DNA from: Geobacter sp. AOG2
GTDB taxonomy: Bacteria; Desulfobacterota; Desulfuromonadia; Geobacterales; Pseudopelobacteraceae
DNA: 64,000 nucleotides
Direction of reading: 5' to 3'
NCBI RefSeq assembly: GCF_019972295.1
Contig: NZ_BLJA01000001.1
Location: forward strand, 3,317,574 to 3,381,573
Under the pieces are notes generated by a model. That model did no database searches, had not been told where the DNA came from, and saw only the letters and a program-made list of their open reading frames with translations. The position numbers and the translations under genes are program-made. Each line of letters starts with the position of its first letter. The first letter of the stretch is position 1. Positions 1 through 64,000 of the stretch are shown here, piece after piece.

Positions 1-2
1 AG

Positions 3-524
3 ACCGCCTCCTGTCTGCTGGTGAAGCTGGCCGAGTTTTTTCGCAAGAATATCAACCCAACAGCCAACAAGGTGCCGCTGTCGGTCGAACTGGAGCATTG
101 CGAGGCCTATATTGCCATCGAAAAAGCCCGGTTCGAGGAGCGGCTCTCCATTGTTTACGATATAGACGAGGAGGCCCTGTCGTGCAACGTTCCTTCGCTG
201 ATCCTTCAACCGCTGGTGGAGAACGGAGTGCGTCACGGCATTTTACCGAAGGAGGGTGGCGGTGTGATCCGTATCGGAGCCAGAAAGACCGACAACGGCA
301 TCATCATCTCTGTCAAGGATAACGGTGTCGGCATATCCCGGGAGCGTATCCAAAGTCTCCTGTCGGAGGCGGCGTTGCCTCATGCGGGCGCGGGGCTGGG
401 GCTGGCGCTCAAGAACGTCAACAGCCGCCTGGCGACCCTGTATGGTAGCGACAAAGGGTTGAAGATCGAGAGTGAACCGGGCGAGGGCACCACGGTCCAT
501 TTCTGTGTACCGGTGGGCGCATGA
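3..524 (+). CDS. Sensor histidine kinase, LytS/YehU type (C-terminal part, cut by window start)
   Basis: The reading frame is open from the first bases, so the true start lies outside the window. What remains is the end of the His_kinase domain (AEFFRKNI, with L-E-H-C-E-A-Y following) and an HATPase_c domain. The N box is seen in QPLVENGVRHG, the G1 box in VKDNGVGI and the G2 box in GAGLGLALKNV. LytS-type kinases are membrane proteins that phosphorylate a LytTR regulator; their sensor domain is not visible here. The gene overlaps the next one by four bases (ATGA), so the two are translationally coupled. The signal sensed is unknown. Confidence 0.88.
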   Translation, partial: TASCLLVKLAEFFRKNINPTANKVPLSVELEHCEAYIAIEKARFEERLSIVYDIDEEALSCNVPSLILQPLVENGVRHGILPKEGGGVIRIGARKTDNGIIISVKDNGVGISRERIQSLLSEAALPHAGAGLGLALKNVNSRLATLYGSDKGLKIESEPGEGTTVHFCVPVGA

Positions 525-1291
525 CCATTACGGTATTTATCATCGACGATGAGGCGCCGGCCCGCCGGGAGTTGCGCTACCTGCTTGAACAGGTGGGGGA
601 TGTGGACATTCTGGGGGAGGCGTCCAACCCTTCCCAGGGAGTGCAGGGTATTCGCGAAACCAAGCCGCAGTTGGTGTTTCTGGACATCCAACTACCCGGC
701 TTGAGCGGGATAGAATTGGCCCAGGTGATAAGGGCGCTGCCCGACAAGCCGCTGGTCGTCTTCGCCACCGCGTTCGAGCGGTTTGCCGTCCAGGCCTTTA
801 ACGTGGATGCCTTCGATTACATCCTCAAGCCATTCACCTTGGAGCGGGTGGCCAGGTCCATTCATAAGGCTGGGAAAACCCTTTGCACAGAGGTGAAGGC
901 AAAAGTATCCGTAGCCCCCCCGGAGATGCCCCATGGTCTTGACAGGCCCGACATTAAGCGGATTTTGGTGCACCGGGGGGGGAAGATGATCCCCATACCT
1001 CCCGAAAGCATCGTTTTTATCCGCGCCGCGGAAGGGGAAACCCTGATCCACACGGCGGATGGCCTCTTTTCCTCGAAAAACACCCTCAACACCCTGGAAA
1101 GCGTCCTGGGCCCCTACTCCTTCGTCCGGGTCCACCGCAACTCGCTGGTCAACCTGAACTGTATCGTTGAGATCATCCCCTGGTTCAACGGCAGTTGCAA
1201 ACTGATCATGAACGACAGTTGCAGTAGCGAGGTACTGGTCAGTAGGTACAATGCCAAGGACCTGAAACACCGCCTTATTTTAGGTAAATAG
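521..1291 (+). CDS. LytTR-family response regulator
   Basis: 256 aa. Residues 1-115 form a receiver domain: acidic residues IDDEAPARR at the start, phospho-acceptor Asp in VFLDIQLPGLSG, and the conserved Lys in YILKPFT. Residues about 145-250 form a LytTR DNA-binding domain, with the typical FVRVHRNSLVNL segment. The protein should be the cytoplasmic partner of the kinase encoded just upstream, with which it overlaps by four bases. Family members bind direct repeats near target promoters. The target is not evident; the nearest downstream gene is the exported FMN dehydrogenase 208 bp away. Confidence 0.93.
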   Translation: MTITVFIIDDEAPARRELRYLLEQVGDVDILGEASNPSQGVQGIRETKPQLVFLDIQLPGLSGIELAQVIRALPDKPLVVFATAFERFAVQAFNVDAFDYILKPFTLERVARSIHKAGKTLCTEVKAKVSVAPPEMPHGLDRPDIKRILVHRGGKMIPIPPESIVFIRAAEGETLIHTADGLFSSKNTLNTLESVLGPYSFVRVHRNSLVNLNCIVEIIPWFNGSCKLIMNDSCSSEVLVSRYNAKDLKHRLILGK

Positions 1292-1498
1292 CAGCTTCTC
1301 TCCCTCGGTTTTGTTCTACTGCCTGGAACACAGGACCATTCAGCGGGGATTTCTGTCATTCATCCCTCATTTTGCGCCATTCACCATAATTGACTTATCC
1401 ATAACACCGCTATCGAGTATCGTCGCAGGCAATAAGGCGATTGTTGGGGGAACGGCCATGGGCCGGGACTCCGTCACCACAAATCGAAGGAGGCTGTT

Positions 1499-2719
1499 AT
1501 GTATGAAGGGTTGATCGAATCCGCAGAACAGGAAAGCACAGGGGTAAGTCGCCGTAATTTCATCAAAACAGCGGCAGTGGTAGGGGCCAGTGTGCTGGCG
1601 GTGCAGGCAGTTGGCCGCACCGAGGCCCACGCGGCAGAAGATGCGAAGAAGGAAGCCAAGGCGGCCTCGGCAGCCGCTGCCGGCGGCGGTGCCAAGAAGC
1701 TTTCCGACGTGCTTAAGGTCGCCCGCGAAAAGATGTATCCACGCTGCCGCGTCTGTCCCGAGTGCGACGGGGTTGCCTGTTCCGGTGAGGTGCCGGGCAT
1801 GGGCGGGATCGATTCGGGCAAGGCCTTCAGGAATAATCTCCAGGCCCTTGCCAAATACGACCTGAACATGCGCACCTTCCACGACGTGAAAAAACCGGAT
1901 ACGAGCCTGACCCTGTTCGGCGCCACGCTGTCCATGCCGATCCTTTCCGGCATAACCGGGGGCGTGACCTATAATATGGGATTGGGAGGCAAAGTCAGCG
2001 AAGAGGAATACGCCGAGGGAATCATTGGCGGCTGCGTCCTGGCCGGCACCCTGGGGTTTGCGGCGGACGGTATCGGCGACCCGCTCTCCGTCTACGAGAC
2101 CAGGCTGAAGACTGTTGCCAAGTACCGGGGACATGCCGTGGCTCAGATCAAACCGCGCACCCAGGCCGAAATCATCGAACGCATACGTCTGATCGAAAAG
2201 GCCGGCGCGCCGTTTTTTGCCATCGATATCGATTCGGCCGGCCGCGCCGCGCGCGCCCTGCCGGGCAAAACCGTCGAGCCCAAAACCTTGAAGCAGCTCG
2301 CAGAGATTGTCAAATCCACCAAACTCCCGTTTCTGATTAAAGGCGTCATGACGCCTGAGGAAGCGGCCATGGCGCTTGAGGTGGGCGCAGCCGGGATCGT
2401 CGTTTCGAACCACGGTGGCCGGGTTATGGACCACACACCGGGGACCGCCCAGGTATTGCCCGCAATTGCGGACAAGGTAAAGGGGCGGATGGTCATCCTG
2501 GCCGACGGTGGGGTGCGCTACGGTGCCGATGTGCTGAAGATGCTGGCCCTGGGCGCCAATGCGGTGCTGGTCGGCCGCCCGCTGGTCCGGGGCTCGGTAG
2601 GGGGTGGAGCCGAGGGTGTGGCGCTTATGCTTAAAAAGATGCGGGACGAGTTGGTCGTGGCAATGACCCTCACCGGTACTGCCGACGTGAAAAAGGCGAG
2701 CAGGAATATTCTGGTATAA
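1499..2719 (+). CDS. Tat-exported FMN-dependent alpha-hydroxy-acid dehydrogenase
   Basis: 406 aa. The start is set by a strong ribosome binding site (GAAGGAGG at 1486-1493). Residues 17-23 read SRRNFIK, a twin-arginine motif, followed by a hydrophobic stretch and an AHA-AE type cleavage region. The mature part is an FMN-dependent alpha-hydroxy-acid dehydrogenase of the TIM-barrel family: a Cys-rich segment (CRVCPECDGVAC) as in LctD-like Firmicutes proteins, the catalytic His in VSNHGGR, and the phosphate-binding ADGGVRYG...GRP segment. Such enzymes oxidise L-lactate, glycolate or similar acids and are normally cytoplasmic. A Tat signal implies export after cofactor loading. The following genes encode a periplasmic triheme cytochrome and a binding protein, which suggests, as inference, that electrons pass to the cytochrome pool. 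Confidence 0.85.
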   Translation: MYEGLIESAEQESTGVSRRNFIKTAAVVGASVLAVQAVGRTEAHAAEDAKKEAKAASAAAAGGGAKKLSDVLKVAREKMYPRCRVCPECDGVACSGEVPGMGGIDSGKAFRNNLQALAKYDLNMRTFHDVKKPDTSLTLFGATLSMPILSGITGGVTYNMGLGGKVSEEEYAEGIIGGCVLAGTLGFAADGIGDPLSVYETRLKTVAKYRGHAVAQIKPRTQAEIIERIRLIEKAGAPFFAIDIDSAGRAARALPGKTVEPKTLKQLAEIVKSTKLPFLIKGVMTPEEAAMALEVGAAGIVVSNHGGRVMDHTPGTAQVLPAIADKVKGRMVILADGGVRYGADVLKMLALGANAVLVGRPLVRGSVGGGAEGVALMLKKMRDELVVAMTLTGTADVKKASRNILV

Positions 2720-2731
2720 ATCACTCATTAA

Positions 2732-2795
2732 ACGATGGGCAGGGCGGGGCATCGGGGGACACCCTGTTGGATGAACTCCCCGTCATGCCCATCGT
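2732..2795 (+). repeat. Intergenic inverted repeat between dehydrogenase and cytochrome genes
   Basis: The arms ACGATGGGCA (2732-2741) and TGCCCATCGT (2786-2795) are exact reverse complements about 44 bases apart, with further G/C-rich pairing between them. The hairpin lies in the 88-bp gap between two co-oriented genes. No T-tract follows, so it is more likely an mRNA-processing or attenuating structure than a plain terminator. Confidence 0.5.
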
Positions 2796-2807
2796 CTGGA
2801 GATAACC

Positions 2808-3107
2808 ATGCGAAACGTGTTAGTAAGTGTGATCGCCCTGGCTCTCTACACCCTGGGCACCGTGGTGTTCGCCACCAGTGACAAGGCGCTGCTGTACGGA
2901 GGGGCAGGGCAGGGCAGGGTCATATTTGACGGGAGACTCCATGCATCAAAGGGGCTGGTATGCAAGGATTGTCACAGCTCGATCTTCGATACGAAAAAGA
3001 AGGCCCTGATGACCATGGATGACCACTTCAAAGCCGTGGCATGCTTTACCTGCCACGATGGCGCAAAGGTGTTCAACGATTGCGAGAAGTGTCACCGAAG
3101 ATTCTGA
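2808..3107 (+). CDS. Periplasmic triheme cytochrome c7-like protein
   Basis: 99 aa with an N-terminal signal peptide (hydrophobic residues 4-22, FATS cleavage region). Three CxxCH heme motifs are visible: CKDCH, CFTCH and CEKCH, the last four residues from the C-terminus. This size and heme number fit the small cytochrome c7/c3 proteins that shuttle electrons in the Geobacter periplasm. Only short heme-spacing segments separate the motifs. The gene lies 88 bp behind the exported FMN dehydrogenase and may receive its electrons; this is inferred from position. Confidence 0.9.
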   Translation: MRNVLVSVIALALYTLGTVVFATSDKALLYGGAGQGRVIFDGRLHASKGLVCKDCHSSIFDTKKKALMTMDDHFKAVACFTCHDGAKVFNDCEKCHRRF

Positions 3108-3155
3108 TGCCGCGCCCCGTGGCCATGGTATTCAACTTAAAAAGGAGAATGATCG

Positions 3156-3914
3156 ATGAACAATGTTTTTCGGTTGCAAAGTAACATTCTGGCTGTCGTA
3201 ATAACCTTCTGCCTGACCCAAGCGGTCTTTGCCCAGGAGGTCAAACTGAATGGGGCGGCCAGCGTCGTCACGGACCTTGTTGCGCCGCACCAGGCCGCCG
3301 TGGAAAGGGCCACCGGCTACAAGCTGGTTGTGAGCAAAAGCAATGCCGGCAAGGGGTTGATCGACCTTATCGATGGGAAATGCGACGCTGCCATGGCGTC
3401 GGCTTCCCTGGACGCCACCGTGAAGGCAGCCAAGTCGGCCGGACTCACCAAGGCGGTGCCGGACTTAAAGTTGCATGTCATCGCAAAATCCGAGGTGGTC
3501 TTTGTCGTGCACCCCTCCAACCCGGTGAAGAGTCTTACCTGGGAACAGATCAAGGACATTCACACCGGCAAGATCACCAACTGGAAGGATGTGGGGGGCA
3601 AAGACCTGCCGATTACCGTATATACCGATGCCAAGGCCAGCGCCACCCGTGGGCTGATCAAGCAGGTCGTCATGGCTAACAGCGAATATGAGGCCAGCGC
3701 CAAGGCGGTTGGTTTCGTGAAAGAGGTGAATGATAAGGTGGCTATGGATGCCAGCGGTATCGGTGGTCTCGGTCTCGGTTTCGTCGATCCGGCCCAAGTG
3801 ACCATCGTCGCTACCAAGAAAATCGAGCGTCCGCTGGGCTTCATCACCGTTGGCGCACCGTCCCCCCCGATGCAGAAGGTTATGGACGCCTTCAAGGCGG
3901 CAAGCAGCAAATAG
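3156..3914 (+). CDS. PstS-like periplasmic substrate-binding protein
   Basis: 252 aa, preceded by RBS AAGGAG. The signal peptide covers about residues 1-26, ending in FAQ. The rest matches the PBP_like_2/PstS fold of phosphate and oxyanion binders: an early GAASVVTDLV segment, IDGKCDAAMAS, the VVFVVHPSNPVKSLTWEQIKDIHTGKITNWKDVGG block and a GIGGLGLGFV loop. No permease or ATPase gene is adjacent, so it is an orphan binding protein. Position behind the dehydrogenase and cytochrome suggests a shared operon ending at the terminator at 3941. Ligand unknown; phosphate is only one option. Confidence 0.85.
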   Translation: MNNVFRLQSNILAVVITFCLTQAVFAQEVKLNGAASVVTDLVAPHQAAVERATGYKLVVSKSNAGKGLIDLIDGKCDAAMASASLDATVKAAKSAGLTKAVPDLKLHVIAKSEVVFVVHPSNPVKSLTWEQIKDIHTGKITNWKDVGGKDLPITVYTDAKASATRGLIKQVVMANSEYEASAKAVGFVKEVNDKVAMDASGIGGLGLGFVDPAQVTIVATKKIERPLGFITVGAPSPPMQKVMDAFKAASSK

Positions 3915-3940
3915 GGCGTATGGTTTCATTATCATGAGCA

Positions 3941-3978
3941 AACGAGGCCGCTCCTTCCGGGAGCGGCCTCGTTGTTTT
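3941..3978 (+). terminator. Rho-independent terminator
   Basis: A near-perfect stem (AACGAGGCCGCTCC at 3941-3954 with GGAGCGGCCTCGTT ending at 3973) is followed by GTTTTG. It ends the dehydrogenase-cytochrome-binding protein unit and also lies beyond the 3' end of the minus-strand PfpI gene. Confidence 0.85.
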
Positions 3979-4015
3979 GTGGGCGCCGGCCTGCCGCGCC
4001 CGTGTTGTGCGGCAG

Positions 4016-4816
4016 CTACTCCACCAGGCCCGCCATTGCGGCAAAAGGATCCCACGACGGGTCGCGATGCGCGTCGTACTCGGTGACGCGCTCAAGCCAG
4101 GCGCCAATGTCATTGCCGTACAGACGTGAGATGACCGCCAGGCTCATGTCCATCCCTGCCGAGACGCCGGAAGACGTGACAACCGTGCCGTCGTCCACCC
4201 AGCGCGCTTTCTTGACCCATTTCACCTTGGGTCCCGGCGCGGTCGAAGGGTAAAAGGCCATCTTGTTGGTCGTTGCCGGCCGATCATCGAGAATGCCGGC
4301 TGCAGCCAGCAGTGAGGCTCCGTTGCAGACCGACATGACGATCCGGGCCTTCCCCGCCTGCGCCCGCAGCCAGTTCATGGTTGCCGGGTCTTTCAGCAGG
4401 GGGAGCACCCCCAGACCGCCCGGCACCACCAGAAAATCGAGCGTCGGAGCGGTGTCGTAACCGAAATCAGCCTGGGTCCTCGGCCCTTGGTTCGAGGGGA
4501 TTTCGCCCCGTTTGGCGGCGATGGTGACCAGGCGCACGCCGACCCTTTTCTCCTCGCCGCCCCATACCCGGGCCGGCGCATGCTTCAGGGTGCCCCACAT
4601 CTCCATGGGGCCATAGGCGTCGAGCATCTCGAAGCCGGGGAAAATGAGCACCCCGACGGTTACCTGCCTGGCGGCCGGTGCTGGTTGCCGCTCATAGGGC
4701 GTCTCCTGCGCCGCCGACGGTTTGTCCGCCCCGGCCGCGGCGGGCAAAGCCGCGGCAATGAACGCCGACATGATCAACATTCGTATGACGATACCCCGAA
4801 GGCGTATCCATTTCAT
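4016..4816 (-). CDS. Exported DJ-1/PfpI family protein
   Basis: 266 aa with a signal peptide (about residues 1-30, ending AAAGA). The DJ-1/PfpI fold follows: VGVLIFPGFEMLDAYGPMEM at the start and the nucleophile elbow MSVCNGA with Cys164. Cytoplasmic relatives include isonitrile hydratases and amidases; the exported form has no assigned substrate. RBS GGGAGG sits 6 bases before the ATG. The gene begins 18 bp after the GlxA-type regulator and is surely cotranscribed with it. Confidence 0.85.
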   Translation of the reverse strand: MKWIRLRGIVIRMLIMSAFIAAALPAAAGADKPSAAQETPYERQPAPAARQVTVGVLIFPGFEMLDAYGPMEMWGTLKHAPARVWGGEEKRVGVRLVTIAAKRGEIPSNQGPRTQADFGYDTAPTLDFLVVPGGLGVLPLLKDPATMNWLRAQAGKARIVMSVCNGASLLAAAGILDDRPATTNKMAFYPSTAPGPKVKWVKKARWVDDGTVVTSSGVSAGMDMSLAVISRLYGNDIGAWLERVTEYDAHRDPSWDPFAAMAGLVE

Positions 4817-4834
4817 AGTAACCTCCCTTGCTGA

Positions 4835-5845
4835 TTATTCGGTCCCTGAGCGGAACCGGTCCCGGTACTGGCCGGGGGTGATCCTGAAGAAGCGCACAAA
4901 AGCCACCCTGAAGTGTTCGCCAGACTGAAAACCGCACTCCCGGGCGACGGTTTCCAGTGTATGACATGTTTCTTCGAGGTGTTTGACCGCTGCTTCAAGG
5001 CGAACTCGTTCGATAAAATGGGCAGGAGTCGCGCCGGTCTCCCGTTTGAAGACCCTGGCAAAATTGCGCAGGCTCATGGAAGCATGTTCGGCCAGCGCTT
5101 CATTGCTCAGGTTACGTCGATAGTTGTCGCGAATCCACTGAATGGTCGGAGCGAGGGGACCCACTTCATGAAATTGGGCCAGAAGACCGGTGCTGAATTG
5201 GGACTGCCCCCCGGGTCGTTTGAAATACAACACCATCAGCCGGGCCACATCCAGCGCCAGCATGCGGCCGAAATCCTCCTCCAGCAGCGCTAGCGCCAGA
5301 TCTATTCCCGCCGTTACTCCGGCCGAGGTGTAGATGGAACCATCCTTGATATGGATGGCATCCTCATGGACGTCAACATGTGGATAGAGGCGGCGAAGCC
5401 GTTCGGCACCGGCCCAATGGGTGGCCGCTCGCCGCCCTTCTAACAGTCCTGCCCGCGCAAGAATGAAGGCGCCGGTGCATATGGACCCGACCCGCCGCGC
5501 CAGAGGCGCCGTCCGGCGCAGGCAGTCCACCAGATCTTCCGGCGCCTGCTCTGCCGCCGGGCCGCCGGCCACCAGAAACGTATCCGCTCCGGAACAGTCC
5601 GGCCAGGATGTATCGGCCAAAAGCCTGATTCCAGACGACGTCACCACAACGGCGTCTTTGGCGCCGGCCGCGATTTCTACCCGATAGAGCGTCCCCGTGC
5701 CGCCATTTTCCCGGTGTACGGCATTGGCAAGGACGAAAACATCCAGCGGGCCGGTTATGTCCAGGATCTCGGCGCCGTCGTAAACGGCCATCGTCACGAG
5801 CAATGGGGTGTCGATGGTGGTGGATGTGCGGGGCTGATGTTTCAT
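4835..5845 (-). CDS. GlxA-family transcriptional regulator (DJ-1/PfpI domain plus AraC HTH)
   Basis: 336 aa. Residues 15-200 are a DJ-1/PfpI-like sensor domain with Cys123 in GSICTGAF. Residues about 235-330 are an AraC-type double helix-turn-helix: SNEALAEHASMSLRNFARVFKRETG and the second helix pair ending in FFRITPGQYRDRFR. GlxA-type regulators control catabolic or stress genes, usually with an adjacent effector gene. Here the effector is probably the exported PfpI protein directly downstream. The ligand is unknown. Confidence 0.92.
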   Translation of the reverse strand: MKHQPRTSTTIDTPLLVTMAVYDGAEILDITGPLDVFVLANAVHRENGGTGTLYRVEIAAGAKDAVVVTSSGIRLLADTSWPDCSGADTFLVAGGPAAEQAPEDLVDCLRRTAPLARRVGSICTGAFILARAGLLEGRRAATHWAGAERLRRLYPHVDVHEDAIHIKDGSIYTSAGVTAGIDLALALLEEDFGRMLALDVARLMVLYFKRPGGQSQFSTGLLAQFHEVGPLAPTIQWIRDNYRRNLSNEALAEHASMSLRNFARVFKRETGATPAHFIERVRLEAAVKHLEETCHTLETVARECGFQSGEHFRVAFVRFFRITPGQYRDRFRSGTE

Positions 5846-6144
5846 GGCGCCACCTTAGCGCAGGAATATGTCTGGCACAATGACAATAAACACGTAATTT
5901 CGGCCAAATGGGGAAACGTTTATCGTGCCCTCAGTGGCCAAAACGCCACGGGCCGTTTTCCGGCGGCACTTTCTTCATCGGGAGCTGGATGGGCGTCGAT
6001 CGGGAAAAACAAAGCTCGCAGCACGGCGGCGAATCTCGCAATGGACGGGGAAATATGATACAAGTGTCGTGCTTGAAGGGCAGGATGGATGACTGTGGTC
6101 GCTTTCTGCACCGGTCGGCACAACCTCAAAAACGGAATACCCCC

Positions 6145-7074
6145 ATGCCTGACGAAACCCCCAAACTGCCCGTGGGTCGCTTTGCCCCGTCACCCACCGG
6201 CGCCCTGCATACCGGCTCCCTGGCGACGGCCGTGGCCAGTTGGCTCATGGCCCGGAGCGCGGGTGGGCGCTGGCTGCTGCGCATCGACGACCTGGATGCC
6301 CCGCGCCAGGTGCCGGGCATGGCCGACGACATCATGCAGACTCTGGAGCTTTTCGGACTCTGCTGGGATGGCCAGGTCTCCCGGCAGAGTTCCAATCGGG
6401 AGGCCTACCGACATTATTTCAGCAAATTGTGCGAAACCGGCCTGGTCTATCCCTGCGGCTGTTCGCGCCGGGAGATCGCTCAGTCCGCCTCGGCGCCCCA
6501 TCCGGATGATGACTGCATCCCTTACCCCGGTACCTGTCGGTGCGGGATGCGGACAGGGACGACGGTCCGTTCCTGGCGCCTGCGCGTGCCGGACGAGCAG
6601 GCCTGTTTTCACGATCTGCACAAGGGGATGATCTGCCAGGATTTGGGGGGCCGGTGCGGGGATTTCGTGGTGCGGCGCGGGGATGGGGAGATCGCCTACC
6701 AATTGGCGGTGGTGGTGGATGACCACCTCACGGGGGTGACCCAAGTGGTGAGAGGTGAGGATCTGCTCCCCTCGACGCCGAGACAGGTCTACATTCAGGG
6801 GTTGCTCGGGCTTGAGCGGCCCGTCTACTGTCACATCCCCCTGGTGACCGGACCAGGTGGGGCAAAGCTCAGCAAGCGGGATAACCTGGTCTCCCATCAT
6901 CTGGGGAACTGGCGCGGCAAAGAGGGATACTTGCTGCTGGCTGTACTCCGGTTTCTTGGGCAGGGGCTGCCGCACGGGATGAGCGGTGCACCATGCGACG
7001 AGATTCTCCGCTGGGCTGTCGGCTGTTTTGATGCCACCAGTCTGCCGGCCATAGGAGGGGAACTGGCCATCTAG
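6145..7074 (+). CDS. gluQRS: Glutamyl-Q tRNA(Asp) synthetase
   Basis: 309 aa from the ATG at 6145, chosen because homology begins there (GRFAPSPTGALHTGSL, the class I HIGH region). In-frame starts exist upstream (6055, 5908) but add sequence unlike the family. The enzyme attaches glutamate to queuosine in tRNA(Asp); it is a short GluRS paralogue lacking the anticodon-binding domain. The zinc-binding cluster is seen in YPCGCSRREI and YPGTCRCG, and the KMSKS equivalent in KLSKRD. The gene converges with mnmH, another tRNA wobble-modification gene. Confidence 0.93.
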   Translation: MPDETPKLPVGRFAPSPTGALHTGSLATAVASWLMARSAGGRWLLRIDDLDAPRQVPGMADDIMQTLELFGLCWDGQVSRQSSNREAYRHYFSKLCETGLVYPCGCSRREIAQSASAPHPDDDCIPYPGTCRCGMRTGTTVRSWRLRVPDEQACFHDLHKGMICQDLGGRCGDFVVRRGDGEIAYQLAVVVDDHLTGVTQVVRGEDLLPSTPRQVYIQGLLGLERPVYCHIPLVTGPGGAKLSKRDNLVSHHLGNWRGKEGYLLLAVLRFLGQGLPHGMSGAPCDEILRWAVGCFDATSLPAIGGELAI

Positions 7075-7089
7075 AAGGCCGGTGGGATT

Positions 7090-8133
7090 CTACTGCGGGG
7101 CTGGCCCGTGGCCCTGTCGTTCGCCCCAGAACTCGGCCAGGCGTTGACCGGCCACGCTGAAGTCTTCCAGGTCAATCTCCACGTCCGGAATCCAGGGGCG
7201 GTTTTTGTAGTAGAGCCGGTCGTAGTAGTGTTCAATCAACCCCCGGGCAACCCCTTCCACGTCCCAACACTCCAAGAGCGCCTTGATCTCGGCGTACCGT
7301 ACTCCCCCCAGCTTCTTCCTGATCCGTTCCAAGGCCACGGTCATGGCCTCCCGGTACTCATCACATGCATACTCCACGGATAGCCGGTGCACCCGGGTCT
7401 CCAGGGAGGCATGGCACCAGATCTTGCACCCATCGCCCATGGCCTCATAGACTCTTCCGGGGAGTGATATTTTGCCGATACGCTGGCTTTCCCCCTCCAC
7501 AATGACCGGTCGGCCGTCGGGGGCGTTACGGAATGCGTCCCACAGGAGGGTATCAAAGCGTTTCTGGCTGATTGCCTGGACGAGCCCGACCTCGCCGAAG
7601 GCGGAGCCGCGATGGCAGGCCAATCCTTCCAGGTCGATCACAGTCCATGATTCCCGGTCCAGGCCGTTGATAAAGGTGGTCTTGCCGGTGCCGGTCATGC
7701 CGTGGATGACGATCAGCTGTCCCGGAGGGTTGAAATCTTCGAAGTAGGAGATAACCTGATTACGAAAGGCCCGGTACCCACCCTTGAGCTGTACCACCGG
7801 GTAGCCGCTCATCTCCAGCAGTATGGTCATGGAAAGGCTGCGCAGGCCGCCGCGCCAGCAGTAGACCAATACCGGCCTGCCGGCCGCTTGGTCGATGACG
7901 TCATGCACCATGGCGGCAAAACGGCCGCAGGTAAGTTCCAGGCCGCGTATGCGGGCCTTTTGGGGACCAGTCTGTTTATAGAGCGTGCCGACCTCTACAC
8001 GCTCCTCATCAGTGAGGATGGGTATATTGACTGCGCCGGGCAGATGGTCCTCGGCGAATTCCAGCGGGGTGCGGACGTCGATGATGCAGTGCGTGTCCAA
8101 CAGTGACGTGGTGAATGATATGGTTTGAGGCAT
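7090..8133 (-). CDS. mnmH: tRNA 2-selenouridine synthase
   Basis: 347 aa, full length for the family. Residues 1-125 are a rhodanese domain with catalytic Cys92 in YCWRGG. Residues 140 onward carry a P-loop (GMTGTGKT, 145-152) typical of the MnmH C-terminal half. The enzyme replaces sulfur by selenium at U34 of certain tRNAs using selenophosphate, so the cell should have SelD. This agrees with the probable selenoprotein ArsS at 43.8 kb. Confidence 0.95.
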   Translation of the reverse strand: MPQTISFTTSLLDTHCIIDVRTPLEFAEDHLPGAVNIPILTDEERVEVGTLYKQTGPQKARIRGLELTCGRFAAMVHDVIDQAAGRPVLVYCWRGGLRSLSMTILLEMSGYPVVQLKGGYRAFRNQVISYFEDFNPPGQLIVIHGMTGTGKTTFINGLDRESWTVIDLEGLACHRGSAFGEVGLVQAISQKRFDTLLWDAFRNAPDGRPVIVEGESQRIGKISLPGRVYEAMGDGCKIWCHASLETRVHRLSVEYACDEYREAMTVALERIRKKLGGVRYAEIKALLECWDVEGVARGLIEHYYDRLYYKNRPWIPDVEIDLEDFSVAGQRLAEFWGERQGHGPAPQ

Positions 8134-8205
8134 GGCTCGGCTCCGAATGGTTGATTATAGGTGATGCATCCCGGTCTGGCAACAGGGAAGTGCACTGTTT
8201 ACTCC

Positions 8206-8234
8206 TTGATTCCGGTGCGGTTACATGATATTTA
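8206..8234 (+). promoter_or_regulatory. Possible sigma-70 promoter for the aldolase gene
   Basis: TTGATT (8206-8211) and TATTTA (8229-8234) are separated by 17 bases, about 100 bp upstream of the aldolase start. The -10 match is weak (three of six bases), so this is tentative. Confidence 0.3.
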
Positions 8235-8335
8235 TAAACGGCCGTATACTGATTAAAAAACATCGTTATTTCAAAAGAATACAACACTGATATTCAACGG
8301 CGGGGTACAGATACTATCGATAAGAGGAGGGTGGT

Positions 8336-9616
8336 ATGGCTTACGAGGCAGATTTCGAAAAAGCACTTCAGGTGGGGCGCCCCCCCACGATCTGTGAGCT
8401 CTTTCCCAATTCCAAGGCTCTGATCGTCAGCGGCAAGGTCATTGACCGGGCCATGCTTGCCAAGGGCAAGGCGGTGACCTTGGCCGCCAATGGCCGTAAC
8501 TACTTCGTCATCCGCGGGGCGCTCGCCGCCGCCCAGCGCGCCAATGCCCCGCTTATTATCGAAATCGCCAAGTCGGAAGGGGGCCAAAAGGCCTATTGCG
8601 CCGTCAATTACTGGAACATGGCCCGCATCGTTGATGCCCTCTGCAATGAAATGAGGATCACCGTGCCGGTCGCCATTCATGCAGATCATTACGGTATCAA
8701 GAACGACAAGGACCTTGCTGCCGCCAAGGTTGAGGTGCCGAGCATGTTCGAGGCAGGGATCACGTCTATTGCCATCGATGCCTCTCATCTCCCCGACGAC
8801 CAGAACCTGCTGGCCAACCTGGAGATCAATCCTTTCATTCCGAAGTGGGCCGGTCTTGAGACCGAGGTGGGCGAGATCAAGGGGAAAGAGGGGCTTTCCA
8901 CCGTTCCCGAGGCAAAGTTCCTGATTCAAGGGTTGAACGCCCATGAAATCTTCCCCGACTGGATCGCCCTCAACAACGGAACTACCCACGGTCTCGAAGC
9001 GAGCGACGCCGGCATCCAGGTCGGCCTGACCGCCGACATTCACCACGCCCTTATCCCGTACAAGCTCAGTGGCGCCCAGCATGGCACCTCGGGTAACAGC
9101 TCCGAACGCTTGCGGGAGATCGCCCAGAATACCGCTACCACCAAGGCAAATGTCGCCACTGCCCTGCAGATGATTTCCTGGGGCTTGGAGGTAAACGACT
9201 ACGGAAACGCTCAACTGGACGGGAACGGCAACTTCATCAAGGTGCCGGGCGAAGGGATGACCGAGGAATTGTGGGCCGAGATGGTTGCCTATGCCGAATC
9301 CAAAGGATGGAAAAAAGGTGACTACAAAAACCTGAACCTTCCCTTTGAGAACAAACTCCTGGCACAGCCCAAGGCGATCAGGGAGCGGATGGCCAAACGG
9401 GTCGAGGATTTCGCCTACAAGATCATGACAGAGGTGTTCAATGCTCGAGACACGGCGCCGCTGGCCGTGGAGGCCATCCTCAAAGCAGGTTCCTACGACC
9501 TTGGCCCCAAAGGGAGTCAGGTTGAGGACCCGGCCCACTGGACCAGAGAGCATATCGTAGAGCGGGCAAAATCCATCGCCGGCAACAAGGGTCCCGAAGG
9601 CAACTTCGAGGACTGA
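8336..9616 (+). CDS. Class II fructose-bisphosphate aldolase family protein
   Basis: 426 aa, longer than the usual 280-360 aa. RBS GAGGAGG precedes the start. Zinc-ligand and active-site regions are recognisable: HADHYG, IDASHLPDDQN, ETEVGEIKGKEG, NNGTTHG and the phosphate-binding QHGTSG. The family cleaves or forms fructose 1,6-bisphosphate, and the long form is the type Geobacter uses mainly for gluconeogenesis. The gene stands alone and begins a run of plus-strand genes. An aldolase for a related phosphorylated sugar cannot be excluded. Confidence 0.85.
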   Translation: MAYEADFEKALQVGRPPTICELFPNSKALIVSGKVIDRAMLAKGKAVTLAANGRNYFVIRGALAAAQRANAPLIIEIAKSEGGQKAYCAVNYWNMARIVDALCNEMRITVPVAIHADHYGIKNDKDLAAAKVEVPSMFEAGITSIAIDASHLPDDQNLLANLEINPFIPKWAGLETEVGEIKGKEGLSTVPEAKFLIQGLNAHEIFPDWIALNNGTTHGLEASDAGIQVGLTADIHHALIPYKLSGAQHGTSGNSSERLREIAQNTATTKANVATALQMISWGLEVNDYGNAQLDGNGNFIKVPGEGMTEELWAEMVAYAESKGWKKGDYKNLNLPFENKLLAQPKAIRERMAKRVEDFAYKIMTEVFNARDTAPLAVEAILKAGSYDLGPKGSQVEDPAHWTREHIVERAKSIAGNKGPEGNFED

Positions 9617-9708
9617 TCGAAAGGCACGGTTCGGTGTAACTACCTGCAAAGGTGCGACCTGCGCTTTAGATGCACAGGTCCCGCCGCACGAATTCAGGAG
9701 ATACTTCC

Positions 9709-10086
9709 ATGAGTAGTACGAGAAAGTTTTCCCGCGTCCCCTTCCGTGTTAATGCCACCGTGAAGACAGCAGACCGCCAGTTTTATGGAAATGTGGAGAA
9801 CCTCAGCATGAGCGGCATGCTGCTTATTACCGAGGAGCGTTTGCCGGAAGGCGAACCGGTGGAGATCACCATCGTCCTTACGGGAACGTCTCCGGAACTG
9901 TTTGTCGGCTTCAGCGGCAGGGTAAGCCGGGAGGCCGAGAACGGCATTGCCTTTACCTTCGAGAAGATAGACCTGGACTCCTATACCCACCTTAAGAATA
10001 TCATTGCCTACAATAGCGACGATGCAGAGAAGGCAATGGAGGAAATTTACCACTCCATCGACGAAAAGTTTGCCACAGAAAAGTGA
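9709..10086 (+). CDS. PilZ domain protein
   Basis: 125 aa from the ATG at 9709, which has CAGGAGA before it; an earlier in-frame ATG at 9670 lacks one. The c-di-GMP binding signature is present: RKFSRVPFR near residue 5 (RxxxR) and NLSMSG (N/DxSxxG). The rest is a beta-barrel with an acidic C-terminal helix. The MCP-like gene starts 12 bp downstream, so this protein may tune that signalling protein in response to c-di-GMP; this is inferred from position. Confidence 0.9.
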   Translation: MSSTRKFSRVPFRVNATVKTADRQFYGNVENLSMSGMLLITEERLPEGEPVEITIVLTGTSPELFVGFSGRVSREAENGIAFTFEKIDLDSYTHLKNIIAYNSDDAEKAMEEIYHSIDEKFATEK

Positions 10087-10098
10087 GAAAAGATCATC

Positions 10099-12087
10099 GT
10101 GCGTAAAGAACTCATTGCGAGAAAGCGCTCCAAGGCACTAGCGCTGTCCGGTTTTCTGCTCGGCAGCAGCGCACCTATCGGTTGGATCATTATCCGCACG
10201 CTCTTGTTTTACGATAGTGGAAAACCGCTGATTGGTCAGATCCTCGATGATATTCTTGCCTCGTCCGAACACCTTGTTCTGTATAATTACATGGGATTCG
10301 GGACCGCCATAGTCCTGGCTGGCCTGGGGTACCTGATCGGGCAGAACGACGATGAACTGCGCGAGCGGGCCACGGAGCTGGATGTTCTCCATAAGGAAGT
10401 TGCATCCCAGAAAGAGATATTCGAGAACCGTTACAAGGTGCTCGACAACAATATAAAAAACTTTCATCAGATCAGCAGCAAGATGCAGATGTCCCTCAAC
10501 CTGGACGAAATCCTGCGGCTGTGCGCCGCCGGACTTCATGAGGTGCTGGGCTATGAGCGGGTCAACATTCTCATGGTCCAGAACGGCACGGAACTCCGTT
10601 TTGTCACGACCGCCGGCACTGATAATTACGAGGCTGCCGGAGTGACGTTGCCGCTCGACGAGAGAATTGGCGTGATTCATAAGTGTCTGGTCGAAAAAAA
10701 GGTATTTCTGGTTGATAATATCACCCACTACCCCGAAGAATATCATCTGCAGCCGCCCTACAACGGCCTGGAGCCGTTACGCTCCAGGAGCTTTGTTCTC
10801 TGTCCCATTGTAGTCAAGGGCGAGGCCGTCGGCGTTTTCGGCATCGACAATAAATCCAGCCGCCGTCCTCTGAATGATTCTGACGTCGATACGATCATGC
10901 TCTTTGCCGACCAGATCGCGTCGACCATCACGCGTATCAACCTTCTGGCCTCCATCGACACCCTGACGACGGAGATGGAAAACTCGTTTGCTTTCCTGCT
11001 GAGCAGCCGCGAGCAGCATTTCAAGAATGTCAAAAATCTCGAAGAAAGCGTCGAGTCGGTTGCCGACGGCGCAGCCGTCATCGCCTCGGCTGCCGAAGGG
11101 GTGATGGCCTCGGTGGATGAAACCAGCACCGCGGTCAGCGAGATATCGGTAACCATTGAGCAGGTCACTCGCAACCTGGACCACCTGACCGGCATCGTGC
11201 TGCAATCGGCATCCGCCATGGAGGAGATCAGCAGTACCATTGGCAATGTGGAACAAAGCGCAGCCATCTCCCATGAGGTGTCCAGTCAGGTGAAATCCCA
11301 TGCGGACGAGAGCCGGGCCGTGGTTGCCGAGACAATCGACTCCCTGGCAGAAATTCAGACATCGGTCGGGCTCTCCTACGATGCCATCACGCGGTTGTCC
11401 GAGAACAGCAACAGGATCGAGAATATCGTCAATGTGATCAACGACATCACCAAGCGCACCAACCTGCTGGCTCTGAATGCCTCAATCATCGCCGCCCAGG
11501 CGGGCGAGTACGGCAAGAGTTTTGGCGTGGTTGCCGAGGAGATCCGGACTCTTTCGCTCCAGACGGGACATTCCACCAGCGAGATCACCTCCATTATCGA
11601 ACAGATCATGAGCGAATCAAAAACCGCCGCCAATAATATCACCGCCACCAAGGGGCTGGTGCAACGCGGCGTCGAACTGGGCAACTCGACCGGTGAAACC
11701 CTCAAGGCCATCTACGACCGCTCAGTCTGTTCCATGGACATGACCCAGCAGATCAAGCAGGCCACGGAAGAGCAGGCCATGAGCGTTCATCTGGTCGCAA
11801 AGTCCATGGAAGACATCAGCGCCATGACGACCCAAATATTTGCGGCTTCCACCGATCAGTCCAAGGCCACCAGAAGTATCGCCCGCTCCATCGAAACCAT
11901 CAAGGAGATGGCCCATGAAATGGTCGATTCCACCTCCCGCCAGGTGGAAGATGGCCTCCGCATCAGCCGGATCGTCGAGTCGGTCGGCGGGATGGTGAAA
12001 GAGATGTTCGACAATATGGAAACCCGCCGCGACCAGGGCGCAGAGGTGATTAAGGAACTGGAGTCCATGAGGAACCTGAACAGTTAG
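10099..12087 (+). CDS. Membrane GAF-domain methyl-accepting chemotaxis-like protein
   Basis: 662 aa with a GTG start. Two membrane segments (about residues 13-35 and 65-83) flank a short external loop of some 30 residues, so sensing is probably cytoplasmic. Residues about 115-285 form a GAF domain, and about 325-600 a long MCP coiled coil. The hairpin tip reads [27 protein letters not shown] where canonical tips have AAIEAARAGE-GRGFAVVADE; the usual Glu is Ile. No C-terminal CheR-docking pentapeptide is seen. It may serve a non-flagellar Che-like pathway. It probably shares a transcript with the PilZ gene. Confidence 0.88.
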
Positions 12088-12188
12088 GTAGGCGCAGAGG
12101 ATTTTTTTTGTAGCCCTTTTATAGGTTTTTTGATATAAATAAACGCTCGGTTTTCATGACGGCTACCCACTGGGGGTCGATCAGGCAC

Positions 12189-12260
12189 GGGACCGGAAAG
12201 TACGATCAATATACCGCCAGGATTCGGCAACGAACCGGGACGGAAGGGAATACCCGCCAG
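12189..12260 (+). ncRNA. Tandem leader hairpins upstream of panB (candidate pan-motif RNA)
   Basis: Two similar units lie head to tail in the panB leader. Unit 1 (12189-12220) starts GGGACCGGAAAG and ends ATACCGCCAG. Unit 2 (12237-12260) starts GGGACGGAAGGG and ends ATACCCGCCAG. Each folds as a short hairpin with an unpaired A-rich bulge (for unit 2, GG-AA-GGG against CCC-G-CC). A family called the pan motif is known upstream of pantothenate genes in several phyla including Deltaproteobacteria, often as tandem pairs. I assign this by location, tandem layout and bulged A residues, not by a model search. Confidence 0.55.
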
Positions 12261-12291
12261 TGCATTGCATGGCTTTTGCACTGAACGATAT

Positions 12292-12320
12292 CGCGCCTTC
12301 CCGGCGCGTTTTTTGTTTTT
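12292..12320 (+). terminator. Intrinsic terminator in the panB leader
   Basis: Stem CGCGCC (12292-12297) with GGCGCG (12303-12308), loop TTCCC, then TTTTTTGTTTTT. It ends only 16 bases before the panB ATG, leaving no room for a promoter after it. Transcripts reaching panB must read through, which points to attenuation together with the hairpins at 12189-12260. Confidence 0.8.
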
Positions 12321-12335
12321 GGAAAGAGGGGTTGC

Positions 12336-13136
12336 ATGCGCAAGAAAATCACCATACCGGATATCTTCCAGATGAAGGACGAAGGTCATCGCATCACCAT
12401 GCTGACCGCTTACGATTTCCCCTTTGCCCGTCTTGTGGATCAGGGGGGCGTGGACATGATCCTGGTGGGGGATTCGGCCGGCGTCGTGGTGGCCGGACAC
12501 GACACGACCCTGCCGGTAACCATGGATGAGATGCTTTACCACGTGAAGTCCGTCAGGCGCGCCGATCCCAAAGCTTTGGTGGTGGCCGACATGCCCTTCA
12601 TGTCGTACCAGACCGGAATCGAGGATGCCTGCCGCACCTGCGGCAGGATGATCAAGGAGGGGGGCGCCGAAGCGGTGAAGATCGAGGGGGGCGTGAATAT
12701 GGCCCACGTCATCCGGGCGGTATCCGGCATTGACATCCCGGTCATGGCCCACATCGGCCTGACCCCTCAATCAATCCACCGCATGGGTGGCTATAAGGTG
12801 CAGGGACGCAAAGACCAAGCCGAGCGGATCATGGAGGATGCCCGGGCCGTTCAGGAGGCCGGCGCCTTTTCGGTGGTCCTGGAGGGGATACCGGCACCAC
12901 TGGCTGCCCGCATCACGGCCGAACTATCCATCCCCACCATAGGTATTGGCGCGGGACCGGATTGTGACGGTCAGGTGCTGGTGATCCACGACATCCTGGG
13001 GTTGTGCGAAAAGTATTCGCCCAAATTTGTCAAACGTTACGCCGAATTGACTCCGATCATCTCCGAAGCGGTCAAAAGCTATGTGGACGAGGTGCGGGCG
13101 GGGGAGTTTCCCACCGCCGACCATTCGTTCAATTAG
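12336..13136 (+). CDS. panB: 3-methyl-2-oxobutanoate hydroxymethyltransferase
   Basis: 266 aa, full length. The enzyme makes ketopantoate from alpha-ketoisovalerate and methylene-THF, the first step of pantothenate synthesis. The family signature is clear: [28 protein letters not shown], the AVKIEGG segment and [18 protein letters not shown]. The start has AAAGAGGGG upstream. It heads a panB-panC-panD group, with a hairpin element between panB and panC starting right after the stop codon. Confidence 0.97.
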
Positions 13137-13137
13137 C

Positions 13138-13258
13138 AGGTTGTTGAAAAACAGCCATCTCGCCGCCGTCCTCGAAAGCCACCTTGTGCGGCGTAGCGCT
13201 GCTACGCCTCCGCGGGGCTTCCTGTGGGTGCGACGATCTGACTATTTTTGAACAACCT
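13138..13258 (+). repeat. Stop-adjacent palindromic repeat, copy 1 (after panB)
   Basis: A 121-bp element whose ends AGGTTGTTGAAAAA and TTTTTGAACAACCT form inverted arms; its core contains the palindrome GGCGTAGC-GCT-GCTACGCC in gene-sense orientation. It starts one base after the panB TAG. Copies at 18513-18633 and 59271-59391 match it along their whole length. A small extra hairpin (TGGCTG-AAAAA-CAGCCA, 13262-13278) follows, repeating the AAAAACAGCCAT block seen near the element's start. Confidence 0.85.
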
Positions 13259-13318
13259 GGATGGCTGAAAAACAGCCATTTCGCCGCCGCAAGTTGAAAG
13301 AAGGTCATCAGAAAGCCT

Positions 13319-14170
13319 ATGAAAATTATTTCCGCCATCGATGAAATGCAGCAAACCGCCCTGGGCCTCAAGCGCCAGGGGAAGACCATCGCCTTCGTCC
13401 CCACCATGGGGTACCTGCACGAAGGGCATGCCTCGCTACTCCGGGAGGGGCGCACACGGGGCGATATCCTGGTGCTCTCCATCTTCGTCAACCCGATCCA
13501 GTTCGGCCAAAACGAAGATCTGGACAGCTATCCCCGGGACCGGGAGAGGGACTGCCGCACCGCGGAGGCATGCGGCGTTGACATCGTTTTTACCCCCGCG
13601 ACCACCGACATGTACCCGTCCGGGTTTCAGACCGGTGTGGCGGTACGGGAACTTTCACAGCACCTATGCGGCGCCAGCCGTCCGGGGCACTTCGACGGCG
13701 TGGCCACGGTGGTGACCAAGCTGTTCAACATCGTCCAGCCGGACGTGGCCCTGTTCGGGCGCAAGGATTACCAACAATTGGCCGTTATCCGACGCATGGC
13801 GGCCGACCTGAACCTGCCGGTGCAGGTGGTCGGCATGCCGATTATCAGGGAGGCGGACGGCTTGGCCATGAGCTCACGGAACAGCTACCTGTCACCCGTG
13901 GAGCGTCAGGCTGCCCTCTGTCTCTCCCGTGCCCTGGTGCGGGTCCGGGACCGGTATGCCACTGGGGAACGCTCCGCAGCCGTCCTTAAAGACGAGGCCA
14001 TGGCCGTTATCGCCCAGGAACCGCTGGCCGCCATAGACTATCTGGAAGTGCGCGACGGCACTACGCTGGAACCGTTGCAGACCGTGGACAGCGGAACACT
14101 CGTGGCGCTGGCGGTCAAGCTGGGACAGACTCGACTGATCGATAATACCTTACTTGGAGAGGAGTTGTAA
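13319..14170 (+). CDS. panC: Pantoate--beta-alanine ligase
   Basis: 283 aa, full length. The enzyme joins pantoate and beta-alanine using ATP. Visible motifs are [14 protein letters not shown] (HxGH-type nucleotide site), [32 protein letters not shown] and AMSSRNSYL. It lies 182 bp after panB, across a hairpin repeat, and two bases before panD. Confidence 0.97.
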
Positions 14171-14172
14171 CC

Positions 14173-14568
14173 ATGCAGAGAATCATGTTGAAGAGCAAGA
14201 TCCACCGCGCCACCGTGACCGGAGCCGATCTCCATTACGAGGGGAGCGTCACCATAGACCGCGACCTGATGGATGCGGCCGACATTGTTTCTTACGAGAA
14301 AGTGGCGGTCTGGGACGTGACCAACGGCAGCCGCCTGGAGACCTATGCCATTGAGGGCGAGCGCGGTTCGGGCGTGATCTGCCTCAACGGCGCCGCCGCA
14401 CGGCTGGTGGCCCCCAAGGATTTGGTCATCATTGCCAGCTTTGTCAACATGGACAACGAAGCTGCTATCGCCCACGAACCGAAGCTTGTCTTCGTGGACG
14501 AACAGAACCGTATGTTGCCGACCCGTAAGGAAGATGCGGGGCAGTCCAAATTGAAGTGCGTGCACTAA
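14173..14568 (+). CDS. panD: Aspartate 1-decarboxylase
   Basis: 131 aa. This pyruvoyl enzyme makes beta-alanine, the second substrate of PanC. The self-cleavage site Gly24-Ser25 is in YEGSVTID, and Lys9 ([10 protein letters not shown]) and the later NGAAARLV region are present. RBS GAGAGGAG lies before the ATG. The gene closes the pan operon; a terminator follows at 14596. Confidence 0.97.
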
Positions 14569-14595
14569 CCGCAGTTGGATAGGATTGGAGGGATC

Positions 14596-14633
14596 CAGGC
14601 AGGCAGCTTCGGCTTTCTGCCTGTTTCCTTTTG
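14596..14633 (+). terminator. Terminator after panD
   Basis: Stem CAGGCAG (14596-14602) with CTGCCTG (14617-14623), an inner AGC-TTCG-GCT helix with a stable UUCG loop, followed by TTTCCTTTTG. Confidence 0.75.
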
Positions 14634-14737
14634 TACGGGTTGTGGGTATAATTAACCACCGTCGTCCCGATTTATGACGGATTCCCGCCCGAAGGCATCA
14701 TACGCCTTCATGGCGGACACCGCGTTGGGGGTTGAAT

Positions 14738-15997
14738 ATGTCCGAATCCACCATCTACGCCGCCTCATGGCTGATCAACCCCGATGCCCCCCCTGTTGCC
14801 GGCGGAGCGCTCCTGGTGCGTCGTGGCGCGGTAGCTGCCGTTGGTACGCTCGCCGAGTTGCAGAGCACCCATGCCGCTCCGGTGGTGGAATTTCCCGGCA
14901 GCGCCATCATCCCCGGTTTCGTCAATGCCCACACCCACCTGGAACTGACCCACTTCTCTTCCTGGAGGCTGCGTACCCATGTGGAGTATAACCCGCGCCG
15001 CTTCGTGGATTGGATCATCCAACTGATCAAGATCAGGCGCGGCCTCAAGGATGACGATATTCTCGCTTCGCTGCGGGAGGGAGTCCGCATGTGCCTGGAG
15101 TCCGGCACCACGGCCGTGGGGGAGATCGTCTCCAACCCAGCCTTGGCGCCACATTACCAGGCATCGCCTCTTGGGGGCCGTCTCTTCTTCGAACTGCTCG
15201 GCCATGACCCGGACCGGCTTCGCGGTATGTTGGACAAGGCGCTTGCCGCCTGTGAAGGGAGTAGTGACCGGCTCACTGCCGGATTGTCGCCCCACAGTCC
15301 CTATACCATCGGCGAGGGAAACCTGGCGCAAATCCGCGAGGCGGCATCTGCCCGATCCATTCCCCTGGCAATCCATATCTCCGAATCCAGGGAGGAGGCC
15401 GATTTCGTCTTCGACACCGCCGGCCCCCTGGCGGAGCAGTTCTACCCCTTTGTGGGCTGGCAGGAACAGTTGATGCCGCCCCGTCGCTGCAGCTCCACCG
15501 AACTCCTGGACCGCTACGGCCTGCTGACGCCCGCTACCCTGGCCGTGCATTGCGTCCACGTCACCCCATCGGATGGGGAGATCCTCAAACAACGCGGGTG
15601 TTCCATCGCGCTCTGTCCTCGTAGCAACGAACGTCTCGATGTGGGTATGGCGCCGTTGCACCTGTTCAAATCGCTCGGCATTCCCCTGGCGCTGGGTACG
15701 GATTCCCTGGCCAGCAATGATTCCCTCTCCCTGTGGGAGGAGATGCGCTTCGCCCTGGACCTGTTCCGCCACGACCTGTCGCCTGCGGAGGCCTTCAGCA
15801 TGGTTACGGCTGGCGGGGCCGCCGCCTTGGGCCTGTCTGCCCTCTGCGGCTCTCTGGAGCCGGGCAAGCGCGCCGATTTTCAGGTGGTGGGAAACGGAGG
15901 GGCAGCGGCGGAGAAGGTGCTGGAGCGGCTCGTGGCTGAGGGGACGGTCCAGGAGGTCTATGCGGGCGGGGAGCGATATGCGGGTTCCGACGGCTGA
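14738..15997 (+). CDS. Amidohydrolase family protein, possible aminofutalosine deaminase
   Basis: 419 aa from the ATG at 14738, which has GGGGG six bases upstream; a TTG two codons earlier is an alternative. A TATAAT sequence lies at 14647-14652. Metal-site motifs of the Amidohydro_1/TRZ-ATZ group are in order: NAHTHLE, then HISESREEAD, HCVHVTP and GTDSLASND. Relatives deaminate adenosine, guanine or aminofutalosine. In Geobacter-like bacteria that make menaquinone by the futalosine route this type often supplies the deaminase, but no mqn gene is adjacent, so substrate is not assigned. Confidence 0.8.
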   Translation: MSESTIYAASWLINPDAPPVAGGALLVRRGAVAAVGTLAELQSTHAAPVVEFPGSAIIPGFVNAHTHLELTHFSSWRLRTHVEYNPRRFVDWIIQLIKIRRGLKDDDILASLREGVRMCLESGTTAVGEIVSNPALAPHYQASPLGGRLFFELLGHDPDRLRGMLDKALAACEGSSDRLTAGLSPHSPYTIGEGNLAQIREAASARSIPLAIHISESREEADFVFDTAGPLAEQFYPFVGWQEQLMPPRRCSSTELLDRYGLLTPATLAVHCVHVTPSDGEILKQRGCSIALCPRSNERLDVGMAPLHLFKSLGIPLALGTDSLASNDSLSLWEEMRFALDLFRHDLSPAEAFSMVTAGGAAALGLSALCGSLEPGKRADFQVVGNGGAAAEKVLERLVAEGTVQEVYAGGERYAGSDG

Positions 15998-16100
15998 GGA
16001 AACGCTTTGCCGTTGGCCTTTGTTGTTGTATGTGGCGCGTACTTTGTCGTTTGCCGGTTTACGGGCACTACGTTGAATTTTTCAGACTCTCAGCGATATC

Positions 16101-17288
16101 ATGTATCCCATGTCTTCCATGAACACCCTTGAAACCGCCATTGTCCGCCTGCTGCGGGAAAAGCCGTTCTACGGCCATTTCATCCTTAACCTGCGCCGCA
16201 TGGACCAGCCTTCAACCGATCACGCCGCCGGCGTGACCATCCGGGACGGTGTGCCGACCCTCTCTCTGAATCCCCCCTTGTTTGCCGCCCTGTCCCGCGA
16301 GGGGCAGCAGGCCCTGCTGGAACACTTGGTCAAGCATCTCCTCCATCTCCATCCCCTGCGGCGCAAGCAGCGCAACGGCCATGATTGGGACGTTGCCTGC
16401 GATCTGGCCATCAACCCCGGCATCGAAGGGCTGCCGGACGATGCGCTCATGCCGGAGCAGTACGGTCTGGAAGCGGGGTTGGCGGCCGAGGAGTATTATG
16501 CCTTGCTGGTTCCACCATTCGATACCGGAAGCCTGGATGGCAGCGGTTACGGAGATGGGGAACAGGATGACCGGGGGGCGGCCGGCCAGGGGCGTGACGC
16601 TGTTCAGGATGCCGCAACCCTGGACGAACACGAGATTTGGAGCGATGCCGACAGTACGCCGCTGCCGTTGGGTGAGGAGATGGTGCGGAGCATCACGCGG
16701 GATAGCTTGCGGGGGAGCGACGGCGAGGCGCCGGGAGATATCCGGGTTTTGGTGGAGGGGCTGTTGCGGCCGTCGCCCATCCCCTGGCGTCAACTGCTGC
16801 GACAGTTTGTCGCCACAGCCGGGCGGGTGGGGCGGAAGAGTACCTGGATGCGGGAGCACCGCCGTTTCAGCCACGAAACCCCTGGTATCCAAAAACGGCG
16901 ACGCCTCAACCTGCTGGTGGGCATCGATGTCAGCGATTCCACCAACATCGTGGAACTGCGCGACTCCTTTGCCCGCGAACTGCTACAGATCGCCCGGGGG
17001 CGAGACGCCCATATTACGGTATTGTACGCAAACAGTCGCATTCAGCATGTGGAGGCCTTCGACAGCTCGTCGTTCGTAACCCAGCGTTACGACGGCGGAG
17101 GTTTCACCGATCTGCGGCCGGTCTTCGAGTATGCCAAGGGGATGCACCCCCTGCCGGCCGCGGTCATCTACCTGACCGACGGCATCGGTCCGGCCCCGGA
17201 TACGATGCCGTTCCCCACCCTGTGGGTGTTGACCCGTGAGGGTGAGCGGCCAGTACCGTGGGGAGTGGAACTGCGGTTGGATGTGTGA
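16101..17288 (+). CDS. DUF2201 / VWA-like protein
   Basis: 395 aa. The N-terminal half matches the DUF2201 putative metallopeptidase region: DWDVACDLAINPGIEGLP and GLAAEEYYALL. The expected HExxH helix reads EHLVKHLLHLH, in which the Glu seems replaced by Leu, so peptidase activity is doubtful. The C-terminal half (from about residue 270) is a VWA-like domain with MIDAS residues in GIDVSDST, and later YLTDGIG. Such proteins pair with MoxR AAA ATPases, usually as neighbours; a fitting MoxR gene is here at 30394-31458, 13 kb away. The middle is acidic linker. Confidence 0.8.
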   Translation: MYPMSSMNTLETAIVRLLREKPFYGHFILNLRRMDQPSTDHAAGVTIRDGVPTLSLNPPLFAALSREGQQALLEHLVKHLLHLHPLRRKQRNGHDWDVACDLAINPGIEGLPDDALMPEQYGLEAGLAAEEYYALLVPPFDTGSLDGSGYGDGEQDDRGAAGQGRDAVQDAATLDEHEIWSDADSTPLPLGEEMVRSITRDSLRGSDGEAPGDIRVLVEGLLRPSPIPWRQLLRQFVATAGRVGRKSTWMREHRRFSHETPGIQKRRRLNLLVGIDVSDSTNIVELRDSFARELLQIARGRDAHITVLYANSRIQHVEAFDSSSFVTQRYDGGGFTDLRPVFEYAKGMHPLPAAVIYLTDGIGPAPDTMPFPTLWVLTREGERPVPWGVELRLDV

Positions 17289-17330
17289 CGGGAAAAGTCC
17301 ATAACAGAGACACGGAAGCACAAAAATCAT

Positions 17331-17467
17331 AATCTGCCACAGAGACACGGAGACACGGAGACACGGAGAAAAACAAAAAGAACAGAGTTGACCAGAATCA
17401 AAATCACTAGTTTTTAGGGCCTTACTTTAGGTTTTCTCTGTGTCTCCGTGTCTCTGTGGCAGATTTT
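17331..17467. repeat. CACAGAGACACGGAG inverted repeat, copy 1
   Basis: The left arm (17331-17373) reads CTGCCACAGAGACACGGAG and repeats GAGACACG three times. The right arm (17431-17467) is its reverse complement, ending in GTGTCTCTGTGGCAGA. They bracket about 57 bases. A degenerate half arm lies further left (17303-17318). Related elements are at 24529-24690 and 55119-55241. Confidence 0.8.
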
Positions 17468-17485
17468 TTTCGAAGGGAACTTTTT

Positions 17486-17890
17486 ATGGACGAATTCAAA
17501 CCGATGACCGCTGAATCGGTCGGGAAACTGCTGGAAGAGGCGGGGGCCGAGGTGATGGTGCGTTCCGGGAGGAGCGAGAGCTATAGCGCCCCGCGGGAGT
17601 TTTCCTTCGAGGTGAAGGCGGCCTTTCCCAACGGCATGGGGCTGCACGTGGTGGCGCGTCAGTTCAACTACCGCGACCCCTGGGAGGCCCAGGGGAGGAT
17701 CAACGACATGGTCGATGTGTCGCTGCTGCGTGATGGCAGCTATTCCGTCTTGCCGAAGGGCTTCGACTATTTTCAGGGGGTCGATGAGGAGTGCGGGTTG
17801 GATGAGGAGCGTCTCAAGGCGGTGATCGCCTGCGTCGGCGGCCTGAACCCCAAGCTCTACCTGTTGCAGGAGATGACCGGGGATCTGTGA
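17486..17890 (+). CDS. Conserved hypothetical protein
   Basis: 134 aa from the ATG at 17486, preceded by CGAAGGGAAC. No signal peptide or membrane segment. The protein is acidic and mixed alpha/beta, with a small N-terminal helix, a beta-rich middle (FSFEVKAAFPNGMGLHVVARQFNYRD) and a C-terminal helix. I do not recognise a family. Its start is very close to the right arm of the repeat at 17331-17467, which may fall in its leader. It converges with lspA. Confidence 0.65.
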   Translation: MDEFKPMTAESVGKLLEEAGAEVMVRSGRSESYSAPREFSFEVKAAFPNGMGLHVVARQFNYRDPWEAQGRINDMVDVSLLRDGSYSVLPKGFDYFQGVDEECGLDEERLKAVIACVGGLNPKLYLLQEMTGDL

Positions 17891-17895
17891 TGAGG

Positions 17896-17917
17896 GATGA
17901 GAGATTTTTCTCTCATC
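17896..17917. terminator. Bidirectional hairpin between convergent genes
   Basis: Exact stem GATGAGAGA (17896-17904) and TCTCTCATC (17909-17917) with a TTTT loop, placed between the ends of the hypothetical gene and lspA. There is no good T-tract on either side. Confidence 0.5.
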
Positions 17918-17933
17918 TCCCATCCGTTCTCAT

Positions 17934-18416
17934 TCACCTCTTCTGCCGTTGTTCCTCCCGCAGCATGTCCAGCGCCAGCAGGGCCACGCCGACGCAGATC
18001 AGCGAATCGGCCACGTTGAAGGCCGGCCAGTGGTGCGTTCTCCAATACACATCGAGGAAGTCGATGACCTCACCCTGGCGGACCCGGTCAATGAGGTTGC
18101 CCACGGCACCCGAGAAGATCATGGCGAGGGAGACTTGGGCCAATTGCTGGTCGTTGCGCAGACGGTTGAAAGCTACCACGATCACCACCGCCGCAATGAC
18201 CGAGATGGCGATGAAGAAAGGGAGCCGCCAGGAGGCGTGGGAGAGGAAGCTGAAGGCGGCCCCTCTATTGCGCACGTAGGTGATGTTGAACAGGCCGTCA
18301 ACGACCGGGATCGACTGGAACACCTGCATGCTCCGGTCGATGTACAGCTTGGTGATCTGATCGGCGACCAGTCCGATAACAGCTATAACAGAAAAAATAA
18401 CCCAACGACTTTTCAC
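17934..18416 (-). CDS. lspA: Lipoprotein signal peptidase
   Basis: 160 aa. I place the start at a GTG (18416) because AGGAGG lies at 18424-18429 with ideal spacing and the protein then has the family's usual length; an ATG at 18488 would add 24 unlikely residues. Four membrane segments are visible. The catalytic aspartates are in FSGAVGNLIDRVRQGEVIDFLDV and FNVADSLICVG. The enzyme cleaves prolipoprotein signal peptides in the inner membrane. It follows ileS, as in many bacteria, but across a hairpin repeat. Confidence 0.95.
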   Translation of the reverse strand: MKSRWVIFSVIAVIGLVADQITKLYIDRSMQVFQSIPVVDGLFNITYVRNRGAAFSFLSHASWRLPFFIAISVIAAVVIVVAFNRLRNDQQLAQVSLAMIFSGAVGNLIDRVRQGEVIDFLDVYWRTHHWPAFNVADSLICVGVALLALDMLREEQRQKR

Positions 18417-18512
18417 TGCATAACCTCCTGAGAAATGTGGATTTTTTGCAAGATCAGGGAGAGCCTGCGAAAAAGCCGCATTCCCCATTTCTAACAGGCT
18501 GTCGAAAAACTC

Positions 18513-18633
18513 AGGTTGTTCAAAAATAGTCAGATCGTCGCACCCGGAGAAGGCCCTGAGGAGGCGTAGCAGCGCTACGCCGCACGAAAGGGCCTTCGAG
18601 GATGGCGGCGAGACGGCTGTTTTTCAACAACCT
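18513..18633 (-). repeat. Stop-adjacent palindromic repeat, copy 2 (after ileS)
   Basis: 121 bp, in ileS-sense orientation starting AGGTTGTTGAAAAACAGCC and ending TTTTTGAACAACCT, with core GGCGTAGC-GCT-GCTACGCC. It begins one base after the ileS TAG and separates ileS from lspA. The match to copy 1 extends over the whole element. A partial end (AACAGGCTGTCGAAAAAC, 18493-18510) lies beside it. Confidence 0.85.
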
Positions 18634-18634
18634 C

Positions 18635-21409
18635 CTAGACTACCGCCTTGGTGCATTTTGGACAGATGGCAGGATGCGATGTATCCTGTCCCAGATCCTC
18701 GCTGTAACACCAGCAGCGTTCGCATTTTTCGCCCGGTGCGGCCGACACCTGTATCCGTAAACCGGAGAGGGCTTCCGTCGTATAGCTGTCGCCTTCCATG
18801 GCGTCAACCAGCGTGACCTTGGAGACGATGAAGATTGCAGCCAGTTCTGTGGCGTATTCCCGGAGGAAGGCCAACAGTTCCGGCTCGGCGCAGATGGTCA
18901 CCCCGGCATCCAGGGAATGGCCGATGGTCTTGGCCACGCGGGCCTGCTCCAGGGCCTTGGAAATCTCGGCCCGTACCTTCATGATCCGCTCCCAGCGCTC
19001 CACCAGCTTGTCGTCCCTTACCTCGGGCTGGAGTTTGGGAAATGCTGCCAGATGGACACTTGACTCGTGTTCGCCCGGAAGGTACTGCCAGGCCTCGTCG
19101 GCGGTGAAGGAAAGCACCGGAGCGATCAGGCGCAGCAGGGTGTCCAGAATGCGGTACATGACGGTCTGGGCGCTACGCCGCTCCAGGGAGTTTTTCTTGC
19201 TGGTGTAGACCCGGTCCTTGAGGATATCCAGGTAGAACGAGCTCATTTCCACGGTGCAGAAGCCGTTCACGGCATGGTACAGGACATGGAACTCGTACTC
19301 GCCGTAGGAGGCCAGCACCTTTTCCTTGAGCAGTTCCAACTGGTGCAGGGCCCAGCGGTCGATCTCCGGCATTGCCGCGTACGGCACGCTGTCCTTGATC
19401 GGGTCGAAGTCATTGATGTTCCCCAGGATGTACTTGCTGGTGTTGCGGATACGGCGATAGGATTCGGACAGACGGCTCAGGATCTCCTGGGAGATGCGGA
19501 TGTCGTCGCGGTAATCCTGGGCAGCCACCCACAGGCGCAGAATCTCGGCGCCGTACTTCTTGATGATCTCTTCCGGGGCCACCACGTTGCCCACCGACTT
19601 GCTCATCTTGCGGCCGGAGCCGTCCACCACGAAACCGTGGGTCAGGACATTCTTGTAGGGGGCGCGGCCGCGAGTGCCGACACTCTCCAGCAGCGAGGAG
19701 TGGAACCAGCCGCGGTGCTGGTCGCTCCCCTCCAGGTACATGTCGGCCGGCGAGGCCAGTTCCGGATTGGGCTCCAGCACGGCCGCATGCGAGACGCCCG
19801 AATCGAACCACACGTCCAGGATGTCCATCTCCTTCTCGAACTCCGTTGCCCCGCATTTTGGACATTCCGTCCCCTGGGGGAGGAGTTGAGCGGCCTCCCA
19901 GTTGAACCAGACGTCGGCGCTGTGCCGGGTGAAATGGTCGGCCACGTGGTCCATGATGGCGCCGTCGGCCAGGTATTCGCCGCAGGCCTTGCAGGAGAAG
20001 GCCGTGATCGGCACGCCCCAGGTGCGCTGGCGCGAGATGCACCAGTCCGGCCGGTTTTCGATCATGCCGTAGATGCGCTCCTTGCCCCATTTGGGAATCC
20101 ACTGTACCTGATCGATGGCCTTCAGGGACTTCTTGCGCAGGTCGGCGGCCTGCATGGAGATGAACCACTGCTCGGTGGCCCGGAAGATGATCGGCTTCTT
20201 GCAGCGCCAGCAATGGGGGTAGGAGTGGACGATATCGGCCCGCCCCAGCAATGCCCCCACCTCGGTCAGTTTTTCGATCACGGCCGGGTTGGCGGCAAAG
20301 ACGAACTGGCCGCCGAAGAATTCCAGGTTCTGGATATACTTTCCGTGGTTGTCCACCGGATTGTAGATATCGAGTCCCTCCTTCAGGCCCAGTTCGTAGT
20401 CCTCCTGGCCGTGGCCCGGGGCGGTGTGGACGCAGCCGGTGCCGGCCTCCAGAGTTACGTGCTCGCCCAGAAGGACGATGGAATCGCGGTCGTAGAAGGG
20501 GTGTTTGCACCGCTTGCGCTCCAGGGCGGTCGCCTTGAAGGTGGCAATGACCTCACCCGTCAGGCCGACGGCCTTGAGGAACGTGTCCTTGAGCCCCTCC
20601 GCCACGATCAGGACGCCCTTTTCCGTCTCCAGGGCCACGTAGTCGAACTCGGGGTGCAGGGCCACGGCCAGGTTGGCCGGGATGGTCCAGGGGGTCGTGG
20701 TCCAGATCACCACATAGGCCTGCTTGCCGGCCAGGGCCGGGATGGCGCCGGAAACGTCGTCCTGCAGGGCGAAACGGACGTAGATGGACGGCGAGGTGTG
20801 GTCGGCATACTCCACCTCGGCCTCGGCCAAGGCCGTGACGCAGGAGGAACACCAATGGACCGGCTTCTTGCCGCGGTACAGCCCGCCGTTCTTGGCGAAC
20901 TTGGCCAGTTCCCGTGCGGTCTGCCCCTCGTATGCATAGTTCATGGTCAGGTAGGGGGTGTCCCAGTCGCCCAGTACGCCCAGGCGCTTGAACTCGTCCC
21001 GCTGGATGGCGATGAATTTCTCCGCGTATTTCCGGCATTCGCGGCGCATATCCAGCTTGGATATCTCGTGCTTTTTCGACCCCAGGTTCTTTTCCACCTG
21101 GAGTTCGATCGGCAGGCCGTGGCAGTCCCAGCCCGGCACGTAGGGCGCGCGGAAACCCTCCATGCGCTTGCTCTTCAGGATCACGTCCTTGAGGATCTTG
21201 TTCAGGGCGTGGCCGATATGGATATGGCCGTTGGCGTAGGGGGGGCCGTCGTGCAGAATATAGAGCGGCTTGTCCTTGCTGTTTTCCTCCATGCGGGCAT
21301 ACAATCCCTCCGCTTCCCATTTGCCGAGAATTTCCGGTTCCCGCTGGTTCAGGTTGGCCTTCATGGGAAAGTCGGTTTGGGGCAGATTGAGAGTGTCTTT
21401 GTAATCCAT
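18635..21409 (-). CDS. ileS: Isoleucyl-tRNA synthetase
   Basis: 924 aa, class I bacterial form. HIGH motif in PPYANGHIHIGHALN, editing (CP1) domain in the middle, KMSKS in GRKMSKSVGNVV, and a C-terminal zinc finger (CERCWCYSEDLG then CPKC) that marks the bacterial type. RBS GAGGAG precedes the ATG. A sigma-70-like promoter lies at 21454-21482. The leader is short and no T-box features are seen. Confidence 0.98.
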   Translation of the reverse strand: MDYKDTLNLPQTDFPMKANLNQREPEILGKWEAEGLYARMEENSKDKPLYILHDGPPYANGHIHIGHALNKILKDVILKSKRMEGFRAPYVPGWDCHGLPIELQVEKNLGSKKHEISKLDMRRECRKYAEKFIAIQRDEFKRLGVLGDWDTPYLTMNYAYEGQTARELAKFAKNGGLYRGKKPVHWCSSCVTALAEAEVEYADHTSPSIYVRFALQDDVSGAIPALAGKQAYVVIWTTTPWTIPANLAVALHPEFDYVALETEKGVLIVAEGLKDTFLKAVGLTGEVIATFKATALERKRCKHPFYDRDSIVLLGEHVTLEAGTGCVHTAPGHGQEDYELGLKEGLDIYNPVDNHGKYIQNLEFFGGQFVFAANPAVIEKLTEVGALLGRADIVHSYPHCWRCKKPIIFRATEQWFISMQAADLRKKSLKAIDQVQWIPKWGKERIYGMIENRPDWCISRQRTWGVPITAFSCKACGEYLADGAIMDHVADHFTRHSADVWFNWEAAQLLPQGTECPKCGATEFEKEMDILDVWFDSGVSHAAVLEPNPELASPADMYLEGSDQHRGWFHSSLLESVGTRGRAPYKNVLTHGFVVDGSGRKMSKSVGNVVAPEEIIKKYGAEILRLWVAAQDYRDDIRISQEILSRLSESYRRIRNTSKYILGNINDFDPIKDSVPYAAMPEIDRWALHQLELLKEKVLASYGEYEFHVLYHAVNGFCTVEMSSFYLDILKDRVYTSKKNSLERRSAQTVMYRILDTLLRLIAPVLSFTADEAWQYLPGEHESSVHLAAFPKLQPEVRDDKLVERWERIMKVRAEISKALEQARVAKTIGHSLDAGVTICAEPELLAFLREYATELAAIFIVSKVTLVDAMEGDSYTTEALSGLRIQVSAAPGEKCERCWCYSEDLGQDTSHPAICPKCTKAVV

Positions 21410-21453
21410 GGTGCTGTCTCCTCACAGGCTTCTGCGTGGTTGCAAATTTTACA

Positions 21454-21482
21454 AAAGTAGCGTGATAGTTGAGAAATGTCAA
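21454..21482 (-). promoter_or_regulatory. Promoter for ileS
   Basis: On the minus strand TTGACA (21482-21477) is followed after 17 bases by TACTTT (21459-21454), about 45 bp before the ileS ATG. The -35 is perfect and the -10 is weak. Confidence 0.6.
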
Positions 21483-21487
21483 GGAAT

Positions 21488-21519
21488 GCCCTCTGCTTGC
21501 CGGGCGGCAAGCAGAGGGC
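21488..21519 (+). terminator. Strong hairpin between divergent ileS and mreB
   Basis: A perfect 14-bp stem, GCCCTCTGCTTGCC (21488-21501) with GGCAAGCAGAGGGC (21506-21519), loop GGGC, then CGTCTTTT. It lies just upstream of the ileS promoter and within 160 bp of mreB. It may stop antisense or upstream transcription. Confidence 0.6.
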
Positions 21520-21619
21520 CGTCTTTTGGCCTGCAATGTCGAGGGCGCCGCCGAGTTCAGGGACTACGCCCAAATAACCATATTCCCCTTGCATTTACTG
21601 CCCTTGTCTGTTAGCATAA

Positions 21620-22717
<1,098 letters not shown>

Positions 22718-22758
22718 CCGTGCCTGTGCCCAAAGCGGCGTGAAGAAACTTTTTACTG

Positions 22759-22826
22759 ACGGGGATGAACAGGGCCTTCAGGATGTGCCGCGAATAGTCG
22801 ATCCTGCTTTTCCTGTCCATCCCCGT
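22759..22826. repeat. GGGGATGAACAGG inverted repeat
   Basis: The arms ACGGGGATGAACAGG (22759-22773) and CCTGTCCATCCCCGT (22812-22826) pair at 14 of 15 positions across a 38-base loop. The element lies between mreB and the glycosyltransferase gene. Confidence 0.7.
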
Positions 22827-22846
22827 ACGTGTTTCATTGCCTTGAT

Positions 22847-23929
22847 ATGACAAATCCCCCCGTCGACATAATCGTCCCCGTCTGGAACAGTCCTTTCGAA
22901 ACCCGCGCCTGCCTGGCCGCGATCCTCAGGTACTCCCCCGAGGCTCGCATGATCATTGTCGATAACGGCAGTAACCGGGATACCGAATTAATGCTTGAAG
23001 AGTTCTCCGAACCGCTGGGGGAGCGCGGCCTGTTCATAAAATCCGAGCGCAATATTGGGCTGGTGCCGGCGATCAACAGGGGACTGGCGCGTTCCGATGG
23101 TGATTTTGCCGTTATTGTCCGCCCGCATGTGCTGGTCACATCCGGCTGGCTGGAAGCCCTCAGGGATGCCACTCAGGATGCCCCGGTCGGCATCGTTTCG
23201 CCGGTTTTCAGCGGCAGCGGGGCTCCATTGCGCCTTTCGGTCAATAACAGACGTGATAGCTCGTCGCTCGAGACCTTCACGGTATCGTTTTCGAGCCTAC
23301 TTCTGAAAGCCGAGATGCGCATGCAGATCGGTTGCTTCGACGAGGGTTTGGACAGCGGCGAATGGTGTCTGACCGATTACATCCGTCGTGCATGGAGCAA
23401 GGGATATCGTACCTGTACGACGTCACGTTCCCAACTGGTCTGTGGTCAGGAAGCCGTCTTTGGTTCGGACGAGCGCCGGCAGACCCAGGCTCGCATCAGC
23501 AGGGAGCGCTATCTGGAGCAATGGGGCGTCAGCCTCCATTATGGCGTCTACTTTGGCCAGGATACGGATGCCGTTACCCTTGCCGATGCCGTGGAAACTA
23601 TCCTTGAAGGTTCCCGTCGAGGGCATCGCTTCACCCTGCTGCTACATCATCGCCAAGCCAGGGAATTCCACCGTTGTGGCTGGAATTCCCTGCATACCGG
23701 CATAGAGCTGGTACGGCTGTCGATGCTCATGCCGCAGCGGGATCTTGTACGCAAGATAGGCGTGCTCCGGGAAACTGCCCCTGAGATGATCATGGTGCGC
23801 TGGAAGGATGATGCACCTGCTGCAGGCATGGAGATGGCCATCCCCTTCGACGGGATGGCTGCTACGATCTGGGGTGGAGAAACGCAACACGAGCAAGACG
23901 CCGGCCCAGCGGGGCCGGAACGGAGGTAG
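22847..23929 (+). CDS. Family 2 glycosyltransferase
   Basis: 360 aa from the ATG at 22847; a GTG at 22829 is an alternative, and neither has a clear RBS. GT-A signs are the VDIIVPVWNS start, IIVDNGS, and ERNIGLVPAINRGLARSDGDFAVIVRPHVLV (the usual DxD position reads RPH). The C-terminal 150 residues have no obvious domain. It ends three bases before gmhA, so a role in heptose-containing lipopolysaccharide is a reasonable inference. The altered DxD leaves activity open. Confidence 0.75.
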   Translation: MTNPPVDIIVPVWNSPFETRACLAAILRYSPEARMIIVDNGSNRDTELMLEEFSEPLGERGLFIKSERNIGLVPAINRGLARSDGDFAVIVRPHVLVTSGWLEALRDATQDAPVGIVSPVFSGSGAPLRLSVNNRRDSSSLETFTVSFSSLLLKAEMRMQIGCFDEGLDSGEWCLTDYIRRAWSKGYRTCTTSRSQLVCGQEAVFGSDERRQTQARISRERYLEQWGVSLHYGVYFGQDTDAVTLADAVETILEGSRRGHRFTLLLHHRQAREFHRCGWNSLHTGIELVRLSMLMPQRDLVRKIGVLRETAPEMIMVRWKDDAPAAGMEMAIPFDGMAATIWGGETQHEQDAGPAGPERR

Positions 23930-23932
23930 TTC

Positions 23933-24502
23933 ATGGTTGCAGATGTGACGGCGCAGTTGCAGGCCCATCGTGAACTGTTCGAGGTTATGGAACGGGAGAT
24001 GGTGCCGCTGATTACCGAGATGGCCACCATTCTGGCCGATACCCTCACCAAAGGAGGGAAGCTGTTGGTGATGGGCAACGGCGGATCGGCGGCCGACGCT
24101 CAGCACTTTGCTGCCGAGATCGTCGGACGATTCAAGCTGGAACGTCGGGCACTGCCGGCCGTGGCGCTCTCCACCGATACCTCTATCCTGACCGCTATCG
24201 GTAACGATTACGGCTTCGAGGCTGTCTTCAGCCGTCAGGTCGAGGCCCTTGCGGCACCGGGCGATGTGGTGGTCGGCATCTCCACCAGCGGCAATTCTCC
24301 CAACGTACTTAAGGCCTTTCAACTGGCGCGTGAGCGCGGCTGCTGCACCATCGGCCTGCTGGGGCGTGACGGTGGCGGCATCAAGGCCGCCTGCAATTTG
24401 GCGCTGGTCGTCCCGTCCGACGACACCCCCCGCATCCAGGAGGGGCATATCGCCATCATCCATATCGTCTGCGATCTGGTGGAAAAGGCATTGTTTGGAT
24501 AA
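23933..24502 (+). CDS. gmhA: Sedoheptulose 7-phosphate isomerase
   Basis: 189 aa SIS-domain enzyme that starts ADP-heptose synthesis for lipopolysaccharide core. [38 protein letters not shown] and [14 protein letters not shown] are family signatures, and the C-terminal [16 protein letters not shown] carries the metal-site residues. It follows the glycosyltransferase by three bases with RBS CGGAGG. Confidence 0.95.
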
Positions 24503-24528
24503 CCACGGGAAAAATGTCCAAATAGCAT

Positions 24529-24690
24529 TCTGCTACAGAGTCACGGGGATACAGGGAAAGTCATAAGTAGGCCCTTTTATCAATATGACTTGGCAGGATG
24601 AAAGAGGTAAAACCAAGGCCCCTCCCCTCGCTTGGGGAGGAGTTGTTTCGGTTCTATCCTCGTTTTCCCTCTGTCTCTCTGTGGCAGATT
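24529..24690. repeat. CACAGAGACACGGAG inverted repeat, copy 2
   Basis: The left arm (24529-24560, TTCTGCTACAGAGTCACGGG) pairs imperfectly with the right arm (24663-24690, CCTCTGTCTCTCTGTGGCAG). The inner part has its own hairpin, CCTCCCC-TCGCT-TGGGGAGG near 24627-24646. Confidence 0.65.
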
Positions 24691-24715
24691 GTACGTATAA
24701 AGAAAGGCACCCACC

Positions 24716-25669
24716 ATGAAGCTCCAGCCAATCGATCTCTCCTCCGTCAAGACCTACCCCATCGCTGAGCGTCGGAACAAGGTCTCTCTTGCCCTTGATT
24801 TTGCTGGCGCCGTTACCCCCGGAATGACCGTCAGCGCCCTTTTGGCGGCCATGCCCAATCAGTTGGGTGCGGAGAGCCTCAATGCGGCCATTGAGGCGAT
24901 TGTTGCGGCTCATCGCAAGGGTAAGCCGGTGGTGATCGCCATTGGCGGTCACGTGATCAAGTGCGGCCTGCAACCGGTGCTGAAGGCGCTGATCGACGCC
25001 GACGTTGTGACGGCGGTAGCTATGAATGGTTCCGCCTCGATCCATGACTATGAGATCTCGCTGATCGGTGAGACCAGCGAGGATGTGGGTGCTGTACTTC
25101 ACTGCGGCACCTTTGGCATGGCTGAGGAGACCGGGCGCGACATCAACCGGGCGCTCAAGGCTGGCGTTGCCGAGGGGATGGGTTACGGTGAGGCCCTCGG
25201 TCGCTTTATCGTTGAAAACGGCAACCCCCATGCAGGTGCCAGCCTGCTGGCCACCTGCCGTGCCAAAGGCATTCCGGCCACGGTACATGTGGCCATGGGC
25301 ACCGATATTATCCATCAACACCCGGAGGCTGACGGCGCCGTGCTGGGGGAAGCCACATTCACCGATTTCCGCCTGTTCACCTCTGTGGTGGCAACCTTGG
25401 GGGACGGAGGGGTCTTCCTTAATATCGGTAGCGCCGTGGTCATGCCGGAGGTGTTTCTCAAAGCGCTTTCCATCGCGCAGAATATGGGCTTTCACGTGGA
25501 CCATTTCACTACCGTCAACTTTGATATGCAGCAACATTACCGCCCGTTGCAAAACGTGGTCAAGCGCCCGACCGCCGGCGACAGCCGCGGCTTGGCGATT
25601 ACCGGCCACCACGAAATCATGGTTCCACTCCTTGCAGCTGGGGTTCTGGATAAAATCGGCATTGCCTGA
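24716..25669 (+). CDS. Deoxyhypusine synthase-like conserved protein
   Basis: 317 aa. I see a DHS-like NAD-binding pattern: GGHVIKCGLQPVLKALID, AMNGSASIHDYEISLIGETSEDV and IGSAVVMPEVFLKAL resemble the family's NAD-site segments. Bacteria lack eIF5A, so a classical deoxyhypusine role is not expected; bacterial relatives include homospermidine synthase-like and uncharacterised proteins. The catalytic Lys of deoxyhypusine synthase was not located. RBS AAAGAAAGG precedes the start. Function is unassigned. Confidence 0.65.
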   Translation: MKLQPIDLSSVKTYPIAERRNKVSLALDFAGAVTPGMTVSALLAAMPNQLGAESLNAAIEAIVAAHRKGKPVVIAIGGHVIKCGLQPVLKALIDADVVTAVAMNGSASIHDYEISLIGETSEDVGAVLHCGTFGMAEETGRDINRALKAGVAEGMGYGEALGRFIVENGNPHAGASLLATCRAKGIPATVHVAMGTDIIHQHPEADGAVLGEATFTDFRLFTSVVATLGDGGVFLNIGSAVVMPEVFLKALSIAQNMGFHVDHFTTVNFDMQQHYRPLQNVVKRPTAGDSRGLAITGHHEIMVPLLAAGVLDKIGIA

Positions 25670-25747
25670 AACAGATTGAATTATTCCCATTTTGTTTTAT
25701 ACTGTGAAGTACCGTGGAAGCCCTGAAAACGTTATCCGGAGAAAAAA

Positions 25748-26143
25748 ATGACCTTGACCGGAATTGTGCTGATTGTTATCTCGGCGGCGCTCTGCATCAT
25801 GGTGCTGGCCTTTATTCCGACCCTTCTGGCCGTGAAGCGGGCGGCGATCTCCCTGGGGTCGCTGTCGGATATGGTCCATAAAGAACTGAAACCGGCTCTC
25901 CATGAACTGACGGCGGTCTTGACCGAGTTGAAAACTGTTGGCGCGGGCGCTGCCGACCATGCAGACGATGTCAAACGTTTCATGACGGCACTGGGCGAAA
26001 CCGGCGATAACCTTAACACCATAAACCGATCGGTGGGAATGGTTGCCGGGGTGCTCAACGCCACCTCGACCTGGGCGATCGGCGCCAAGGTGGCGGGGAA
26101 ATATCTGATTGAACGCTATCTCAAGAAACGGGGAGGGAAATGA
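25748..26143 (+). CDS. DUF948 membrane protein
   Basis: 131 aa. One N-terminal membrane segment (residues 4-27) followed by amphipathic helices (LGSLSDMVHKELKPALHELTAVL) typical of DUF948. RBS CCGGAG lies nearby. It overlaps the YtxH gene region and forms a small envelope-protein operon with it. No enzymatic motif. A general stress or envelope function is possible but unproven. Confidence 0.8.
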   Translation: MTLTGIVLIVISAALCIMVLAFIPTLLAVKRAAISLGSLSDMVHKELKPALHELTAVLTELKTVGAGAADHADDVKRFMTALGETGDNLNTINRSVGMVAGVLNATSTWAIGAKVAGKYLIERYLKKRGGK

Positions 26144-26145
26144 CC

Positions 26146-26460
26146 ATGTCTGACGAGGAAAAAGGAATTTCCGCTGGAACGGTAATGGTGTCTTTTTTGG
26201 CCGGAGCGGCTCTCGGCGCTGGACTTGCACTGCTGTATGCACCGAAAAGCGGCAAGGAGATGCGCGAAACCATTGCCGATCTGACCGAGGATGCGGTAGA
26301 CAAGATCAAGGAATATGCCAAGGATGCCCAGGATAAGATCAAAACGGCCATCGAGGATGGTAAGGAAACGATCGTGGAGAAGAAATCCATCCTTGCGTCG
26401 GCTATCGAAGCCGGCCGGGAAGCGATGCATCGGGAGAAGGAGCGTACCTCCACGCCCTGA
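26146..26460 (+). CDS. YtxH domain protein
   Basis: 104 aa from the ATG at 26146, correctly spaced from GGGAGGG at 26131-26137; an ATG at 26140 is too close to it. A glycine-rich membrane segment (SFLAGAALGAGLALLYAP) and the KSGKEMRE motif identify YtxH. A charged coiled coil follows. The pairing with DUF948 is common. A terminator follows directly. Confidence 0.85.
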   Translation: MSDEEKGISAGTVMVSFLAGAALGAGLALLYAPKSGKEMRETIADLTEDAVDKIKEYAKDAQDKIKTAIEDGKETIVEKKSILASAIEAGREAMHREKERTSTP

Positions 26461-26474
26461 TGGTATTTTTCGAA

Positions 26475-26508
26475 TACAAAAAAGCCCACTACGGTGGGCT
26501 TTTTTGTA
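26475..26508 (+). terminator. Terminator after the YtxH gene
   Basis: Stem ACAAAAAAGCCCAC with GTGGGCTTTTTTGT around a short loop, an A-tract/T-tract hairpin that can work in both directions. Confidence 0.9.
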
Positions 26509-26660
26509 TGATACCTCCCAGGGCTTTGGTTTGGAACAAAGGCTACGGACCGGGGGTCGGTCGGAAAATTCATCGGCAACCGTTGCTGTAGTCCCAACGG
26601 CAAAAAGGAAACATGGTGTCGTACCTCGCAGATGCCCACGCCGCAAGGCTTTGCCCGCCA
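26509..26660. other. Gene-free stretch upstream of the transglycosylase promoter
   Basis: The whole gap from the terminator to the next start is about 330 bp. This part shows no coding pattern or clear structure, apart from short GGTCGG and CCGTTGC inverted pieces. Confidence 0.4.
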
Positions 26661-26689
26661 TTGACTTTCTCTTCAAATTCCTTTATAAT
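26661..26689 (+). promoter_or_regulatory. Sigma-70 promoter of the transglycosylase gene
   Basis: TTGACT (26661-26666), a 17-base spacer and a perfect TATAAT (26684-26689). Transcription would start near 26696, giving a leader of about 140 bases in which ACCGTGCGG occurs twice (about 26749 and 26809). I recognise no riboswitch in that leader. Confidence 0.85.
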
Positions 26690-26837
26690 CCACGAACTTT
26701 TATTGGGTACCGCATTGGAATCAGGTGGCAGGGCAAGGGCTGAAAGCGACCGTGCGGATTAGTCCTCCGTATCGCGAAGTCTTGAAAATTCCTGTTGCTG
26801 GCGTGAAGCCACCGTGCGGTATCTACCGGGAAATCGT

Positions 26838-28310
26838 GTGAAGCATATCGTCATAGCCATACTCCTTGTATTGTGTGCGTTTCCGGCTGGTGCGACGGAG
26901 CCGGTTCAACCCCTGCTGGCCGAATTAACGAGTCCTACGGCTCCGGCGCTGCCCGCATTGGAACAGGTGGCACTCGTCCCGCGCGACGAACTGACGGCCG
27001 AAGCGGAACCGCAGCAGAACACCAGCGGACTCTTTACCCTTGAGGAGCTTAAGGACAAAACGGATGATGGCACCGAACTAGCTCTGCCCGACGTTGATTT
27101 GCCCCAGGCCGATATCCCCCTTACCCTCAATAGTAAAGTTGAATATTTTCTTAACTATTTCCAGACCAGGGGCAGACAATCCTTTTCCCGCTGGCTCTCT
27201 CGCTCATCACGCTATATCCCGATGATGAAAGAGGTATTCAAGCGCGAAGGGATGCCGGAAGATTTGGTCTATGTGGCCATGATCGAGAGCGGTTTTCACC
27301 TGCATGCCCGTTCGGTGGCCAATGCCGTGGGGCCGTGGCAGTTTATCTCCGGCACTGGCCGGCGGTATTCCCTGCGCATCGACCAATGGATCGATGAACG
27401 TAAGGATCCGCTCAAGGCGACGGTCGCCGCCGCCTTGTACCTGAAAGAACTTTCCGGCATGTTCAACGGAGACTGGTATCTGGCTGCCGCCGGCTATAAC
27501 GCCGGTGAAAACAAGATTCTGCGCGCCATCAGCATGTACAATACGAATGACTTCTGGGAGATTTCCCGAGGTTCCTATCTCAAGCGCGAGACCAAGGAGT
27601 ATGTCCCCAAGCTGCTGGCTGCCGCCATAATAGCCAAGGACCCCGCCCGTTACGGTTTTTCCGACGTGGCCTACCTGTCACCGATCGAATTCGATACCGT
27701 CAAGCTTCCTTCGCGTACCGATCTGGAGCTAGCGGCCAAACTGATCGGCACTACCTATGAAACGATCAAGGAATTGAATCCCGACCTGCGCCATTGGTGC
27801 ACCCCCCCCAATTATCCCGACTACGAACTCAAAATACCCAAGGGGACAAAGCTGCAATTCGAGGCCGCTTACGCCAAGATTCCCGAGGATCAGCGGTTCA
27901 CTGAAAAGGTGCTCTATACCCGCTACCGCGCCCGTAAAAGAGACTCACTCAAGGGAATTGCCCGTCGTTACAACACAACCCCGGACATGCTGGCCGAATT
28001 GAACGGTTTCTCCAAAAAGAGCCGCATTGCTGGCAAGACCCTTGTGGTACCGGTTCGTCAGACGGTTGATTTCGGTCATGAGGGGCGTTCAGCCGCTAAT
28101 ACGGCCAAGGGTGGGTATGCCAAATATTATACTGTGAAGAAAGGCGACACCTTGGGGTCGCTCGCCAGACGCTTCAACGTTTCCTCAAAGCTTCTCTCGG
28201 TATGGAATAACCTGAAGGAACGGGTTGCCCTTAAGCCGGGACGGCGCATTATCATTGCAAAGTTTATCGAGAAAAATGGGGAAATGGTGCCCGAAGCACA
28301 GAAAAGCTGA
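26838..28310 (+). CDS. Lytic murein transglycosylase with LysM repeats (MltD-like)
   Basis: 490 aa from a GTG at 26838, which gives a clean signal peptide (HIVIAILLVLCAFPAGA); a GTG at 26814 adds eight residues. After a 95-residue linker comes an SLT domain: catalytic Glu in AMIESGF, then SVANAVGPWQFI and AAAGYNAGENKI. Two LysM modules follow near residues 365-415 and 430-475 (the latter YYTVKKGDTLGSLARRFNVS). It cuts peptidoglycan in the periplasm during growth or assembly of envelope machines. Confidence 0.92.
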   Translation: MKHIVIAILLVLCAFPAGATEPVQPLLAELTSPTAPALPALEQVALVPRDELTAEAEPQQNTSGLFTLEELKDKTDDGTELALPDVDLPQADIPLTLNSKVEYFLNYFQTRGRQSFSRWLSRSSRYIPMMKEVFKREGMPEDLVYVAMIESGFHLHARSVANAVGPWQFISGTGRRYSLRIDQWIDERKDPLKATVAAALYLKELSGMFNGDWYLAAAGYNAGENKILRAISMYNTNDFWEISRGSYLKRETKEYVPKLLAAAIIAKDPARYGFSDVAYLSPIEFDTVKLPSRTDLELAAKLIGTTYETIKELNPDLRHWCTPPNYPDYELKIPKGTKLQFEAAYAKIPEDQRFTEKVLYTRYRARKRDSLKGIARRYNTTPDMLAELNGFSKKSRIAGKTLVVPVRQTVDFGHEGRSAANTAKGGYAKYYTVKKGDTLGSLARRFNVSSKLLSVWNNLKERVALKPGRRIIIAKFIEKNGEMVPEAQKS

Positions 28311-28351
28311 TATTTTTGTCCTAGCAGCATCATTAATGAAAGGAAGTATTG

Positions 28352-29092
28352 ATGTATAATATCCTCATTTCCGCCGCCTCGGGCGTGGCATTGTTTCTAC
28401 TGCTGCTTTTCGCCGTCAAGCTCCCTTGGTGGGCGTCGTTCTTACTCGGTTTGGTGGTATTCACCGTTGCCTTCATACTCATCTCCCGCGTCATCATGAA
28501 GAAGGTCATGGTTTCCATTGAAACTGCCGGCAGGGATCTCCAAGCGCAACCGCCACGCTTTGAAAAGGCCGTTCGCGAGTTGAAGGAGGCCCTGCAATAT
28601 GGTAAATGGCAAATCTACGTGGAAGGTCAGGTCAACTCCCAGATAGGCATGATCTACTACATGAAGCGCGATTTCTCCAATGCCTTCCCGTATCTCGAAA
28701 AATCTTTTTTCAAAAACTGGGCGGCCATGGGGATGCTGGCCATCTGTTACATGAAGCGCCAGAAAAAGGACAAAATGATCAGCACCTTTGAGAAGGCGGT
28801 CCAGTGGAACGGCAAGGAGTCGTTACTTTGGGGCTTATACGCCTACTGCCTGAACGAGTGCGGCGACGTGTCGAAAGCCAAGGATGTTCTGGCAAAAGGA
28901 TTGAAAAAGCTGCCCGGCAATGGTCCGCTCAAGGATAACCTCGACTGCCTGGAACAGGGCAAGAAGATGAAGATGAGAAATTACGGCGACATGTGGTTCC
29001 AGTTCCACCTGGAGAGCCTTGGAGCCCTGCAGAAACACCAGATGGCGGCCATGGGCGGTCGTATGCAACGTCGCACGGTGGCCAGAAGGTAG
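28352..29092 (+). CDS. Membrane protein with TPR-like repeats
   Basis: 246 aa from the ATG at 28352 with AGGAAG before it. Two membrane segments (about residues 4-22 and 27-47) lead into a helical region rich in TPR-like pairs (FEKAVRELKEALQYG, SNAFPYLEKSFFKNW, LLWGLYAYCLNECGDVSKAKDVLAKGL). The C-terminal tail is basic. No specific family is recognised; a scaffolding role is typical of such proteins. Confidence 0.7.
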   Translation: MYNILISAASGVALFLLLLFAVKLPWWASFLLGLVVFTVAFILISRVIMKKVMVSIETAGRDLQAQPPRFEKAVRELKEALQYGKWQIYVEGQVNSQIGMIYYMKRDFSNAFPYLEKSFFKNWAAMGMLAICYMKRQKKDKMISTFEKAVQWNGKESLLWGLYAYCLNECGDVSKAKDVLAKGLKKLPGNGPLKDNLDCLEQGKKMKMRNYGDMWFQFHLESLGALQKHQMAAMGGRMQRRTVARR

Positions 29093-29126
29093 GCCCCTCT
29101 TTTACTAACCCCTTACCACACCTTTG

Positions 29127-29156
29127 AAAGCCGTCGCGAGACGGCTTTTCTTTTTG
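29127..29156 (+). terminator. Rho-independent terminator
   Basis: Stem AAAGCCGTC with GACGGCTTT around GCGA, followed by TCTTTTTG. Confidence 0.88.
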
Positions 29157-29350
29157 TAATCATTTTTGCCGAAATATCGTACTATATTGACAAAAGTGTG
29201 AATTCCACCTCGGTATCAGAGGTGTTCCGCCGGCTTCGCGGGATCGTTTGTTGATCAGGGTGGGATATATCACCCGCACGATGATGAGATGTGTGCAGGG
29301 TGCCTGTGTGTACAGGTTCACCAAATGAAACGATTATGAACGGAGGGGCG

Positions 29351-29911
29351 ATGGAAACTCTTGAAGCGATACGGACCAGGAAGAGCGTTCGCAGATTTTC
29401 CGACAGGCCGGTGGAAGTGGAGAAACTCCAGAGCATTCTGGAGGCGGCCCGCATGGCGCCTTCGTGGGCTAACATGCAGTGCTGGCGGTTTGTGGTTGTC
29501 CAGGAGCCTGCCCTGAAGCGAAGAATCAGCGAGCTTTCAGGGGCGGATTCCGTTTTCACAACAAAGGGGTACAAGTCTAACCCTTCTCAAAGAGCCCTTG
29601 CCGATGCACCGGTGGTGATCGCCGCCTGCGCCGAATGCAATCAATCGGGCGACACGCGGGGACAGCAGTACTACATGACCGACGTGGGGTTCGCCGCGGC
29701 AAGTTTGATGCTGGCCGCCCATAGTCTGGGTCTGGGAAGCGTCTTTGTTGGGATTTTTGACGAAAAACAGGTGGGGAGTCTGCTCGGTATTCCGGCCTAC
29801 ATCAGCATCGTGGGGCTCATACCGTTGGGCTACCCGCAAGAGATCCCGGAGAGCGTACCTTTGCGCAAGCCATTGTCTGAAATCATACATTACGAAAAAT
29901 GGGGGGCATAA
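29351..29911 (+). CDS. Nitroreductase family protein
   Basis: 186 aa from the ATG at 29351, behind GGAGGGG. Typical FMN-dependent nitroreductase: [57 protein letters not shown] and a late [10 protein letters not shown]. Such enzymes reduce nitro groups, quinones or flavins using NAD(P)H; the physiological substrate is unknown. The gene stands alone. Confidence 0.9.
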
Positions 29912-30040
29912 AGCCGAAAAAGCAAGAGCGCCTTGCATTTACACCGGCAGTTTGGTATATAGATAGAGAGCTTTTGGTGTAACTATAGAAAAATAAAAGT
30001 TTTTTAACGAATAGCGGGTGTGGCCCGCAGGGAGGCAGCC

Positions 30041-30238
30041 ATGCTTATCCATGTTCTCTATGACGACAATAGGTATGATTACGTCAAGGGGTTCCAGCTT
30101 GATCGGCTGTTGGAAACGAAAAAGGTCCAACGGTTCAAGCGTAGTACGGGGTGGGTCACCGTCGGCGTAGATCCTGTTCGGTGGAGAAGAAGCCCAAATT
30201 ATAATGGAGTTGAGCGAAGAGGCGGCACAAATGCCTAA
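30041..30238 (+). CDS. Small protein, GSU3473-type
   Basis: 65 aa from the ATG at 30041 with GGGAGGC upstream. The sequence (LIHVLYDDNRYDYVKGFQLDRLLE, RRSTGWVTVGVDPVR-like) resembles small proteins annotated as the GSU3473 family in Geobacter. It is basic and soluble. The end (VERRGG) is a short motif often seen in signalling-associated small proteins. The function is unknown. Confidence 0.75.
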   Translation: MLIHVLYDDNRYDYVKGFQLDRLLETKKVQRFKRSTGWVTVGVDPVRWRRSPNYNGVERRGGTNA

Positions 30239-30332
30239 GGGATGAACAGCGAAGAAGCGAGAGCGTAAGCGCCCGACGGTGCGGCTCCTGGGCAGCGACG
30301 CCAGAAAAAACAAAAAAAGAAATTTGCGTTCT

Positions 30333-30369
30333 GCGACACCCCGCCGGAGATATTCCGGCGGGGTGTCGC
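30333..30369. terminator. Strong hairpin between convergent genes
   Basis: A perfect 15-bp stem (GCGACACCCCGCCGG with its complement) and loop AGATATT. On the minus strand a T-rich run follows after about 15 bases. It separates the small gene from the MoxR gene. Confidence 0.75.
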
Positions 30370-30393
30370 GTTAGGGGGGGCTATTTGCGTTTT

Positions 30394-31458
30394 TCAGCGT
30401 CGCGCTTCTTCACTGGTGGCCCGGATGGCGTCGAAGACCACAGTGTCGTATTTATCTTGGCTGATGGCCAAGGCAACCGCAGGAATCTTGAGCAGGGTCT
30501 TGACGAAGGCGAAGCGCAGGTCACGAGGCAGGACGGCAATGTAAGCCATCAGGTTTTCTTCCTGAGACGGTGTTAGCAGCGGCGAAACCTGGAGCGATGT
30601 CGCCAGGTCCGTCATGGTGGCCGCCTGGATGTCGTCGCGCTGGGCCGCCGCTTTTTCGGCTACCTCCGACCAGTTGTTGAGGATATCGGCGGCCGTCAGG
30701 GGGCGATGCCGGTAGTCGGCCAGCCAGCGCATGAACATAATGGCCGCCTCCCGGCCGACGATGCCGGAATAGACTTCTATCTCCAGGTCGCCTGGAAAGC
30801 GGCAGTTCCTGCGCAGGACGCTGATCATCTCCCAGGCCCGCTCGGTTGGCTCCACCTGGAGGTCCATGGGAGTCCCCTGGCTGGCCAGCAGGTTGGTGTT
30901 GGCGGACAGGAACTGCCGGACCCCTTCATCCAACCCCCGCTCGGCGGCATAGCGGGACCAGCAGGCATGGTCGCTCTCCACGTACAGCATCACCATCCGG
31001 TCGATCAGCGCACGGTCCAAGGTGGCCACTTGGTAGCTCCCGTCGGGCGGATTGATGGTCACCACCACCTTGTGGCGGGTAGACAGCCGATGGGTATGCA
31101 GGGCGCGCGGCTCTCCTTCAATGGGCGGTTCGACGAACTGGAAAATTGCCTGGAGGGTATCCTCCTGTTGGGCGCGATTCAACTCGTCGCAATGGACCAC
31201 CGTAGGTGGGTCGTTGTCGGCCGGCCACCATGACGGGCGCGACCAGTGCATGACATCCCCGTCCCGATAGGGGATGCCGACAAGGTCGCCGACCTCCATT
31301 TGTCCAAGGCGTAGGGAGGCGTAGTGCCAGTTGTCCTCGCGGCAGACCTGGATGATGCCAGCAGTTTTGCCGACGCCCCGGTGCCCAACGACACACGGCG
31401 TCAGATCGGTTTTTGCGAGGATTTCTCGCAGGACCAGCTTCATTTGGGCGATATTCAC
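30394..31458 (-). CDS. MoxR-type AAA+ ATPase
   Basis: 354 aa. Walker A at residues 25-32 (GHRGVGKT), Walker B near DELNRA, sensor 1 in VVVTINPPD and an arginine-finger region in LDRALIDRMV. MoxR ATPases act as chaperones that activate or mature a partner with a VWA domain. Here the VWA-like DUF2201 gene is not adjacent but at 16101-17288 on the other strand. The 3' end meets the hairpin at 30333. Confidence 0.88.
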   Translation of the reverse strand: MNIAQMKLVLREILAKTDLTPCVVGHRGVGKTAGIIQVCREDNWHYASLRLGQMEVGDLVGIPYRDGDVMHWSRPSWWPADNDPPTVVHCDELNRAQQEDTLQAIFQFVEPPIEGEPRALHTHRLSTRHKVVVTINPPDGSYQVATLDRALIDRMVMLYVESDHACWSRYAAERGLDEGVRQFLSANTNLLASQGTPMDLQVEPTERAWEMISVLRRNCRFPGDLEIEVYSGIVGREAAIMFMRWLADYRHRPLTAADILNNWSEVAEKAAAQRDDIQAATMTDLATSLQVSPLLTPSQEENLMAYIAVLPRDLRFAFVKTLLKIPAVALAISQDKYDTVVFDAIRATSEEARR

Positions 31459-31623
31459 AAACGTCCCTCTTGGGCGATAAGTTTTCTAATCATAGCCGCA
31501 AATGGTCCGCGCTTCAAGCCCGCTGACGTTTTTGGGGCAACATATTGGAAACGCCTTATCATGGTGCGTAAAGTGTGGTATAGACAAACGACTTCATAGG
31601 GTAGTGCACCAGGGGAGACAGTC

Positions 31624-33846
31624 ATGAGTGAACAGGGGTGGCGCCTCACATACAGCGGCAAATCCTTTTTGCTGTTGGTTGCTCTGGTTGCTGCCGGTTT
31701 TGCCGGAAACTTCTTTTCCTTGGGCCTCTTCACGGGCATCAACTTCCTGTTCGGCAGCATCGCGGTACTCCTGGTGGTCCGCCTGTTTGGTATCCGATGG
31801 GGGCTTGTGGCCGGATTGGTCGCTTCCTTGTGGACCATCCCGCTTTACGGGCACCCCTATGCCGTGATCTGGCTGTGCGGGGAACCGCTCTTTGTTGGTT
31901 GGCTGTTGCGCAAGGGGAAAAAACGTAACATTCTGCTCTATGATGCCTTCTACTGGCCGCTGGTGGGGGTTCCTCTGGTGTGGCTGTTCTTCCGATATGT
32001 CATGCATGTGACGGTATTGGGAACAGTCGCAGCCATGTTGACCTACTGGGTGATCGGCATCACCAATGCATTGATCGCCAGCCTCCTTTTGACCTATATC
32101 CCCCGCATTGCCCCCCTCTACGGTCTGAATATGTCCCGCACTATTCCGATCCACCACCTGATCTTCAACATACTGATGGCTGTGGTGCTGATACCGTCCA
32201 TCGTGGTCATGATCATCTACGGCAAAGGCGCCGAGGGCCGCTACCTCAAGGAAATGTATGCCAGCATCGACGATAGTCTGAAAGTCGTCAGCTACGAAAC
32301 GCGCCTCAGACTCCAGAAACCGGCCACGAAAGCCGGCGGCGACGCGTCGTGGGAACCGGTGGTCACCGGTGTCGAGCAAGGCATCCTCTTGGAGGCGCGT
32401 GGCAAGCAGCAGTGCCGGATCGCCCTGATCGACGGTGCCAGCCACGTTATTGCCGGCACCGACAGCCTTCCGGGGGCCATATTCGACCCATGCCGCAACG
32501 GCTCTCCACAACAGGTTAGGGAGGACGGCATATACCGCTGTATGCCCACCGTGGACAGACCGGTGCCGCTCTTGCAGCGGATGCATGACGCAATCTTCAT
32601 CCGCCGTGTCCCCCTTGGAGGCGGCACCCCCTGGAGCGTAGCCGTCGAATTTCCGTTTGCGCCTTATCAGCGAGCCCTGCTTCGCGATCATATCAAATCG
32701 CTGTTGATCGTGCTCGGCCTGAATATGTTTGTTCTGATGATGTCGCTCTCCCTGTCCCATCGCCTGGCCGCACCCCTCTACCGACTGTCGCAGGTGACGA
32801 CCGACCTACCCAAACGCTTGCTGCGGGAGAATATCAGCGCCTGGCCGGAAAGCATGGTCAGCGAAATCGACCAGTTGATCGGCAATTTCAAGGTCATGGC
32901 CATCGCGCTCAGCCAGCGTTTCCAGGAGATCACCTACACCAACGAAACCCTGGAACACCACGTTGCGGAACGTACCGGAGAGTTGACCAGGGCCAACGAG
33001 GAGTTGCAGAGGGAGATCGCCGAGCGGAAAATAACCGAGCGCCAGCGCGACGGCCTGATGGTGGAGTTGCAGAAAAAGAACAAGGAGTTGGAGGGGATCG
33101 TCTATGTAGCGTCCCATGACCTGCGCTCTCCACTGGTCAACGTACAGGGATTCAGTCGGAAGCTGGCCAAGAGCTGCGTCGATCTGGACGAGCTCATGGC
33201 CGAGTTGGCCATGGATGAGGCTCAGCAGGCCCGTGTCGAACTGATACTCAGGGAAAGCATCCCCAAATCCCTCGGCTTCATCACCCGCAGCATTGAAAAG
33301 ATGGACAGCTTGCTGGGTGGCCTGCTTCGGCTCTCCCGCCTGGGAAGAACGGCGCTTTGCTTCGAAACCCTTGACATGCGCCTTTTGATATCAAATATTA
33401 TTGCTTCCGTAACCTATCAGATCGAATCAACGGGCGCACAAGTCGAGGTTGCTCCATGGCTGGCCCCCTGCCTTGGCGACAGCGTTCAGGTTACCCAGAT
33501 ATTCAGCAATTTGTTGGATAACGCCCTGAAATACCGCGCAGTTGATCGGCCGTTGGTTGTTCACATTGGAAGCGAAATGCTTGACGAGGGGGTGCGCTAC
33601 TGCGTCGAGGATAATGGTATCGGCATCCCCCGTGAGCAGCAGGATAAGATTTGGGAGATATTCCATCGTCTCAATCCGGGAGATACCCAGGGAGAAGGGC
33701 TGGGCCTGACCTTGGCGCGTCGCATCGCTGACCGCCTGGGGGGAACGATCTGGGTTGAGTCCGAACCGGGGGTTGGTAGCCGTTTCTACGTTGTCCTGCC
33801 GCGTACAATACCGAAAGCGGATGAAAATTTGACCACAGGAGCATGA
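31624..33846 (+). CDS. Multi-pass membrane sensor histidine kinase
   Basis: 740 aa. Six or so membrane helices fill residues 10-200, followed by a periplasmic-like segment (200-350) and another membrane helix near 370. A HAMP-like linker and a coiled coil (HVAERTGELTRANEELQREIAERK) lead to HisKA (phospho-acceptor His in YVASHDLRSPL) and HATPase (NLLDNALKYR, DNGIGIP, EGLGLTLARR). No receiver domain is fused; the receiver gene starts two bases after the stop. The membrane N-terminus is of MASE type but I cannot name it. Confidence 0.88.
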   Translation: MSEQGWRLTYSGKSFLLLVALVAAGFAGNFFSLGLFTGINFLFGSIAVLLVVRLFGIRWGLVAGLVASLWTIPLYGHPYAVIWLCGEPLFVGWLLRKGKKRNILLYDAFYWPLVGVPLVWLFFRYVMHVTVLGTVAAMLTYWVIGITNALIASLLLTYIPRIAPLYGLNMSRTIPIHHLIFNILMAVVLIPSIVVMIIYGKGAEGRYLKEMYASIDDSLKVVSYETRLRLQKPATKAGGDASWEPVVTGVEQGILLEARGKQQCRIALIDGASHVIAGTDSLPGAIFDPCRNGSPQQVREDGIYRCMPTVDRPVPLLQRMHDAIFIRRVPLGGGTPWSVAVEFPFAPYQRALLRDHIKSLLIVLGLNMFVLMMSLSLSHRLAAPLYRLSQVTTDLPKRLLRENISAWPESMVSEIDQLIGNFKVMAIALSQRFQEITYTNETLEHHVAERTGELTRANEELQREIAERKITERQRDGLMVELQKKNKELEGIVYVASHDLRSPLVNVQGFSRKLAKSCVDLDELMAELAMDEAQQARVELILRESIPKSLGFITRSIEKMDSLLGGLLRLSRLGRTALCFETLDMRLLISNIIASVTYQIESTGAQVEVAPWLAPCLGDSVQVTQIFSNLLDNALKYRAVDRPLVVHIGSEMLDEGVRYCVEDNGIGIPREQQDKIWEIFHRLNPGDTQGEGLGLTLARRIADRLGGTIWVESEPGVGSRFYVVLPRTIPKADENLTTGA

Positions 33847-33847
33847 G

Positions 33848-34351
33848 ATGATCAGCGACAGGTTCAAGAAAGAGGTCATCATCCTGATTGCCGAGGATGA
33901 CGACGGCCATGCCGAACTGATCCAGGACAACCTTCAGGAGTCGGGGCTCAGAAACACGATTATTCGTTTTTGCAACGGCCAGGAAACCCTTGATTTTTTC
34001 TACGGTAAACCGGACGGAGATGCGCCGCGTTGCGAGAAGGGGCAGGCGTATATGATGCTTCTGGACATCCGCATGCCCAAGGTTGACGGCGTGGAGGTGC
34101 TCAGACAAATCAAGTCGGACCCGGAGTTGAAGAGCATGCCGGTGATCATGCTGACTACTACCGACGACCCCCGGGAGATCCGCACCTGTTACGGTCTGGG
34201 GTGCAGTTGTTATATCACCAAACCGGTTGACTACCAAAAGTTTACCGAAATTTTGAGCCGGCTGGGACTGTTCCTGCTGGTGGTGCAGGTGCCGGACCTT
34301 ATGGGGGAGGATGGGCAGGATGCAGGGGTAGGGCGAGGGATAACAACCTAA
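33848..34351 (+). CDS. Single-domain response regulator (Rcp1-like)
   Basis: 167 aa. A receiver domain fills the protein: acidic EDDDGH, phospho-acceptor Asp in [12 protein letters not shown], and Lys in YITKPVD. There is no output domain, as in Rcp1/CheY-like phytochrome partners. It follows the kinase by two bases and precedes glmS by 19. The C-terminal 20 residues look like unstructured tail. Confidence 0.9.
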
Positions 34352-34370
34352 ACATTGGAGGAAATCTGCT

Positions 34371-36200
34371 ATGTGCGGAATCGTAGGTTATATTGGCGGG
34401 CAAGAGGCAACGCCGGTCATACTGGATGGGCTCAAGAAGCTGGAATACCGTGGCTACGACTCGGCCGGCATCGCCACCCTGGCGGGCGGTGAGTCGGGCA
34501 TCAGGCGCAGCGAAGGCAAACTGGTCAATCTGGAAAAGCTGTTGCGCGAGCAGCCGCTCTTCGGGGTGATCGGAATCGGCCATACCCGATGGGCCACCCA
34601 CGGTCGCCCATCGGAGATCAATGCCCATCCCCACAAGGCGGGTCCGGTTATCGTGGTGCATAACGGCATCATCGAAAACTACCTGTCGCTCAGAGAAACA
34701 CTCAAACAGGCTGGCCACACTTTCAAGAGCGAGACCGATACCGAGGTCATCTCTCATTTGGTGGAGGAAAAACTTAAGAGCACCCCGGACTTCGTGCAGG
34801 CGGTCCGGCAAGCGCTGGCCGAGCTGCGGGGAGCCTACGCCGTGTGCATCCTCAATGAACGCGAGCCGGGCACCCTGGTCGCTGCCAAACTGGGGTCCCC
34901 GATGGTGGTCGGCCTGGGAGATGAGGAGTTCTTCGTCGCCTCGGATATCCCGGCCATCCTTGCTCATACCCGTGAGATGGTCTTCATGGAGGATGGGGAA
35001 ATGGTCGTGTTCCGTGCCGGCACGGTTGCCTTTTCCACCATTGCGGGCGTCCTGCTGAACAAGAAGGCGCGGCACATCGATTGGTCGCCGCTTATGGCTG
35101 AAAAGGGGGGCTACCGGCACTTCATGCTCAAGGAAATTCACGAACAGCCCCGCGCCGTGCGTGACACCATTGCCGGCCGGCTTCTGGAGAAGGAAGGGGA
35201 TGTGTACCTGGAGGACCTTAAGTTCAGCGATCGACAGCTGGCGGCCGTGAAACGGATTGTCATCGTGGCCTGCGGTACCTCCTGGCACGCTGCCCTGGTG
35301 GGCAAATTCTACATCGAAGGGTATTGTCGCATCCCGGTGGAGGTGGATATTGCCTCGGAATTTCGCTACCGCTGCCCGGTTATCGACGAGCACACGCTGG
35401 TGATGGTCATCTCCCAATCGGGGGAGACCGCCGATACCCTGGCGGCCTTACGCGAGGCAAAATCCCGAGGCGCCATGAACATGGCCATCTGCAACGTACT
35501 GGACTCCTCTATCGCCCGGGAATCCGCCGGTGTTATCTATACACACGCCGGTCCCGAGATCGGGGTCGCTTCCACCAAGGCCTTCGTCACCCAACTCACG
35601 GCCCTATACCTGTTCACCATCCGCCTGGGCCGGGCCGTCTGCGCTATCGATTCCGCCACGGGCCAGCGCATGATCGCCTCCCTCAAAAAGGTTCCGGCCC
35701 TGCTGGAGGAATCTCTCAAGCTCAATGCCGACACCGAGAAGATCGCCCGCAAGTATATGAACGCCCGCGACTTCCTCTATCTGGGGCGGGGCAAGAATTT
35801 TCCCATCGCTCTGGAAGGAGCGCTCAAACTCAAGGAGATTTCCTACATACACGCCGAAGGTTATCCGGCCGGCGAGATGAAGCACGGCCCCATCGCCCTG
35901 ATCGACGAAGATATGCCGGTAGTCATGCTCGTCCCGCTCAACAGCGCCTTTGAAAAGACCCTGTCCAACATGGAGGAGGTCATCGCTCGCAACGGCCGGG
36001 TCATTGCACTATGCAGCGAAGGTGATCACGAGGTCAAGACGCGGGCCGAGGATACGATCGAGATTCCCCGTATCGACGAGGACCTGGACCCGTTCCTGCT
36101 CTCCGTGCCGTTGCAACTCCTGGCATACCACATCGCCGTGTTGAAGGGGACGGACGTGGATCAACCGCGGAATCTGGCCAAATCAGTTACCGTGGAGTAG
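34371..36200 (+). CDS. glmS: Glutamine--fructose-6-phosphate aminotransferase
   Basis: 609 aa, full length. Cys2 nucleophile in [10 protein letters not shown], glutaminase domain to about residue 240, then two SIS domains ([50 protein letters not shown]) and the C-terminal KSVTVE. RBS TTGGAGG. It makes glucosamine 6-phosphate for peptidoglycan and lipopolysaccharide. No glmS ribozyme is seen upstream. Confidence 0.98.
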
Positions 36201-36287
36201 GGGAGGAAGGGGCTGGACATGAATCTGCCCCGATAGTTTCAGGCCCTTCCCCAGAGACTGCATTCAGAATGTTATAAGAGGGCATCG

Positions 36288-37307
36288 ATGCGTTATTTAA
36301 TTTACCTACACGTGGCGTTTTTGTTGCTCGCTGCTGCCGGCACTGCCTGTGCAGAGGGTACCGCCGTTGGTTATGGGGCAGAGCTTGAGGGGTTTCCATA
36401 TCCCCACGCGGTGGAACACTTCCGGTTTGCGTCACAAGGTCAAGACCTCCAGATGGGGTATATGGATGTGCCACCAAAAGGGCGACCCAACGGGCACACG
36501 GTCGTGTTGATGCATGGGAAGAATTTTTGTGGTGCGACATGGGAGGCCACAATTGCGGTTCTGACCGGCGCGGGATACCGGGTCATCGCCCCCGACCAGA
36601 TCGGTTTCTGCACTTCAACCAAGCCCGCCCATTACCAATACAGCTTCCAGCAACTTGCTTTCAACACCAAGGCATTGTTACAGCGTTTGGGAGTGTCCCG
36701 TTCCATACTGATTGGGCACTCAACCGGAGGTATGCTGGCGACCCGTTTTACCTTAATGTATCCGGAAACTGTTGAAAAACTGGTTATGGTCAACCCTATT
36801 GGGCTGGAAGACTGGAAAGCATTAGGCGTGCCGGGCCGGACAGTTGACCAATGGTATGAGCGGGAGCTAAAGCTTTCGGCTGAGGGCGTGCGCCGGTACG
36901 AGAAGTCGGTCTATTACGGTGGCCGCTGGAAAGTAGAATACAACCGCTGGGTGGATATGCTGGCCGGACTCAATCAAGGACCGGGCCACAAACTGGTCGC
37001 CTGGAATTCGGCGCTCATCTACGACATGATTTTTACCCAACCGGTCGTGTATGAGTTTTCCCTGTTGAAAGTGCCCACTACCCTGATGCTCGGAGATGCC
37101 GACACCACCGCTATTGGCAGTGACATCGCACCACCAGAGGTCAAAGCAAAAATCGGTCATTATAAACTGCTGGGTAAGGAAGTTATCAAGACCATTCCAC
37201 ACGGCCGTTTAATAGAATTTCCCGGATTTGGGCATGCGCCACAGATTGAGAACCCGGCAATGTTCCATAAGGCCTTGCTTGATGAGTTGGCAGGAGTAAA
37301 AAACTAA
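36288..37307 (+). CDS. Exported alpha/beta hydrolase
   Basis: 339 aa with a signal peptide (about residues 1-21). Alpha/beta hydrolase marks: VVLMHGKNFCGATWE, the nucleophile elbow IGHSTGG, catalytic Asp in LGDADTTA and His near FPGFGHAPQIE. Upstream AGAGGG serves as RBS. Substrate unknown; the protein probably acts in the periplasm. A short inverted repeat (GGAAGGGGC/GCCCTTCC, 36205-36250) lies between glmS and this gene. Confidence 0.88.
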   Translation: MRYLIYLHVAFLLLAAAGTACAEGTAVGYGAELEGFPYPHAVEHFRFASQGQDLQMGYMDVPPKGRPNGHTVVLMHGKNFCGATWEATIAVLTGAGYRVIAPDQIGFCTSTKPAHYQYSFQQLAFNTKALLQRLGVSRSILIGHSTGGMLATRFTLMYPETVEKLVMVNPIGLEDWKALGVPGRTVDQWYERELKLSAEGVRRYEKSVYYGGRWKVEYNRWVDMLAGLNQGPGHKLVAWNSALIYDMIFTQPVVYEFSLLKVPTTLMLGDADTTAIGSDIAPPEVKAKIGHYKLLGKEVIKTIPHGRLIEFPGFGHAPQIENPAMFHKALLDELAGVKN

Positions 37308-37527
37308 GTACCAATAACAGTCAGATGTACCTCGCAGGAGTCCCATACCCTGCTCTGTTCCGGAAGATATGCCGCAAGACTGAGCCGATGTACCCGAAAA
37401 GTAATTCGCCAGCACTCTCCTCTTGGCAAAACAGAGCCGGTAGGCATTGCCGCCATCCTTAGGGGTGGCTTTCTTCATTTTGGGGAAGTATAAAGGGGTG
37501 GAACAGGCGTACCAAAAGGAGAAAGGT

Positions 37528-38727
37528 TTGTCGGGAATTCTCACACTGATCTTTGCCATTACCTGTGGCGGTGTTGTTGCAAATCTCTATTACAGCCAGC
37601 CGCTTTTGGCCGGTATTGCAGCAGAATTTCAGATAACGGCCGCCAGGGCCGGCCTGCTGGTGACCGTGACGCAGATAGGGTACGCCTGTGGTCTTGCCTT
37701 CCTTGTCCCTTTGGGGGACACGGTCAACAGGCGCAGTTTAACCATATACCTTTGCGCCTTGACGGCGGTCGCCCTTTTGGCCGCCTCTTGGAGCCCTTCA
37801 TACCACATGCTCGGTATTGCGTTGGTGATGGTCGGACTTTCATCGTGCGCGGTCCAGGTGCTCGTTCCCTTTGCTGCCTCCCTGGCGCCCGATGCGACGC
37901 GAGGACGCGTCGTGGGTACGGTCATGAGTGGTCTCCTTCTCGGAATTCTGCTGGCGCGGACGGTATCGGGCCTTATTGCCGGGCTTGCTGGCTGGCGCGC
38001 CGTCTATATCTTCGCATTTTGCGCCATGACGGTCCTGATAGCCCTGTTGGGAAAGATGCTGCCATCGGATTCGCCACGACCCCATACTCCGTATCTACAA
38101 CTCCTCAGATCGACTGGACGGATGGCGCTTGAAGACGCGACACTGCGTGAGCGTTCCTTTTACGGAGCTCTTGCATTTGCCGCCTTCAGCGTGCTTTGGA
38201 CCGGGCTGACGTTCGTACTCAGCGCGCCGCCCTACGGCTTCAGCGAGAGCCGGATCGGACTTTTTGGGCTGGCCGGTGCCGCCGGGGCCTTTTCCGCCTC
38301 TGGTGCCGGACGCTTGGCGGATAAGGGGCGAAGCCGGTTAGCCACTGGCCTCTTTGGGACGGCGATAACAGCGTCATACGGGCTGATCTGGCTCGGCGGG
38401 CACAGCCTGACTGCAATGATCGCCGGAGTGATTCTCCTCGACATCGGTGTGCAGGGGTTGCATATTACCAACCAGGGGGTAATCTATCGCGGCAATCCCG
38501 ACGCCCGTAGCAGGGTAACCACGGTTTACCTGACCTCGTACTTCGTCGGGGGAGCCTTGGGATCCACCATTGCAAGTGCCAGCTATGCGTGGGGCGGATG
38601 GTCGGCGGTATCGGCCTGCGGAGCTTTCATGGGGGGGCTGATCCTCCTGCGTTGGCTTATGGGGGAGCGTTTGGGGAATCCGCGCCCTGAAAAACCTGGG
38701 TTTCAGAGTTCAGATAAGGGAAAATAG
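37528..38727 (+). CDS. MFS transporter, 12 helices
   Basis: 399 aa from a TTG at 37528, chosen because AAGGAG stands at 37516-37521; in-frame alternatives are a GTG at 37498 and a TTG at 37447. Twelve membrane helices; the inter-domain loop is near residue 200. The MFS signature loop is present as LGDTVNRRSL. It looks like a drug/sugar efflux antiporter of the YgaY-like type. The substrate is unknown. Confidence 0.85.
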   Translation: MSGILTLIFAITCGGVVANLYYSQPLLAGIAAEFQITAARAGLLVTVTQIGYACGLAFLVPLGDTVNRRSLTIYLCALTAVALLAASWSPSYHMLGIALVMVGLSSCAVQVLVPFAASLAPDATRGRVVGTVMSGLLLGILLARTVSGLIAGLAGWRAVYIFAFCAMTVLIALLGKMLPSDSPRPHTPYLQLLRSTGRMALEDATLRERSFYGALAFAAFSVLWTGLTFVLSAPPYGFSESRIGLFGLAGAAGAFSASGAGRLADKGRSRLATGLFGTAITASYGLIWLGGHSLTAMIAGVILLDIGVQGLHITNQGVIYRGNPDARSRVTTVYLTSYFVGGALGSTIASASYAWGGWSAVSACGAFMGGLILLRWLMGERLGNPRPEKPGFQSSDKGK

Positions 38728-38765
38728 TCCTTTGTCACAGGGGAACTCTGGCGGGGGGTATTGAC

Positions 38766-39836
38766 ATGATCATATGCAGATGGTTTCTTTGCTTCTCTCT
38801 CGTTGCCCTGACAATGGTATCTTCTCCTGCCGCCGCCGGCTCTTCGGTCCGGCTCAGGATTAATACGGCCCACGGACTCGGAAATGCTCTTGGAGCGGTG
38901 AAGGATGCCGGGTTGAGCATTGCGGCGGATGTGATTGTCACGCCCTCATCGGAATTCAACGGGTACCCATTTCTCCCTCCGGACAAGTTTATTCTTGACG
39001 CCCAGGCGGCACAGGCCACCATCATGTCGTCGAGTTTTTCGGGCTGGGATTACCTTTTCGACCCGACGCTGTATCTGAAACTGTCGAAAAGCGGTCTCGT
39101 GCATGTTTACGCATATGAGCCCAGGAAAGGCCAACCGCCCGGTGCCCCCCCTCCGGCGGTGTTTGTTACCGTGAATCTGTATGGGGGAAAAACAGGCGAC
39201 GGCATCGAGTTCGGCGTCCCCAAGGGGTATATGGGCGGACAGGGACAAAGCGATACGGCCTCAGGGGTCACGGCGCAATTAGCTGGCCTTATGGCAAGCC
39301 TCAAGTATCATCATCCCGATTGGAACTGGTTCGACATAAAGGCCGCCTTGCGATCGACGGCTTCGAATTTTTCGGGCGGCTACGACCCGCAAAAGTCGGG
39401 TTATGGCACTATCGATTACCACTCGGCTAACGCGTTGACGGATGCGGCCCGGCTCCCGCTTTTTCCTCCTGCGGCTTTGATGCGTACCACAACAAACGGC
39501 AAAGTTGTCTTTGCCATCAATTCTTTTAAGCAGTCGCGAAGAGCAGTTGATGCGCTGTTCATATTCAGCGAGCGTCCCGCGCCGACCCTGAAGGAACTGT
39601 CCCTGAAAGAATTGAACACCATGGGAGGACACTTGCTGTTCACCGGAGATCGCTCCGGAACGACCAATTCGCTTGCTCTGCGAATGACGAGCACCAAACC
39701 GGTTTATTTCGTCTGGCTGACCAAGGACGCCACATGGCTATATTCTCGTATTGAGCCATATTCCATACTTGGCCCGGTACAGCTCACTCCGGGAGACTAT
39801 GGGCCGCGCGTTCAGCACCCGGGCGCCGGAAAGTAG
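38766..39836 (+). CDS. Secreted protein resembling a degenerate subtilase
   Basis: 356 aa with a signal peptide (residues 1-24). The middle (about 155-220) resembles the C-terminal part of S8 serine proteases: a DTASGVTAQLAGLMASLKYHHPDWNWFDIKAALRST-type helix stretch, read here as short blocks DTASGVTAQLAG and DIKAALRSTASNF, then YGTIDYHSANAL. The usual GTSMAAP reads QSDTASG, and no DTG or HGTxVAG segment is found. It may be an inactive relative or a different fold. RBS is weak (GGGGGG). Confidence 0.5.
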   Translation: MIICRWFLCFSLVALTMVSSPAAAGSSVRLRINTAHGLGNALGAVKDAGLSIAADVIVTPSSEFNGYPFLPPDKFILDAQAAQATIMSSSFSGWDYLFDPTLYLKLSKSGLVHVYAYEPRKGQPPGAPPPAVFVTVNLYGGKTGDGIEFGVPKGYMGGQGQSDTASGVTAQLAGLMASLKYHHPDWNWFDIKAALRSTASNFSGGYDPQKSGYGTIDYHSANALTDAARLPLFPPAALMRTTTNGKVVFAINSFKQSRRAVDALFIFSERPAPTLKELSLKELNTMGGHLLFTGDRSGTTNSLALRMTSTKPVYFVWLTKDATWLYSRIEPYSILGPVQLTPGDYGPRVQHPGAGK

Positions 39837-39886
39837 CGTTGTGCCGCTAGAAAAATAAGAAAATAGGTCCAAAGAGCATTTTAGTA

Positions 39887-39915
39887 TTGCCGTATGAGCC
39901 CGGCTATGCGATAAA
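39887..39915 (+). promoter_or_regulatory. Possible promoter for the PilZ gene at 40030
   Basis: TTGCCG (39887-39892), 17 bases, GATAAA (39910-39915), about 115 bp before the PilZ start. Confidence 0.35.
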
Positions 39916-40029
39916 CTCTTGAAATATCATGCATGCTGGCATCCGATCATCGTCACATGTTTCCTTTGTCATCAACCGAAGGAAAATGCCAGCTACTCTT
40001 GCGTAAGGGAACAGCCGCGGACTTCTACC

Positions 40030-40368
40030 ATGGAAAATCGATTTGTCACCCGCCACAACACCGAGCAGTTATCGGACGCCATGTTCGCCGTCCTGGTCAT
40101 CCTGCCCGACAAGTCTGAGGTTGAATCACGGCTTGTTGACATCAGCAGCCAGGGGCTGAAGCTCTCTATTCCTCCCCAGCCTGTACCCCTGGCAATCCCC
40201 CGGAAGGCTGAAACCGTGGATGTCGTTTTTCAGACATCTAGTTTTCGTCTCACGTGCCGGTGTATCTATTCCGCCTATAACCCGGACGGCAGCATATACT
40301 TGGGTATGCATGTCTTCGATCCCCACCAGCAGAACCAGTTGCGCGGCCTTCTGGGCGAGGTCGTATAA
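40030..40368 (+). CDS. PilZ domain protein
   Basis: 112 aa from the ATG at 40030; no strong RBS is seen, so the start is uncertain. The second c-di-GMP motif is present in VDISSQG (DxSxxG), but the N-terminal RxxxR is poor (residues RFVTRHN), so binding may be weak or lost. It is compact, with the usual PilZ beta strands to the end. It stands alone, converging with the USP operon. Confidence 0.75.
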   Translation: MENRFVTRHNTEQLSDAMFAVLVILPDKSEVESRLVDISSQGLKLSIPPQPVPLAIPRKAETVDVVFQTSSFRLTCRCIYSAYNPDGSIYLGMHVFDPHQQNQLRGLLGEVV

Positions 40369-40404
40369 TCCCGCTTCCGAGCCGGGGCCGGTATGAATCG
40401 GCAC

Positions 40405-40839
40405 TTACCTGCCTACCGCCACCAGGATGCTGCATGGCGCCCGCTCCAGAAGCGATATGCCCACTGAACCCTTCCACCAGCGTGAGGCAAACGATGTCTG
40501 CTTCCGGTGCCCCAGCACGATCAAGTCCACCTCCAATTCTGTTGCCATACGGCAAATCTCTTCAACCGGCTCTCCGTAGGCCAGATGGCCGCACGCACTG
40601 TACCCGCCTTCACACAACAAAGCGACCCCGTCGTCAATGGTATTCCGTACGCGCTGCTCTTCCTCCTCCATCACGGAATCGGGGACAAATCCCTCGGCGA
40701 GGAATACTCCCGACGGCATGCGCATGACCGCCAGCAGGTGGGTCTCCGCGTGGAGCAGATGCGCGATGTCCGCGCATTCGAGCAGCGCGACCCGGCCTTC
40801 CTCGGTGCCGTCATAAGCAAGCAGGATTTTTTTATGCAT
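40405..40839 (-). CDS. Universal stress protein
   Basis: 144 aa, start at 40839 (HKKILLAYDG) with AGGAGG at 40845-40850. USP fold: an early KKILLAYDGTEEG and a late nucleotide-type GHRKQTS...GSVGISLLERAPCSILVAV segment. The start overlaps the end of the DHA2 transporter by 8 bases. It is the last gene of a marR-DHA2-USP operon. Confidence 0.9.
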   Translation of the reverse strand: MHKKILLAYDGTEEGRVALLECADIAHLLHAETHLLAVMRMPSGVFLAEGFVPDSVMEEEEQRVRNTIDDGVALLCEGGYSACGHLAYGEPVEEICRMATELEVDLIVLGHRKQTSFASRWWKGSVGISLLERAPCSILVAVGR

Positions 40840-42400
40840 GATGACCTCCTTTTCTTTGCATGAACCATGCTGGCAGAAGTGCCAGGCCAAAGATGGCGGC
40901 AACAGCCATGAATGAGGCCTCAAAACCGGCTATGCGGGCCTGCAGGCGCGTACCACCCTCCAAGGTATGCAGCGTGGCCGGCGAAACGATGTTGCTCGTC
41001 AGCTTCATGGCTTCATAGGAGGTGGCGCTACGCCAATCCAAAAATGACGATACCATGGAGACCCCGAATGCGCCGCCGAGTTGGCGTACGAAATTGACCG
41101 CACCTGAGCCTTGGTTGAGCAATTCGGGTTTCAGAGTCTGGACCGCACCCGCGTTCAGAGCCGGGATTACCAGGCCGAGACCGAGCCTGCCTAGCACGAT
41201 CCACCACGCCATGGTTTGGAAGGTGGTCGCGGCGTTTACCCCGGCGAACAGGTAGAAGGAGACGCCAAAACAGGCCAGACCCGCAGTGACAATGCCATGG
41301 GCCGAGTATCTGTCGGTGAGTCGCCCCGCAACGGTAATAGCTCCTGCCAGCACCACCCCTCCCGGGAAGAGCAGCAGCCCTGATCTTACCGGGGTATAGT
41401 GGCATATGGTCTGGACGAAGAGTGGTATCAGGTAGGTGGAGCCGTATATGCCCATGCCGTAAGCGAATGAGACGGCAGCGGCCGCGCTGAACTGCCGGTT
41501 GGCAAAGATACGCAGGTTCAACAGGGGGTGACGGCAGAATAATTCCTGCCGGATGAAGCCGAAGCACGCAAGGCAGGCGGTTCCCGACAGCAGCAGCGTC
41601 CGAGCCGAGCTCCAGCCGGTCTTCTGCCCCGATGTGAGTCCGGCCAGAAGCGAGGCTGTAAATACGACCAAGAGCGTACACCCTAGTCGGTCGAAGGCGG
41701 GCCGTTCATCGGAAGTATCGCGGCCGGTGAGAAAGAAGACGGCCATTGCGGCGCCAAGCAGACAGAAAGGGAGAACAACGAAGAATACGGCACGCCAGCC
41801 GAAATAGTGGGCAAGCAGACCGCCCAGCGCGGGTCCGATGGCTGGCGACAATACGACGCCAAGGCCATAGATACCCATGGCACGCCCCCGCTGATGCGCG
41901 GGAAAGACCTGGAAAATGGCGATCATGGCCAGCGGTTGGATGATACCGCCCGCAGCCCCCTGAATGATCCGTGACACGATCACAACCCCGGAGTTGTTGC
42001 TCATGCCTCCCAGCAGCGACAGGACGATGAAAAGGACCATGGCAGTCAGGTAGGTGGCGCGCTGTCCGAACGCCTTGACGCACCACGACGTCATCAGCAT
42101 GGTCGTGGACATGGCGGCGAGGAAGCCGGTGGAAAGCCACTGGGCACGATCCTGCCCCATGTGGAAGGCCGCCATGATATCTGGAATGACTACGTTAACG
42201 ATCGTGGTGGCGAGCACCATGGACGTGGTGCCGAGCATGACCGTCAGAACCACCAGCCAGCGGTAACGCTGACCGTATTTTTGGAACATTGCGTCGAGCG
42301 GAGGCGTTGTAAGCGGTGCGGGGGCGTTGTCGGCGCTACCAAGATGGTGATGTTTGTTCATCTGCCCGGAATTACCGGGGCTTGGTTCTTCATTATGCAA
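40832..42400 (-). CDS. DHA2-family MFS multidrug efflux transporter
   Basis: 522 aa, 14 membrane helices, EmrB/QacA-type. Starts at a TTG (42400) with GGAG six bases ahead; an ATG at 42361 is possible. Motif C of antiporters is seen in GVVLSPAIGPALGG, and the QWLSTGFLA region matches DHA2 members. No EmrA membrane-fusion gene accompanies it. It overlaps marR upstream and USP downstream by 8 bases each. Confidence 0.92.
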   Translation of the reverse strand: MHNEEPSPGNSGQMNKHHHLGSADNAPAPLTTPPLDAMFQKYGQRYRWLVVLTVMLGTTSMVLATTIVNVVIPDIMAAFHMGQDRAQWLSTGFLAAMSTTMLMTSWCVKAFGQRATYLTAMVLFIVLSLLGGMSNNSGVVIVSRIIQGAAGGIIQPLAMIAIFQVFPAHQRGRAMGIYGLGVVLSPAIGPALGGLLAHYFGWRAVFFVVLPFCLLGAAMAVFFLTGRDTSDERPAFDRLGCTLLVVFTASLLAGLTSGQKTGWSSARTLLLSGTACLACFGFIRQELFCRHPLLNLRIFANRQFSAAAAVSFAYGMGIYGSTYLIPLFVQTICHYTPVRSGLLLFPGGVVLAGAITVAGRLTDRYSAHGIVTAGLACFGVSFYLFAGVNAATTFQTMAWWIVLGRLGLGLVIPALNAGAVQTLKPELLNQGSGAVNFVRQLGGAFGVSMVSSFLDWRSATSYEAMKLTSNIVSPATLHTLEGGTRLQARIAGFEASFMAVAAIFGLALLPAWFMQRKGGHHA

Positions 42401-42818
42401 GATTGCTCCAGATTTTGTTGAGGGTTGCCTTGAGCGCTGTCAGTTCCCGCTCGGTAATCCCTTGGCCTGCTTCTTCCCGCACCTGCTGGCTGACGGCCAT
42501 GAGCTGTTCCTGTAGATGTCTGCCTTGATCGGTCAGATGGACGCGGAATACGCGTCGGTCTTCCGGACTGGCGCTTCGACGGATCAATTGTTTCTGCTCC
42601 AGTTTGTCCAGGATGCGGGTGATGGTGGGCTGATCCTTGAATATTTGGTCCGCCAGTTCCTTTTGGGTCAGACCATCCTGTTCCCTGAGCCGGTGGAGCG
42701 TGACCCACTGTTCCGGCGTTACGCCGTAGGGTTTGAGGCGCCGTCCCAATTCGTTTTTGTAACGCAATGTGGTTCGGGTCATGATGAATCCCACGCTATT
42801 TTCGAGTGTTTGATCCAT
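42393..42818 (-). CDS. MarR-family transcriptional regulator
   Basis: 141 aa winged-helix protein: TPEQWVTLHRLREQDGLTQKELADQI, KDQPTITRILDKLEQKQLI (recognition helix) and SPEDRRVFRVHLT (wing). It most likely represses its own operon, through the site at 42844-42872, until an inducer binds. The ATG follows GGAGG closely. Confidence 0.95.
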   Translation of the reverse strand: MDQTLENSVGFIMTRTTLRYKNELGRRLKPYGVTPEQWVTLHRLREQDGLTQKELADQIFKDQPTITRILDKLEQKQLIRRSASPEDRRVFRVHLTDQGRHLQEQLMAVSQQVREEAGQGITERELTALKATLNKIWSNLA

Positions 42819-42843
42819 GGAATTCCTCCGGTGTCATGCTAGT

Positions 42844-42872
42844 AATATAATTGTCACAACAATAATTGTCAA
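42844..42872 (-). promoter_or_regulatory. Promoter with MarR operator for the marR-DHA2-USP operon
   Basis: On the minus strand TTGACA (42872-42867), 17 bases, TATATT (42849-42844). Inside the spacer and up to the -10 lies the palindrome ATTGT-TGTG-ACAAT (42863-42850). A MarR dimer there would block RNA polymerase. Confidence 0.82.
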
Positions 42873-43032
42873 TATGGCTGTATTCGCTCATCCCGATGTT
42901 TTCCGAAGTCTGCCTGACGGGCGAGAGGCTGTTTTCGACACATGCGGTACATTTGAAAATTTTTGTTTTTGAATTGTGACTGTTTGAGCTATCCTGACAC
43001 GAATTTGTAGCACATGCAAAAAGAGGTGGCGT

Positions 43033-43776
43033 ATGAGTATGGTTTCAAAGCGGCTGGTTGCCATCCGCCTGCTGGTGACGGCCATGTTGGTCCAACTGGT
43101 TTTCTGCATCCCGGCGGCGTATTCCGCCGCAACTGGCGACGACTACGAGATACCTTTGGCTGAGCTCAAAAAGGTGGAGAAGAAAAAAACGAAGAAAGCG
43201 GAAACCAGGAGGCGCACGGAAAGAAAGAAGACCCATGCCACACGCCAGGAAACTCAGCATGAAGCGTCTGGGGCAACCGATGTTCCCGAACGGCCTGTTC
43301 CTTTGTTGTCTGAAACTGAAAAAGACGGGGCGGAGTTCATGGAAGCGCCGGACAGCGCCCACATCAGCCATGAGCCTTACAGCTATGTAGTGCCCGGCAA
43401 ACGTACCGTCGTCAAGGTCGTCATCAGCCGTGAAGCCGTGCAGTCCGTCCGGTGCCGGTTCCGGTCCCTGGAGCGGGGCGGTTATGCTTCTGTGGCGATG
43501 ACTAAGGCGCCTGGGAGCCAATTCACTTATGTTGCGACGCTGCCGGCGCTCGAACCGGGGATGGCCGCGCTCCTCCGCTACCGCTTTGTGGTTGTTGACG
43601 CCTCGGGGAGCCGAACCTTCAGCCAAGAGTTTGTTATCCCCGTGAAATCAACCTCGGTCATGCCCGGTTGGCAGCAGGACCCTTCCCCTGAGCCGGTTAG
43701 GGCCACCTTGGATAACCCCCGGCAGCCTCTTGAAGGATTTTCGGATGTGGTCATGGAGAATGTCGAAAAGAAGTGA
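43033..43776 (+). CDS. Exported or membrane-anchored hypothetical protein
   Basis: 247 aa. A signal-type N-terminus (about residues 8-33, ending YSA) is followed by a Lys/Arg/Glu-rich stretch (45-80) that looks disordered, and a beta-rich C-terminal domain (about 115-210) with immunoglobulin-like strand spacing (YSYVVPGKRTVVKVVISR, LRYRFVVVDASGSRTFSQEF). No known domain is recognised. It converges on arsS. Confidence 0.65.
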   Translation: MSMVSKRLVAIRLLVTAMLVQLVFCIPAAYSAATGDDYEIPLAELKKVEKKKTKKAETRRRTERKKTHATRQETQHEASGATDVPERPVPLLSETEKDGAEFMEAPDSAHISHEPYSYVVPGKRTVVKVVISREAVQSVRCRFRSLERGGYASVAMTKAPGSQFTYVATLPALEPGMAALLRYRFVVVDASGSRTFSQEFVIPVKSTSVMPGWQQDPSPEPVRATLDNPRQPLEGFSDVVMENVEKK

Positions 43777-43787
43777 CGGTTTTTTAC

Positions 43788-44759
43788 TTACAGCCCCTCC
43801 AGAGCCGTGATGCTGCCGCCTCACGTGAAGCCGGAACCGGCCGTGCAGGCAAAACAGTGGTCACTTACCGGAATGGGGGTGCCTGCCGGGGGCAGCTCGG
43901 AGAGCTCGGAGATATGGAGGCGCCGGCCGCCGTGATGCAGTCCGGTCGCCAGGTTGAAATCGCAGTCATAGAGGAAGCCGTCCCAGTCTACCGAGATCAG
44001 TGAACGGCACATCAAGCCGGGCAGGGTGCAGGTGTTGAAGCTTTTCTCCAGCTTCGCCAGATAGGCCTCCAGGTTGCCGGAGCGCTCCAGCCAGTCGCGA
44101 AAACGGCCCAACGGCACGTTGGCAAAGGTGTAGAGGCGGTTGAAACTGACGGCGTAGCGCCGCTTTAGATCCTGGCGGAACTTCTTCTCCGCCTGCCCTT
44201 GGGGGGCGGGGAGGAACGCCCCGGTGGGGTTGCAAACTAGGTCCAGTTGCAGGCCGCTTCCTTCCAAGCCGTAGCCCAACCCATTGAGTTTCTTCAGTAT
44301 TTCGATGCTGGCGTCCCAGGTTCCGCTTCCTCGCTGGGCCTCTGTTTGTGTGGAATTAACGGCCGGAAGCGATGCCGATAATGTTACGTTATGCTTACGG
44401 TAGACTACCGGTAATGTTACGGTATCGGGCCGCATCAGGGCCGCCAGGTTGGTACGAACGATCAGTTTGGGGGTCAGGGGTGCCAGGCCTTCGATCAGAC
44501 GAGGGAGACTTGGCAACAGCTCCGGTGCGCCGCCGGTGATGTCGATGGCGGAGAAATTGAGGCGGGCGGCGCAGGCGATGACCGCCTCCACCGTCTCGGG
44601 GCTCATCGCCTCCCGCCGGTCCGGCCCGGCTTCCAGGTGGCAGTGGCGGCAGGCCAGATTGCAGGCCAGGCCGACATTGATCTGCAACGTCGTGGTCGTG
44701 CCGCGGGTCAACTCAAGGCCGTGCCGTTGGAGGGTTTCTGAAAATCTGGAAGGATTCAT
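43788..44759 (-). CDS. arsS: Arsenosugar biosynthesis radical SAM protein ArsS, probable selenoprotein
   Basis: 323 codons if the in-frame TGA at 43823-43821 is read as selenocysteine; 312 aa if it stops there. The radical SAM CxxxCxxC is CNLACRHC, and the C-terminal Cys-rich domain has CTLPGLMC, YDCDF and HCFACTAGSG. Family members end with a CTAGxGSSCGG-like block; here AGSGFT is followed by TGA and then GG, so TGA falls exactly where the conserved Cys is expected. Reading on gives GGSITALEGL and a TAA at 43790-43788. ArsS/TIGR04167-type proteins include known selenoproteins. An AhpD-like partner gene is just upstream. Confidence 0.8.
43821..43823 (-). other. In-frame UGA, likely selenocysteine codon in arsS
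   Basis: The codon reads TGA and is followed by GGCGGC. Within the next 30 bases, CAGC and GCTG could pair to hold a hairpin, a possible bacterial SECIS; the structure is not convincing by eye. Confidence 0.7.
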
Positions 44760-44825
44760 GGTCCGGTTCTTTGCGGAAACTCCCGTTCCCGGATAAGTCC
44801 TGCGCCGCGTCCCCGCGCCCCAGGG

Positions 44826-45158
44826 CTACAGCGACAATTTTTCGGCGATCTTCCTCATCTGCACGCCGTGCACCAGCGACGCCCCGCCGCGGATGGCGTT
44901 GGTCACGTGCAGCGCCTCGGTCATCTCCTCCAGGTTGGAGCCCTTTTCCAGACACGCGGTGGTATAGGCGTCGATGCAGTAGGGACACTGCACGGCATGG
45001 GCCACGGCCAGCGCGATCAGCGCCTTCTCGCGCTCGCTCAGCGCCCCTTCGGCAAAGACCGCTCCATAATAGTCGAAGAACTTCGAGGCCAAGTCGGGGG
45101 CACTCTTGCCGATATCGCCGAATGCGGCCAGGTCGGCCGGGTCGTAATAGGTTTCCAT
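44826..45158 (-). CDS. ArsS-associated AhpD-like peroxidase-like protein
   Basis: 110 aa carboxymuconolactone decarboxylase/AhpD fold with redox CxxC at Cys58 and Cys61 (CPYCIDAYTTACLEKG). The small size and location next to arsS fit the family annotated as arsenosugar biosynthesis-associated peroxidase-like. RBS GGGGGAAG. It may keep the radical SAM protein or its arsenic substrate reduced. Confidence 0.88.
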   Translation of the reverse strand: METYYDPADLAAFGDIGKSAPDLASKFFDYYGAVFAEGALSEREKALIALAVAHAVQCPYCIDAYTTACLEKGSNLEEMTEALHVTNAIRGGASLVHGVQMRKIAEKLSL

Positions 45159-45192
45159 GGATTTCTTCCCCCTGTAAAGTTCGTCCCGCCCG

Positions 45193-46995
45193 TCACTGCC
45201 GCCCGCCGGCCACTATCCCGGACATCCGTTTCATGAACGCCTCCGTCGTGAACGGCTTGGCGATGAAATTCACCCCCTCCTCCAGCGCCCCCCCGTGAAC
45301 GGCCACGTTGTTGGCATAGCCCGACATATAGAGCACCTTCAGACCGGGGATGAATTGCGAGAGGCACCCGTGGAGTTCGGGGCCGTTCATCTGCGGCATG
45401 ACCACATCCGAAACCAGCAGGTTGATGGAGCGGGTCTTTTCGCGGGCGATGGCGATCGCCTCTTTCGGCGTATTGGCGGCGAACACGGTATGCCCGTGGC
45501 TTTCCAGCAATTCCTTCACCATCTCCATGACCATGCGGTTATCTTCCACCAGAAGCACCGTGGCGGCGCCCATGCTCTCCACGGCATCGGGGCCGGGCTT
45601 GCCGGTCTCCGGGCCGGCTTCCGGGGTGAACAGCGGCAGATAGATGCGGAAGACGCTCCCGCGGCCGACCCTGCTGTGGACATCGATATAACCGTTATGC
45701 TGCTTGACGATCCCGTACACCGTGGAGAGCCCCAGGCCGGTGCCGCTGCCGGAGGCCTTGGTGGTGTAGAACGGTTCGAAGATGTGGGAGAGCGTCTCGT
45801 CGTCCATGCCGCTGCCCAGGTCGCTGAAGGCCAGCATGGCGTAACGTCCCGGACAGGCGCCGGGGTGCAGTTGGCAATACTCGTCGTCCAGCACCAGGCA
45901 GCCGGTCTCGATGGTGATCTGTCCGGTGCCGTCGGTGGCGTCCTGGGCGTTGATGGCCAGGTTGATCAGCACCTGCTCGATCTGGATCCAGTCGGCCCGG
46001 ACCGGGCAGGGGGCTTCGCTGAGCAGGGTGCGGATCTCGATGCTCTCGCGGATCGTGCGCCGCAGGATATTCATGAAATTGGTGATGATTTCGTTCAGAT
46101 CGTGGAGCTGGATCGAGAGCGCCTGCTTCCTGCCGAAGGTCAGCAATTGCCGGACCAGATCCTTCGACTTGTTGGCCGCTTCCAGGATCAGGGAGGCATA
46201 ATTGGCCGCCGAATCGTCCGGTTTCGCCTTCATCACGATCATCTCGGCATACCCGTAGATCGGCGTGAGCATATTATTGAAATCGTGGGCGATACCCCCC
46301 GCCAGCAGGCCGATGCTCTCCAGCTTCTGCTGCTGCACGATCTGGTGTTCCAGCCGTCTTCGCTCGGTGATGTCCTGCCCCGTGCAGAGGATCTCCGACG
46401 GCTCGCCGTGCGCCAGGATCGGCTTGTTCGACCACCCGACCCAGACCCGCTCGCCGTTCTTGCGGATGTTCTCGTTTTCGCTGTAGCAACTCTCCCGCGT
46501 GGCCAGCATCGTCCGAATCCGTGCCCGGACGTCGTTGCCGTCGCTGTCGGTCTCGGGAACGATGGTGTCGATGATGTTCCGGCCGATCAGCTCTTCGCGG
46601 GTATAGCCGAAAAAGGACTGGGCGTAGTCGTTGCAGAACATGACGGTGCCGTCGAGTTTCAGCCTGAGGATGATGATATTGGCCTGCTCCACCAGCCCCC
46701 GGTAGGTCTCTTCGCTCGTGCGCAGCTCCGCCTCGGAGTCCCGGTACAGCTCGATCTCCTGTTGCAGCTCCGCGGAACGGCGTCTCAGCGCGATGTACGA
46801 CGGGATCAGGCCCGCCAGCGTCACCGCTGCGACGCCAAAGCCCAAGAGCGCCAACTCCCACCCGCACCCCTGGTGCGCCCCGGCGCTATCGCCGCACCAG
46901 CCCCGGACACTCGTGAGGAGGGGGGCGAACGTTGCGGCCGTCGCTGCCAGGGCATGCGTGCCCGGAAACCGCTGTTTTTGTGCCGACACAACCAT
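45193..46995 (-). CDS. Hybrid PAS sensor histidine kinase
   Basis: 600 aa. A membrane segment (about residues 45-72), PAS (about 90-215), HisKA with GGIAHDFNNMLTPI, HATPase with NLAINAQDATD and GTGLGLSTVYG, then a C-terminal receiver (Asp in LLVSDVVMPQMNG). The first 23 codons and the promoter lie within a direct duplication (46928-47188, repeated at 47911-48171). It ends 34 bp before the AhpD-like gene and may share a transcript with it and arsS. Confidence 0.9.
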   Translation of the reverse strand: MVVSAQKQRFPGTHALAATAATFAPLLTSVRGWCGDSAGAHQGCGWELALLGFGVAAVTLAGLIPSYIALRRRSAELQQEIELYRDSEAELRTSEETYRGLVEQANIIILRLKLDGTVMFCNDYAQSFFGYTREELIGRNIIDTIVPETDSDGNDVRARIRTMLATRESCYSENENIRKNGERVWVGWSNKPILAHGEPSEILCTGQDITERRRLEHQIVQQQKLESIGLLAGGIAHDFNNMLTPIYGYAEMIVMKAKPDDSAANYASLILEAANKSKDLVRQLLTFGRKQALSIQLHDLNEIITNFMNILRRTIRESIEIRTLLSEAPCPVRADWIQIEQVLINLAINAQDATDGTGQITIETGCLVLDDEYCQLHPGACPGRYAMLAFSDLGSGMDDETLSHIFEPFYTTKASGSGTGLGLSTVYGIVKQHNGYIDVHSRVGRGSVFRIYLPLFTPEAGPETGKPGPDAVESMGAATVLLVEDNRMVMEMVKELLESHGHTVFAANTPKEAIAIAREKTRSINLLVSDVVMPQMNGPELHGCLSQFIPGLKVLYMSGYANNVAVHGGALEEGVNFIAKPFTTEAFMKRMSGIVAGGRQ

Positions 46996-47188
46996 TGCTG
47001 GTCCTATCCGTTCGACCGGCCGGGATGGCCGTTGGTCCTGATCATGGGGGATTTTAGTTCATATGTTGTTGGTAATGCAATAAAAATCAGAAGGTTAGCT
47101 TTTAGAGGGAGGGAGTGGGAGGGGTTTTGCCCGTTTTTAATGAGTTATATAGCGGCGGGAACAGCGCTAACAGGGGCAAGAGGGGAAA
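46928..47188. repeat. Direct repeat A: 5' end and promoter of the hybrid kinase
   Basis: 261 bp repeated at 47911-48171 with constant offset 983 and two mismatches that I can see. This copy holds the first 23 codons of the kinase and its promoter. Confidence 0.9.
47051..47080 (-). promoter_or_regulatory. Promoter of the hybrid kinase gene
   Basis: Minus strand: TTGCAT (47080-47075), 18 bases, TAAAAT (47056-47051), about 55 bp before the ATG. The same sequence is repeated in copy B at 48034-48063. Confidence 0.6.
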
Positions 47189-47374
47189 GGTGGGTCATGG
47201 GGTTGGCTGTGGCCTGCTTGGTTTTTGGGAGAGAAGAGGGTTAGGAATGTTTAAATATCAAACTTGACCCCGAGCAGTACCCATGGGAGAAAAACCCAAT
47301 GCGGTCCAGTTCCCGAAAAAGGTCCGTAACAGGCTGAACAAAAGGCGACTTGGCAAAGGCGATTTCCACGGCTG

Positions 47375-47704
47375 TTACCCCTTGTGCAGAATGGCGTTCA
47401 GGGTTGCGATGCGCTTTTTGTTCGCCTTAAGATCGGCTTGCAGTCTCTTCCGTTTCTCCAACTCCGGCTTGATCTCTTTGGCCTTGGCAGGGGAAAGGTG
47501 CTCAAAGACGACGCCCGACTTGCCACGGTAGCGCAGGCAAGGATAGACGTACTCCTTGCCGTGGCTGCGGACCTTGCGTTCCCCCAACGACCCCTTGGGC
47601 AGCTTGTCGAGTTCCCGGTTTATCTTGTCCATGACGAGCAGGCAGCGGTCACGTTCCGACCGCAACATCCCGAACACGCTTTCATCCTTTTTCTTTGCCA
47701 GCAT
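47375..47704 (-). CDS. Small helical hypothetical protein (DUF6788-like)
   Basis: 109 aa from the ATG at 47704, with GGAGG seven bases ahead; longer in-frame starts exist. Helical and basic at its ends; the middle has LPKGSLGERKVRSHGKEYVYPCLRY, reminiscent of a small DNA-associated family (DUF6788-like), but I am not certain. It lies between two copies of a 261-bp repeat, with a tandem operator-like array upstream. Its base composition is close to the surrounding accessory sequence. Confidence 0.65.
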   Translation of the reverse strand: MLAKKKDESVFGMLRSERDRCLLVMDKINRELDKLPKGSLGERKVRSHGKEYVYPCLRYRGKSGVVFEHLSPAKAKEIKPELEKRKRLQADLKANKKRIATLNAILHKG

Positions 47705-47718
47705 GGCACAGCCTCCAC

Positions 47719-47806
47719 TTGTACCAATAATATGACATAAATTCATAAATTGTGGTACAAAAAGTTGTACCAACTTAAGTGCCAAATCATAAAATTGTTG
47801 GTACAA
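47719..47806 (-). promoter_or_regulatory. Tandem operator-like array upstream of the small gene
   Basis: Two about 45-bp units, 47719-47763 and 47765-47809, each run TTGTACCAA ... GGTACAA. The four half-sites are at 47719-47727, 47750-47760, 47765-47773 and 47797-47806. The A/T-rich centres also align (CATAAATTG versus CATAAAATTG). The array is 15 bp from the small gene start, so it is probably its autoregulatory site. Confidence 0.6.
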
Positions 47807-47843
47807 ACAGGCTGTTGATTTTGAGTCAATCGCTCTGTAAGTT

Positions 47844-47907
47844 GGGGAAATAGTGCAATTTATCTGCCTCGGTCAAGGTCACAGTTGTATTGTGTTCCCG
47901 GATTATC
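47844..47907. repeat. Diverged repeat unit 1
   Basis: Shares GTATTGTGTTCCCGGATTATC-type sequence and its flanks with 48222-48283. On the minus strand it encodes a peptide of the form IIREHNTTVTLTEADKL, joined in frame to the duplicated kinase start codons and closed by TGA at 47838-47836. Confidence 0.65.
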
Positions 47908-47910
47908 CCC

Positions 47911-48171
47911 AACGTTGCGGCCGTCGCTGCCAGGGCATGTGTGCCCGGAAACCGCTGTTTTTGTGCCGACACAACCATTGCTGGTCCTATCCGTTCGACC
48001 GGCCGGGATGGCCGTTGGTCCTGATCATGGGGGATTTTAGTTCATATGTTGTTGGTAATGCAATAAAAATCAGAAGGTTAGCTTTTAGAGGGAGGGAGTG
48101 GGAGGGGTTTTGCCTGTTTTTAATGAGTTATATAGCGGCGGGAACAGCGCTAACAGGGGCAAGAGGGGAAA
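47911..48171. repeat. Direct repeat B: copy of the kinase 5' region
   Basis: Second copy of 46928-47188. It preserves the kinase ATG (47978) and promoter (48034-48063), but after 22-23 codons the frame runs into the diverged unit 47844-47907, giving a 50-residue chimera. Its promoter points toward the small gene at 47375. Confidence 0.9.
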
Positions 48172-48221
48172 AGGATTTAAAACAGAGACATCCACATCTG
48201 AGCATAATGGGGATGTAATCT

Positions 48222-48283
48222 GGGGATAGGGCAGTTTGTCTGACTCGACCAAGACTATAGTTGCATTGTGTTCCGGGATTATC
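48222..48283. repeat. Diverged repeat unit 2
   Basis: Partner of 47844-47907. On the minus strand it encodes IIPEHNATIVLVESDKLPY, similar to the peptide of unit 1, with both silent and replacement changes. Confidence 0.6.
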
Positions 48284-48312
48284 AAGTTTGTACAGGGCCA
48301 CCGGCTTGTCGG

Positions 48313-48348
48313 AAAAAGCAAAGTGCATATTTTGCACATTGCTTTTTT
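48313..48348. terminator. Bidirectional terminator
   Basis: Stem AAAAAGCAA-A-GTGCA with TGCAC-A-TTGCTTTTTT around a five-base loop; T-tracts on both strands. Confidence 0.8.
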
Positions 48349-48379
48349 CATCCAACTCACCTTCTGCGAAAACATTCTT

Positions 48380-48400
48380 CCCTCCCCCAGCGGGGGAGGG
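48380..48400. repeat. Short GC hairpin
   Basis: CCCTCCCCC-AGC-GGGGGAGGG, followed by a further CTAGGGAGGGGG. Similar to the inner hairpin of the repeat near 24630. Confidence 0.6.
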
Positions 48401-48466
48401 CTAGGGAGGGGGTGGCTGTCGGGTTACGTGGTGGGTCGTGTCAAGGGGCTGCCCTTATAGCTACTT

Positions 48467-49378
48467 CTACTCTTCCGTAAAATAATCCGTATCCACCCGT
48501 TTCAGCTCATAGGACGCCAGGGGAGACACACCCACGTTATGGTCGATCATCAGATTGGCGAGGAGGTTGCCATCTATCAGCACGATCTTGTTGTCGATGC
48601 GCGATACATAGTCCTGCGCCTCGCTGGTAAAGGCAGAGGTCGTGATGAAGACCCCTTTCTTTGCCCGTTGGCCTTGCAATGCCCCGGCAAATTTCTGGAT
48701 TTCCGGGCGGCCCACCGGGTTTTCCCAGCGCTTGGCCTGGATATAAATAGTATCCAAGCCCAGGCGATCTTCTTTTATGATCCCGTCTATACCGCCGTCC
48801 CCGCTCTTACCCACCGCCGTACCGGCATCTTTCCGTGTACCGCCGTAGCCCATGGTTACCAGCACATCAATGACCAATCTCTCGAAGAATGCAGGGGAGC
48901 AAGACTTGATCGTCTGCAAGAGTTCCGCAGCAACACCCTGGCGCATGCCCTGATAGGCGGTTTCAAGCATCTCCTCCGGCGTTGATTCGGTGCATGTCCC
49001 GGTTTGATTGTTCGTTGCGCTTTGTTTTTCAGGGGAAGAGGTTCTAAACTCAGAGAATCCGGGGAATTGGTCCAGATAACGGATATTGATAATACTTGGC
49101 GCTTGGCGCAGCACATCCTGGCCGCGTTCCGTGATTCGAAAGGAGCCGCGCTTCGTGCTTTCCAACAACCCTGACTTTTTCAGATAAAAGCTCGCCCACC
49201 CCACCCGGTTATCGAACATGGCCTGCCTGCCGCTCGGCAACAGCTCTGCTCTTTCCGTATCGCTTAACGCAAACTGCTCTGCAAGGGCTTCGATTGATTC
49301 GCGCAGGGAGTGTTCGCGGGTATCGGCGGTAAAGGTGAGGAGCGGGAGCATGATTGTTTGAAAGTCGGGGATTGGCAT
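48467..49378 (-). CDS. Mrr-family restriction endonuclease
   Basis: 303 aa. The N-terminal 100 residues are a winged-helix Mrr_N domain. The C-terminal Mrr catalytic domain (about 165-290) has the PD-(D/E)xK motif in GDGGIDGII and IYIQAKRW. Mrr-type enzymes are mostly type IV nucleases that cut modified DNA. It lies next to, but is more GC-rich than, the restriction-modification genes beyond 49.5 kb, so the two may have arrived separately. Confidence 0.9.
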   Translation of the reverse strand: MPIPDFQTIMLPLLTFTADTREHSLRESIEALAEQFALSDTERAELLPSGRQAMFDNRVGWASFYLKKSGLLESTKRGSFRITERGQDVLRQAPSIINIRYLDQFPGFSEFRTSSPEKQSATNNQTGTCTESTPEEMLETAYQGMRQGVAAELLQTIKSCSPAFFERLVIDVLVTMGYGGTRKDAGTAVGKSGDGGIDGIIKEDRLGLDTIYIQAKRWENPVGRPEIQKFAGALQGQRAKKGVFITTSAFTSEAQDYVSRIDNKIVLIDGNLLANLMIDHNVGVSPLASYELKRVDTDYFTEE

Positions 49379-49503
49379 TGTGGGTCTCCGAGAAAAAATT
49401 AAAACTACATTTTAAGAAACCTGACATGCTCTGCCTCTCATCCAAAAACGACCTAGTCCTTTTTGATCACCAGAATATTCAATCCAAAGAACTGCTTCAA
49501 GAA

Positions 49504-50922
49504 TTATGCTAGAGCATTTTGTATGATATGGTTTATTTTATCTTTTCTCTCTTTAATTTTATTATAAAATTCTCTTTGTTTATATGTTTCGGCTTTAATT
49601 TCATTTACTACATTAGCTTGGTCAGTAAGAGATATTTCAGGAATAGGTAATTCTCTTACTTGGCTTGGAAAAATGTTTGTATTATTACCTAAACCTTTTT
49701 TGTGAGTATATATAAGATATTGAAAATAATCTGTCATAAAGTAGTAGTAGGCAAAAGTTTGATTGTAATTAATTAGTCTAATTCTCATTGTAAAGTCAGC
49801 ATAAATGGCATCATATCCATCGCTATCAATAATAGCTACTTTACCGATTGTCCCTTCACCGCTTCTTGCCATTATTATATCATTCAATGCAATCGTTTTG
49901 TTTTGGTTTGAGTAAAAGTAGGATCGCGAAATCGTCTTTGCCCCTTCTTTCTCAAAACACCATCTTTTTATATCTGCCATAGAGACATAATATTGATCCC
50001 CGTTTTCATCATAATCAGTGGGAGATATGCTTTTACCAAGTGTAATATCTTCTGCTAAATAATCTTTTATGCGTCTAGAAGTTTGAGAGTTTAATGTATT
50101 TAAGACATACTCCCCAGCTTTATTGTGGAATTTAAAGCTGAAGCGGTTATCAATATTTTGAGAGAATGCACTGAGAGTGCGAGTCATTAACTTAGTGTTT
50201 TTTAGTTCATCAAAAACTGTCTTATCCCAACCAAACCTCTTCGTGAATATTTCATTGATTATTTCTGAATCTGGTTTTATTTGAGATTTTAGTTCTTTTA
50301 TTTCAAGATCTAAGGGGCTTATTTTGTTAACAATTTTTAGCTGTTCTTTGACGTCTTGTGGAATAAGAATTGGTAACTCTCTTATGTAGTTTTTCGATAA
50401 GTTTTTTTGTGTTTTACCTGTTTCAACACTTCTAAAGTATTTTTGCATTATTTCAGAATTCAAGTAATACACAAGAAGTGTAGGGTTAATTTTCGTCTCA
50501 TCAACATTTAGCTTCGCCAAGTAATGGGATAGAGTCAACTGAATATTATCTTGATAATTGCCGTAAATAAAAGATGCACCACAATTAGCTGAAATTGCAA
50601 TTACAATATCACCTTTTAAAAGCTTGTACTTATTAAGCTCTTCTCCCTTGTCGTCATTGATGTAAATTGGATTTGATAAATACAATTCCCCGTCTTTTAT
50701 ATTCCTTACGACAATATGGATGTAGTCAGTATTTCCATCCAAATAATAATCTTCTTTAGTAATAGGATGCCCTGTCTCAAGAAGTGTAATAAACTTTTTT
50801 AAACGCGGCGCATTACGAGTAATATTTAATTCTTTAGTTATTTCAAAATAATCGACATCCATCCTCAAAAAAGGATCAACAGACAATGTGTTAAAATTAT
50901 AAAAATTTGTATTTAATCCCAT
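49504..50922 (-). CDS. Type I-like specificity subunit (HsdS)
   Basis: 472 aa with two target-recognition-type halves (about 20-190 and 250-440), each ending in a helical spacer (NLSKNYIRELPILIP... and FPSQVRELPIPEISL). It selects the DNA sequence read by the partner methylase. The coding sequence is very AT-rich. It overlaps the methylase gene by ten bases. The two different halves imply a bipartite target. Confidence 0.88.
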   Translation of the reverse strand: MGLNTNFYNFNTLSVDPFLRMDVDYFEITKELNITRNAPRLKKFITLLETGHPITKEDYYLDGNTDYIHIVVRNIKDGELYLSNPIYINDDKGEELNKYKLLKGDIVIAISANCGASFIYGNYQDNIQLTLSHYLAKLNVDETKINPTLLVYYLNSEIMQKYFRSVETGKTQKNLSKNYIRELPILIPQDVKEQLKIVNKISPLDLEIKELKSQIKPDSEIINEIFTKRFGWDKTVFDELKNTKLMTRTLSAFSQNIDNRFSFKFHNKAGEYVLNTLNSQTSRRIKDYLAEDITLGKSISPTDYDENGDQYYVSMADIKRWCFEKEGAKTISRSYFYSNQNKTIALNDIIMARSGEGTIGKVAIIDSDGYDAIYADFTMRIRLINYNQTFAYYYFMTDYFQYLIYTHKKGLGNNTNIFPSQVRELPIPEISLTDQANVVNEIKAETYKQREFYNKIKERKDKINHIIQNALA

Positions 50923-53645
50923 TTTACGTCCTGCCTCAAGCTATCAAGTATTTTTATCTTTTCTTTTTTACGAAGCAAAACATCCTCACATTTCCAAATA
51001 GAAAATATTCCGGTTGTAAATAATTCAATTAGCGATTTATCAGTTCTTTCATAATACTTCGCTTTAAGATAATCATCTTTATAGTATTTATCTAAAGCTA
51101 TTTTTGCTTTTTTTAAATTTTCTACATGTACGGCATATTCCGCCTTAATTTTTAAAAGTTTATTATTTTCTTTTTCAATGTCTTTGTCGATTCTATCAGT
51201 ATTTATCCCATTTGAATTCTGGTTCATTACTTTTTTAACTTTAGCTGCTACGGCCTTTTCAGTTTCATTAATACTGTTTATCAGCTCTGCAACCATATCA
51301 TCAAAATACTTTAAAATCGGTGCAGAAGGCAGAATTAATGGGGCAGTTTCAATATCAAACAAATCATTTGGCATAGGCTTAGGCCCTCTTTTGGTTCTTT
51401 TGTAACCAACATTCTCAGCCTCTGCCATAAAAATATTGTAGTCCATTTCTTTGCTTACTTCACCAAACACCCACCATGAATTACAATAACCAAATAAATC
51501 AATGGTATCTTTATCAATGCTGCTGACATCCTCAATTTCTGATTTGTATTTTTCTAAAAGTTCTCTTACTGGAAGTGTTACATCTCGAGGTTCTAAATAA
51601 TCTTTCAAAAAATAGTGGATATTTTTTAGTGTTGTTTTATCATCATCTGTTTTTATGGATGGATATTTTTCTCTTTTTGCGCCATTAATGTATACAGATT
51701 GATAGTTTGCTATTTTTGTTTTCAGTTTGCCCCATTCACCCAGGTATTTGTTCCAAGCCAAATTCCATTTAACAACATCTGTAGCCGGCTTCTTTTGCGC
51801 GAATAATAGGCTTGTCTTAGTTGAAGTGAACGGTTCAAAAGTTACCTGTGGCAAGCTTACCACTGCCTTAACAGTGAAGTATTTAAAAATGAAAAGGCGA
51901 ATATATTTGTTTTCAGTAGTATCAAAAACACTTTCTGGTAAAACAATCCCCAACCGCCCGTTTTCCTTTAGAAGCTGGTAATACCTTTCAATAAAAAGGT
52001 TTTCAGAATTCTTCTTTTTATGAAAAATGAAAGTCCTCTCTGTTTTTTGTTTGGTTACGGAGTCTAAATCAACACTGAAAGGTGGATTGCTTATTACAAC
52101 ATCAAATTGGCCATTTATGAGTTTGTTCCCATAAACTTCTTCTGGTTCTTGCAGTATTAAAACATTTGTACCACCTGAATTTTTTGCGTAGAAAGTGAAG
52201 GGGAGTAAGCCATCTTGAACAAATAAATTTGCTGAACCATCTCCATGTAAAATCATATTGACTTTCGCTGCTGTGCCTAAATCGAAATTACTATCTGCTC
52301 CATACAAAAAAGTTCTTGCCCAGTTATTTTCGTGAACTTCTGGAAAGTAGACTTGAAACCATCTTTGCACTTCGTTACTCGATGCCACTTCGTCGTTGCG
52401 TTTGTGCTTTAATTCCTTTGTAATTGTTTTCATAGCTTCAATTAAGAACGTGCCGCTTCCGCAAGATGGGTCGATAATATGTGGCAAATCTTGCTTCTCA
52501 TTCAAACGATAAAGAGCAAGGTTATCTAGCTGTAAACCAAAAAGAATAAAACGAACAACATTTATTGGGGTAAAGAATTGCCCTTTTGTCTGCTTAAAGC
52601 CATCACGGGTAATGTTTTCAAAAAAATCACCTAAAATATCCGTTCCATCGACTGAGCTTCTTCCTTCAATCAAAGAAATATCCTCTATCTCCTGAACTGT
52701 ATATATTAGCTTTGATAGAGGAAACTTTTCTTCATTAATTACATAAGTTTTTGCAAGCTTTGCAGGGTCTATTATATTTAACTTTTTCTCTAATGCTCTT
52801 CGGTATAATTGATTTATTCTTTCAAAAACTTTTTCAGGGTTCTCAATTTCTGTATTTCCTTTCCCATCATCAAAACCTTTGACCTGAAACTCATATTCCT
52901 GCCCTTTTTTCTTTTCATCTTCATCTTGTATTTTTGCCAATATGATATTTACCAATGAATTGAAAATTTCTGTGTCTGTAGTGCCACCACCACCCCACAA
53001 AACATTGTGTAAGTTTCTGCTTAAACTTATTACTTCATCGCGTGTAAAATTTGTTCTTAAATCGTACTTTTTATCGCCTTTTATAAATAAAGGTTTTTTC
53101 GGTTTTCCGTATCCCGCTGAGAGTTCATTTGAAATTGAGGGTCTACCAGCAGCATCCCATTGCTCAAACTCTTTATGTTGCTTATAGTCAATAATTATTG
53201 CTTGGTCTAATAGTTCACCACCTTTAAAATCTGTAGTGTAGTATACAAGATATTTGCTATCGCCTTGCATTTTAGCTAATTTGAAAAGCTGACCTTCAAT
53301 AAATTCTTTATCGGCTTCCCACTTGTCAGGTGCTTTCACTTCAATGAAAAAGAAAACCTCCCCTTTTCTGTCTCTGACCAAAACGTCAATACGTGCTTTT
53401 TTTACAGAGGGTCTTCCTATTTCATATTCTACTTCAATGTCAATTAGTTCAGGGCTGTAATCCAATTCATTCACTAAATGATTTACAAGGTATGCTCTTA
53501 CAATTTCTTCATCACCTGCAATAACTTTAATACCTCTTGGATTATTAATTTTATTATAGGTAATGAGTTTTTTATCAAGATCTATTTCAACAACTTTATC
53601 TTTTGACTTCTTTATTGATTTAAGTACTTTATCTTTCCAGGTCAT
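50913..53645 (-). CDS. Fused nuclease-N6-adenine methyltransferase (BcgI/type I-like)
   Basis: 910 aa. Residues about 60-150 are a type I R-like N-terminal nuclease domain (Asp in ARIDVLVRD, then FFIEVKAP, giving PD-ExK). Residues 330-720 are an N6_Mtase with motif I near 391 (DPSCGSGTF) and motif IV NPPF near 518. The end has coiled coils and no helicase motor, and no separate HsdR is encoded. With HsdS this resembles BcgI-like enzymes that cut and methylate in one chain. RBS AGGGGT precedes the ATG. Confidence 0.85.
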   Translation of the reverse strand: MTWKDKVLKSIKKSKDKVVEIDLDKKLITYNKINNPRGIKVIAGDEEIVRAYLVNHLVNELDYSPELIDIEVEYEIGRPSVKKARIDVLVRDRKGEVFFFIEVKAPDKWEADKEFIEGQLFKLAKMQGDSKYLVYYTTDFKGGELLDQAIIIDYKQHKEFEQWDAAGRPSISNELSAGYGKPKKPLFIKGDKKYDLRTNFTRDEVISLSRNLHNVLWGGGGTTDTEIFNSLVNIILAKIQDEDEKKKGQEYEFQVKGFDDGKGNTEIENPEKVFERINQLYRRALEKKLNIIDPAKLAKTYVINEEKFPLSKLIYTVQEIEDISLIEGRSSVDGTDILGDFFENITRDGFKQTKGQFFTPINVVRFILFGLQLDNLALYRLNEKQDLPHIIDPSCGSGTFLIEAMKTITKELKHKRNDEVASSNEVQRWFQVYFPEVHENNWARTFLYGADSNFDLGTAAKVNMILHGDGSANLFVQDGLLPFTFYAKNSGGTNVLILQEPEEVYGNKLINGQFDVVISNPPFSVDLDSVTKQKTERTFIFHKKKNSENLFIERYYQLLKENGRLGIVLPESVFDTTENKYIRLFIFKYFTVKAVVSLPQVTFEPFTSTKTSLLFAQKKPATDVVKWNLAWNKYLGEWGKLKTKIANYQSVYINGAKREKYPSIKTDDDKTTLKNIHYFLKDYLEPRDVTLPVRELLEKYKSEIEDVSSIDKDTIDLFGYCNSWWVFGEVSKEMDYNIFMAEAENVGYKRTKRGPKPMPNDLFDIETAPLILPSAPILKYFDDMVAELINSINETEKAVAAKVKKVMNQNSNGINTDRIDKDIEKENNKLLKIKAEYAVHVENLKKAKIALDKYYKDDYLKAKYYERTDKSLIELFTTGIFSIWKCEDVLLRKKEKIKILDSLRQDVKWD

Positions 53646-53660
53646 TTGTTACCCCTAAAA

Positions 53661-53688
53661 AATATATTTGTTTGATTGTCTTATGTAA
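53661..53688 (-). promoter_or_regulatory. Likely promoter of the methylase gene
   Basis: Minus strand: TTACAT (53688-53683), 16 bases, TATATT (53666-53661), about 16 bp ahead of the ATG, so the leader would be very short. Confidence 0.5.
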
Positions 53689-53952
53689 TGTCCTGAACTT
53701 TCCCGGTGGTTGCTGATTATTCTATTGCAATGAGCCTAATCTCTTGGATATAGTTCCAAAAACCGCCCAACCGTCATCCTCCCCGGTTCAGCGGCCCCTA
53801 TAACTCTCCCGATTCTCCCATCCCAACCATCCCCACTCCATAGCATAAAAAACAACCCACCTTACTCCGTCACCCCCCAACCTGTCAACGGAACAGGTCA
53901 CGCAAGCGAAGCGCGAAAGATGGTAGAAACAGGGATACTCCGCCCCCAAAGC
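53689..53952. other. Gene-free stretch at the island edge
   Basis: About 260 bp with no open reading frame of note. It changes from AT-rich to C-rich near 53760 and includes TGTCAAC-GGAACAGGTCA-like pieces. I see no att site. Confidence 0.4.
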
Positions 53953-54654
53953 CTAGCGCCCTCCCGGCGCCTTTTTCCCCGCCTTCACCCGGTTATACGC
54001 CACCGGCACGAGCGCAAACAGCCCCAATAGCGCAAACGAACCCAACACCCGCGGCGAGGCGATGCCGGAGAGCGACGTAATGGTGGCCAGGCTAGCCCCG
54101 GCGTTGACATAGACGAAGCCGCCGGGGATGATGCCGATCATGGTCCCGAGCACGAAGGTGCGCAGCGGCAGCCGCGTCAAACCGGCCGCCAGGTTGATCA
54201 GGAAAAAGGGAAAGAGCGGCACCAGCCGCAGAAAGAGCAGGTAGTTGAAACCGCGCGCCTCCAGCTCCCGGTTCAGGGATTCCAGCCGTGGGCCGAAGCG
54301 GCTCTGGATCGTGTCGCGCAGCAGATAGCGGGTTACCAGAAAGGCCAGGGTCGCGCCGATGGTGGCGGCGATATTGGCGTAGACCGTCCCCATGACCGAG
54401 CCGAAGATGGCCCCGGCGGCCAGGGAGAGGATGGCCGCGCCGGGGAGGGAGAGGGCGGTCTGGACGATGTAGACCGCCATGAAACCGGCGACCGTGGCGG
54501 CCCTGTGGGCGGCGTGGTACTCCAGCAGGCTCTGGCGGTTGGCCTTGAGGGCATCCAGGGTCAGGAAGCGCCCCAGGTCGAACCAGAGGAAGAGCCCCAC
54601 CGCCAGACAGCCCGCAAGGACGATCAGGATCTTTTGCCACGACATGTTCGTCAC
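53953..54654 (-). CDS. TVP38/TMEM64 family membrane protein
   Basis: 233 aa, about six membrane segments with the VTT signature in AGAIFGSVMGTVYANIAATIGATLAFLVTRYLLRD, seen here as short blocks GAIFGSVMG and FLVTRYLLRD. Starts at GTG 54654, which overlaps the thioesterase stop (GTGA). These DedA-like proteins are thought to move lipids. In related genomes they are often fused to, or next to, a pyridine nucleotide-disulfide oxidoreductase, as found here at 55253. Confidence 0.9.
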   Translation of the reverse strand: MTNMSWQKILIVLAGCLAVGLFLWFDLGRFLTLDALKANRQSLLEYHAAHRAATVAGFMAVYIVQTALSLPGAAILSLAAGAIFGSVMGTVYANIAATIGATLAFLVTRYLLRDTIQSRFGPRLESLNRELEARGFNYLLFLRLVPLFPFFLINLAAGLTRLPLRTFVLGTMIGIIPGGFVYVNAGASLATITSLSGIASPRVLGSFALLGLFALVPVAYNRVKAGKKAPGGR

Positions 54655-55079
54655 TGCCCTTTGGCCGCCTGCCCTTTGGCCGCCACCCGCGCGGAAAATT
54701 TCTCCATGTTGACGGTTACGCGCTCATGGGTGCCCGTGCCGATGACGTCCACCTCGTCGCGGGCTTCGATCTCCCACACCGTGCGCTTGCCGTCCACCTG
54801 GATGCAGCGGACGCGGGCCGTCACCTCCATGCCGGGGGGCGTGGCCGCCTGGTGGGTGATGTTGACCATGGTCCCCAGGGTCCGTTCCCCCTCGTCCAGA
54901 TAGGGGCGCAACGCCTCCATGCAGGCCCACTCCATGAAACCGACCATGAAGCCGGTGGCAAAGACCTCGGGCATCTCCCGGAACAGGTCCGACTCGGGGT
55001 AGAGGAAGGGCACGGTTTTCTCCCGCGGCACGCGAAAGCGGAAGGTGTGTTCCAATCCTGCTGCAAGTGTTGTTTTCAT
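54651..55079 (-). CDS. FlK-like thioesterase family protein
   Basis: 142 aa hot-dog fold. ATPPGMEVTARVRC and DVIGTGTHERVTV match the fluoroacetyl-CoA thioesterase-like family. The C-terminal AAKGQAAKGQ is a small tandem duplication encoded by repeated GCCAAAGGGCA. It overlaps the TVP38 gene by four bases. The physiological acyl-CoA is unknown. Confidence 0.85.
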   Translation of the reverse strand: MKTTLAAGLEHTFRFRVPREKTVPFLYPESDLFREMPEVFATGFMVGFMEWACMEALRPYLDEGERTLGTMVNITHQAATPPGMEVTARVRCIQVDGKRTVWEIEARDEVDVIGTGTHERVTVNMEKFSARVAAKGQAAKGQ

Positions 55080-55118
55080 GGCGTCTCCTCGTATATGGAA
55101 TAATCACGGAAACACGTT

Positions 55119-55241
55119 TGCCACGGAGCCACAGAGGCACGGAGATAAACATCGCACTTACGTTGGGTTCTGACTTTCCCTGTCATTCCCTGTTTAAAAA
55201 ACTCCGCGGTTTCCTCTGTGTCTCTGTGGCTCTGTGGCAAA
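55119..55241. repeat. CACAGAGACACGGAG inverted repeat, copy 3
   Basis: Left arm (55119-55145, GCCACGGAGCCACAGAGGCA...) pairs with right arm (55211-55241, CCTCTGTGTCTCTGTGGCTC...). It lies between the oxidoreductase end and the thioesterase start. Confidence 0.7.
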
Positions 55242-55252
55242 ATGCCGTTCAC

Positions 55253-56782
55253 TCAGCTGCCGCCCCGCTGCCAGCGCAGCCATCCGCCCAGTATCTTCTT
55301 GAGGCGCGGCGTCAGGCGGGTGCGGTTATGGGCGTCGGCCAGTTTTTTGATCGCCTCGGCCTGGGTCGGGTAGGGGTGGACGGTCCGGGCGATGGCCCCC
55401 AGGCCGAGGCCGTTCGTGATGGCCAGGGAGAATTCGTTGATCATCTCCCCGGCGTGGCGGGCCACGATGGTGGCCCCGATGATCTTGTCCGTGCCGGTGC
55501 GCAGGTGGACCCTGGCGAAGCCGTCGGTTTCGCCGTCCAGCACGGCCCGGTCCACCTCGGCCAGGGGCACGGTCAGGGTGGAGACCGGGATGCCCTTTTC
55601 CCAGGCGTCCCGCTCGTACAGCCCCACGTGGGCGATCTCCGGGTCGGTGTAGGTGCACCACGGGACGGTCAGGGCGGAGGCCTTCTGCCGCCCCATGAAC
55701 AGGGCGTTGGCGATGAGGATGCGGGCCAGGGCGTCGGCGGTGTGGGTGAACTTGAAGGGAAAACAGCAGTCGCCTGCGGCATAGATGCGGGGATTGGAGG
55801 TTTGCAGGGTGTCGTTGATCGCGATCCCCCCCGGTCCGCACGCGACCCCGGCCGCCTCCAGCCCCAGCCCTTCCACGTTGGGGGCGCGGCCGGCACCCAC
55901 CAGGATGGCGTCCGCCGCGACCTCGGTTTCCGCGCCGTCCCGTTCCAGCCGCAGTATCTTGTCGCTGCCCCGCTGTGCCGCGCTCAGGATCTTCACGCCG
56001 GTCAGCAGGTCGATCCCTTCGCGAACCAGGGCGTTGTGCAGGATTTCGGCGGCGTCCTGATCCTCGCGCCCCATGATCCGGGGGGCCGCTTCGATCAGCG
56101 TTACCCGGCTGCCGAAGCGGGAGAAGGTCTGGGCCAGTTCGCAGCCTATGGGACCGGCGCCGATCACCGCAAGGCGCGGCGGCAGTGCGGTCAGGGAGAA
56201 CACGGTCTCGTTGGTCAGATACCCGGCCTCGGCCAGGCCCGGTATCGGCGGTGCGCTCGCCCGTGCGCCGGTGCAGACGGCGGCCTTGGCGAAGAACAGT
56301 TCCCGGCCGTCCACCGCCACGGAATCGCGGCCGGTGAAGCGGGCCTCGCCCATGAAGACGTCGACCCCCAGTTCGTCGCGGAACCGCAGGGCCGAATCGT
56401 GGCGGCTCAGGGAACTGCGCACCTGCCGCATCCGCTCCATGGCCGCGTCGAAGTCCAAGCCGATCCCCTCGCCCCCCCGGACGCCGAACCTCTCCCCGTT
56501 GCGCGCGTCGAACAGCGCCCGGGCCGCGCGGATCAGCCCCTTGGACGGGACGCAGCCGTAGTTGAGGCAATCGCCCCCCATGAGGTGCCGCTCCACCAGG
56601 GCCACCCTGGCGCCCAGCCCGGCCGCCCCGGCGGCGCACACCAGACCGGCGGTCCCGCCCCCGATCACCACCAGGTTGTAGCGCCCGGCGGGTTGGGGGT
56701 TGGGCCAGCCGCCGGGATGGACGTTATCCCGCAACTCCCGGTTTTCCGGGGTGTCGGGCGCTATGACCGGCGTCCCGCTCAT
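55253..56782 (-). CDS. FAD-dependent pyridine nucleotide-disulfide oxidoreductase (MerA-like)
   Basis: 509 aa from the ATG at 56782, overlapping the msrB stop (ATGA). FAD site in [10 protein letters not shown], redox-active Cys pair in [16 protein letters not shown] site in [13 protein letters not shown], second FAD site in IYAAGDCC and the dimer-interface HPYPTQAE. The N-terminal metal-binding domain of true MerA is absent and the C-terminal Cys pair is lacking, so mercury reduction is not implied. Context suggests a thiol-redox role with the Msr enzymes and TVP38. Confidence 0.85.
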
Positions 56783-57330
56783 GGCGCTTTGACGAATTGC
56801 ATGGCCGCCGAGTTCATGCAGTAGCGCAGCCCGGTCGGTTGGGGGCCGTCGTCGAAGACATGGCCCAGGTGCGCCTCGCAGCGGCTGCACACCACCTCGG
56901 TGCGTTTCATGAACAGGCTGTTGTCCGGCCGCAGGGTGACGTTTTCCGGGGCGACCGGTTCCCAGAAGCTGGGCCAGCCGGTGCCGGATTCGAACTTGGC
57001 GTCCGAGCTGAAGAGATCGTTGCCGCAGCAGACGCAGCGGTAGATCCCCTTTTCGTGGTTGTTCCAGGTGGCACCGGTGTAGGCCCGCTCGGTGCCCTGT
57101 TCCCGGGTGACGTGGTATTGCTCCGGGGTGAGCAGCTTACGCCACTCGGCCTCGCTCTTGATGACCTTGTCGCTCATGATGTAGCCTTTCCTCTCCACGG
57201 AGTAGAGACGGACCTTGGAGGTTGCGGCGGCAACCGTTGCCGCGGCGTGCGGCTTGTCGCCTCCGGCGCTGCATGCCCCCGCCAGCAGGCAGAGCATGGC
57301 GGCGGCCCCGAAGATGTGCGTGCGTTTCAT
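56779..57330 (-). CDS. msrB: Exported peptide-methionine (R)-S-oxide reductase
   Basis: 183 aa with a signal region (residues 1-24; LLAGACS is a near-lipobox). Zinc ligands in CVCCG and [12 protein letters not shown], catalytic Cys in RYCMNSAAM. It repairs oxidised methionine outside the cytoplasm. It belongs to the msrA-msrB-oxidoreductase run and overlaps the oxidoreductase by four bases. Confidence 0.93.
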
Positions 57331-57360
57331 GGGATACCCCCGTGCGGTTGCGCTCGTGTC

Positions 57361-57469
57361 AGGTTGTTGAAAATCGTCGCGAGAAGGCGAGGCGTACCCC
57401 TTGGTACGTTGAGCTTTTGAGCGAGTGGCAACGCCGCAGACCAGCCCCGCAGTAGATCTTCAACAACCT
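57361..57469 (-). repeat. Stop-adjacent palindromic repeat, variant copy 4 (after msrA)
   Basis: 109 bp, in msrA sense starting AGGTTGTTGAAGAT and ending ATTTTCAACAACCT. It begins one base after the msrA TGA and separates msrA from msrB. Its inner sequence (CAACGTACC-AAGG-GGTACG) differs from the other three copies, so it is a second subtype with the same ends. Confidence 0.75.
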
Positions 57470-57470
57470 G

Positions 57471-58115
57471 TCAGTGTCCTGCCGTGTTGCCCCACAACTC
57501 CTTCAATCGCCTGTCGCGACCGCAACTGGCGCGGTAAAACCGGTAGCGGATCGGATTCTTCTTGTAATAGTGCTGGTGATATTCCTCCGCCGGATAGAAC
57601 ACGCCGGCCGGGGTGATCTCGGTTACGATGGCCTCCCGGAAGGGCTTGCTCTTTTCCAGCGCTTCCTTCGATTGCAGGGCCAGCCGCCGCTGCTGTTCGT
57701 TGTGGTAGAAGATGGCGCTGCGGTACTGGTGGCCGCTGTCGCAGAACTGGCGGTCCTTCACGGTGGGGTCGATGTTGTGCCAGTAGACCTCAAGCAACTT
57801 GTCGTAACCGATCCGGGCCGGGTCGTAGACGATCTGCACCGCTTCGGCATGGCCGGTGCCGCCGGCGGAAACCTCCTCGTAGGTAGGGTTCTTCTTCTGG
57901 CCCCCGGTATAGCCGGAGGTCACCGAGATCACGCCGGGGAGCGCGTCGAAGGGATGTTCCATGCACCAGAAACAGCCCCCGGCAAAGGTGGCCTTTTCCA
58001 GCCTGCCGGTCGGCAGCGTCGCCGCCCCCTGGGGCATCTTGTAGCTTGCAAGGGCCTGGGCCGCCGTGAATACGAGCACCAGCCCGATCATCGCCTGGAG
58101 TAACGGTCGCCTCAT
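57471..58115 (-). CDS. msrA: Exported peptide-methionine (S)-S-oxide reductase
   Basis: 214 aa with a signal peptide (about 1-23, ending ALAS). Catalytic motif GGCFWCMEHPF, then YTGG, GHAEAVQI and YHQHYYKKNP. It repairs methionine S-sulfoxides in the envelope together with the neighbouring MsrB. The stop is TGA, followed by the repeat at 57361. Confidence 0.95.
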   Translation of the reverse strand: MRRPLLQAMIGLVLVFTAAQALASYKMPQGAATLPTGRLEKATFAGGCFWCMEHPFDALPGVISVTSGYTGGQKKNPTYEEVSAGGTGHAEAVQIVYDPARIGYDKLLEVYWHNIDPTVKDRQFCDSGHQYRSAIFYHNEQQRRLALQSKEALEKSKPFREAIVTEITPAGVFYPAEEYHQHYYKKNPIRYRFYRASCGRDRRLKELWGNTAGH

Positions 58116-58265
58116 GTGCCTGCTCCTTTCGTCCGGTACTTATGGAAGTAATTATACCTCTTTTGTCCTTTTTTGCCATAAGGGGATGAAGCGCGGGGTG
58201 CGGAGAGGGGGAACGATGCGGGACGAACGGGGAAGAGGGCGATGGCGCTCGGAGATATGCGTTAC

Positions 58266-59183
58266 TTACTCGCTGCCGATCCAGGCCGCGCCGAAGACCC
58301 CGGCCGAATCGCCCAGGTGGTTTTTCAGGATCGGGGTGCGCAGGTCGTCGTGGAAGGCATGGCGCCGCACCCGTTCGACTCCGGCGGTGTACAGCTCGGG
58401 GATGTTGGACAGGCCGCCCCCCAGGACCACGGCATCGGGGTCCAGGATCGAGATCAGGCCGCCCAGGCAGCGGCCGAAGTCGTCCAGGAAACGGTCGAAG
58501 GCGGCGCAACAGCGCGGCTCACCCTCCCGCGTCCCCGCCGCGATCCGTTCCATGGCCAGGGCTTCGCCGTATTGCCGGGCAAAGGCCGCCTCGACCCCCG
58601 AACCGCTGATCTTCGTCTCCACGCACCCCCGGTTGCCGCAGTAGCACGCCGCCCCGGCCGGGTCCACCGACAGGTGCCCCCATTCCCCGGCGATGCGGTG
58701 CGGCCCCTGGCGCACGACGCCGTCGATGCAGATCCCGCCGCCGCAGCCGGTGCCCATGATCACGCCGAAGACCAGCCCGTACCCCCGGCCCGCCCCACTG
58801 TGGCACTCGGCCAGGGTGAAGCAGTCGGCGTCGTTGCACAGGGCCACGGCCCGGCCCAGTTCCCGTTCCAGATCGCTCTTAAGGGGCCTGCCGATGAGGC
58901 AGGTGGAGTTGGCGTTGCGCACCAGCCCGGTGTGCTCGTCGCTGGAGCCGGGGATGCCGATCCCCACCGCGCAGCGCGCCCCGGCAGGGACCTGGGCCAT
59001 GGCCTCGCGGACGGCGGCGGCCACGGCCGCCAGCACGGCGTGGTACCCCCGGTCGAGGGGCGTGGCCCGGCGCTCCCGGAGCAGGACCGCGCCGTCGGGC
59101 GCCAGGAGCAGCGCCTCGGTCTTGGTGCCCCCCAGGTCGATGCCGATGCGGAAGGGGGATTGTTCGGAGGCAGGGGTGGTCAT
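58266..59183 (-). CDS. ROK family sugar kinase
   Basis: 305 aa. ATP site in GIDLGGTKTEALLL, catalytic Asp in CNDADCFTLAE, phosphate loop in GVIMGTGCGGGI, and zinc motif in CYCGNRGCVE. The length and these blocks fit fructokinase/glucokinase/N-acetylglucosamine kinase members. No sugar operon is near. It lies downstream of uvrA, across the repeat at 59271. Confidence 0.9.
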   Translation of the reverse strand: MTTPASEQSPFRIGIDLGGTKTEALLLAPDGAVLLRERRATPLDRGYHAVLAAVAAAVREAMAQVPAGARCAVGIGIPGSSDEHTGLVRNANSTCLIGRPLKSDLERELGRAVALCNDADCFTLAECHSGAGRGYGLVFGVIMGTGCGGGICIDGVVRQGPHRIAGEWGHLSVDPAGAACYCGNRGCVETKISGSGVEAAFARQYGEALAMERIAAGTREGEPRCCAAFDRFLDDFGRCLGGLISILDPDAVVLGGGLSNIPELYTAGVERVRRHAFHDDLRTPILKNHLGDSAGVFGAAWIGSE

Positions 59184-59270
59184 GGTAGGGTATCCGTCAT
59201 GGCTGTCGGCGCCGGCTATGTACGGGACAAACGGTGAACGGCGTCGCAGCGGTTAGTATCGAAAAAAATC

Positions 59271-59391
59271 AGGTTGTTCAAAAATAGCCAGATCGTCGCA
59301 CCCGCAGAAAAGCCTCGCGGAGGCGTAGCAGCGCTACGCCGCACAAGGAGGCTTTCGAGGACGGCGGGGAGATGGCTGTTTTTCAACGACC
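59271..59391 (-). repeat. Stop-adjacent palindromic repeat, copy 3 (after uvrA)
   Basis: About 121 bp; in uvrA sense it starts GGTCGTTGAAAAACAGCC (slightly degenerate) and ends TTTTTGAACAACCT, with the same core as copies 1 and 2. It begins one base after the uvrA TAG. Confidence 0.85.
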
Positions 59392-59392
59392 G

Positions 59393-62254
<2,862 letters not shown>

Positions 62255-62257
62255 GGG

Positions 62258-64000
62258 TCAGTATTTCAGTCCGTTCTCGAGGATTTTGGTGATCTCTTCG
62301 GCCCTGACCGGACGGGAGAACAGGTAGCCCTGCATCTCGGCGCAGTTGCGGGAAGAGAGAAATTCCATCAAGGGGCGCGTTTCGACTCCTTCGGCGGTAA
62401 CGCTCAGCTTGAGGGTGTGGGCCATGGAGATGATGATCTCCACGATGGCGGCATCGTCCGGGTTGATGGCGATGTCCCGCACGAACATGCGGTCGATCTT
62501 GAGCCGGTTGATGGGGAAGTGCTTCAAATAGGAGAGGGACGAGTAGCCGGTGCCGAAATCGTCGATGGCCAGGCTGATGCCCATGTCCTTGAGCCTGTGC
62601 AGCATGCGGGTGTTGCTGTCCGGGTTCTTCATGATGGTGCTCTCGGTGATCTCCAGTTCCAGCCAATTGGGATCGAGCCCGCTTTCCAGCAGGATGGCGG
62701 CGACGATATCGTCCAGGTTCTTCTGGGCGAACTGCTTGGCCGACAGGTTGACCGCCATGCGCATGGGAGCAAACCCCTGCTGCTGCCAGGATTTCGCCTG
62801 GAAACAGGCGGTACGCAGGACCCATTCCCCGATGGGGATGATAAGGCCGGTTTCTTCCGCCAGATAGATGAACTTGTCCGGGAGGATCACCCCCAGGTCG
62901 GGGTGGTTCCACCGGATAAGCGCCTCCAGCCCTATGATCGTGCCGGTGCGGGTATTCACCTGGGGCTGGTACAGGAGGAAGAGGTCCCCGCGTTCCAGGG
63001 CCTTGCGCAGGGAGTTCTCCAGCATCATCCGCTCCAGCACCTTGATATTCATCTCGCTGGAGAAGAACTGGAAGTTGTTGCCGTCCCGCTCCTTGGCCTG
63101 GTACATGGCCTGGTCGGCATGTTTGAGCAGGGTGGCCCCGTCCTCCCCGTCCATGGGGTAGAGGGCGATGCCGATGCTGCCGGTGGTGTAGATCTCATGG
63201 CCGTCGATGAAGATCGGTTCCGAGATCAGCCCCAGGATCTTCTTGGTGACGGCGGTGACGACCTCTTCGCTGGAGACCCCCATCAGGACGATGGCGAACT
63301 CGTCGCCGCCGATGCGGGCCAGGGTGTCGGTCTCGCGGACGCAGGCCTTGAGGCGTTTGGCGATGGTCTTGAGCAGCTTGTCGCCGGCCCGGTGGCCCAG
63401 GGTCTCGTTGATCCCCTTGAAGCGGTCCAGGTCGAGGAACAGCACGCCGACCATCTGGCGGTCCCGCACGGCCTGGGCGATGGCGTGCCTGAGCCGGTCA
63501 TGGAGCAGGGTCCGGTTGGGAAGGCTGGTCAGGGTGTCGTAGTTGATCAGTTGCTGGATCTCGTTCTCGGCCCTGATGCGGGCCGTGATGTCGAGGGTCG
63601 TGCCGGAGACGAGCTGCGCCCTTCCTTCGCCGTCGCGTTCCACCTCGGCCTGGCTGTTGACGACCAGTTCGTCGCCGTTCTGCGATTTGATGCGGTAGAT
63701 CAGGCTGAATGGCTGGCATTGCCGCGCCGCGCTGTTGATGACCTTTTTGAAGGCCGCCTGGTCCGCCTCGTTGATGAGGTCGATGAACCAGTCCATCTCC
63801 ACGTGCGCCGGGTCGCCGGGGGTGAATCCCAGGATGCGGTACAACTCGTCGGACCAGTAGGTTTCCCCGGTCAGGGGATTCCATTCCCAACTCCCCATGC
63901 GGGCGATCTTTTGGGCCCGCGCCAGGCGGGTTTCGCTCTGGCGCAGGGATTCTTCGGCGCGCCGCAGCCGTTCGCGGGTTTCGGCATCGTACAGGGTGCG
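62258..64000 (-). CDS. PAS-GGDEF-EAL protein (5' part cut by the window edge)
   Basis: The frame is open to base 64000. The visible part is a coiled coil, a PAS domain (ARMGSWEWNPLTGETYWSDELYRI, PGDPAHVEMDWFI, here in short blocks), GGDEF (RIGGDEFAIVL) and EAL (GLEALIRWN, NLSAKQF, ELEITES, DDFGTGYSSL). Both catalytic motifs look intact, so it could make and break c-di-GMP. It is separated from uvrA by only three bases. Confidence 0.92.
   Translation of the reverse strand, partial: RTLYDAETRERLRRAEESLRQSETRLARAQKIARMGSWEWNPLTGETYWSDELYRILGFTPGDPAHVEMDWFIDLINEADQAAFKKVINSAARQCQPFSLIYRIKSQNGDELVVNSQAEVERDGEGRAQLVSGTTLDITARIRAENEIQQLINYDTLTSLPNRTLLHDRLRHAIAQAVRDRQMVGVLFLDLDRFKGINETLGHRAGDKLLKTIAKRLKACVRETDTLARIGGDEFAIVLMGVSSEEVVTAVTKKILGLISEPIFIDGHEIYTTGSIGIALYPMDGEDGATLLKHADQAMYQAKERDGNNFQFFSSEMNIKVLERMMLENSLRKALERGDLFLLYQPQVNTRTGTIIGLEALIRWNHPDLGVILPDKFIYLAEETGLIIPIGEWVLRTACFQAKSWQQQGFAPMRMAVNLSAKQFAQKNLDDIVAAILLESGLDPNWLELEITESTIMKNPDSNTRMLHRLKDMGISLAIDDFGTGYSSLSYLKHFPINRLKIDRMFVRDIAINPDDAAIVEIIISMAHTLKLSVTAEGVETRPLMEFLSSRNCAEMQGYLFSRPVRAEEITKILENGLKY

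Follow-up and report, generated by a model that had tools for sequence, protein, structure and literature searches.

A predicted selenocysteine-containing ArsS beside an AhpD-like gene in Geobacter sp. AOG2

Termination codons within reading frames pose a simple question, namely whether they end a protein or encode a residue. Such a codon lies near the end of an arsS gene on the minus strand of the window, by which we mean the whole stretch of 64,000 nucleotides from Geobacter sp. AOG2 that was analysed. Its C-terminus reads ...HCFACTAGSGFT-TGA(43823-43821)-GGSITALEGL-TAA(43790-43788), as the preliminary description had it in sequence and in coordinates, with ten sense codons between TGA and TAA. 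The conventional open reading frame starts at 44759 and has 312 amino acids (43821-44759), hence an ordinary gene caller would lose 11 residues as claimed, selenocysteine (Sec) and the ten that follow. With TGA read as Sec at residue 313 the coding sequence extends over 43788-44759 (minus strand) and specifies 323 amino acids. This protein, with TGA taken as Cys, scores 376.4 bits against the NCBIfam profile TIGR04167 (cut-off 300), and the match covers residues 17-317, thus extending beyond residue 313. It carries a CxxxCxxC motif (C33, C37, C40; 44640-44663, minus strand), invariant in 61 aligned ArsS proteins, and the role of this motif in binding the [4Fe-4S] cluster is established for the radical SAM superfamily. 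We conclude that the gene very probably encodes a selenocysteine-containing ArsS, a predicted radical SAM enzyme of arsenosugar biosynthesis.

The family is not new to selenium. The NCBIfam name of TIGR04167 is arsenosugar biosynthesis radical SAM (seleno)protein ArsS, and a 2026 review has the entry "Radical SAM domain protein, TIGR04167, GxxU, AAR34688.1" and credits it to Zhang and Gladyshev 2005 (PMC13188914), in agreement with the earlier statement that ArsS families include selenoproteins. The GFTU of the window fits the GxxU of that entry, and AAR34688.1 is likened to our protein by motif and family only. Sec-type ArsS is already on record and the present gene is another member, differing from the listed one only in a detail, the Cys-type paralogue that its genome also encodes. 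AAR34688.1 itself we take to be a protein of Geobacter sulfurreducens. An account of the role of selenium in ArsS was not found in the open-access literature; "radical SAM" and "ArsS" are absent as terms from PMC12013277 and PMC5029168, and "radical SAM" is absent as a term from PMC1794560.

The position of the TGA is telling when relatives are compared. ArsS loci were drawn from genomes of the same family and from named genome contigs (the best 80 loci of the latter), and at the 128 sites read in 127 loci the codon was Cys in 105 and TGA in 23 cases; nothing else occurred, including TAA or TAG, with a motif search pattern that restricts the letters at and just after the site, so that an unusual residue could escape it. 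Three loci whose sites did not match this pattern were left out (L062, L094 and L111), of which L094 nevertheless shows Cys. Five of the 127 loci (L141, L142, L145, L146 and L151) repeat genes already included, and their removal leaves 123 distinct proteins, 20 with Sec and 103 with Cys. Across the 61 aligned rows residue 313 (Cys, or TGA as Cys) is invariant, and so is G315 beyond it; the preliminary description had expected a Cys at this place in relatives, which is borne out by the 128 sites, all of them Cys or TGA, and by the 61 rows. Altogether eight Cys/Sec positions are invariant in this alignment, C33, C37, C40, C251, C266, C302, C305 and U313. The last five include a SPASM-like pair, C251-x14-C266-D-F (43962-44009, minus strand), and a C-terminal thiol/selenol motif, C302-xx-C305-x7-U313 (43821-43856, minus strand). 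Sec-ArsS occurs in Geobacteraceae and in other former Deltaproteobacteria, in one bin each of Nitrospirota and Lachnospiraceae, and in Eggerthellaceae and Coriobacteriaceae, two Gordonibacter among them. That the TGA is a sequencing or assembly error for Cys, for which a single base would suffice, is extremely improbable given an assembly in one contig of 3.92 Mb and two loci of the same genus (L057 and L058, 76-77% protein identity) with TGA at the identical codon and the same downstream hairpin.

A Sec codon requires a genome that decodes it. The preliminary description had made its reading depend on selA, selB, selC and selD, and all four are present above cut-off in the single contig: selA in one copy (617.5 bits), selB in two (388.8 and 360.2 bits), selC in two (79.5 and 77.0 bits) and selD in one (358.8 bits), whose match spans one TGA, so that selD itself needs readthrough. 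The mnmH gene named there was also recovered (G000 3324771-3325664, approximately 7198-8091 of the window), and two formate dehydrogenase-like frames, both under the family cut-off, have one in-frame TGA each. Because selA, selB, selC, the TGA-containing selD, these TGA-bearing frames and mnmH occur together, the genome almost certainly decodes Sec. As a predictor of Sec-ArsS among family genomes, selB is consistent yet weak, being found in all ten genomes with a TGA-containing ArsS versus 27 of 36 Cys-only genomes (p 0.17). In one of these ten, G002 (220 contigs), no selC was found at the strict cut-off.

The duplication of selB and selC deserves a separate remark. On the contig (G000:C1) selB lies at 468021-469166 and 467277-467588 (minus strand) and at 514567-516459 (plus strand; loci L022, L023, L001 and L002), and selC at 514103 and 2649465. 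Both selB paralogues are full-length and 76% identical; selC2 lies immediately upstream of selB2, and selB2 belongs to a separate clade with longer branches. The congeners G050 and G052 each have two selB and at least two selC, with a selC adjoining selB2. Two complete sel operons are recorded for Photobacterium profundum 3TCK (PMC5330540). In the gap between selC2 and selB2 (L002 1750-1955) an apparent truncated remnant of a class V aminotransferase, cysteine desulfurase-like, was seen by eye, and directly upstream of selD (L026 4700-5000) there are long degenerate tandem repeats with units like ataggagttataggact, then cataagtccc. Elsewhere on the contig a weak AhpD-like match with one in-frame TGA (G000:C1:479923-480159, L201; 21.7 bits) is a possible further selenoprotein, and the window holds a pan motif RNA (RF01749) at 12157-12247 on the plus strand (43.9 bits, gathering score 36.2).

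Bacterial Sec insertion also involves a hairpin downstream of the codon, and a SECIS-type hairpin is found at 43790-43808 (minus strand), 13-31 nt past the TGA. It has 7 bp with a 5-nt UGGAG loop, or 8 bp with a GGA loop, and the loop lies 19-20 nt after the TGA. The published limits for bSECIS elements, as given in PMC13188914, are a loop of 3-9 nt, an upper stem of 4-16 bp, a minimum free energy of at most -7.5 kcal/mol, a G within the first two nucleotides of the loop and a distance of 16-37 nt from the UGA. In our own implementation of these limits, which are loose, the window hairpin lies within them (8 bp, loop GGA, 20 nt, -9.2 kcal/mol), as do 17 of 20 Sec genes (the others being L065, L067 and L077) versus 22 of 102 Cys genes, both counts after removal of identical DNA stretches; in the clade of the window itself 4 of 9 Cys rows pass (L063, L147, L150 and L152). 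The median folding energy downstream of the codon is -9.7 kcal/mol in the 20 Sec genes versus -3.3 in the 102 Cys genes, with a p value of 1e-9 that is optimistic since the rows are related. An Rfam search of the window and of 43700-43900 gave no hits to SECIS families. The 41 nt of the window folded alone are not significantly more stable than shuffled sequences (z -1.15; 27 of 200 as good), and the case for the hairpin is therefore a comparative one.

This comparison was made in ten Sec genes, picked for a common hairpin register and aligned without gaps over 41 nt from the TGA, a stretch that is also under coding conservation. In the 7-bp stem (columns 16-22 and 28-34) 91.4% of the cells are paired and the covariation score is 0.454, a value reached by none of 500 shuffles, and it falls to 0.05-0.14 when the partner is slid by 1-3 columns. 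Four of the seven stem pairs are altered on both sides, a cruder count that 13 of 500 shuffles reach. The search for a SECIS element suggested earlier has thus yielded a hairpin that conforms to the published limits and covaries in ten relatives. Its relation to the end of the gene is close. The first T of the TAA (43788-43790) is the final paired base on its 3' side, and of the 20 Sec genes 16 have their next in-frame stop within the most stable hairpin or at its margin, three have it after the hairpin and one has it before. In these genes Sec is therefore trailed by 5-12 sense codons, and the element may partly extend beyond the stop. In seven Sec-ArsS genes (L060, L064, L066, L081, L137, L139 and L140) this next stop, 5-11 codons on, is itself a TGA. 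Another side observation concerns L152, a Cys-type ArsS of genome G042 in a Sec-rich clade, which has a hairpin with the loop GGAGG 20 nt past the Cys codon; G042 gave no selB hits, and the hairpin is possibly a SECIS relic after the loss of Sec.

Against this background we can consider the reading in which the TGA is an ordinary stop, the product a 312-residue ArsS without its last conserved residue, and the downstream similarity a relic of a former Cys codon. A plain search for open reading frames indeed ends at the TGA, and a second, intact Cys-type ArsS in the genome could cover the function. However, the TGA stands at exactly the same codon in 20 distinct genes from several phyla, none of the 128 sites has TAA or TAG, the glycine at 315 past the TGA is invariant, and the downstream hairpin covaries. 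An ordinary stop is hence very improbable, and the probable selenoprotein proposed in the preliminary description is supported by the Cys/TGA site, the covarying hairpin and the complete selABCD set.

Readthrough to Sec313 being by far the preferred reading, it can be asked how Sec and Cys forms are related. In a tree of the 123 ArsS proteins, built with a quick method, the distribution of Sec takes 9 changes, of which well supported branches force at least 5, and two clades, one with 15 and one with 23 rows, contain 19 of the 20 Sec forms. Sec and Cys have been swapped repeatedly, with Sec gained or lost within these two clades. The genome of the window is instructive here: it encodes a second ArsS, of Cys type (G000:C1:557820-558722, L146; 405.6 bits with TIGR04167), which belongs to the same family and has Cys at the Sec site, but differs from the Sec-ArsS in clade and in neighbours. 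Its gene is followed by those for a C-GCAxxG-C-C protein, which scores 72.6 bits (cut-off 47.4), for an arsenite methyltransferase-like protein, which with 205.9 bits for NF008823 stays under the cut-off (263), and for a channel of the aquaporin type with 184.7 bits (cut-off 171.25), and no AhpD-like hit was obtained at this locus. ArsS is found over cut-off in 46 of 76 family genomes, with two copies in three, and among those 46 only this genome combines a TGA-containing with a TGA-free copy. None of the 20 Sec loci showed an arsM-like gene, versus 16 of the 103 loci with Cys (p 0.07); for all such neighbour counts, many fetched loci carry only 1.5-3 kb per side. Such interchange may mean that readthrough is real and Sec is merely a near-neutral swap for Cys with no special role. 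The nine changes in the tree speak for this drift, and the Cys sister forms retain the AhpD-like neighbour. Against it one can argue, by inference only, that Sec is retained in many lineages despite its costly machinery and that a third residue was never taken at the 128 sites. We regard drift as possible, albeit unlikely.

The neighbour itself was part of the original proposal, which had paired the selenoprotein with an AhpD-like partner. A CxxC gene does lie 66 bp upstream of arsS (44826-45158, minus strand; 110 amino acids), its frame has no TGA, and the protein scores 197.4 bits against the NCBIfam profile TIGR04169 (arsenosugar biosynthesis-associated peroxidase-like, cut-off 120), of which it is a full-length member in which we found no difference from the family. 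It is the only copy of TIGR04169 above cut-off in the genome, and the short name of the profile, perox_w_seleSAM, already records the tie to a selenium SAM gene. Over all rows the AhpD-like gene was found in the fetched locus of 18 of 20 Sec versus 25 of 103 Cys forms, where L098 and L098b are one locus with one AhpD-like gene between them. Within the two Sec-rich clades it is equally frequent in Sec and Cys rows (18 of 19 each), and outside of them 7 of the 84 Cys rows show it and the single Sec row, L081, does not. A tie of Sec to this neighbour is therefore rejected: the partner gene stands as described, but the pairing does not track Sec as such and is a property of the lineage, not a marker of Sec. 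These data also bear on the idea that Sec313 is mainly redox-active, working as a pair with the AhpD-like CxxC protein instead of coordinating arsenic or a cluster. In line with it, the two clades paired with AhpD contain 19 of the 20 Sec forms, and the gene was found in the fetched locus of 18 of the 20; yet Cys forms in the same clades show the pairing just as often (18 of 19), and ArsS proteins with no AhpD-like neighbour (78 of 103 Cys rows) keep the site invariant as well. A mainly redox role thus appears possible, albeit less likely than not.

What Sec313 may do within ArsS has to be approached from the fold and from the chemistry of the family. In an AlphaFold2 model the mean pLDDT is 94.5, and about 63 over residues 311-320. 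The best PDB matches in Foldseek are radical SAM enzymes, including SkfB, SuiB, BlsE, EpeE and anSME, with E values of 9e-12 and weaker and TM-scores by query length of 0.48-0.57 among the best 20 matches. The C251-x14-C266-D-F motif aligns, weakly (E 0.086), with the motif of anSME, the solved anaerobic sulfatase-maturating enzyme. Among these matches SkfB, SuiB, EpeE and anSME are SPASM/twitch enzymes, and with anSME ArsS has C-x14-C-D-F in common at this weak E value. These enzymes have more C-terminal cysteines and are not known to contain Sec. In arsenosugar biosynthesis arsenic is adenosylated by radical SAM enzymes (PMC12159101, where Cheng et al. 2021 is cited for ArsS), and the first steps in Synechocystis involve ArsS together with ArsM (PMC8552651).

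From this a mechanism can be proposed. The CxxxCxxC cluster would cleave SAM, and the deoxyadenosyl group would go onto arsenic, which is the known reaction of the family. Sec313 would be one of five invariant C-terminal residues in a SPASM-like region, of which C251, C266, C302 and C305 may hold an auxiliary cluster. Sec313 might then either hold the As(III) substrate or complete the auxiliary metal site, which we consider about equally probable, and in both cases it may be a tighter, more readily re-reduced counterpart of the Cys found in other ArsS proteins. Judging by the stable pairing, the AhpD-like CxxC protein encoded next to it would be a probable redox partner. What we infer on the role of Sec313 is drawn from conservation only. 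That Sec313 is an active-site selenium ligand, through a Se-As bond to the trivalent arsenic substrate or as a ligand of an auxiliary Fe-S cluster, and that the two ArsS proteins are perhaps specialised, is put forward as a possible, albeit unlikely, suggestion.

The residue that ordinary gene callers drop is Cys or Sec at every ArsS site read. Since Sec- and Cys-ArsS are both present in this genome, in different clades and with different neighbours, each may be adapted to its own arsenic substrates or conditions. The genome offers a natural pair, a Sec-ArsS by an AhpD-like gene and a Cys-ArsS by an arsenite methyltransferase-like gene, and as both occur in one organism, the contribution of selenium to arsenic chemistry would be directly testable.
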